DNA of 33,519 nt, taken from assembly GCA_002163245.1 (NCBI GenBank), contig MAAL01000088.1:1-33519 (forward strand). The letters are read 5' to 3'. Below are positions 1 to 33,519 of this stretch, piece by piece. Within the stretch, counting starts at the first letter, position 1. Each line of letters opens with the position of its first letter. A program made the translations under genes and the position numbers. The stretch is from Gammaproteobacteria bacterium 42_54_T18 (GTDB lineage: Bacteria > Pseudomonadota > Gammaproteobacteria > Pseudomonadales > Ketobacteraceae). Below the pieces are notes generated by a model that saw only the letters and a list, made by a program, of their open reading frames with translations, ran no database searches and was not told the DNA's origin.

Positions 1-52
1 ATTGTGGCTGGTTTTTGATCATGATCTTGCCATCTCTGCTTTGCATTGTCAT
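1..52 (-). CDS. possible 5' end of a gene running off the left edge
   Basis: Reading leftward from an ATG at 52, 17 codons are open to the window edge (MTMQSRDGKIM...), with a second ATG two codons in. It would lie downstream of, and in the same direction as, the DsbA-like and SDR genes, so it could be the next gene of that operon. The ribosome-binding site is weak and the fragment is far too short to assign to a family. The plus strand is also open for about 20 codons here, so this may not be a gene. Confidence 0.22.
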   Translation of the reverse strand, partial: MTMQSRDGKIMIKNQPQ

Positions 53-123
53 GCCGTGAATTATCCGTCATAACCTTTTGTATTTAAAGGTTTTATTTGT
101 TAACGCAACAGCATTGAGGTACG

Positions 124-132
124 CCCCCCCCC
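124..132. repeat. nine-C homopolymer in intergenic DNA
   Basis: A run of nine C residues lies in the 126-base gap between the DsbA-like gene and the left-edge reading frame. In AT-rich DNA it stands out. It could be a slippage-prone tract or a place where sequencing miscounts bases. No gene crosses it. Confidence 0.6.
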
Positions 133-178
133 TCTAGCGACGTAAAAAACCAATCCCATACATAAGGTGAGTTCCGGA

Positions 179-775
179 TTATGAGCTTACCATTAGCCTC
201 TCTTCCAAGAAATCTAACCGATCTTGTCCAAAGAACATTTCGCCTTCAAGAAATAATGTTGGGACGCCAAACAATTCTCGATCGATAGCCTCTTGAGTTA
301 GCACCAATAACGACTCTTTAATTTCAGAAGATTGAACAAGAGAAAGTAATTCATTTGCATTGATACTATTTTCTTCGAGAACCTTTGCAATAACTTCTTT
401 ATCCCCTAAATCCTTTCCTGTTTGCCAAATACCGCTAAATATTGCTTCACAATATAGATCAAAACATCCCATTTTTATAGCTGCATGAGCACCACGCATC
501 AGTGGTAATGTATTAATGGGGAAATGTTGATTCATCATAAATTCCACGTCATATCGTTTTGCAAATCGTGGTAAATCATGCATCATCATGTATTTACCCT
601 TTGTCGGAATCATCGCAGGCGATACGTTGTTAGTTGCCTTAAATAATGCACCTAGAAGCACTGGCTTATACTCAATAACACATGAATATTGTTGTTCTAA
701 TTGCTTTAACCTTTTATAGGCTAAGTAAGCAGTAGGGCTTCCGAAATCGAAATAGAACTCTATTGTTTTTGGCAT
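179..775 (-). CDS. DsbA-family / kappa-GST-like 2-hydroxychromene-2-carboxylate isomerase homologue
   Basis: The 198-residue protein has the hallmarks of the 2-hydroxychromene-2-carboxylate isomerase / kappa-class GST branch of the thioredoxin fold. The N-terminal strand-loop FYFDFGSPTAY carries the family's Ser in place of a CxxC. A cis-Pro region GVPTLFLEGE and the C-terminal FGQDRLDFL motif follow. Characterised members isomerise aromatic-ring cleavage products using glutathione, or act as glutathione transferases and oxidoreductases. No signal peptide is visible, so it should be cytoplasmic. An AGGGA ribosome-binding site precedes the ATG. It follows the SDR gene by 51 bases on the same strand, suggesting co-transcription. 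The exact substrate is unknown. The family assignment is firm; an aromatic-degradation role is inference. Confidence 0.85.
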   Translation of the reverse strand: MPKTIEFYFDFGSPTAYLAYKRLKQLEQQYSCVIEYKPVLLGALFKATNNVSPAMIPTKGKYMMMHDLPRFAKRYDVEFMMNQHFPINTLPLMRGAHAAIKMGCFDLYCEAIFSGIWQTGKDLGDKEVIAKVLEENSINANELLSLVQSSEIKESLLVLTQEAIDRELFGVPTLFLEGEMFFGQDRLDFLEERLMVSS

Positions 776-790
776 GTTTTTTCCCTTTTT

Positions 791-810
791 AATTTAATTT
801 AATTTAATTT
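791..810. repeat. tandem AATTT repeat (four copies)
   Basis: Four perfect tandem copies of AATTT lie in the 51-base gap between the SDR and DsbA-like genes, just upstream of the AGGGA ribosome-binding site of the latter. Copy-number change here could alter the intercistronic spacing. No function is shown. Confidence 0.7.
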
Positions 811-826
811 CGTTTTTTACGTCTTA

Positions 827-1567
827 TTACCAGTTTTCTACCCATGGGCGAACATCTAATTCAAAGGTCCACGAATTCCTTGGTTGCTCGTGTAACATTA
901 CATAGTTTTTTGCGAGATCATCTGTATTTACAATCCCGTCTTTATCAATAAGGTCGTTATAAGCTGGGTGGTGTTCTTTAATCCATTGTGTATCAACGGC
1001 GGCATCAATAACCACGTGAGCAACGTGTATATTTTTTGGCCCAAGGTCTCTTGCCATGCTTTGCGCTAATGCTTTTAAGCCGTGTTTTGCGCTAGCAAAT
1101 GCTCCGAAGTTAGCTCCTCCTCTCATACTTGCTGTTGCACCGGTAAAAATAATAGTTCCCCTCTTCCTTGTGAGCATTGTTTTAGCCGCCTCACGCCCAG
1201 TAAGGAATCCAGCAAAACAGGCCATTTCCCATATCTTTCTAAATTTTTGACTCGAAGTATTCACAATATTCATGGGGACGTTTGCACCCACATTGAAAAC
1301 CACTACTTCAATCGCCCCTATTGTGTTTTCGATGGTGTTAAATAGTTCAATTACTTGATCTTCGTCTCGTGCATCACAACTGTACCCATGGGCTTTGTGC
1401 CCCTCTTCTCTTAGTTTTGTTACGATACTCTCGAGTTTATTGCCATTACGACGGGCTAGACAAACAGTATGTCCAGCTAGAGCAAACTGTGCGGCTATTG
1501 ATGAGCCAATGGCATCTCCTGCTCCCATAACAAGAACCACAGACGGAGCTAAGTTTGAATCCGACAT
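827..1567 (-). CDS. SDR-family oxidoreductase-like protein lacking the catalytic Tyr (SDR_c10-like)
   Basis: This 246-residue single-domain Rossmann protein belongs to the short-chain dehydrogenase family. The nucleotide loop is atypical (MGAGDAIG rather than TGxxxGIG). The NNAG-type motif is FNVGAN, around residue 92. In the active-site YxxxK motif the Tyr is replaced by Phe157, while Lys161 is kept (FASAK). From memory, the classical SDR subgroup c10 is defined by exactly this incomplete Gly motif and Phe-for-Tyr change, so the substitution looks inherited rather than a recent lesion. Whether such proteins are oxidoreductases is unclear. A GAGGA site lies 6-7 bases before the ATG. It is the first gene of a minus-strand pair with the DsbA-like gene and is divergent from the HxlR regulator, its likely controller. 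Confidence 0.88.
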   Translation of the reverse strand: MSDSNLAPSVVLVMGAGDAIGSSIAAQFALAGHTVCLARRNGNKLESIVTKLREEGHKAHGYSCDARDEDQVIELFNTIENTIGAIEVVVFNVGANVPMNIVNTSSQKFRKIWEMACFAGFLTGREAAKTMLTRKRGTIIFTGATASMRGGANFGAFASAKHGLKALAQSMARDLGPKNIHVAHVVIDAAVDTQWIKEHHPAYNDLIDKDGIVNTDDLAKNYVMLHEQPRNSWTFELDVRPWVENW

Positions 1568-1593
1568 TTGTATTCCTCAAGTGAATGAATTAA

Positions 1594-1610
1594 GGTTCCA
1601 TTATGGAACC
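1594..1610. promoter_or_regulatory. inverted repeat, candidate HxlR operator
   Basis: A perfect 7-3-7 inverted repeat, GGTTCCA-TTA-TGGAACC, lies in the 158-base divergent promoter region. It is 27 bases upstream of the SDR start and about 115 bases upstream of the HxlR start. HxlR regulators bind inverted repeats as dimers and are often encoded next to their targets. That makes this the obvious operator candidate, but binding is inferred. Confidence 0.5.
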
Positions 1611-1725
1611 ATGAAAGAGTACAGCTCTCTATTCACAGGTGTCAAGTTAACGTAATGGATGATAATGTTGCGTAAATTGGACAATCAAATATATCAGTGA
1701 GATTAAACAATGCTTGAGAAAATGT

Positions 1726-2244
1726 ATGCGCTGGGATGAAATTGATAGCCAAGTGTGTTCAGTAGCCAGAACTCTTTCAATGGTTGGTGATCGCTGGACG
1801 ATGTTAATATTGCGTGACTGTTTTTTGGGTGTGACTCGATTCACTGATTTCCAGAAGTCCCTAGGCATTACAAAACATCGCCTCTCGGATCGTCTGACAA
1901 AACTGGTTGATTCTGAAATCCTCAAAAAACAGGTATATGATACCAATTACGGACGTTACGAATATAAACTCACCAAAAAAGGCCTTGAATTTTACCCAGT
2001 GATGATGTCACTGGTTGCGTGGGGGGACAAGTGGGCCACAGATGAAGATGGTGCTCCGTTAGAATATATTCATAAACCCTGTGGGAATAAAATGCAGGTT
2101 GCGACACAGTGTAACCATTGTGATGAACCTGTTACTGCATTTACCATAACCCCTATCTTAGGACCGGGTATTTTGGAAAAAGCCAAGCGCGGAGAGCTAG
2201 TAGACTTTGATAATCAAGATATTTACAAAAGTATAAAACAATAG
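1726..2244 (+). CDS. HxlR-family winged-helix transcriptional regulator
   Basis: The protein is 172 residues from the ATG at 1726. An in-frame TTG at 1714 would add four residues, but GAGA at 1716-1719 fits the ATG better. The core is a typical HxlR winged helix: the CSVARTLSMVGDRWTMLILRD region, a recognition helix around GITKHRLSDRLTKL and the wing near YGRYEYKLTKKG. The C-terminal extension has a CG-x(7)-C-x2-C arrangement (HKPCGNK...CNHC) that could bind zinc. HxlR proteins commonly sense electrophiles or aromatic compounds and control adjacent enzymes. It is divergent from the SDR/DsbA-like pair and 33 bases ahead of the crotonase gene, so it may regulate both sides. Confidence 0.9.
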   Translation: MRWDEIDSQVCSVARTLSMVGDRWTMLILRDCFLGVTRFTDFQKSLGITKHRLSDRLTKLVDSEILKKQVYDTNYGRYEYKLTKKGLEFYPVMMSLVAWGDKWATDEDGAPLEYIHKPCGNKMQVATQCNHCDEPVTAFTITPILGPGILEKAKRGELVDFDNQDIYKSIKQ

Positions 2245-2277
2245 CCAAATTAGAAAAATTAACAGGAGATAAGGTTC

Positions 2278-3123
2278 GTGAATGAACTTAATTTAGGTAA
2301 AGATACAGCATCGTATGTAGAGACATCCATAAAGGATGGGGTTCTAACGGTAATGATGAATCGTCCGAAGAAACTTAATGGCTGGACGATGGAGATGATG
2401 GACGCTTTCAAGGAAGCGTTTGTTAAGGCGGAAAAATCGGACGCTGTTAACGTTATTATTTTTACCGCGGCAGGGGGTTACTTCTCTGCTGGTGTAAATT
2501 TAGGAGGCACGATTAAACTAATGCATCCTAAAAGCCTGCATAAGTTAATTGTTAATCACAACCAAGAGCTGTTCGAGGCATTCCTTAATTGCACTAAACC
2601 TATACTTGTGGCTGTTAATGGCCCTGCCATTGGTGCCAGCGTTACCTCGGCAACGCTTTGTAATGGAATAATCGCCTCTGAAAATGCTACTTTCTCCACA
2701 CCCTTCTCTGCTCTGGGAATTACCCCAGAAGGGTGTTCTAGCATTCATTTCTCTCGCTTAATGGGTGAACAAAATGCACAAAGAATGCTTGGGGCCGAAG
2801 GTTGGAAACCAACAGCAGCAGAAGCTTATTCAGTAGGCTTAATTCAGAAAGTTGTACCTCATGAGCAATTGTTAGACGAAGCAAATAAAATTGCTAAAGA
2901 TTGGATTGATCAAGGGGTTAAACGAGAGTTTCTAGCTGGCAGTCAGCTGGAAGAGTTAAAAACAGTTAATGCAACTGAGTCGGTAGAACTTGCAGATGCA
3001 TTTTTAGATGCTGCCTTCTTAAAAGAGCAGTCCCGTTTTCTTTGGAGTAAAAAGAAGCGTGGGCCATCGGTTATGTTCTTTTCACTTTGGTTGCTTCGTC
3101 CATTGTGGGGCCGTTTAATATAG
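2278..3123 (+). CDS. crotonase-family enoyl-CoA hydratase/isomerase (ECI2-like)
   Basis: The 281-residue protein starts at GTG 2278 behind a clear AGGAGA eight bases away. Crotonase features are present: the MNRPKKLNGW start, the oxyanion-hole segments YFSAGVNL (around residue 71) and NGPAIGAS (around 119), and TPEGCSS with Glu151. The PEGCSS motif with a single acid resembles peroxisomal-type delta3,delta2-enoyl-CoA isomerases (ECI2), which move double bonds in unsaturated acyl-CoAs. Isomerase is therefore a better guess than hydratase. The C-terminal tail (FFSLWLLRPLWGRLI) is strikingly hydrophobic and could touch membrane or a partner. The gene follows the HxlR regulator by 33 bases and is probably co-transcribed. 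The acyl-CoA substrate is unknown. Confidence 0.88.
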   Translation: MNELNLGKDTASYVETSIKDGVLTVMMNRPKKLNGWTMEMMDAFKEAFVKAEKSDAVNVIIFTAAGGYFSAGVNLGGTIKLMHPKSLHKLIVNHNQELFEAFLNCTKPILVAVNGPAIGASVTSATLCNGIIASENATFSTPFSALGITPEGCSSIHFSRLMGEQNAQRMLGAEGWKPTAAEAYSVGLIQKVVPHEQLLDEANKIAKDWIDQGVKREFLAGSQLEELKTVNATESVELADAFLDAAFLKEQSRFLWSKKKRGPSVMFFSLWLLRPLWGRLI

Positions 3124-3160
3124 GTCAAATGCTAACAGTTTTGTCGCACGTTAGTAGGTA

Positions 3161-3193
3161 GCCCTTGATCTCCGTATTGCGGACATCGAGGGC
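3161..3193. terminator. hairpin between convergent genes
   Basis: GCCCTTGAT-c-TCCG pairs with CGGA-c-ATCGAGGGC around a TATTG loop, giving 13 pairs with one C-C mismatch and one G-U pair. It lies between the crotonase gene and the convergent 154-residue gene. There is no long T tract, so it may be a bidirectional transcription end or an RNA-stabilising structure. Confidence 0.5.
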
Positions 3194-3232
3194 CTATCAA
3201 AATTAGTCGATTTTACCTCTGTACCAGAGTAT

Positions 3233-3697
3233 CTACTTAACCATAGCCAAGAAGTAACTAGGGAATTCAAAATCGATATCGACGCCCGTTATACTATTCC
3301 CTTTAGGTATCGTGATAACATTAGCCTCTTCATTGTGCCCAGGCATTACATCCAACGACGATAAGATATTGAGAAACCAAACGTTAATAGGTAAAGACGA
3401 ATCTCTAACGTATTGAGTTAGTGAAGGATGGTGTAAATTTAGAAATTTTTCTGCTTCTTCTCTAATTGTTGCCGATTTACATGGGTTAACGTCAATATTA
3501 ACAGTATCAACATCAATCCCTTGCTCAATTAGGAATTGTACAACCATGAGTTTCTCATTTCGGAAAGCACAGCCATAAGTTAGCACGAATTCAAAAAGCT
3601 CCTCTTTTACGAAGCTATTGTGCCAAATCCAATTGCTATATTGACTCTTTTCGTACCAATCTTTGACGTCCGCTAAACTATCGAAACAACAACTCAT
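3233..3697 (-). CDS. hypothetical protein, 154 residues
   Basis: I do not recognise a family. The protein is acidic to neutral, with no signal peptide or membrane segment. The N-terminal half is rich in aromatic and Cys residues (MSCCFDSL..., NWIWHNSF), followed by a helical stretch around residues 45-60 (KLMVVQFLIEQGIDVD). That stretch faintly recalls an ankyrin-like helix pair, but no second repeat is visible. The C-terminal half looks beta-rich. A GAGG ribosome-binding site about seven bases before the ATG supports real translation. It is convergent with the crotonase gene and 185 bases downstream of the secreted CBM6 protein, so it is not obviously in an operon. Confidence 0.6.
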   Translation of the reverse strand: MSCCFDSLADVKDWYEKSQYSNWIWHNSFVKEELFEFVLTYGCAFRNEKLMVVQFLIEQGIDVDTVNIDVNPCKSATIREEAEKFLNLHHPSLTQYVRDSSLPINVWFLNILSSLDVMPGHNEEANVITIPKGNSITGVDIDFEFPSYFLAMVK

Positions 3698-3882
3698 ATA
3701 TTGACCTCGGTATAGTTACAAAACAGTGGAAGCCATCGTCCGTAATGGAATTAAAACATTGTACATAAAACTTACAATATAAGCTGTCTACAAATACCGT
3801 TTAAAATGCCAATTAATACCATTATGAATGATCTTAAAGAGCCCACCCGGGGAACTATTGTGGCCGTTAAAGCCCTCTCAGA

Positions 3883-5685
3883 TTACTTCGATGAAAATCG
3901 AAACCAATCAAGATTATAGCCAGACTTAAACTTTAGATAAAGGTCATGAGTACCGGTGATGGTTTGGTCCAATTCGATGGAGTGTATTTTAAATTTACTC
4001 CAGCCACCCTGTCCAGATAACCCCGTAAAGGTGCCAACAGGTGCTCCTGAAAGCTCGTCTAAGTAGACCTCAATTCTGCCATAAGAGTTGGCTCTTGAAG
4101 TAGCGATCCGCGCATCGAAGGTATCAACCCCTGTACTACCAAAGTTGATGCTGGAATACTTTACCCAATCATCAGTTCTGATATAGCCAAGATTGGTCGT
4201 ATCACCTTTTCTTTCGATGCGGATACTGCCACGTTTTTGATCATAGCCCTCGGCTTCTAGCGTGACGATCGATATAGGGTTTTCTTCAACAGATCCAATA
4301 TCTGCTGAAGCTGATAATGCCCCTTTAGATAACTCACTGTCCCAGATATTCGAATCGCTCTGAGAAAAAGTTTCGAAATAGCCTTGTCCTTCGGTGTCAT
4401 CGTACAATGTGATTGAACCTTCCCAGTCACTGGGAAATTTAATCGAAGCGATAGACGGCATCGATTCAAGATTGTAGTAGGTTTTCCCGGTATCGATAAT
4501 TGGTATGATTGATTCTTTCCCCTTGAATTTTGATAGTGAATAGAGCGTCACGCCTCTGCTTTTAAAGTAGTTACGTCGACAGTGTCGATTGCAGTAATCG
4601 ACTGTTGACGACGTTGCAAACACTGGTTCGCGCTTATAGTTCTCCATTGTGTTGTTCATCGCTAGAACAAACGCGTCTTGCGTCGGTTCCATGTAGCCCC
4701 AGCGATAGCGCATTCGTTGGGGTATCTCAAAATGGATTGCTTGTAACCGATTAATATGAGCGGTCGAAAAACCGTTAACCTGATCTGTATTTACCGAAAA
4801 AAGGAAACCATTAAGATCAGCTAACCCCAAGGCTTTACCATTAGGTGCACGCAATTCTGTTTTCAATCGAGGGTCAACACCGGGAATAACATCCAGTGCT
4901 TTTGCCATTTCGGCAGCAAATAAACTACTGAAAGATTTTAGCTGGAATTGGCGATTAGCTGACATCTCTCCGCCACCCTCCCCTGGCTGAATCATGCCCG
5001 ACGTCCAACCAGCATTACCTCTCTGTTCTTTACGCCGCATACCATGTAATACCATCACTGCAACTTGAGGGTACTTTTCCAATATATGTTGATTAACATC
5101 GAGAAATACATGGTGCATCCTTGAGCTTCCGCCTCGAGCTGCGTTCATATAGTTTGGGTGTTTCTTATGGTCATTGGCAGCAAGCACCATAACCTTCGCT
5201 TTGGTCTCTCGCATTAACTTAACGGCTACCGGCCTCCCTTCTTCAAAGTGAGGAGCCTGAAAAAATAAGGGATCGACTGGGTTGTCGAACGTTGGTCTAT
5301 CGCCAGGAATGGCAATTTCTCCCACCCGCCACAGGATGGATACAGGAGGCCGCTCAGATTTGAGAGGCGCATGGGGATAGATGTACAGTAAATCCCCAGC
5401 TTCCTGACATATTGACATATTAAGAGATGCAGCCGCATAGGTCATTTCGTTTGGTAGATTTTCAGGAATAATCGTTAACGGTACTAATGCATCAATAATC
5501 GTTTCTAAACCGGCGGATACTCCTCTATTCGCTTGTTGAAACTGGCCTTCGTTGTAATTCTTGTAAGACATCTTTACAATTTGTTCAAGCCCGCCCCCGT
5601 CGTTACAAAGGTCAACAGCAGAATATACGGACATAGAAGGGAGTAATAAGGGGGCAAGTAAGCAAAATATTTTTCTTATTTTCAT
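3883..5685 (-). CDS. secreted protein: unknown N-domain, beta/gamma-crystallin-like module and C-terminal CBM6
   Basis: The 600-residue protein has a Sec signal peptide at about 1-22 (VYSA before VD). Residues 24-370 form a domain I cannot name. It contains paired His motifs (NDHKKH, SRMHHVF, LHGMRR) and an IHFEIPQR segment that loosely recalls zinc-dependent N-formylglutamate amidohydrolase-like folds, which is a weak resemblance. Residues 377-450 look like two Greek-key motifs of a beta/gamma-crystallin domain: VTLYSLSKFKGK, then SIASIKFPSDWEGSITLYDD with GQGYFETF. Residues 474-598 are a CBM6: LEAEGYD start, GYIRTDDWVKY, and a C-terminal LDWFRF. Crystallin modules often bind calcium and CBM6 binds beta-glucans or xylan, so it probably acts on, or anchors to, extracellular polysaccharide. 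Four Cys lie near 364-369 and at 27 and 93. Confidence 0.78.
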   Translation of the reverse strand: MKIRKIFCLLAPLLLPSMSVYSAVDLCNDGGGLEQIVKMSYKNYNEGQFQQANRGVSAGLETIIDALVPLTIIPENLPNEMTYAAASLNMSICQEAGDLLYIYPHAPLKSERPPVSILWRVGEIAIPGDRPTFDNPVDPLFFQAPHFEEGRPVAVKLMRETKAKVMVLAANDHKKHPNYMNAARGGSSRMHHVFLDVNQHILEKYPQVAVMVLHGMRRKEQRGNAGWTSGMIQPGEGGGEMSANRQFQLKSFSSLFAAEMAKALDVIPGVDPRLKTELRAPNGKALGLADLNGFLFSVNTDQVNGFSTAHINRLQAIHFEIPQRMRYRWGYMEPTQDAFVLAMNNTMENYKREPVFATSSTVDYCNRHCRRNYFKSRGVTLYSLSKFKGKESIIPIIDTGKTYYNLESMPSIASIKFPSDWEGSITLYDDTEGQGYFETFSQSDSNIWDSELSKGALSASADIGSVEENPISIVTLEAEGYDQKRGSIRIERKGDTTNLGYIRTDDWVKYSSINFGSTGVDTFDARIATSRANSYGRIEVYLDELSGAPVGTFTGLSGQGGWSKFKIHSIELDQTITGTHDLYLKFKSGYNLDWFRFSSK

Positions 5686-5924
5686 TATTCTGTACTCTTT
5701 GTAATTTAAACGGCTTCATTGTAAAACTGCCATTGCAGTATAACCTTGCTCAACAGAGTGCGACTGCATCACTTTGGGTCAATATAGAGGGTCAATGGCG
5801 GCCGTGAATTTTGAAGAAAAATGGTACAGGGCACCTAAATTGTCACTTATAAACTGTTTACGTTTGCCTCTTTTTTTGACAAAGTTATTGCTATTCAAAT
5901 CTTCTGGAAATTGGTAATACACAT

Positions 5925-6083
5925 ATGCCTCGTAATATATTAGATGACTCCAAAATTCACCCAAACATACGGTCAGTGATCGATGACAGCTACCATGAGG
6001 TCGTGGATGGGATTTTTATTGGTGGGGCTGAAGACCTACAGCGTCTTATAGATGCAAACGAGCTTGAAACACTACTAGGATAA
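5925..6083 (+). pseudogene. 52-codon glutaredoxin-like remnant, apparently internally deleted
   Basis: A short open frame begins MPRNILDDSKIHPNIR and ends FIGGAEDLQRLIDANELETLL, nine bases ahead of the methyltransferase ATG. The second half matches the C-terminal IGG-x-DDL...L-x-x-G-x-L signature of glutaredoxins. The first half resembles, from memory, the N-terminus of a longer proteobacterial glutaredoxin-like family that starts with (L)LDESRIHPAIR. The roughly 60-residue middle, holding the active-site strand-helix and cis-Pro, is missing, and the two ends are joined in frame at about residue 29. It therefore looks like a deletion product, although a short functional peptide cannot be excluded. 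The opposite-strand frame over the same DNA has no family signature. Confidence 0.5.
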
Positions 6084-6092
6084 AGGATAGCC

Positions 6093-6713
6093 ATGAGCTT
6101 TTACGACAATAATGTTCTACCTCACGTAATCAATCTGGCCTGTGGCAGTGCCCCTATTCTACGTCAACGTCAAAAAATCGTACCTCAAGCAGAAGGACGG
6201 ATATTAGAAATTGGTATGGGCTCTGGAATCAATATCCCCTACTACAGCACTAGTAAGGTAGAAAAAGTCTGGGGGCTTGAACCCTCAATCGGTATGCGTA
6301 AAAAAGCTAAGAAACGAGTAGATGCGGCACCTTTTGACCTTGAATGGTTAGATCTACCAGGAGAGGAAATTCCGCTTGACGATAATAGTGTCGATACCAT
6401 TGTACTGACCTACACATTATGTACCATTCCTGATTGGCGAGCTGCCGTTAATCAGATGAGCCGTGTACTGAAGCCAGGTGGAAAGCTTTTATTCAGTGAG
6501 CATGGTAAAGCTCCCGATGCTGCGGTTCAGGCTTGGCAAGACCGAGTAAATCCCTTGTGGATGAAGCTGGCGGGTGGATGTCATCTAAACAGAGATATCC
6601 CGGCATTGTTAAAAGCAGGTGGTTTCAAAATAAAAGAATTAGACACGTTATACGTACCTAAGACACCAAAAATTGCTGCATTTACATTTTGGGGTTACGC
6701 AGAGATTAGGTAA
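6093..6713 (+). CDS. class I SAM-dependent methyltransferase (METTL7/phospholipid-methyltransferase-like)
   Basis: The 206-residue protein has a Rossmann methyltransferase core. Motif I is ILEIGMGSGINIPYY (residues about 33-47), the acidic strand is WGLEPS, and the DNSVDTIVLTYTLCTIPD region precedes VLKPGGKLLFSEHG. The Methyltransf_11 pattern with LCTIPD, and the length, resemble the METTL7-like branch found in bacteria and animals. Those proteins methylate small thiols or lipids, and the substrate here is not evident. AAAGGA lies just before the ATG and overlaps the end of the glutaredoxin remnant. The last eight bases overlap the end of the convergent HupE/UreJ gene. Confidence 0.9.
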   Translation: MSFYDNNVLPHVINLACGSAPILRQRQKIVPQAEGRILEIGMGSGINIPYYSTSKVEKVWGLEPSIGMRKKAKKRVDAAPFDLEWLDLPGEEIPLDDNSVDTIVLTYTLCTIPDWRAAVNQMSRVLKPGGKLLFSEHGKAPDAAVQAWQDRVNPLWMKLAGGCHLNRDIPALLKAGGFKIKELDTLYVPKTPKIAAFTFWGYAEIR

Positions 6714-7764
6714 ATAGCGATAAGCTACGCTCTATCGTCCAATGCGTTGCAATTACACCCAGTCCATAAGCAATTGGGGTGGTCCAACGTTTTCTCGGGA
6801 TGAGTGTAACACCACGATACCTAAGTAAACATTGAGCGGTATACACCAAGGTAAGTATCACAGATATAAAAAGCAACTGACCAAGTTCAACACCTATATT
6901 AAAATATAACAACGCAAGGGGTATATCTATTTTAGGTACCCCCAGGGCACTCAGCGAACTAGCAAAGCCCAACCCATGCAATAGTCCAAATCCCACAGCC
7001 GCAACCCAAGGGTAACGCCCTGTAAAACTATCCTTCCCCTGGTTAATTCTAATGACCTCGTAGGCAAGAACAACAATGGATAATGCAATGCTCGTTTCAA
7101 CTGGGGCTACAGACAACTCTAATATATTTAGAAATGAAAGAGCTAATGTAATGCTGTGAGCAACGGTGAACGCTGTAATCGTCTTAACAAGCAATATTGG
7201 AGACCCTACAATGAGAATGATGCCAATAATAAAAAGTAGATGATCATAACCCGAGAGAATATGGTTAATCCCTAAATGAAGGAATCGTTTCACTTTTGAT
7301 TTTTTACTAGCGTTAACCGCAGAGAGTCCGCTCAAGGCAACGGTAATAGTCCCCTCTTCACTTAGAAATAACGATTGAGAAGTTTCGCGACCTAGCCAAA
7401 TAGCGGAGATAAACACACCTTCACGCTTCCAACTTAAGTCAAACTTATCGTCAGATGTTAGCGCCCCATCACAACTGAATGTGAACGTTAACTTTCCGTT
7501 AGAAAGCGACCCTCTGAAAGGTTTGTGCAAATCACACCGCTTAGGTATTAGTGGCGCTGTAATTTGATGAGCCATAGATTCAGACGTATTTACATTTAGA
7601 ACATAGGTCTGATGATCCAGCTCCTTTTTACTAATAGTTTTGGTCTGCTCGAGGGTGGCTTTTGTTATCCCTAAATCATGAGCAAAAGCTGGAGTAAAAA
7701 AAACAATAGTAATAAGAAAGAACAACATCGAGGTGAACTCTGGAAACCTGAGCATAATACTCAC
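6706..7764 (-). CDS. HupE/UreJ-family membrane protein
   Basis: The 352-residue protein has a signal peptide ending near AFA28-HD, then a periplasmic region to about residue 155. A C-terminal HupE/UreJ-type membrane domain of six or seven helices follows. Conserved polar signatures sit in the helices: HLGINHILSGYDH (164-175), TVAHSITL (around 203), GLLHGLGFA (around 263) and FNIGVELGQ (around 293). Their His and acidic residues suggest metal transport or metal binding. HupE and UreJ are linked to nickel uptake, but this longer variant occurs without hydrogenase or urease, and none is in the window. The ATG overlaps the parvulin stop codon by four bases (ATGA), so the two genes are translationally coupled. 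Confidence 0.88.
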   Translation of the reverse strand: MSIMLRFPEFTSMLFFLITIVFFTPAFAHDLGITKATLEQTKTISKKELDHQTYVLNVNTSESMAHQITAPLIPKRCDLHKPFRGSLSNGKLTFTFSCDGALTSDDKFDLSWKREGVFISAIWLGRETSQSLFLSEEGTITVALSGLSAVNASKKSKVKRFLHLGINHILSGYDHLLFIIGIILIVGSPILLVKTITAFTVAHSITLALSFLNILELSVAPVETSIALSIVVLAYEVIRINQGKDSFTGRYPWVAAVGFGLLHGLGFASSLSALGVPKIDIPLALLYFNIGVELGQLLFISVILTLVYTAQCLLRYRGVTLIPRKRWTTPIAYGLGVIATHWTIERSLSLFT

Positions 7765-8564
7765 TGCACTCCTTCGATACGAATACTGTATTGGTTTCTC
7801 AGCGCCTCTATTTTTTTAGTGTTAGCCTTCTTTTGTTCTTCTTTTATCCACCCATTCTTCACATATTTTTTAACGTTAAGGTATGGTGAAATAGAACCTT
7901 TATGAACGGATATGACGCGTATAAAATGCTGACCATAAGGGCTGATAAGCGGACCATACCATTCCCCCTTATTGGCGCCAGAAATTGCCTCGGAAACATT
8001 TTTACCAAAACGAGCCATTATTTCTTCAAGCGACTCTCCCTCGACCCGATTTGGAAACCGTGCGTGTTTATTTCCCAATTTAACTGAGGGAAAGTCTTCG
8101 TTGAGTTTTTCTAATACATTGTTGAATGGAGGGTTCTCTAAATCGAAAAATACCTGCTCGATGTTAATGGTGTCCTGCTGTGCAAATTTACCCAAATTAG
8201 CTGAATAATACCGGCGTAACTCCTCTTCTGTGGGTTCTCGCTGATCTGTTGAAAGTATATATCGCATTTTTCTTAACAAACGTGTACGAATAATTTGATC
8301 TTTATCAAGCCCTAACCGATAAGCCTCTTTAAGTAGGATCTCTTCATCGACAAATTCATCAATAGCTAATACTTGCTCTTCTACCGATAACTTCGAGCCT
8401 CTAAGATTGTGCTGCTGTTCAAGAACAGCAGCACGAGTAGCTTCTGAAACGATGAGTTCAGGCTTATCATTACTATTTAATTGGTGGTCGGCTAAAAAAA
8501 GCAAACCTCCCAAAACCAGAAAAACAAATAGTGGTTCGGAAATAAGAGAGCTGAGAAGTTTCAT
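7761..8564 (-). CDS. membrane-anchored parvulin-type peptidyl-prolyl isomerase
   Basis: The 267-residue protein has one N-terminal membrane anchor (about 9-25, PLFVFLVLGGLLFLA) and then a SurA/PpiD-like layout. A helical chaperone region at about 40-130 includes VDEEILLKEAYRLGLDKD and REPTEEELRRYY. A PpiC/Rotamase_2 domain covers about 130-235, with the typical ending GEWYGPLISPYGQHFIRV. It should face the periplasm and assist folding of exported proteins. HupE/UreJ proteins of this long type are, to my knowledge, often encoded beside such an isomerase, so it may be a dedicated foldase for the next gene product. It starts 12 bases after the GH16 fusion gene and overlaps HupE/UreJ by four bases. 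Confidence 0.9.
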   Translation of the reverse strand: MKLLSSLISEPLFVFLVLGGLLFLADHQLNSNDKPELIVSEATRAAVLEQQHNLRGSKLSVEEQVLAIDEFVDEEILLKEAYRLGLDKDQIIRTRLLRKMRYILSTDQREPTEEELRRYYSANLGKFAQQDTINIEQVFFDLENPPFNNVLEKLNEDFPSVKLGNKHARFPNRVEGESLEEIMARFGKNVSEAISGANKGEWYGPLISPYGQHFIRVISVHKGSISPYLNVKKYVKNGWIKEEQKKANTKKIEALRNQYSIRIEGVQ

Positions 8565-8576
8565 TGCCGGATCACA

Positions 8577-11393
8577 TTACGGGTTAGCTTGTATTAGACT
8601 AAAAGAACCCTGAGAACTTTCATCCTCTTCAAACTGTTGAGTCACCGGTGAATAGGTATAATAATCTACTCTATTATCTAGTGGTTTAAACACATAATAC
8701 CGTAGCAACATTACCTCTTGAGCATCACACTGATAGTCCACGATAAAATTATTAGATACGCCACCTCGAGGCCCGTTGGTTGTATAATGCGCCTCTCGTT
8801 GGCAAACATGGCCCGCATTTGACATTACGATGTTATCGTACTGATAGAGCAAGTTGTTTTTAATATGGTCAGTGGCCCATGTATCATGTGTGACAAGGAT
8901 CACCTTTCTATCAGGATTAGCGGCTAATATACCTTTTGCCCAATTTATCCCCGCCGGTCGGTATTCGGAATATTGATCATAGGTTTCAACTTGCAAAAAC
9001 ATATATTTTTCATTACCAATGGTCATCAAGCCATAGTTATTTTCAATCCCCCCAAAATCACCACCCCACCACGACTCATTTGAAAAGCTCCATACAGGGA
9101 AGTATTGATTCATAGTCCACGGATCATCATGGTTTCCTGTAATTGGCATAAAAGGTACTTGTCCATAGAGTTTATCCCAGGCAGATGTTGAATTGTCCCA
9201 TTCCCATCCGTTATTCCAACTTTCAACTATGTCCCCTAATCCCTGAACAAACTTAATATTTAGATCACCTTTGGTCCGTACGATCCAATCAAATGCCGCC
9301 CTCATATGCGATATCGGTGCATTACTTCTATTTTGGGAGTAGTGTTGTGTATCCGGTATCACAACGAGCGTCCACTCCCCTCTTTCTTTGTTGACGGTAT
9401 TAGGCGCTCCGGAATAATCATCGGCGTCGCCAATATTAATGTAATTCAAATTCACTTCGGCATCGTTAAAATACACTTCAAGTACATGCTCCCCTTCAGG
9501 CAAGCTAACCGTCGTCGTCGTATCTCTCCAGTTTTGCCAACCACCCGAATTAGGAACTATCAACGCTCCACCCAATGAATTTCCATTCAGCTTAAGCTGA
9601 ATGGAAAGCCCACTTTTTGTGGTTGCAACCCTTGCCTTTATTCGGTATTCGCCAGCATCTGAGACAGCAATTTTATAACGAAGATATTCCCCCGCGGCTG
9701 TCCATCCTACACTATACCCACCACCTACGTCCGTTGTGCTCTCAATATCAACATCCTCTTGTCGATATTCACCACCAGTATTTCCAGTCGTTAGATCTCT
9801 ATATGAATCATAGTTTTCAGCTTCGATTTTTGCAGGAACTAAAACTCCATCTAGTTCTCCACCATTATTATCCACACCGCCGTTGTCATCTAGCTTATAT
9901 GCTCGAACATAATCTACAGCCATGGTTTGAGGGAACAAGGTATTATCATTTGGACTTCCCGGCCAATTACCCCCGACAGCCACATTAAGAATAATATGGA
10001 AACGTTGGTTAAATGGTGCTGGATATTCACCTACATCAGACCACCAGTTATTTTGAGTTTGATATAGAACCCCATCAACATACCAACGAATCTCAGTAGG
10101 TTCCCACTCTATACTGTAAACGTGAAAGTTATCGGTAACACTTGTATCAGGTGTATAACTTTTACCGCTACTGGTGTTGTTTGGCCATTCCCCACCGTAA
10201 TGGAGCGTACCGTGGATATTGTTCTCGCCATTACTCTCTAAATTAACGGCTTCTAAAATATCAATTTCTCCACTAGCAGCCCAGCCACCATAAACCCAAT
10301 CCGTTGGAAGCATCCAGATGGCAGGCCATAACCCCTGACCAGCTGGAAGCTTTGCTTTAACTTCTATTTTTCCGTACAGAAAATCCCCTTTGTTGGGTGT
10401 GCTAAGGCGTGCAGACGTATAGTCTCTGGTTTTACCACCACTAGAATAACGTTCGCGCAACGCTTTTATGATGAGCTTGCCATCCTCAATATAGGAGTTC
10501 TCAGAGCGCTCGGTATAATATTGTAATTCATTGTTACCTCCACCATTTGCATCAACTGCATGCTCCCACTTTGTTGCGTCGATACTGCTTCCGTTAAATT
10601 CATCCTGCCAAACTAACGTCCAGCCTGATTGAGAGTTATCTACTGCAGTGATATCAATATAATTTACATTTAGTTCTTCGCTATCAAAATAGACATCTAG
10701 TTCATGCTCTCCAGACGGTAAGGTTAACGTAGCAGAAACGTCTACCCAGTTTTGCCAACTGCCGGTATTGGGGACATTAATACTGCTTCCTATGAAGCTG
10801 CCGTTAAGTCTAAAACGGAAAGAACGACTATTCTTAATAGTAGAAACCCGTGACCGCAGGAGATATTCGCCAGATTCTGGAACCGATATCGTATAGCGCA
10901 AATATTCCCCCGGAGAAACCCAACCGACACTATACCCACCTCCAATATCCGTGGTGGCCTCAATATCGACATCCTCCTGACGATATGTTCCACCTGTATT
11001 TCCTGGGGTGGTATCATAAAAAGAGACGTAATCTTCTGCTTCAATTTTGGCAGGCAACAAAATGGCGCTGCTATTGTCGACAGGAGGTAATATCACATAG
11101 TTCGCCGAGAATATCGCGCCAGGTTGTGTATCTATATAAGGCAGCGCTTTAATTGTGGCATCTGCTGATACCTCTACTGGGCCAAAATAAAGTTGACTTG
11201 AATCTGTTGGGCTGGATCCATCAGTTGTGTAGTAAATAGCCGTCGCCGTACTATGAGAGATCACCACCTGCTGAGTCTTATGATAGGTTCCTGCAGCAGG
11301 AGAAAAACTTCCGGATCCGCCGCAACCTACAAGAATAAAAAGGGAAAAGACAGCAATGATAACGGAGCGGTATTTGAGGGGGTTAAGGGGCAT
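8577..11393 (-). CDS. lipoprotein: CHB-HEX-like, CBM6, GH16 beta-glucanase, CBM6, metallophosphoesterase
   Basis: The protein is 938 residues from ATG 11393, which has GGAGG five bases upstream; an in-frame ATG at 11435 lacks this. The lipobox is LVGC with Cys24. Modules in order: chitobiase C-terminal-like fold at about 29-100 (TYHKTQQVVI, IYYTTDGSSPT); CBM6 at 113-249; GH16 at 257-500 with GEIDILE giving the catalytic Glu376/Asp378/Glu381; a second CBM6 at 517-655; and a calcineurin-like phosphoesterase at 672 to about 925. The phosphoesterase motifs are PDTQ (Asp681), LGDIVE (Asp721), GNHD (754-756), THD (His836) and GHVC (His862, with Cys where the second His usually sits). GH16 enzymes of this type cleave beta-1,3-(1,4)-glucans such as laminarin. 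A GH16-phosphoesterase fusion is unusual and the phosphoesterase substrate is unknown. It leads an operon with the parvulin and HupE/UreJ genes. Confidence 0.93.
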   Translation of the reverse strand: MPLNPLKYRSVIIAVFSLFILVGCGGSGSFSPAAGTYHKTQQVVISHSTATAIYYTTDGSSPTDSSQLYFGPVEVSADATIKALPYIDTQPGAIFSANYVILPPVDNSSAILLPAKIEAEDYVSFYDTTPGNTGGTYRQEDVDIEATTDIGGGYSVGWVSPGEYLRYTISVPESGEYLLRSRVSTIKNSRSFRFRLNGSFIGSSINVPNTGSWQNWVDVSATLTLPSGEHELDVYFDSEELNVNYIDITAVDNSQSGWTLVWQDEFNGSSIDATKWEHAVDANGGGNNELQYYTERSENSYIEDGKLIIKALRERYSSGGKTRDYTSARLSTPNKGDFLYGKIEVKAKLPAGQGLWPAIWMLPTDWVYGGWAASGEIDILEAVNLESNGENNIHGTLHYGGEWPNNTSSGKSYTPDTSVTDNFHVYSIEWEPTEIRWYVDGVLYQTQNNWWSDVGEYPAPFNQRFHIILNVAVGGNWPGSPNDNTLFPQTMAVDYVRAYKLDDNGGVDNNGGELDGVLVPAKIEAENYDSYRDLTTGNTGGEYRQEDVDIESTTDVGGGYSVGWTAAGEYLRYKIAVSDAGEYRIKARVATTKSGLSIQLKLNGNSLGGALIVPNSGGWQNWRDTTTTVSLPEGEHVLEVYFNDAEVNLNYINIGDADDYSGAPNTVNKERGEWTLVVIPDTQHYSQNRSNAPISHMRAAFDWIVRTKGDLNIKFVQGLGDIVESWNNGWEWDNSTSAWDKLYGQVPFMPITGNHDDPWTMNQYFPVWSFSNESWWGGDFGGIENNYGLMTIGNEKYMFLQVETYDQYSEYRPAGINWAKGILAANPDRKVILVTHDTWATDHIKNNLLYQYDNIVMSNAGHVCQREAHYTTNGPRGGVSNNFIVDYQCDAQEVMLLRYYVFKPLDNRVDYYTYSPVTQQFEEDESSQGSFSLIQANP
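9429..9845 (-). repeat. second CBM6 copy (internal duplication)
   Basis: This segment encodes residues 517-655 of the GH16 fusion protein. It shares long matches with the first copy, including AKIEAE, GNTGG-x-YRQEDVDIE and GGGYSVGW. The two modules flank the GH16 domain and probably arose by duplication inside the gene. Confidence 0.85.
10647..11057 (-). repeat. first CBM6 copy (internal duplication)
   Basis: This segment encodes residues 113-249 of the GH16 fusion protein. CBM6 landmarks are the AKIEAEDY start, the PGEYLRYTISV strand and the closing NVNYIDI. It is close enough to the second copy that the duplication looks fairly recent. Confidence 0.85.
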
Positions 11394-11465
11394 GTAGCCT
11401 CCAAAGGCAATGTTATTATTATTTTGATAGCACACCTATTATGAATATCTTTATTCTTGAGTGCA

Positions 11466-11477
11466 TGTCACCTGACA
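11466..11477. promoter_or_regulatory. inverted repeat upstream of the GH16 operon, candidate AraC site
   Basis: TGTCA-CC-TGACA lies about 73 bases upstream of the GH16 fusion start. The nine-base core CACCTGACA recurs in inverted orientation at 12593-12601, about 33 bases upstream of the neighbouring AraC gene. A site shared by both promoters would suit a local activator controlling itself and the operon. It is short, so chance is possible. Confidence 0.3.
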
Positions 11478-11546
11478 CCCATAATTGTCATTTGGCGCCA
11501 CAATGCTTTGGATATTGAAAAAATAGAAACATTAATGAGGATAGTT

Positions 11547-12560
11547 CTAGGCTTGTGAACAAATATTTTTACTAAATTGCTGTCGGTATTGATTGGGGGA
11601 GCAGTTGTACCATCGTTTAAAAGCTCTCGTGAAGTTCCCCGAATCGGAAAAACCAAGGTTATGTGCAATTTGAGTAATACTTAGAGGTGTTGTCTCAATA
11701 TAATTCTGAGCTTCACCCCGCCGAATTTCGTCTAACAAATGCTTAAAACTCGTGTTCTCATTTTGCAATGAGCGCTGCAAAGTGCGAACACTTATTTCTA
11801 AACCCGCTGCAACCTGATCAATAGATACACAGTTACGTTCTAGATTTTTTCTAACGTAAACTTCCACGGTTAAAAGGAACGGAGTGGGGTCAAGTTCTCG
11901 CAGACGTTCTATGCATTTATTTTCGTTATACGTCAAAATCTCTGGATGTGCATGCATTGATGGCAAAGCTAAACAATCACTACACAGGTGTATGGCAAAC
12001 TGTTCTGAATCCCAATTAATGGGCACTTTAAAATAACGTTCATACTGCATTGTGTTTTTTGGTTTTGGCTTGGCTAAATCCATTTTCCGAATGGCATTTT
12101 TTTGGGGCTGCACAAATCGAAACGTTCTAATCGCAGTCGACATTATTGCGTCAGAAACCATCGATGGTAGTACTAATTCGTCGTGAAGTTTAAATCCGAA
12201 GATAGCATTCTCGACACCCTCATTGAAATAGCAATTATACGCATTAGTAATGGTTGCGTTGTACTTAACCATAAGACGCAATCCATCTCTTAAATTCTCA
12301 GCAGCAAGCATTGCTAACGAAAGCGAATAAAAACTATTGGGGACTATCCCTCTTCTGGACTCTAGGCCAGCTGATGATCCATATAAGCTTTCAGCCGCCT
12401 CAAAGAGCGTAAAAACATCTTTTTTACTGCAGTACTGCTCAGAAAAGATAGTTGGGGAAATATCAGCAGCCTTTAAAATATTCGACTGATCCCAACCCCT
12501 TAGCTCAAACCCTTTTACGCAAGACGCTAGCCAGCTAGTTAGCACATAAACATCGCCCAT
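11547..12560 (-). CDS. AraC-family transcriptional regulator (OruR/ArgR-like)
   Basis: The 337-residue protein has an N-terminal Arabinose_bd-type sensor domain (about 15-205; MLAAENLRDGLRLMVKY is typical of the OruR-like group). Its C-terminal double helix-turn-helix spans about 235-330. The first HTH is near SIDQVAAGLEISVRTLQRSL, and the second is marked by IAHNLGFSDSGNFTRAFKRW and the closing PNQYR. A GAGGG site precedes the ATG. It lies directly upstream of the GH16 operon in the same direction with a 153-base gap, so it is the best candidate for that operon's activator. The ligand is unknown. The family call is firm; the target is inference. Confidence 0.92.
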   Translation of the reverse strand: MGDVYVLTSWLASCVKGFELRGWDQSNILKAADISPTIFSEQYCSKKDVFTLFEAAESLYGSSAGLESRRGIVPNSFYSLSLAMLAAENLRDGLRLMVKYNATITNAYNCYFNEGVENAIFGFKLHDELVLPSMVSDAIMSTAIRTFRFVQPQKNAIRKMDLAKPKPKNTMQYERYFKVPINWDSEQFAIHLCSDCLALPSMHAHPEILTYNENKCIERLRELDPTPFLLTVEVYVRKNLERNCVSIDQVAAGLEISVRTLQRSLQNENTSFKHLLDEIRRGEAQNYIETTPLSITQIAHNLGFSDSGNFTRAFKRWYNCSPNQYRQQFSKNICSQA

Positions 12561-12779
12561 TATTTTAACCCTCAGATATTTGCAGTAACAGATGTCAGGT
12601 GGCTAAGCCTTTTACCTTTATACACCATACTTCGAGCCTAAACATATAGACCATTGTGCTCTATTTTTAAGTACTAAAGAGTTAATGTAACGCGAGGTTA
12701 TGCTGTGTAACCGTACTGTATATGAATTAACAGCAACATGTTTTCTAGGATGCATCACGACATTTCTGCAATGATAAAA

Positions 12780-13640
12780 TCAATAAAGCAACGCACCTTT
12801 TTTTGGTAAATAACGTCGATGAGGGTATATCGCAAACAAACCGAATTCCAGTGTACTATAGCCTGGTAAAACCTCTTGAAGCAGTCCTTGCTCAAGCTCT
12901 TCTTCCACAATAAAACGTGGAATCATTCCGATGCCCCCATGAGACATGGTGATGGCCTTCACCGCTCTTGGGCTATTTACTGCGACACGTGAGGTAACGT
13001 CAATAGATTCCGTTTGACCATTTGGTGACACTATGGGCCACTGTTTGCCTATACGAAAATTACTATCAATAACGCAATGATGGTCACCAATTTGTTGCGC
13101 ATTTTTCGGTGCTCCAAAACGTTTTAAATACTCTGGGGATGCACACAAAATCAAAGGTAACGTCTTGATATGTCGAGCAATTAGATTTGAATCATCAACG
13201 CCTCCAATCCGAATAACCACATCAATGCCCTCTTCCAACATATCAATCATGCGATCTGTGAGCTGAAGGTTAACGCTTAAATCAGGATAGATTTCTAGGA
13301 AACGTGGGATTAGTGGGGACAGCGTCATTTCTCCAAAGGTTTGCGGCACACTAACACGTAGCAATCCTTTAGGGGCAGACTGAACCTCTGAGACGTTATC
13401 GACTAATGCTTCAACTTCTTCCAGTAATGGCACTACTTGCTCGTAATATCGCTGCCCTGCTTCGGTAAGGACAACGCGACGTGTCGAACGATTAAATAAG
13501 CGCACTCCAAGCTGACGTTCTACCTCGCCAACGTATTTACTGACTAATGCTTTAGACATGCCTAAACGTTCACAAGCCGCTGTAAAGGATCCTGCTTCAA
13601 CGACCGCAACAACCGTCTTCATTCCATCTAATGTATCCAT
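12780..13640 (-). CDS. LysR-family regulator with a frameshifted C-terminus
   Basis: The 286-residue product has a standard LysR winged helix (residues 1-60, SFTAACERLGMSKALVSKYVGEVE) and substrate-binding domain (about 90-280). It resembles the CrgA/DmlR-type group. The frame ends HRRYLPKKGALLY-stop, whereas family members usually continue into a last helix. Dropping one base in the A7GG tract (12796-12804 on the plus strand) gives PKK-VRCFIDFIIAEMS with a stop at 12755, a typical LysR ending. So either a one-base insertion replaces the last 13 residues with five others, or the base call is wrong. The DNA-binding half is unaffected. The gene is divergent from the glutaredoxin/GST genes, its likely targets. 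Confidence 0.88.
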   Translation of the reverse strand: MDTLDGMKTVVAVVEAGSFTAACERLGMSKALVSKYVGEVERQLGVRLFNRSTRRVVLTEAGQRYYEQVVPLLEEVEALVDNVSEVQSAPKGLLRVSVPQTFGEMTLSPLIPRFLEIYPDLSVNLQLTDRMIDMLEEGIDVVIRIGGVDDSNLIARHIKTLPLILCASPEYLKRFGAPKNAQQIGDHHCVIDSNFRIGKQWPIVSPNGQTESIDVTSRVAVNSPRAVKAITMSHGGIGMIPRFIVEEELEQGLLQEVLPGYSTLEFGLFAIYPHRRYLPKKGALLY

Positions 13641-13669
13641 ACGAATAACATAGCACTATGAGGGCCACA

Positions 13670-13750
13670 TTATCAACGCTATGTTGACAAAGATTCTACG
13701 CAAGCCCCGTTTATCAACAGTTCGTTTTCCAAGATACTTGTTTCATCAAC
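13670..13750. promoter_or_regulatory. cluster of TTATCAAC half-sites, candidate LysR operator
   Basis: The divergent LysR/glutaredoxin region holds TTATCAAC at 13670-13677, its near-perfect inverse GTTGACAA at 13683-13690, TTATCAAC again at 13711-13718 and TCATCAAC at 13743-13750. The same-orientation copies are 41 and 32 bases apart, close to four and three helical turns. LysR tetramers typically contact a recognition site and an activation site spaced in this way. Binding is inferred from pattern and position only. Confidence 0.42.
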
Positions 13751-13796
13751 GGCGCAAATACAAATAGCCATTGGTACTGATAAACGAGAAACCCAT

Positions 13797-14042
13797 ATGA
13801 GCATGATTGAAATATACACTCGCCCAGGATGCGGATATTGCTCCCACGCAAAGCGCTTGCTAACGAGTAAAGGCTTAACGTTTACAGAATACGATGTTTA
13901 CGAACAACCTGAACACCTAACCGGTATGCGCAAGCGAACGCTTGGCCGAAGCTACCCGCAGGTTTTTATTAACGGTTGTTCAGTAGGCGGCTTTGAAGAA
14001 CTGCTAGAGCTTGAGCAACACAATAAACTCCCCAAATTATGA
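13797..14042 (+). CDS. grxC: glutaredoxin 3 (GrxC-type)
   Basis: The 81-residue single-domain dithiol glutaredoxin has the active site CGYC (Cys12 and Cys15) instead of the commoner CPYC. SYPQVFING carries the cis-Pro and GCSVGGFEELLELE forms the glutathione-binding C-terminal motif. It reduces protein disulfides and mixed glutathione disulfides in the cytoplasm. Length is normal for GrxC. It is the first gene of a plus-strand run with the GST gene (49-base gap), divergent from a LysR regulator. This is probably an accessory rather than the housekeeping glutaredoxin, given its position in a GST/DJ-1 cluster; that is inference. Confidence 0.93.
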   Translation: MSMIEIYTRPGCGYCSHAKRLLTSKGLTFTEYDVYEQPEHLTGMRKRTLGRSYPQVFINGCSVGGFEELLELEQHNKLPKL

Positions 14043-14091
14043 AACGACAAAACGTAACTACACAACTTAAACACACACAGGAATAAATATT

Positions 14092-14715
14092 ATGTCATCA
14101 ATTACACTACACCGACACGCGCTATCTGGTCACTCACATCGGGTGGAAGTCTTTTTGTCCATTCTAGGATTAGAGGCCAACATTGTTGATGTTGATCTAG
14201 CAAATGGAGCTCATAAAGAAGCTACATTTTTATCAAAAAACAGTTTTGGGCAAGTTCCGGTACTTGACGATGGCGATGTTACTCTTTCTGATTCAAATGC
14301 GATCTTGGTTTATTTGGCATCCAAATACGATAACAACAATACCTGGCTCCCGAGTGACATTGTAGATGCGTCCAACGTTCAACGATTTCTTTCAGTTGCC
14401 GCAGGAAAAGTGGCATATGGACCAGCGTTAGCACGACTAGTGAATGTTTTTGGAGCCAATCTTGATAAAACAACGGCTATTGCAACGGCTCACGGAATTA
14501 TTTTCGAGTTAAACGGCCACCTAGAAGGACGTGACTGGCTAGTAACTGCTAAACCGACCATTGCAGATGTTGCAAACTATGCCTACATCGCACATGCACC
14601 AGAAGGTGACATTTCACTTGAAGCTTATCCAAATATTCGAGCATGGATTTCTCGATTTGAAAGTCTTACCGGCTTTGTACCCATGCAGTCTAGCGCCGCA
14701 GGATTAAATGCTTAA
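14092..14715 (+). CDS. glutathione S-transferase family protein
   Basis: The 207-residue protein has an N-terminal thioredoxin-like domain (about 3-80) with SGHSHRVEVFLSILGL after strand one, FGQVPVLDDGD carrying the cis-Pro, and LSDSNAILVYLASKY as the glutathione gamma-glutamyl-binding helix. The C-terminal domain is helical, with the TIADVANYAY motif (N-capping box) that is conserved in GSTs. It should conjugate or reduce electrophiles with glutathione in the cytoplasm. AGGAA precedes the ATG. Its place behind a glutaredoxin and ahead of a DJ-1-like gene fits thiol-based stress defence. The substrate cannot be read from the sequence. Confidence 0.93.
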   Translation: MSSITLHRHALSGHSHRVEVFLSILGLEANIVDVDLANGAHKEATFLSKNSFGQVPVLDDGDVTLSDSNAILVYLASKYDNNNTWLPSDIVDASNVQRFLSVAAGKVAYGPALARLVNVFGANLDKTTAIATAHGIIFELNGHLEGRDWLVTAKPTIADVANYAYIAHAPEGDISLEAYPNIRAWISRFESLTGFVPMQSSAAGLNA

Positions 14716-14734
14716 AACAAGTATTAACAAAAGC

Positions 14735-14768
14735 AGCTGACAATTACTGTGATTGGTAATTGTCAGCT
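14735..14768 (+). terminator. perfect 13-bp hairpin between the GST and DJ-1 genes
   Basis: AGCTGACAATTAC and GTAATTGTCAGCT form a perfect 13-pair stem around an eight-base loop. No T tract follows. The right arm ends three bases before the GAGGAG ribosome-binding site of the DJ-1 gene. It could be a weak terminator, an RNA-processing or stability element, or a protein-binding palindrome separating expression of the two genes. Confidence 0.5.
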
Positions 14769-14783
14769 TACGAGGAGAAAGTA

Positions 14784-15407
14784 ATGAAACGAGTGTTGAT
14801 GCTATTGGCAAATGGCGTGGAACCATTAGAAATGGCTGCTTTTACAGACGTTTTAGGGTGGGCTACATTACTTGGAAATGAATCGATAGAACTAGTAGAT
14901 ATGGCTTTGAGGCCACATATAAAATCCACCTTTGGGTTACAACTTAAACCGAACAATCTCATTGATGATGTCGATTTAGGTAATTTTGACGCGTTAGCTA
15001 TACCCGGTGGATTCGAACCCTCTGGATTTTATGATGAAGCGCTGGATGAAAAGTTTCTATCAGTAATTAGATATTTTTCAGAAGCAAATAAGATTGTCGC
15101 AAGTGTTTGTGTTGCTTCCATTGCTCTAGGTGCAGCAGGTATTCTTAAAAACAAAAAGGCAACGACTTACCACCAGATAGGTGGTAAACGAAAGCAGCAA
15201 CTGCTTGATACAGGTGCGGTCTTTATAGACAAGCCAATTGTTATAGATGGAACGATTATTACGTCAACTGGACCCGGAACAGCATTAGAGGTGGCGTTCG
15301 AATTACTTAAGCAACTTACGGATAAAGACAATGCGGATAGGTTGCGATTGCACATGCGAATGCCAACGCCTCGCTCTGAATGGTATCAGGCCCCTCAAGT
15401 AGGATAA
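14784..15407 (+). CDS. DJ-1/PfpI superfamily protein
   Basis: The protein is 207 residues from ATG 14784, behind GAGGAG at 14772-14777; an in-frame TTG 24 bases earlier lies inside the hairpin and is unlikely. The DJ-1/ThiJ fold is clear: MKRVLMLLANGVEPLE with the conserved acid near Glu16, IPGGFEPS, the nucleophile elbow ASVCVAS with Cys109, and GTIITSTGPGTALEVAFELL. Family members include chaperones, glyoxalase-like enzymes and cysteine-oxidation sensors. No transmembrane or HTH region is present, so it is a soluble stand-alone member. It sits downstream of the glutaredoxin and GST genes and convergent with a second LysR gene. Confidence 0.9.
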   Translation: MKRVLMLLANGVEPLEMAAFTDVLGWATLLGNESIELVDMALRPHIKSTFGLQLKPNNLIDDVDLGNFDALAIPGGFEPSGFYDEALDEKFLSVIRYFSEANKIVASVCVASIALGAAGILKNKKATTYHQIGGKRKQQLLDTGAVFIDKPIVIDGTIITSTGPGTALEVAFELLKQLTDKDNADRLRLHMRMPTPRSEWYQAPQVG

Positions 15408-15432
15408 TTCGTTAGAAGGGTTAGCTACTCAT

Positions 15433-16335
15433 TTACCCCAGAGCCGTATTAAAATATCGACACACTAACTGATGAAAGCGTGTGATGTGGATAGGTTTAT
15501 CCGCCTGGTAGGCATGCGTCGTATACACAGGCCATAGTGGGCCCGTTGTATTTTGTAAAATATGTACAAGCTCACCAGTCTTAATGAGAGGTTTTGCAGT
15601 GACATCAGGTAACAACACAAAACCAAGGTGTCTTAGCGCCATTTCTAACACACTGGGTAGGGTATTAGCTCGCGCAAATTGCCTTAGTTTAACGATAGAA
15701 TGTTTATTCGTATTAAGATCAAAAATAGACATTTTGGGCTGCTGATATCCAGTTGATATCCACCGTAACTCTGCCAGGTCATCTGCTGTCTTAGGTGTAC
15801 CAATCCGATTGAGATAAAGTGGTGTGGCACAAAAAATTTCCGTAATGGTACCTACCGGTAACGCTCTATAGCTACTATCAGCTAACTCCCCGGCATGAAT
15901 CGCAACGTCCAGTTTGTTCTCGACCAGGTCAAGGCTACCATCGCTCACAACGAGCTCTGGCTCCAGGCCAGGGTATTCACAACACAGTTGCTCGATAGCA
16001 GGCATTACAACGATAGATTCCAGCGCGTGGGGAAATGTAATAGCAAAACGTCCACTTGGGTTTGATTCTGCATTATCAATATCAGCAAAAGCCAGGTCGA
16101 CCTGATCTTGCAACAATTGGCATCGAATAAACAACTTCTCACCTAACGCAGTCAGCGACACACCTCTGGTCGTACGGTTTAAAACCCTAATTCCCATTTC
16201 ACTTTCTAATAGTTTTATCTGCTGGCTAACTGCTGATTTAGTAATCCCTAGCGCTTCTGCTGCTTGGGTAAATGAGCCTTTTTGAGCGACGCTTGCAAAC
16301 ACCATCATTCTGGATAGTTGCTTTATATTGTTCAT
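15433..16335 (-). CDS. LysR-family transcriptional regulator
   Basis: The protein is 300 residues from the ATG at 16335; an in-frame ATG at 16356 would add seven residues but has no ribosome-binding site. The N-terminal HTH (SFTQAAEALGITKSAVSQQIKLLE) and the NRTTRGVSLT wing precede a LysR substrate-binding domain of the DmlR/CrgA-like group. The length is normal and the C-terminus intact, unlike the neighbouring LysR gene. It is divergent from the DUF1330 and AhpD-like genes across 135 bases, so these are its likely targets. It is convergent with the DJ-1 gene. The inducer is unknown. Confidence 0.92.
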   Translation of the reverse strand: MNNIKQLSRMMVFASVAQKGSFTQAAEALGITKSAVSQQIKLLESEMGIRVLNRTTRGVSLTALGEKLFIRCQLLQDQVDLAFADIDNAESNPSGRFAITFPHALESIVVMPAIEQLCCEYPGLEPELVVSDGSLDLVENKLDVAIHAGELADSSYRALPVGTITEIFCATPLYLNRIGTPKTADDLAELRWISTGYQQPKMSIFDLNTNKHSIVKLRQFARANTLPSVLEMALRHLGFVLLPDVTAKPLIKTGELVHILQNTTGPLWPVYTTHAYQADKPIHITRFHQLVCRYFNTALG

Positions 16336-16470
16336 ATTTTCTAAACAGTAAGTCATTATTCGGAGTATTGTTCTTTATTCTATCCATCATTAAGATTCAT
16401 TCAAGGTTTTTAAGCGATTAAACAGAATGTTTCATACGCAGATAGTCTAACAACATTAGGAACACATAGA

Positions 16471-16749
16471 ATGCCCGCATATATCATCGTAGGACTGGCG
16501 CCAACAAATGCCGATAAACTTCAACAATACGGTGCGTCTGTTCCCTCAACGCTTGCTCAATTCTCTGGCGAGGTTCTAGTAAAAGGTGCCGCAGACAGCC
16601 TCCATGGAAATTCCCCACACAAAGTACAAGTTATCATTACTTTTCCAAGTCGACAGCATGCTATCGATTGGTACAACTCTAATGACTATCAAAGCCTAAT
16701 CCCAACCCGTGATCAAGGTATGGATTCCCAGTTCCAGCTTATTGGATAA
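16471..16749 (+). CDS. DUF1330 family protein
   Basis: The 92-residue alpha/beta ferredoxin-like (dimeric barrel) protein has the usual DUF1330 start PAYIIVGLAPTNADKLQQYG and the closing helix HAIDWYNSNDYQSLIPTRDQG. Family members have no settled function but often sit in oxidative-stress or small-molecule gene clusters. An AGGA site lies nine bases before the ATG. It is the first gene of a plus-strand pair with the AhpD-like gene (76-base gap) and is divergent from the second LysR gene. Confidence 0.9.
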   Translation: MPAYIIVGLAPTNADKLQQYGASVPSTLAQFSGEVLVKGAADSLHGNSPHKVQVIITFPSRQHAIDWYNSNDYQSLIPTRDQGMDSQFQLIG

Positions 16750-16825
16750 CTTATAAGGCTACTTATCAAATAATTACGCGCTACCACATTACCTATACAA
16801 CACGTCTCACATATGGAGAATAGCA

Positions 16826-17371
16826 ATGAAATTTAAGCTACATAATCAGGAAACAGCACCAGAAGCAAGTAAGCCCTTATTAGCGGATTCTTTGCAAGCA
16901 TTCAGCATGATTCCAAACCTTCATGCCGTAATGGCAGAATCCCCCGCTGTACTTGAGTCATATCAGGTAATGCATGAACTATTTCAAAAAACCAGTTTTA
17001 ATGCTGATGAGCTTACAGTCGTCTGGCAAACCATTAACGTTGAGCATGAGTGTCACTATTGTGTACCTGCCCACACGGGTATCGCTAATATGATGAAGGT
17101 TGATGCAAACATTACAGACGCTTTGCGCAACGGTACTGAACTGCCCTCAAAAAAACTACAAGCATTACATGAAACAACGTTAGAGTTGGTTAGAGAGCGA
17201 GGGAATTTGCGTGAAGATACTCTGTCCTCTTTTTCAGAAGCAGGTTATGAGCAGCGGCATTTACTAAAAATCATATTGGGCTTATCGCAGAAGGTAATGA
17301 GTAACTATATAAATCGCTTATCAAACACACCGATTGACACGGCATTCAAGGAATTTTCCTGGCAGCGCTAA
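16826..17371 (+). CDS. AhpD-like / carboxymuconolactone decarboxylase family protein
   Basis: The 181-residue all-helical protein carries the AhpD-type redox motif EHECHYCVPAH: Cys76, Cys79 and His83 with Glu73/Glu75 nearby. This CxxC-H site in AhpD and related peroxidases relays protons and electrons during hydroperoxide reduction, so a peroxidase-like role is more likely than lactone decarboxylation. A GGAG site is about eight bases before the ATG. It follows the DUF1330 gene under the same probable LysR control and is convergent with the amidase gene. Confidence 0.9.
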   Translation: MKFKLHNQETAPEASKPLLADSLQAFSMIPNLHAVMAESPAVLESYQVMHELFQKTSFNADELTVVWQTINVEHECHYCVPAHTGIANMMKVDANITDALRNGTELPSKKLQALHETTLELVRERGNLREDTLSSFSEAGYEQRHLLKIILGLSQKVMSNYINRLSNTPIDTAFKEFSWQR

Positions 17372-17391
17372 ATTAATTTAGTCATATTGGG

Positions 17392-17407
17392 AAGTAATTA
17401 ATTACTT
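17392..17407. terminator. 16-bp AT-rich palindrome between convergent genes
   Basis: AAGTAATTAATTACTT is a perfect palindrome followed by TTTAATTACT, which repeats TAATTACT ten bases on. It lies between the AhpD-like gene and the end of the amidase gene. It could act as a weak transcription end or a protein site; the stem is AT-rich and has no separate loop, so a terminator role is tentative. Confidence 0.3.
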
Positions 17408-17489
17408 TTAATTACTATCGATAAGAAGAAGGTGACTCCGGATTAATACAGTTGAATGCTATTGTCCAGTGTCACTTTCCTAAAGAGTG

Positions 17490-18986
17490 TTACGCACCAG
17501 CGAATGCTTGTGTGTCTGTGGAGACTATTATTGATTCTTTCGTTTTTGGTTTTGTCTGGTTTTTACTCGCGGGTTGTTGAAAAATATGCTGCCACTGTTT
17601 TGCTTCTTCTAGCTCATACGCTAGTTCTAACAAAACTCTATCAGCACCATAGGTTGCTGAAAACTGCATTCCTATTGGAAGACCATTGTCGCTTGTACCC
17701 ATTGGTAAGGAAATGGCAGGCTCGCCAGTTATATTTTGCAACGCCGTAAAAGGAGCATAATTCCGAATTTGATTGATCAGTATGTCTCCAGGCATAGCTG
17801 GGTTCGTTAACGTTCCATTTTTGGGTGACGCTGAACTAAGCGTGGGGCACAAAATTACATCATAATATTTAAAAACGGATTCAGTAACTTTGATCGCATT
17901 GCGTAGACGCATCAGTACTAATGGAAATTTTAATATTCGTTTTGAAAATCGCCGACTAAATGCATAGCTGAGTGTTTCTAGTTGGGTTTTATCGAAATCC
18001 TGTTGAAAAATATGTTTTCCAAAACGATGAATCATAAAGAACAAAAAACCATAATAATCGAGAAAGTCATCTCCTATTTGATCAGAAAACGGAATGGCGA
18101 TGTCTTCGATGTTGTGCCCTAGACTTTCGCATAACCGTGCGGTTTCATTCAGCGTATTTACGACATCAGGTTTAATCGTTACGCCACCCAGTGCATTGGT
18201 TAGCATACCAATGCGTAAACGCTTTTTGCCGGGGTTTTGCACAAGACCTAATGCAGGCAAATGAGGATTTCGAAAATATTTTTCCGATTCACCCATAAAA
18301 AATGCAGTATCTCTCACACTACGCGTGAGTACCCCTTCATGAACTACGTTTATTGGCAAACTATCAGTGCCATCATGATTCACTAATCGGTTACGTGTAG
18401 GTTTTAATCCAACTAACCCACAACAAGCAGCAGGAATGCGAATAGAGCCGCCGCCATCATTTGCATGAGCTATAGGTACGACACCCGACGCTACCAGTGC
18501 GGCTGATCCACCGGAAGAACCCCCGGTTGAATGATGAACATTCCAAGGGTTACAACTTGCACCCTGTGAAAAAGACTCTGTCGTTGGGGGTATACCAAAT
18601 TCTGGCAATGCACTTTTGCCCAGACTTATTAAGCCAGTTGATTCCATTTGATCAACAAATTCACTGTTTTTCGTTTTTGGCACAGGCCCTAATGCACGTG
18701 AGCCATTCAATGTTGGCACACCCACAAAATCACTATTATCTTTAATAAATGTTGGTACACCAGCAAAAATACCGCGATGAGAGTTCCCTGCTTTGTTTCG
18801 CGCCGACTGGTAAGTGTCGATAACAATGGCATTTAGTTTTGGGTTGGCTTGGTTGGCTCTTGCAATTGCTGCTTCGGTTACTTCCGCTGCACTTACCTCA
18901 CCATCAGCAATTCTTTTTGCTAATGCCACTGCATCGCAATCACCCATGGCATCATCTTGCACGACGTTAACAATCAGGTCACTCAT
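17490..18986 (-). CDS. amidase-signature family amidase
   Basis: The protein is 498 residues from the ATG at 18986, chosen because GGGAGA lies about nine bases upstream; an ATG at 19001 would add five residues. The Ser-cisSer-Lys triad of the amidase-signature family is complete: Lys82 in FIKDNS, Ser157 in GGSSGGSAA and Ser181 in GGGSIRIPA, with spacing as in fatty-acid amide hydrolase. It should hydrolyse small amides and is probably cytoplasmic. The C-terminal tail (about 470-498) is polar and low-complexity. It lies 194 bases downstream of a TetR gene on the same strand. The substrate is not evident; a GatA role is unlikely without gatB and gatC nearby. Confidence 0.92.
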   Translation of the reverse strand: MSDLIVNVVQDDAMGDCDAVALAKRIADGEVSAAEVTEAAIARANQANPKLNAIVIDTYQSARNKAGNSHRGIFAGVPTFIKDNSDFVGVPTLNGSRALGPVPKTKNSEFVDQMESTGLISLGKSALPEFGIPPTTESFSQGASCNPWNVHHSTGGSSGGSAALVASGVVPIAHANDGGGSIRIPAACCGLVGLKPTRNRLVNHDGTDSLPINVVHEGVLTRSVRDTAFFMGESEKYFRNPHLPALGLVQNPGKKRLRIGMLTNALGGVTIKPDVVNTLNETARLCESLGHNIEDIAIPFSDQIGDDFLDYYGFLFFMIHRFGKHIFQQDFDKTQLETLSYAFSRRFSKRILKFPLVLMRLRNAIKVTESVFKYYDVILCPTLSSASPKNGTLTNPAMPGDILINQIRNYAPFTALQNITGEPAISLPMGTSDNGLPIGMQFSATYGADRVLLELAYELEEAKQWQHIFQQPASKNQTKPKTKESIIVSTDTQAFAGA

Positions 18987-19180
18987 ATGCTTCTCCCGCA
19001 TTTTTGTTATCTATTAGGTGTAATTTTCACAAACATGAGCATGACTCACATTACGAAAAAGACTAACGCATCGTTATATGGCGTGTCTACCAAATAGAAA
19101 AGGTTTGAGTGACTTAGCAGCCACCTTTCGTTCGAACTTAAAGACAGGTAGTTGAAAACTAAAAGAAATTAGAAATTTAG

Positions 19181-19810
19181 TTAACGCTGGAGCAAGTTCA
19201 TGCAGTAAGTATTTATCATGACCTTAAGCTCTTCGGCCATTATATTGCCCTGGGGCTCATCAACACTTGCCGCCATTCGCAAAGCACTGCCTATAATATC
19301 GCAAACCATATTAGCGATAGCCCTTATTCGCTCAGCAGGTATATGTGAGACAACCACTCGCAGAGATTGGTAAATTATCTCTCCGTTGGATAAGTTATCT
19401 TCAATCACTAGATCTTGAAGGCGATGATCAGATCGTGCGGCATTCCACAAGGCCCGAACAGATTCATCGTAACGATAACGCTTATAGAGCGTATCCACTA
19501 GACGAGAGACGGTATTACTAAGATATCCGAGGAGGTCTTCCCCGCCCGACAAACGACTCAGCTCTTCTCTTACCTCTGCTTGCGTCTCTTGCATCTTAAC
19601 CTGCAACAAACTGCTGACTATCGCCGTCTTATTAGGGAAATACTGATATACCGAACCAATGGGTACTCCCGCCAGCTTGGCAATATCACTCATTTTAAGC
19701 TCATCGTAACCGAGTTCAATCAGGCGGTTTTCCGCCACCGCTAGTATCGATTGTACTCGTTGTTTACTTCGTGCTTGTACAGGACTTTTTCTTGCTGAGG
19801 GTTTGATCAC
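19181..19810 (-). CDS. TetR-family transcriptional regulator
   Basis: The 209-residue protein starts at GTG 19810 behind AAGGAG. The N-terminal TetR HTH is clear (MSDIAKLAGVPIGSVYQYFPNKTAIVSSLL, residues about 40-70), preceded by the usual basic helix RSKQRVQSILAVAENRL. The C-terminal ligand domain (about 85-209) is helical and divergent. It is divergent from the large PHP lipoprotein gene and upstream of the amidase gene, so either may be its target. The 124-base region between the TetR and PHP genes would hold the operator, but I see no convincing palindrome there. Confidence 0.92.
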   Translation of the reverse strand: MIKPSARKSPVQARSKQRVQSILAVAENRLIELGYDELKMSDIAKLAGVPIGSVYQYFPNKTAIVSSLLQVKMQETQAEVREELSRLSGGEDLLGYLSNTVSRLVDTLYKRYRYDESVRALWNAARSDHRLQDLVIEDNLSNGEIIYQSLRVVVSHIPAERIRAIANMVCDIIGSALRMAASVDEPQGNIMAEELKVMINTYCMNLLQR

Positions 19811-19934
19811 TGATCTCCTTTGTGGATCTCCGCAATTGTAATTGAGGTTTCCTCTGCTGGCTATACGTAGCGAAAGGTTGATAAATATGTACGATCGTGC
19901 TAATTATAGGGAAAAGCCTTCTCGGATAATAATA

Positions 19935-22709
19935 ATGATAAAACGTACTGGCCCCTTAGCCTATTCTATTTTGGCATTAGCACTCGCAGCCTGTGGTGGT
20001 GAATCCTCAAGCGACTCAACCTCCAAAGCATCAGCTTCAGTATTAAGTAGTCAAGACTCCACTCTACAAGCAGACGACAACACGGCAAGCCCTCAAGTTG
20101 TTGATAGTGACCTAAGTTCACTTCTGCAAAGCTGTGAGCAGGGAAATAGAGCTGTTGCAGAGCAAATATCAAATCCTAACTTCGAATTATCAGGCTCAAA
20201 TGCTCTTGGCAGTGCGGGAGACTATTTGCTTTCTAACGATAAAGCAGCGTTTGTAATCACCGGCCCTGGTAGGCAAAAAACTTATTTCCATTACCATGGT
20301 ATTTTAGTCGATGCAGCTCCTCTTAAAGATTGCGTCCAAGCGGGTGATGAAAATTTTTATGAACTTGCGTTGATGGCGGGTCGCCTCAATTTCGCAAACC
20401 AGTCTGGTTCGATAATTCGTGCGTTTAACGGTGATAACATCGAAATCATTAACGACGGACAGGATGGTGAGGCAGCTATAGTACGTGTTCATGGGACGGA
20501 CGATATATATTGGTTGCTTGAATATGAATTAATACAAAGAGCTTTTGAAACCGGTATACCAAAAGGAGTCTCAGATCCGTTTGGTTTAAATATTACCGTT
20601 GATTACATCTTAGAGCCTGGCTCACCGACATTAAAAATTGTTTATCAATTAGAGAACCAGTTAAACCGCTTTAATAGCATCAGCGCAGCTTTTTCCCTTT
20701 TATCATCAGGTAACGGACCAAGTATTAATTCTTTTTCTTCGTTTGACATAAACGTAGAAGGCTTAGAACTTCAATACGGAATCCCTTGGATAACGGCTGT
20801 CTCTGAACAAAGCACCTATATTTATGGCGTTAACAGCAATCAGTTGGTTACTACTCACATCCAAGGTGTTGATGCTACCATCGACGCATCTCAATTAAGC
20901 AACACCTGGCTAGGGCAATTACTCGCTCCAGCTGGAAATAACAAAGACACACTAACCCGAGAATTTTTTGTCAGCGTAACACCGTCAGGCGAAGTTGATG
21001 CAATTAACGAGTATCTAGACTCCACACCAAAAACCGTTGATACACTGCAAACGCCGGTATCGGTATTGGTTATCGACAAAGTTACTGGAGCCCCTATTGA
21101 AGGGGCGGTCGTAGAGTTTCAAACAAAAACACAGGCATTCTTAGAAGGCTGGCCATGGAACACCTTTGCTAGAACCTATACAGATGTACTGGGAGTTGCG
21201 ATAAAAAATGTTCCGTTGATTTCATACCTCAATGAGCAAGGGTACCGAGCGGTTGCAACAGCGCCGGGAAGAGAAGATTCTCAGCCAATTGAATTAGTTC
21301 CTTCTGAGGATAATCAATTGGTATTTGAGATGTCAGGTCAGGGTAACGTTGAGTACAACATTACTGACGATACCGGAAGAGAAATTCCTAGCCAGATATC
21401 ATTCTGGCAAGATGATAACCTTATACAGAGGTTCTATTTAAAATCAGGTTCCGGCACATTAACCATTCCTCCTGGTGAATATGAGATCGGTATTTCGCGA
21501 GGGTTTGAATATTCGATTGTTGAAATGCCGATAGTTATAGGGGGCACTGATCCATCGACATTAACGGCAACTTTGACAAGAATGGTTGATACGGCAGGTT
21601 ATATGAGCTTTGACGCTCACGTGCATTCATCACCAAGTCCTGATAGCGAGGTATCACCGAATGATCGTATCACGTCGGCCGCGGCCACTGGGTTAGAAGT
21701 TGTGGTTTCAACGGACCATGAAATTATAACCGACCTACAACCTGCAATTACCGCCACGAATTTAGATACCTGGGTTGCTACCGTTATTGGCCAAGAGGTA
21801 ACGGCAACACTTCCCAACCACACTATTGCTTACCCTATAGTACGAGATACAACAGACCCAAGAGGTGGGCCTATTCCCTGGTATGGCTTAGATATCGCAG
21901 AAATCTTTGCAGCAGAGAAAGCTAGAGGGGCTCAGGTACGAACAATAGCGCACCCGAGGAGCTCATACTTAAACCATATTGAGTGGGATCGTATTGCAGG
22001 TAAGCCTGGAGTCGATAACCTTACCGATTTGGCATTTTCAGAAGATGCTCAGTTGTGGTCGTGGGATTTTGAAGCGTTAGAATATCAAAATGGCCCTCAA
22101 AATGTGTTTGAGACCGGCGTTTTTGAAGATTGGATGAGCTTCCTAAATCATGGCCACCGAATTACTGCAACTGGGGCTAGCGACGTGCACGGCGCGGACA
22201 CACCTGGAATGCCCAGAACCTACTTCCGCTCTACCTCTGATAATCCAGAAACCTTCATTCAAGCGGATATGATTAACGCAGTTCAAAATAACCAAGCAAT
22301 TGTTAGTACCGGCGCATTCGCAACAATTACTGCAAATGGTACAGCTCAAGTTGGCGATATCATCACTAATACCGACGGCATGATATCACTGCATGTGTCA
22401 GTACAGGCAATACCGTCGATTGATATTGACCATATTAAGATTTATATGAATTGTGATGAGGTAGTTACAGCGTTCGCTTCCAACCCTGTCGATAGTGCTA
22501 TTAAGCTAAATGAAACATATCAGATAGCAGTACCTATGGACAAGGATGCTCATATTGTTGTACTGGGATTTGGCAAGGAAGCAATGCCGAGAGAGCTACC
22601 TCAATATAATCCAATTGGAGCCCCTAGAGTTACAACAAACCCCATCTTTATTGATGCCAATGGCAATGGGTTGTTTGATGCTCCAGGTGGCAAGCAGTGT
22701 GATATCTAG
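19935..22709 (+). CDS. lipoprotein with CehA/McbA-like PHP metallohydrolase domain
   Basis: The protein is 924 residues from the ATG at 19935, which gives a short lipoprotein signal with the lipobox LAAC and Cys20. In-frame TTG 19842 and ATG 19887 would leave long polar leaders. After a Ser-rich linker, residues about 60-370 form a beta-rich domain and about 374-458 a carboxypeptidase-regulatory-like fold (VIDKVTGAPIEGAVVEF). Residues 555-760 are a PHP-type metallohydrolase of the CehA/McbA group: DAHVHSS (His562/His564), STDHE (Asp594/His595), GQEV (Glu621), AHPRSS (His673) and SDVHG (Asp750/His752). CehA and McbA hydrolyse carbamate or aryl esters, but the natural substrate of such large lipoproteins is unknown. 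A DANGNGLFD calcium-loop-like motif ends the protein. Confidence 0.88.
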   Translation: MIKRTGPLAYSILALALAACGGESSSDSTSKASASVLSSQDSTLQADDNTASPQVVDSDLSSLLQSCEQGNRAVAEQISNPNFELSGSNALGSAGDYLLSNDKAAFVITGPGRQKTYFHYHGILVDAAPLKDCVQAGDENFYELALMAGRLNFANQSGSIIRAFNGDNIEIINDGQDGEAAIVRVHGTDDIYWLLEYELIQRAFETGIPKGVSDPFGLNITVDYILEPGSPTLKIVYQLENQLNRFNSISAAFSLLSSGNGPSINSFSSFDINVEGLELQYGIPWITAVSEQSTYIYGVNSNQLVTTHIQGVDATIDASQLSNTWLGQLLAPAGNNKDTLTREFFVSVTPSGEVDAINEYLDSTPKTVDTLQTPVSVLVIDKVTGAPIEGAVVEFQTKTQAFLEGWPWNTFARTYTDVLGVAIKNVPLISYLNEQGYRAVATAPGREDSQPIELVPSEDNQLVFEMSGQGNVEYNITDDTGREIPSQISFWQDDNLIQRFYLKSGSGTLTIPPGEYEIGISRGFEYSIVEMPIVIGGTDPSTLTATLTRMVDTAGYMSFDAHVHSSPSPDSEVSPNDRITSAAATGLEVVVSTDHEIITDLQPAITATNLDTWVATVIGQEVTATLPNHTIAYPIVRDTTDPRGGPIPWYGLDIAEIFAAEKARGAQVRTIAHPRSSYLNHIEWDRIAGKPGVDNLTDLAFSEDAQLWSWDFEALEYQNGPQNVFETGVFEDWMSFLNHGHRITATGASDVHGADTPGMPRTYFRSTSDNPETFIQADMINAVQNNQAIVSTGAFATITANGTAQVGDIITNTDGMISLHVSVQAIPSIDIDHIKIYMNCDEVVTAFASNPVDSAIKLNETYQIAVPMDKDAHIVVLGFGKEAMPRELPQYNPIGAPRVTTNPIFIDANGNGLFDAPGGKQCDI

Positions 22710-22710
22710 C

Positions 22711-22753
22711 TGAATGAGTACAACCTCGTTTTCATTGAGGTTGTACTCATTCA
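22711..22753. terminator. bidirectional terminator-like hairpin
   Basis: TGAATGAGTACAACCTC pairs perfectly with GAGGTTGTACTCATTCA over 17 bp around a nine-base loop. It begins one base after the PHP lipoprotein stop codon and lies 44 bases beyond the end of the convergent kinase gene. No strong T tract follows on either strand, but position and stem length support a shared transcription end. Confidence 0.7.
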
Positions 22754-22797
22754 CATCTAGCAAAGATACAGCCTTTTAGTCGCGTTATTCCTGATCC

Positions 22798-25206
22798 CTA
22801 GTTGTTAACCTTTAATGACGTCATGCTAATAATTTGCTTCAAGAGCATTTTGTCAGATATGGGTTTCATTAGATGGTGGTTCATTCCGTATCCCTTAGCC
22901 TTTTCTAAAAAATTACCATAAGAATGCGCTGTCAACGCAACTATTTCTGTTGACGGAATCCCCATCGTAACCTCATAGTCTCTGATCTCGCAACTCGCTT
23001 GAAATCCATCCATAATTGGCATTTCACAGTCCATCAAAATACCAGAGTAACCTTGATGACGAGCTTTATAAGCATCCACAGCTGCTTGGCCATCACAAAC
23101 AAATTCCGCAGTAATATTATGTTTCTTTAGCATGCCTTTTAGAACCATTAGGTTCACAGGGTTGTCTTCTGCAACAAGGAGTTTAACGCTTGTAAAATCA
23201 TAGGGACCCTCCTCAATAATTTGGTCTTCATTACAACAGTTTGCAGCTGATTCAGAGGAGCTGTCCTTTGCCAACTTCACAGAAAACCAAAACGTCGCAC
23301 CTTGCCCCAATTTGCTATCGACGCCGATATTCCCCGCCATTAATTCAACAAGTTCTTTACAGATAGCCAACCCTAAACCTGTACCGCCAAAACGACGCGT
23401 TGTTGAACTATCTGCCTGTTTAAATGGCTGAAAAAGATTTCCTATTTGCTTAGGTGTTAATCCTATTCCTTCATCAATAACATTGAATTTTAACGTTGTA
23501 TTACCAGGTTCGTCATGAGTACATTCAACATTGACTGTTACCCTACCTTCTACTGTAAACTTATTGGCATTACCGATTAGATTAAGCAGTACCTGCCTTA
23601 ACCTAACAGGGTCTCCCACCAGACGATGAGGAATAGCATCATCAACAAACACACTAAATTTGACTTTTGTTTTATCTGCCCTTACTTCTACTATATCAAC
23701 GGATTCCTGGACAAGACTTACTAGATCAAACGGGATTGATTCAAGCTGCAAGTTTCCAGAATCCATTTTTGAAAAATCAAGAATATCGTTAACGATAGCA
23801 AGTAATGAAGTCCCTGCATTATAGATAGTATCTACGTATTTCCTCTGTTTATCGGTTATCGATGTTTCTTTTAATAAGCCTGCTATTCCAAGAACACCAC
23901 CGATTGGTGTTCTAATTTCATGACTCATTTTTGCAAAAAACTCAGCCCTTGCTTTCACTTCTGCCTCTACCTCAAGGCGCTCCTTGGATGATTCCATCAG
24001 GGCTTGCAGTGCAGCGAGGCGCTCTATACGACTACGATTAATACGTGCAGCCAATGCAATAGACAACACTAACATCTCTATTGCCATTCCAGCCATTTGA
24101 ACATTCTCAGTAAAAACGTTTCTTGGCAACAATCCTAACAACATCAAGGTATAGGTACAGGTTCCAAATAATAACAAACTCCAGGCAACCAAAAAATATT
24201 TTGCGGTACTGCTTCCTTTTGACCATTCAAACCATGCTATAAAAAAAACTATAAAACATGCTATTAAACCAAGTGGTTGCTCAATAGTTACAATAATAAA
24301 CTCAGGAAGTGCCAACGCGCCTAAGCTTAATAAGGAATACACAACAACACTAAATACCACCAATTTATGCGCAAAAGCATTCCTCTTTTTTAAGTTGAGA
24401 AAATGATCAACAAACAAAGAACCGAATAAGAAACCAAGAGCAACACTTAAGGAAAGCCCTATATCTTGAATTAACGTAAGTCCGCCCCAAAGATACTGAG
24501 AACCAAATCCTGAGATATTTGCGGCATAAAACATCACCGAAAGTAGATACAAAACGTAGTATGCGTAACTTCTGTCGCGGGTAAAAATGCTAATGAACCC
24601 GTTATATAAGGCCATAATTAATAAACTACCAAAAAATAGACCGTATCCTGCTTGGTTACGTTGCTCGTTAATGTTTTGAATGTCTGATCTAGAGATACGA
24701 ATAGGTAATATAATCGAACTCGTTGTCTTTACTTTTAACAAAAATACTAAATTTTGATTTGGGTGAAGATCAAAGTTAAATTGGTGTAGACGACCTGAGT
24801 TGGCATCGAGAGAGGTTCTCGATTTGTCGCCGACAACCTCATTTCGAATAACATTCCCGTTGATATCAATAACGTACCAATTCATTCGGTCTACAAATGG
24901 CCAATTAACATCGATAACCCATCTCTGTGGTTGAGATAGATGGCTTTTGAGTTGAAATTGAAACCAATATGTGGATTTATCATACAGAAAGTTAATATTA
25001 GAACCCTGGATAACTTTCCATCTGGATAAGGTTTCTGGTTGTACGGTAGGAGAAAAACTCTCGATGGAGAGTAAGTGCTCAGGATCGCGAATATATTGGA
25101 TTCCTTGGATATCAGAGATCACTGTTGTTTGGTCATAGATGACATTGTTTGCGTTCGCAGCAAATGAAGACATCAGGCTTAGTGCTAAAAGGAGTACAAA
25201 TCTCAA
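22798..25206 (-). CDS. hybrid histidine kinase with 7TMR-DISM sensor and receiver domain
   Basis: The 802-residue protein has a signal peptide (about 1-19) and a 7TMR-DISMED2 periplasmic domain at about 35-170, which is beta-sandwich and carbohydrate-binding-like (typical segment STYWFQFQLKSHL). Seven membrane helices span 188-390 and a short coiled coil covers 393-422. HisKA has the phospho-acceptor His429 (SHEIRTP). The ATPase domain shows an N box near 546, DEGIG at 578-582 and GGTGLGLAI at 607-615. The receiver domain at about 674-795 has Asp680-region acids, the phospho-acceptor Asp726, Thr759 and Lys781. No output domain or partner regulator is encoded nearby, so the downstream step is unknown. 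It ends convergent with the PHP lipoprotein gene. Confidence 0.95.
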   Translation of the reverse strand: MRFVLLLALSLMSSFAANANNVIYDQTTVISDIQGIQYIRDPEHLLSIESFSPTVQPETLSRWKVIQGSNINFLYDKSTYWFQFQLKSHLSQPQRWVIDVNWPFVDRMNWYVIDINGNVIRNEVVGDKSRTSLDANSGRLHQFNFDLHPNQNLVFLLKVKTTSSIILPIRISRSDIQNINEQRNQAGYGLFFGSLLIMALYNGFISIFTRDRSYAYYVLYLLSVMFYAANISGFGSQYLWGGLTLIQDIGLSLSVALGFLFGSLFVDHFLNLKKRNAFAHKLVVFSVVVYSLLSLGALALPEFIIVTIEQPLGLIACFIVFFIAWFEWSKGSSTAKYFLVAWSLLLFGTCTYTLMLLGLLPRNVFTENVQMAGMAIEMLVLSIALAARINRSRIERLAALQALMESSKERLEVEAEVKARAEFFAKMSHEIRTPIGGVLGIAGLLKETSITDKQRKYVDTIYNAGTSLLAIVNDILDFSKMDSGNLQLESIPFDLVSLVQESVDIVEVRADKTKVKFSVFVDDAIPHRLVGDPVRLRQVLLNLIGNANKFTVEGRVTVNVECTHDEPGNTTLKFNVIDEGIGLTPKQIGNLFQPFKQADSSTTRRFGGTGLGLAICKELVELMAGNIGVDSKLGQGATFWFSVKLAKDSSSESAANCCNEDQIIEEGPYDFTSVKLLVAEDNPVNLMVLKGMLKKHNITAEFVCDGQAAVDAYKARHQGYSGILMDCEMPIMDGFQASCEIRDYEVTMGIPSTEIVALTAHSYGNFLEKAKGYGMNHHLMKPISDKMLLKQIISMTSLKVNN

Positions 25207-25308
25207 TATAGTCGCATTCCGGTTAATATAATCTTAAACCAGTATAGGTCAGCTGTTAGTTGCTGGGTAGCTTACAAGGCGATGGTTTAACTACAGGAGA
25301 CCGATCCA

Positions 25309-26202
25309 TTACTTTGGATTAGATGAATGCTTAAGCTTTGATATAAATTCTTTAGTCATTGTATAGACATCACCTTGCCATCGTGCAGAAATGTAGTTCC
25401 CATCGGATACGACCCATGACGGCCTATTATCGTTAGCTGAGTCTCGGAAAAAGCCTGATGCCTTTAAAAAGCGTTGTTTCGCTTTCTGGGGGACATCCTG
25501 AAAGTCAGAATCCTCCTTTAACGCTCGCTTAACTTCACTTTCCACACTCCAATAACCGACAGGTTCACCCTTTGTTTCCATGTAGGTACGATAGTAATTT
25601 GGATCCCAAAATCGCGCAAAGTATCTAGTCAAATCCCAGGCGGACTTCTCAAAACCCCAAGTCAACGCCGTTGTCTTTCTCCCATATAACACCGATTGAT
25701 TAAGGGTCAAGGACTGTGATCTTGCAGCAAGTACTACACCGTGACAAATTGCAGAAATAGGCTTGTGTTGCCCAGAATCATCTAGCGTTTCAAAAAACGC
25801 AGCGACAAAGCGCTGCAGTGTTTTATCTTCCAAATATTGTTTAATACCAACTGCATGCCCTCCTGCCAGGGACATGCCGGCAAAATCGGAAACCCTCAGT
25901 TCCTCAAATCGCTTAGGATTAAGGAAATTCTCGTCATGCTCCAATTCTTGATAAGCGATTCTAGATGGCTTATCCCCTCGGAGAAACAAACCGATAAAAC
26001 GAAGTTTTTTCAACCCTGGTATCCATCCCCACAGATCAAGCCCCTCTCCTGATATCATCATGGGGTCGCAATACCCCCTTTTCCCATCGATAGTTGCAAA
26101 CGCAACATTAAACCCTGCATCCTTAAGCATTTTCCAAGGGATGGATACCTCAGTAGGGTCAAAGTCTTTCGAAGGTAATGGCATGATGATGGTTTTGGTC
26201 AT
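25309..26202 (-). CDS. DJ-1/PfpI-like type 1 glutamine amidotransferase domain protein
   Basis: The protein is 297 residues from the ATG at 26202, directly before the first beta strand (TKTIIMPLPS); an ATG at 26226 would add eight residues and neither has a strong ribosome-binding site. The fold is DJ-1/PfpI with an acid in DPTEVS near residue 18, SLAGGHAVG at 111-119 and the nucleophile elbow AICHGV (Cys153, His154). It is longer than usual DJ-1 proteins, with inserted segments around 50-100 and a C-terminal extension, resembling the YhbO/Hsp31-like larger members. It may be a protease-like, chaperone or glyoxalase protein. It lies 102 bases upstream of the kinase gene, on the same strand. 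Confidence 0.85.
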   Translation of the reverse strand: MTKTIIMPLPSKDFDPTEVSIPWKMLKDAGFNVAFATIDGKRGYCDPMMISGEGLDLWGWIPGLKKLRFIGLFLRGDKPSRIAYQELEHDENFLNPKRFEELRVSDFAGMSLAGGHAVGIKQYLEDKTLQRFVAAFFETLDDSGQHKPISAICHGVVLAARSQSLTLNQSVLYGRKTTALTWGFEKSAWDLTRYFARFWDPNYYRTYMETKGEPVGYWSVESEVKRALKEDSDFQDVPQKAKQRFLKASGFFRDSANDNRPSWVVSDGNYISARWQGDVYTMTKEFISKLKHSSNPK

Positions 26203-26426
26203 TCTTATAATCTCAATTGAAGGCAATGTCCGTCAGAAATACGATGATAAATCTTCTAAAAATATCTATCTATATGGATCTAAGTTTCTGCACCAAAATA
26301 CAGTTAGGTAAAATTATTAGGATATTCCGTAAACCCCCTTGATTTTCTTGTAGATAGCTAAAACCCGACCTACTATTCTGAGGTTAGCCTCAAAATGTGA
26401 TCAATTATCGATCCAAAGGGTCCAGC

Positions 26427-27197
26427 ATGATCAAATCATCTACTTTAATCCATATTACTTTCTTACTATTTTTTCTTAGTTCAAACTCTACGCAAGCGAA
26501 TGAAACGGTACGAATAACCAACGGTGAGTGGCCTCCTTACTTATCGAAAGCATTAAAGCATCATGGTGTTGCCTCACACATTATTGTCGAATCTTTTAAA
26601 CCCCAAAAAATAGACGTTGAATGGGTTTTTTTTCCGTGGAAACGAGCCTTTAGAAATGCTCAACATGGGACGTGGGATGGTTCTGCGATATGGTCAAAAA
26701 GCGAAGAGAGACTTGAAAATTTCTTTTATAGCGAGCCTGTTATCGAAGCAAGGGGGGTAATATTTCATCGTAAAGATATGCCCTTCTCTTGGAAAAATTA
26801 CAGCGACCTCTCAAAATATAAGATTGGTGCAGCAACAGGGTATTTTTATGGAGACGATTTCAAAAAAGCGGAAGATAACAGCGTTATTCAAGTATCTCGT
26901 GTAACCAAGGATGCCACCAATTTCAAAAAAATACTTACAAGCCGCATCGATTTGGTGTTTGTAGAAGAAGATGTAGGATTGGAAATTCTAAAAACTCAGT
27001 TTAGTTCAGAGCAAGCTGCCGAAATCACAAATGCGCCGAAAGCGTATCGCTCCACTACATACCACCTTATTCTAAATAAGAAAAACCCTACCAATGAACT
27101 CAACATAAAAGCCTTTAATACTGGTTTAAAGGCTTTAAGAAATAGCGGCGCATTACAAAAAATGTTATCCAACTCCTATAGTGGATTTTATAAATAA
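26427..27197 (+). CDS. periplasmic substrate-binding protein (SBP_bac_3-like), copy A
   Basis: The protein is 256 residues from the ATG at 26427; an in-frame GTG at 26397 would add ten residues ahead of a clean signal peptide, so ATG is preferred. AAAGGG precedes it. The signal peptide ends near TQA-NE. The mature part is an extracellular solute-binding family 3 domain: VRITNGEWPPYLSK, then the WVFFPWKRAF strand-turn, ARGVIFHRKD, and the closing NTGLKALRNSGALQKML. It should bind a small ligand in the periplasm. No permease or ATPase is nearby, so uptake through a remote transporter, or sensing, is possible. It leads a tandem with a porin and a paralogous binding protein, so ligand capture linked to outer-membrane entry is plausible. 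Confidence 0.9.
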   Translation: MIKSSTLIHITFLLFFLSSNSTQANETVRITNGEWPPYLSKALKHHGVASHIIVESFKPQKIDVEWVFFPWKRAFRNAQHGTWDGSAIWSKSEERLENFFYSEPVIEARGVIFHRKDMPFSWKNYSDLSKYKIGAATGYFYGDDFKKAEDNSVIQVSRVTKDATNFKKILTSRIDLVFVEEDVGLEILKTQFSSEQAAEITNAPKAYRSTTYHLILNKKNPTNELNIKAFNTGLKALRNSGALQKMLSNSYSGFYK

Positions 27198-27246
27198 AAT
27201 GTAAGCGTAATTCCTTCCCAATTATTAGAATTAAAAGGACACCACT

Positions 27247-28377
27247 ATGAGAATGGCATTTATTTTTCTAATTCTTGCTCCCTTTATAACAACTTACATA
27301 AGCGCAGAAGAAGCTAAAAGCATTGACTCTCGGCTTGAGGCATTAGAAAAAGTCAAAATATCGGGTTCGTTTCGAATGAATTATAGTTATCGGGATTTTA
27401 ATGAGGGGCAAAGGGATCGTGAAGGTGACTTTGATACCAACGTTGTCACCCTTGGTGTTGATACAGAGGCGTCAGGCATTCGGTTTTCTGCTCAATATCG
27501 TTGGTATAACTATATGGACACAGTACATCACATGTACATAGCGATGAAACCTGATGATACTTCTGAAATTCAAATCGGTGTTATGAAAGTGCCTTTTGGA
27601 ATATTGCCATATGAGTCCAATAACTATTGGTTCGGTATTCCTTATTACCTGGGCTTAAACGACGATTACGACTCTGGAATTAAATACGCGACCACGCATG
27701 GACAATGGAACCTCCAGGCTGCTTTTTATGTTGGGACTGAATACAGTGGTAGCAATACCAAGCGATATTCTATTGACGTAATCAACGACGGTGCCAATTC
27801 GACAAATGAAGAGACCAATCAACTAAACTTCAGAGCAACTTATTCGCTGCCCCACGGTGAGTTTGGTATATCAACCCAATACGGCCAGCTTTACAATAAC
27901 ACCACCAAAAAAGATGGAGATCACTGGGCCGCCGCACTCCATCATAAGGCAACTTATGGAAAAATACATACGCAATTTTAGGTAATACGGTATGAATTCA
28001 ATCCTGAAAACCCTGCAGGAATTTCGGACGACACCATTGTTGTTGGAGCATTCTCAGATTCATATGAAGTAGCGTCGAAAGGTAATATATACGTATTCAA
28101 CATCAGCTACGATGTGCCTGTTTCGATAGGTTCTATCTCGAACCTTAACTTTTATAATGATTATAGTGTGCTCAATAAAAATAAAAGTGAATTTAAAGAT
28201 TCAAAAATCAATACCTTAGGAGTTGGCTTCGGCGCAGGAGATCTTTGGGTAAACATTGATTTTATTATGGCAAAAAACATGCTTTATCTAAATGGCGGAA
28301 GAGATAGTTTCACAAACGCAACTGCATCAACGGGGTGGAATACGCAATTTAACATCAATGCGGGTTACTATTTCTAG
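27247..28377 (+). pseudogene. outer-membrane porin interrupted by an in-frame amber codon
   Basis: One frame runs from ATG 27247 to 28377 (377 codons) and contains a single TAG at 27979-27981 (codon 245). Both sides are the same porin: a signal peptide at about 1-20 (TYISA-EE), a short coiled segment (SRLEALEKV), then alternating beta strands such as KISGSFRMNYSYRDF, and a final strand ending INAGYYF. Terminal Phe is the usual BAM recognition signal, so the part after the stop is needed for a working protein. It resembles phosphate-selective-type or carbohydrate porins. A one-base change (CAG to TAG) explains the stop. AAAGGA precedes the start. It is either a pseudogene, a sequence error or, least likely, a readthrough gene. 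Confidence 0.85.
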
Positions 28378-28401
28378 TACCATGGAAGTGAGGTTATTAC
28401 C

Positions 28402-29185
28402 ATGAATACCAAATCATTGTTTTCTGTATTTATTGCCATCTTCAGCCTATGCCTAACGCAATCGGTAGTGGCAAAGGATAAGGTCATTATAGCTACAGGG
28501 GAATACACACCTTTTGTTTCTGCCGCACTAAAACACAATGGTTACGTTAGCCATATCATTCAAAAGGCATTCTCATTCGAAGGTATAGACGTAGAATTTA
28601 GATATCTACCTTGGAAACGTTCCTATGAATCAACAAAAGAGGGAGAATATGATGCATCCTCTTTTTGGTATGAAAGTGATGAACGAAAAAAAGTTTTCTA
28701 TTACAGTGATATTGTTACCCTTGAAAAAAACAGTGTTTTTTTACAGAAAAGATAAACCTTTAAAACTATGGTCCACTCTATCTGATTTAAAAGGCCTTTC
28801 AGTAGGTGCGACTATTGGTTATACCTACACAAAAGATTTTTGGGATGCCGCAACTCAAGGTGTGTTTAGTCTAAGTAAAACATCAAAAGATATTGGGAAC
28901 ATGAAAAAGCTTGTTGCGGGAAGAATAGACATTTTCCCAGCAGGAATGGTACAAGGTAACACGTTACTCAATGAAAATTTCACTCCCGAAATTGTTAACA
29001 GTATAGATTTTAGCGAAACTCCATTAGTGAGCACAACGGGGCACTTACTCTTCCCCAAAAGCAAAGAAAGCAGTCAAAAACTCCTAGCTGTATTTAATAA
29101 GGGGTTAGCAAAGCTCAAAAAAAGCGGAGAGCTTGAAAAGATGTACAATTCATTGATAACTGGGGGATATGATAAAGCCCCTTAA
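28402..29185 (+). pseudogene. periplasmic substrate-binding protein, copy B, frameshifted
   Basis: Residues 1 to about 115 are read from ATG 28402, ending at TAA 28753-28755. The rest of the family domain continues in another frame to 29185. The break falls in a seven-T run at 28736-28742. Nine Ts would give NSVFFYRKDKP, which aligns without gaps to RGVIFHRKDMP of copy A, so two Ts appear to be lost; six Ts would also restore the frame but shorten the protein by one residue. The signal peptide ends near VVA-KD. Copy A and copy B share ALKH-x-G-x-x-SHII and PWKR and are clear paralogues. GTGAGG precedes the start. It is either a true slippage mutation or a homopolymer miscount. Confidence 0.85.
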
Positions 29186-29227
29186 GGCAATACCTAACAG
29201 TAATAGGAGACCCAGTTACCATGTACT

Positions 29228-29239
29228 GCCTAATTAGGC
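29228..29239. repeat. 12-bp palindrome GCCTAATTAGGC
   Basis: A perfect palindrome lies in the 142-base gap between copy B of the binding protein and the LETM1-like gene. A tiny frame (eight codons from ATG 29221) overlaps it behind AGGAGA at some distance. It may be an operator for the next gene or the trace of a lost gene. Confidence 0.35.
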
Positions 29240-29327
29240 GGAAATGAAGCGCTTGTTGTTGCATAAACTTCCCTTCCGTCGATATTATGAGCAACAATGA
29301 TAGCAGCCACCCTATGGTACATGATTA

Positions 29328-29654
29328 ATGAAGAAGGCCCACGACAAGCATGCCGCATTTCTAGAACGCTTCGACAGTACGGTAGCAAAGCTAAACGAAG
29401 AGCGGATTGAGACAAAGGAAATGCTGGGAACCTTTTCTAGCTTGTTAACGCAACATTTACCCAATGGTAAACAACCAACCAATAAAGAGTTAAAGGGTGC
29501 GATTGAGCAACTCAAGGATGTGCATCGCATGGCAGCCATTCTAATTATGTCAATTGTTCCCGGTAGCGTAATCACGCTGCCAGCTATTTATGCGTTAGGT
29601 AAAAAATTCGGCGTGGAAATACTACCCAGTGCGTTTAGAAAGGAAGATAAATAG
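29328..29654 (+). CDS. small LETM1-like domain protein
   Basis: The 108-residue protein has a charged, helical N-terminal half (about 1-65) and a C-terminal half that reads AAILIMSIVPGSVITLPAIYALGKKFGVEILPSAFRK. The PG-x3-LP...LPSAF pattern resembles the membrane-proximal core of LETM1-like proteins, which in mitochondria are linked to ion exchange and ribosome binding; bacterial versions are uncharacterised. One membrane segment (about 70-90) is likely. There is no strong ribosome-binding site, and an in-frame stop immediately upstream fixes the start at or after 29328. It could be complete, or the end of a longer protein. It is separated from the minus-strand lipoprotein gene by a strong terminator. 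Confidence 0.6.
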   Translation: MKKAHDKHAAFLERFDSTVAKLNEERIETKEMLGTFSSLLTQHLPNGKQPTNKELKGAIEQLKDVHRMAAILIMSIVPGSVITLPAIYALGKKFGVEILPSAFRKEDK

Positions 29655-29715
29655 CTCGACTGAAATAAGCCGTCTTACATTCTTAATGTACCTTTCAATA
29701 ATACCCCTCCTCCAT

Positions 29716-29751
29716 AAAAAAAGGCTGTAATACCCCAAAGTATTACAGCCT
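29716..29751 (-). terminator. intrinsic terminator of the Cys-ladder lipoprotein gene
   Basis: On the minus strand AGGCTGTAATAC and GTATTACAGCCT form a perfect 12-pair stem around a six-base loop. A seven-T tract follows, its first T being the last base of the stem. It lies 30 bases beyond the lipoprotein stop codon, a classic Rho-independent layout. Confidence 0.9.
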
Positions 29752-29781
29752 CAAACATACCAATAGAATTTAAACAGTTTT

Positions 29782-32067
29782 CTAGTGGGTATTGGCTGTC
29801 ACACCAATTCCTGATGAGTCCGACACGTCTATGCCCTGTGGGTCTATAACCAACGTTTCACCACCGTAAGTCACATCGGTCATTAACGGTAATGGTATTT
29901 GAGCGATACCTAGATTAATTTGCTCAATAACAATGGTCGATAGAATGTATTGGACTAATAGGTTATTTGCATTAGAAGCCTCAAACGATAATGTTGGCGT
30001 CAAGAATGCGAGTTTAAGGTGACCTTCCTCTATATCTATACTGATAGGTATTTCCGCGCTAAAAACGGCGTCTTTAACTTGGTCCCATTCTCCACTAGCA
30101 GTTTTTTCTTGAGTAACAATATGGAAGTTATTGATTATAAGGTAAGGCACTTTGTTAACACTACCTCTAAATGCCAACTCGAAAGGAGAAGATGGATAGT
30201 TAACGACTCGGTGAGTGGCCGCTCCCTCTGAAGCTAGTATGATGGAATTATTACCAATGATTAATGGCAGTTTAACAATCGAAATCCCAGATTCATAAAG
30301 AGCTAACATTCCTTGGTTGATGTAGTTCGTAGCAGCTACCAGCGCAATTTCGGTGTCGCCATTTGAAACCTCACGAATCAGACCCGGTGTAAATCGAAAG
30401 CCGAGAGCTGTGGGTGCAACTTCAGGAGCAGGCCCCAAATTTTCTGGAATTTCGATTTGATCTGGCATGAAATGATCACTTACCCAAATAACGTCAGGGG
30501 AACCAAAATCTGTTCCTGTTTCAACATCACCAGGTGACACATCGGCTTCTTCAGCCCCTACTCTACCATTTAGATAAAGCACTAAGCTGTTAGCATCGTT
30601 GGTAACATCAATGTCTGACACTTCAAATAAGGTACTCAATTGAGCACCATTGGTAATTCCCACAGCAACATTCACGCGAATTTCATTCACAATACTATCT
30701 ACGATGACATCAGCAAGTGGTGGTAATAGTTGACCGAAAATAAGATCGAAAATCAGGTTCTTCGCACCTTCAATGCCACCGGTTATGGTATCAACCATGG
30801 TTTGGGCCAAACCTAATCCAAATATATTAAAGACTCCCGGTAACGTAATATCGATACTAAAATCCGAATCCAGATCCCCTAAACCAATAGCATTTATTGA
30901 AACAATCGTTGCATCTACGGCGCCGTCCGTCGCACTAATAGCCACATCAGCTGCTGCACGTAATCTGGATACGTCGGTATAAACCGTAAAGTTGCCATCC
31001 ATCGGATCTAACAATGAAGATAGCCCCAAAATATTTAAAATAGAAGACGCTATATCGGTAAGACCAAGAACATAAGATTCTATCTTAATACCAAGGTGTG
31101 CATCTATGATCTCCCCATCAAAAGATACACCTTCCCAATCCCCGAAAGCCCAATGATTGCCTGCTTCTATATCTAATTTGTTAATATTTACTTCTTCCAC
31201 ATCAACGTCAACCAAAGAGGCTTCAAGTCCAAGAAGCTTGATGTTCACAGGTCCTGCGCTTACTTCTGGTGTGCATATTTGTGGTGTACAAATACCGAAA
31301 GTACAGATTTTTGGTGTACAAATTTTGGGTACCAAAACAACCTTGGGTAAATAAATACCTACTTGCTCACTGAACAAGGTGGAATTCCCTGACTGTTGAA
31401 GAAGGCTGTCTATGTCCATGTCAGCAATTGCTGCTTGGGCAATGGGTAACATATCGTGAATTGCTGTTTCATCTACGCGAACTTTGATGGCATCTTCAAC
31501 AATACTATTTCTATCGGAATAAAAGGTTTCAGATTGACGCCCGTCGGAATCGAACGCGACTAGGTGGTACATATCACTAGTCACCACTTCACCTGCAAAA
31601 CCATCGTTATCGTCAATCGATACAATCACACCATTTATGCTTATTTCAGCAACACCAGACGGGTCTGATAACTGCCCCTGGATAGTTGTCATTCCATTTA
31701 TTTCAACTTCAGAGATTGAGATTTTCGGGCCTTCGGTATCCATAAAGAAAGTGTGCTTGGGCCCAAACTTCCCAGGCTCAACAGATAACACGTTACTCCC
31801 CTGGTTTAGCAATCCATCAACATCAGAGCCTTGCGCTACAAAATACCCACTGTCATCTTGAAAGTTTTCTGTGATATCAACACCATTTAACATGACGACA
31901 TTGGGGGCTGAATTTACGTAAGAGATCCTCAACGTACTTGGGACTTCATCTAAATATGTCTGGTTTTGTTCTGGAAGCTCAATAACAAACTCGTCAGTAA
32001 CACAACCTGCTAACATAGTAATAACTAAAATTGCAGTAAAGACTAAATTTATAGGTTTTTTTATCAT
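29782..32067 (-). CDS. large lipoprotein with Ig-like modules and a Cys ladder
   Basis: The 761-residue protein has a lipobox (LAGC, Cys22). Residues about 25-110 and 112-185 look like two Ig-like or Big-type beta sandwiches (SAPNVVMLNGVDITENF and DPSGVAEISINGVIVSIDD). At 248-267 four Cys lie exactly five residues apart in a repeated (x)ICT(P) unit. From about 275 to 760 the protein is beta-rich with amphipathic helices (GLGLAQTMVDTITGG, LIFGQLLPPLADVIVDSIV). This faintly recalls lipid-binding tubular (TULIP-like) folds but is not a firm match. It should be attached to the outer membrane. It ends in an intrinsic terminator and is divergent from an AraC gene. I do not recognise a named family. 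Confidence 0.72.
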   Translation of the reverse strand: MIKKPINLVFTAILVITMLAGCVTDEFVIELPEQNQTYLDEVPSTLRISYVNSAPNVVMLNGVDITENFQDDSGYFVAQGSDVDGLLNQGSNVLSVEPGKFGPKHTFFMDTEGPKISISEVEINGMTTIQGQLSDPSGVAEISINGVIVSIDDNDGFAGEVVTSDMYHLVAFDSDGRQSETFYSDRNSIVEDAIKVRVDETAIHDMLPIAQAAIADMDIDSLLQQSGNSTLFSEQVGIYLPKVVLVPKICTPKICTFGICTPQICTPEVSAGPVNIKLLGLEASLVDVDVEEVNINKLDIEAGNHWAFGDWEGVSFDGEIIDAHLGIKIESYVLGLTDIASSILNILGLSSLLDPMDGNFTVYTDVSRLRAAADVAISATDGAVDATIVSINAIGLGDLDSDFSIDITLPGVFNIFGLGLAQTMVDTITGGIEGAKNLIFDLIFGQLLPPLADVIVDSIVNEIRVNVAVGITNGAQLSTLFEVSDIDVTNDANSLVLYLNGRVGAEEADVSPGDVETGTDFGSPDVIWVSDHFMPDQIEIPENLGPAPEVAPTALGFRFTPGLIREVSNGDTEIALVAATNYINQGMLALYESGISIVKLPLIIGNNSIILASEGAATHRVVNYPSSPFELAFRGSVNKVPYLIINNFHIVTQEKTASGEWDQVKDAVFSAEIPISIDIEEGHLKLAFLTPTLSFEASNANNLLVQYILSTIVIEQINLGIAQIPLPLMTDVTYGGETLVIDPQGIDVSDSSGIGVTANTH
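31267..31326 (-). repeat. tandem five-residue Cys repeat (four units)
   Basis: Residues 248-267 of the lipoprotein read as KICTP, KICTF, GICTP and QICTP. The Cys residues (250, 255, 260 and 265) are evenly spaced. Underlying DNA repeats are imperfect 15-mers (GTGTACAAAT-like), consistent with an old tandem expansion. The spacing could suit a beta-helix rung, a metal site or interchain disulfides. Confidence 0.75.
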
Positions 32068-32116
32068 TTTTTAGTTTCTTCTTGTTTACAATTGAAGGTG
32101 GTTGTTATTTGTTCAA

Positions 32117-32227
32117 ATGCCTTATATTGATTATGCTTATTTAAATAAGATCGAGGAATATCCAGATCGGCACACTTTGCTGTCATTTAGAGAACTATCA
32201 GGAATTAAAGATGTAATTCCTTTATGA
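32117..32227 (+). CDS. possible 36-residue ORF upstream of the AraC gene
   Basis: From ATG 32117 to TGA 32227 the frame reads MPYIDYAYLNKIEEYPDR...GIKDVIPL, which is protein-like in composition. It has no clear ribosome-binding site and no family match that I recognise. It overlaps a 14-bp palindrome, CTTATTTAAATAAG, at 32136-32149 that could instead be an operator in this divergent region. It may be a leader peptide, a gene remnant or chance. Confidence 0.25.
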   Translation: MPYIDYAYLNKIEEYPDRHTLLSFRELSGIKDVIPL

Positions 32228-32273
32228 TTGATTGAAAATCATCCCGACTTGTAACACTAGACTATTGATTTAT

Positions 32274-33329
32274 ATGATAAATAATAATCGTCAAAAACAA
32301 AAAGACCTCATCACTAATTCGACTGGAACTTTTGGCGGTTTGAGTGGTGCACTTGTACAATCGCTAAAATCTTATGGTATAGACTATAAGGACATTTTTT
32401 CTAACATTGGGTTATCCACTGACATTAATCAAAACTTCAACAACAGAATTAAAAAAGATCAATTTATACAACTACTCCAGGATTGTGTCGCTGCTACCAA
32501 GGATGAGGCGTTCCCCATAGAGGCAGGAAAACGCATTCATCCAACTATGCTTCACCATATAGGCCTGTCTAGTTTGGCTAGTGAGTCCCTACGGGATTTA
32601 TTTAACCGGCTCGATCGCTTTCAAAGTTTAATTTCAGATGACTTTTCTGTAGAAATGCAGCGAGAAGAAGAGACTTCGAAATTGCTGGTTATTGAAAAAC
32701 TTGATACCTGTTATACCGAACAGGCGCCCGCGCTACTGATAAAAGATGCGATCTTAGCTGCCATACTTAGGGCAATACGAATTGTTTTTGATCCGGATTT
32801 CGTGCCTAAAGCCGTATTTACAACAAGAAACCCGTCAGAAAAAGCCAAAAGTAAAATACAAGAATACTTTAGATCAACAATACACTATGGAGCAGACTAT
32901 GTTGCCCTTGAGGTTCCAAATGCACTCATTGATGCCAAGCTACCAGGGGCAAATCCTGAGCTAGCAAAAATCTATGACAAGGCATCCTTAGACCAACTAG
33001 CGAATTTACAGAAACAAACTTTTACTATCAAAGTTGAAAATATTATTATTTCTAATCTGAAAGATGGTTCCGCTTCTAAAGAATATGTTGCTGATTTGTT
33101 ACATATGTCATCAAGAAATTTGCAAAAGAAATTAAAAAAAGAAGACACATCTTTCAAGGATATTCTTGAAGACGTTAGGTGCAGGCTCGCTGTGAAATTG
33201 TTAAAAGATGGATCTCAAACAGTGGGTGAAATTGCTATTTCCTTGGGTTACAGCAATACGGCCAACTTCTCTCGTGCATTTAAAAAATGGACTGGTTCTT
33301 ATCCAGTAAATTATATTAAAACACATTAG
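32274..33329 (+). CDS. AraC-family transcriptional regulator (OruR/ArgR-like)
   Basis: The protein is 351 residues from the ATG at 32274; an in-frame TTG at 32232 would add 14 residues. Neither has a strong ribosome-binding site. The N-terminal Arabinose_bd-like sensor (about 20-210) includes GLSSLASESLRDLFNRL, matching the same group as the AraC regulator at 11.5-12.6 kb. The C-terminal double HTH (about 250-345) is marked by VADLLHMSSRNLQKKLKKE and IAISLGYSNTANFSRAFKKW. It is divergent from the Cys-ladder lipoprotein gene and is its most likely regulator. The ligand is unknown. Confidence 0.92.
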   Translation: MINNNRQKQKDLITNSTGTFGGLSGALVQSLKSYGIDYKDIFSNIGLSTDINQNFNNRIKKDQFIQLLQDCVAATKDEAFPIEAGKRIHPTMLHHIGLSSLASESLRDLFNRLDRFQSLISDDFSVEMQREEETSKLLVIEKLDTCYTEQAPALLIKDAILAAILRAIRIVFDPDFVPKAVFTTRNPSEKAKSKIQEYFRSTIHYGADYVALEVPNALIDAKLPGANPELAKIYDKASLDQLANLQKQTFTIKVENIIISNLKDGSASKEYVADLLHMSSRNLQKKLKKEDTSFKDILEDVRCRLAVKLLKDGSQTVGEIAISLGYSNTANFSRAFKKWTGSYPVNYIKTH

Positions 33330-33436
33330 TATGGCCGGGCGCACCATAACATCAGCGATTATTGAGCTCTACACTACGCAACGTAACGCTTTACTTAAGC
33401 TAGTAAGCGTACCTATGTAACTAATAGTTGAACGAA

Positions 33437-33449
33437 GCCGCTTTGCGGC
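33437..33449. repeat. small GC-rich hairpin downstream of the AraC gene
   Basis: GCCGC-TTT-GCGGC forms a five-pair stem about 107 bases after the AraC stop codon. The next bases are not a T tract. It is one of two GC-rich hairpins in the last 90 bases of the window, unlike the AT-rich surroundings, and could mark a repeat element or a transcription end. Confidence 0.35.
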
Positions 33450-33481
33450 AGCACCCCAAAACCCTCATTCTGAACGATAAT

Positions 33482-33519
33482 TCCTCTACGTGCCCATGCC
33501 CGGGCACGATCACAGAGGA
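33482..33519. repeat. nested inverted repeat at the right edge
   Basis: CGTGCCC and GGGCACG form a seven-pair stem around a six-base loop (33489-33508), enclosed by TCCTCT (33482-33487) and AGAGGA (33514-33519). The outer arms also pair, with asymmetric bulges. It may be the start of a dispersed palindromic repeat or a transcription end; the window stops at its last base. Confidence 0.45.

Follow-up and report, generated by a model that had tools for sequence, protein, structure and literature searches.

A glycoside hydrolase family 16 domain and a calcineurin-like phosphoesterase domain combined in one predicted lipoprotein of a Ketobacteraceae bacterium

Why should a laminarinase-like glycoside hydrolase and a phosphoesterase be carried on one exported chain, and which modules belong to the lasting core of the arrangement? 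The question is raised by a gene of Gammaproteobacteria bacterium 42_54_T18 (GCA_002163245.1) within the window analyzed here, a stretch of 33,519 nucleotides (contig MAAL01000088.1, positions 1 to 33,519) on whose scale all coordinates are given; every feature named below lies on its minus strand. The gene (8577..11393) encodes 938 amino acids from an ATG. The same unbroken reading frame extends to 952 amino acids (8577..11435) when begun at a GTG at 11435, and the ATG at 11393, with GGAGG four bases ahead of it, is the better start. Pfam positions for the protein follow the numbering of the 952-amino-acid frame.

From the N- to the C-terminus, the protein is composed of a signal peptide with a lipobox, a CHB_HEX_C_1-like stalk, a CBM6 module, a GH16 domain, a second CBM6 module, and a calcineurin-like phosphoesterase (referred to as MPP). 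The signal peptide (11322..11393) and its lipobox LVG/C, which would make Cys 24 of 938 the lipid-anchored residue, were recognized by eye, as were the counterparts LTAC in another genome of this genus (G003) and LGGC in genome G001. The stalk (11142..11300; Pfam 46-98, E 1.2e-16) is followed by CBM6 modules at 10641..11060 and 9423..9842, for which Pfam gave two stretches with a whole-protein E of 1e-48 (165 bits against a cut-off of 28.9); the two copies are 59% identical to each other. An AraC-type regulator gene (11547..12560, Pfam) lies upstream on the same strand. By eye, an AraC-like gene is also found upstream in G001 and, ahead of two di-haem oxidoreductase (DHOR) genes, in G003, and none was seen in the stretch read of G993, a genome of another family in the same order.

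The GH16 domain (9894..10625, amino acids 271-514) resembles laminarinases. Pfam matched amino acids 327-495 with E 1.4e-22 (80.4 bits against a cut-off of 22), and comparison with PDB sequences returned 59 distinct matches at E ≤ 0.001 with laminarinases on top, the best solved one being 3azx (E 3e-58). The catalytic motif GEIDILE (10251..10271; amino acids 389-395 of the 952-amino-acid frame, with E390, D392, and E395) aligns with GEIDIME of 3azx.

The C-terminal domain (8580..9380), a PDTQ-type MPP, was assigned from a weak Pfam match, a structural model, and Foldseek. The Metallophos match covers amino acids 693-862; its 21.6 bits barely exceed the cut-off of 21.5, G003 falls just short with 21.4, and G993 reaches 25.0. 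No relative of the window domain was found among PDB sequences at E ≤ 1. An AlphaFold2 model built from five sequences (mean pLDDT 84.8) yielded 71 PDB matches in Foldseek at E ≤ 0.001, the best 50 of which were mostly phosphatases and nucleases of the MPP fold. The top match was human purple acid phosphatase (1war; E 5e-10, TM 0.64 by query, 12% identity), with Lmo2642 and GpdQ among the next, the best solved matches being phosphatases and phosphodiesterases. As modeled, the C-terminal domain thus has the MPP fold. Its motifs D, GD, GNHD, H, and GH are kept, corresponding to five of the seven classical ligand positions; block I reads DxQ instead of the classical DxH and block V reads GHxC instead of GHxH, both being M1 ligand positions. 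Since the superfamily is defined by its fold, the five ligands of seven bear on the mechanism and not on membership. With Gln for His in block I and Cys for His in block V, the domain is not classed as a seven-ligand MPP of the classical type. Purple acid phosphatases carry a tyrosine ligand in the motif GDxxY, in whose place GDIVE stands here, so that the domain is not classed with them either, and the likeness to these enzymes is one of fold. Pfam scores at the cut-off (21.6 and 21.4) and two M1 ligands off the classical motif count against the two-enzyme reading proposed below.

An earlier note on this DNA had described a surface lipoprotein encoded in a single frame, with a complete, GEIDILE-bearing GH16 domain flanked by duplicated CBM6 modules, and this description is borne out. 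Its mention of near-complete metal motifs is a fair one, with five positions kept and DxQ and GHxC departing from the classical form. It named neither the stalk nor these two changed ligand positions, nor two genes that lie downstream.

These downstream genes encode a PPIC-type peptidyl-prolyl isomerase (PPIase; 7761..8564, Pfam Rotamase_2), which begins 12 nucleotides after the fusion gene, and a HupE/UreJ_2 permease (6706..7764; Pfam PF13795, 1.6e-42, 145 bits against a cut-off of 24.5). G003 encodes an orthologous lipoprotein of 805 amino acids with the order stalk-GH16-CBM6-MPP, likewise followed by PPIase and HupE genes. Identity between the window and G003 is 86% for the MPP, 79% for GH16, 43% for the adjacent CBM6, 42% for the PPIase, and 46% for HupE, which places the MPP with the parts under the strongest constraint. 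The copy in G001 reads stalk-CBM6-GH16-CBM6, and its frame is still open where the contig stops after the second CBM6. As the frame is cut off there and nowhere else in G001 did an MPP turn up, this genome speaks neither for nor against the fusion. Neither G002 nor G004, two further members of the genus, had a match to the fusion protein.

The most informative relative is that of G993, a conspicuous match of an order-wide search (E 9e-137; 390 genomes, 20 matching). Its protein of 590 amino acids consists of a signal peptide, two CBM6 modules, and an MPP that is 67% identical to that of the window, without GH16. As in the window and G003, the MPP gene is directly followed by the PPIase gene and then the HupE/UreJ_2 gene; upstream, at 254 bases and in the same orientation, lies a separate GH5-CBM2 gene, the GH5 being a cellulase. 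Because G993 keeps CBM6-MPP-PPIase-HupE without GH16, the comparison suggests that the recurring unit is a glycan-targeted MPP with PPIase and HupE, and that GH16 is a variable module. The simplest reading of these gene orders is that CBM6-MPP-PPIase-HupE was in place before the two families diverged and that the window's genus acquired GH16 later; a less simple account would be loss of GH16 in the G993 line. In the genomes compared, what stays with the MPP is CBM6 (in bacteria), the PPIase, and the HupE permease, and not GH16.

The PPIase-HupE pair also occurs in other company. In a neighborhood count of 18 loci taken from 38 PPIase match rows, mostly the best-scoring ones (some rows represent fragments of a single gene), with the window and its G003 orthologue left aside, the two genes were adjacent in 18/18. 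A DUF3604 gene, for which we know of no function, adjoined the pair in 15 of these loci, eight being called by Pfam and seven by a profile built from those eight; in L092 it is split over two overlapping frames, and L094, L101, and L103 are without it. No MPP was found in any of the 18 loci, and no DUF3604 in the stretches read of the three MPP loci, so that the MPP occupies the usual place of DUF3604. The 42_54_T18 genome itself also has a DUF3604-PPIase-HupE locus (L108). A tree of PPIase sequences places the three MPP loci together (93/91); the HupE tree gives no resolved grouping of them (57/33), which counts against the two-enzyme reading.

In the HupE protein of the window, the by-eye cleavage site PAFA/HDLG would make His the first mature residue, a column occupied by His in 15/21 rows and Asp in 6/21, and by His in all three MPP loci. 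The model of this protein is poor (pLDDT 48.7), with a beta-rich N-terminal part that has no PDB sequence match at E ≤ 1. PMC12537917 describes "anglerases", HupE/UreJ-2 permeases that bind copper and nickel and have an N-terminal metal-binding domain that starts with His. Of the Ig-like beta-sandwich that an anglerase would have at its N-terminus, the window model shows the beta-rich character, and the protein is a candidate member. In the same paper, metallophosphatases are among the most frequent neighbors of the Ang-2 kind (Actinomycetota), which speaks for the two-enzyme reading. The frequent neighbors named there for the Ang-1 kind (Pseudomonadota) are DUF4198, indigoidine synthase, and PfkB, and not metallophosphatases, which counts against it.

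We take the architecture, fold, motifs, and gene order as established; the two activities, their substrate, a cooperation between the domains, and what the PPIase and HupE proteins do are inferred. The reading that we favor, tentatively and at slightly less than an even chance, is that of a two-enzyme outer-membrane or surface lipoprotein in which GH16 opens a beta-glucan matrix, the CBM6-held MPP hydrolyzes phosphoesters there, and HupE handles metal. Briefly, the CBM6 modules would hold the purple-acid-phosphatase-like MPP at a beta-glucan-rich surface, where it may cleave phosphomonoesters or phosphodiesters, in the matrix or trapped by it, to give phosphate or dephosphorylated sugars. In the window's genus, the GH16_3-like domain, a putative endo-beta-1,3-glucanase on the same chain, would open the matrix for the MPP, and in G993 the glycoside hydrolase partner would be the separate neighboring GH5 gene. 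The PPIase presumably aids folding of the secreted chain, while HupE, which probably has an N-terminal His, may handle metal that the enzyme needs or frees. A phosphorylated glucan is a possible substrate. The earlier note had offered two ideas, a shared phosphorylated or nucleotide-bearing glycan substrate and a phosphatase targeted to glucan particles; the second is the better fit, because the MPP rides on CBM6 alone in G993 and stands alone on viral contigs.

That the two domains do unrelated jobs, an ordinary laminarinase and a general phosphate-scavenging MPP joined merely by shuffling onto one stalk, is rather unlikely, even though the modules are clearly mobile. The same stalk is found on two CBM6-DHOR proteins of G003, and the CBM6 pairs arose by independent duplications, one on the window/G001 line and one on that of G993; a tree test spoke against a single lineage for the CBM6 on the MPP side (three changes, 0% of bootstrap trees). 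The MPP also stands alone on three viral contigs. Against this, the fusion is kept in two species despite change in the other modules, and a beta-glucan-active GH5 adjoins the MPP gene in G993, albeit in one case only.

Doubtful, too, is the proposal that the MPP is not a normal dinuclear phosphoesterase but a binding or sensing module with a single metal, a different one, or no catalytic activity. It draws on DxQ, GHxC, and a Cys pair, which might form a disulfide or a metal thiolate: Cys878 (domain Cys203; 8802..8804) stands at the second His of GHxH, and Cys903 (domain Cys228; 8727..8729), in DYQC, is present wherever Cys203 is. In an alignment of 24 MPP domains, that second His is kept in 12 (Cys in 5, another residue in 7); the two cysteines occur together in 5/24 with Cys at neither position in the other 19, and they are invariant in a six-row alignment of the subfamily (the window, G003, G993, and three viral-contig MPPs). 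On the other hand, 24/24 rows retain D20 and D60 (blocks I and II), H175 (block IV), and H201 (first His of block V), and 21/24 retain N93 and H94 of GNH. DxQ is present in 23/24 and is therefore the normal state of this MPP family. The strong conservation of the domain, 86% identity in G003 and 67% in G993, also speaks against a degenerate module.

The next relatives of the MPP are standalone proteins on three IMG/VR contigs (L039, L040, and L041). They share 54, 51, and 44% identity with the domain of the window, and by eye their signal sequences are lipoprotein-like. In L041/L065, the MPP gene follows terminase and portal genes and precedes head protease and major head genes; for the other two contigs, the proteins scanned include Erf-like or primase, helicase, and exonuclease genes. 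A host-surface role would be natural for such viral lipoproteins. This, together with the lipoprotein anchoring, would suit a remodeling enzyme acting on the envelope or exopolysaccharide of the cell itself, such as phosphate-decorated glucans, and not on foreign glucan. The gene complement of 42_54_T18 points the same way, with one GH16 and one GH3 (a 348-amino-acid frame whose length suggests NagZ), and no sign of a dedicated GH3 beta-glucosidase. By these counts a full laminarin pathway is not evident, which counts against the favored two-enzyme reading, and, as far as two families tell, a large glucan-degrading outfit is argued against. However, CBM6 and a laminarinase-type GH16 suit beta-1,3-glucan, which is not known here as a self polymer, and we consider remodeling improbable.

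Among the loci compared, GH16 and MPP share one frame in 12 cases, all copies of the window or G003 gene; 31 further frames hold the MPP only and nine further ones GH16 only, two of the nine being the G001 contig-end gene. Genome searches for the MPP, which covered Pseudomonadota in overlapping sets, returned 9/293, 3/369, and, with a broad profile, 16/299; by rank, the MPP subfamily was found in 2 of 15 genomes of the family, and matches numbered 20 of 390 in the order and 3 of 369 in the class. On plasmids, none of 321 matching records covers 80% of the protein in one place, the MPP relatives there numbering 24 records, all below 60% identity; phages gave three records. A contig scan with two peptide patterns, which could miss relatives, returned only the G003 record and one distant MPP. 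In agreement with the claim that no characterized pairing of GH16 and a phosphoesterase was known, a search of one collection of papers found no description of one; PMC10202324 mentions a metallophosphoesterase effector of Riemerella that has phosphatase activity. An assembly error joining two neighboring genes, which the earlier note had named as a way in which the fusion could prove false, has nothing but the rarity of the pairing in its favor and can hardly be entertained, because independently assembled G003 carries GH16-CBM6-MPP with the same two downstream genes (79% GH16 and 86% MPP identity), and the G993 MPP, too, is in frame with CBM6 modules. Taken together, the GH16-CBM6-MPP fusion is a real and unusual combination of modules.

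The locus makes it possible to test a pairing of glycoside hydrolase and phosphoesterase within a single exported chain. With relatives that have GH16, lack it, or stand alone on viral contigs, the role of each module should be separable, and an uncharacterized MPP subfamily tied to the PPIase-HupE pair, whose usual partner is DUF3604, gives a way into both. To our knowledge, no activity has been described for this MPP subfamily, which also counts against the two-enzyme reading. A more far-reaching and speculative proposal, to which we give only a small chance, is that of an undescribed exported phosphoesterase subfamily with a coupled Cys pair at its metal site, which would strip metal-holding phosphate groups from a beta-glucan matrix and free phosphate, sugar, and metal, the metal being taken up by HupE; a phage lipoprotein version would edit the host surface, and in one genus the glucanase would have been built into the chain.

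Among known systems, the GH16 domain shares its full length and the ExDxxE motif with the laminarinase of Thermotoga maritima (3azx), of GH16 subfamily 3 type; the solved GH16 entries listed as matches bear names that refer only to a glucanase or a related glycosidase, whereas the domain described here shares its chain with an MPP. Purple acid phosphatases, Lmo2642, and GpdQ have the fold and the five ligand positions in common with the fusion MPP, which differs from purple acid phosphatase at 12% identity and in DxQ, GHxC, and GDIVE. The protein of G993 is closest in its MPP, CBM6 modules, and downstream PPIase and HupE genes, but lacks both GH16 and the stalk and has, by eye, an ordinary signal peptide in place of a lipobox. 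The standalone IMG/VR proteins share the MPP and its Cys pair, without CBM6 or GH16 and among phage genes. The DUF3604-PPIase-HupE loci share the gene pair, with DUF3604 and never an MPP as partner. Finally, as in the anglerases of PMC12537917, PF13795 in the window sits behind an exported N-terminal domain with a probable His as its first residue, although this domain is only weakly modeled here and its metal binding is a prediction.

The gene pair that lies downstream of the fusion gene in the window, encoding a PPIase and a HupE/UreJ_2 permease (6706-8564), recurs in the 18 further loci examined (L091-L108), in all of which PPIase adjoins HupE, and a DUF3604 gene stands beside the pair in 15 of the 18. 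In three loci outside this set, those of the window, G003 and G993, the calcineurin-like phosphoesterase (MPP) occupies this usual position of DUF3604. The DUF3604 gene of one of the 18 loci, L092, is split over two overlapping frames (992-2945) and therefore looks broken or misread. In G993, a genome from another family of the order, the gene for the CBM6-MPP protein is immediately preceded by a GH5-CBM2 cellulase gene (locus L132, 11939-14086). Three IMG/VR viral contigs (L039, L040 and L041, at about 3800-4800) also encode close relatives of the window's MPP domain as standalone, lipoprotein-like proteins, and on one of these contigs a head gene cluster encloses the MPP gene.

Three more proteins of the window were noted, each apparently exported or lipoprotein-like. 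The lipoprotein-like product of 29782-32067 (minus strand, 761 aa) matched neither Pfam nor NCBIfam. The apparently exported 600-aa product of 3883-5685 (minus strand) carries a CBM6 at its C-terminal end; no Pfam family was matched in residues 1-476, and no NCBIfam family anywhere in the protein at E <= 0.01. The third, a lipoprotein-like protein of 955 aa (19842-22709, plus strand), contains a CehA/McbA metallohydrolase (PHP) domain with a score of 116 bits (cut-off, 80).

The stalk and CBM6 modules of the fusion protein are also found joined to a di-haem oxidoreductase. In G003, the second genome of the genus with the fusion, two genes immediately upstream of the GH16-MPP fusion gene (locus L022, 10733-16262) encode lipoprotein-like proteins in which this stalk and CBM6 are followed by the oxidoreductase (DHOR; Pfam was run on one of the two proteins). 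The CBM6 parts of the window protein are also matched by a Pseudoalteromonas plasmid protein of about 1459 aa (L109, 8920-13299), annotated as di-heme oxidoreductase family.
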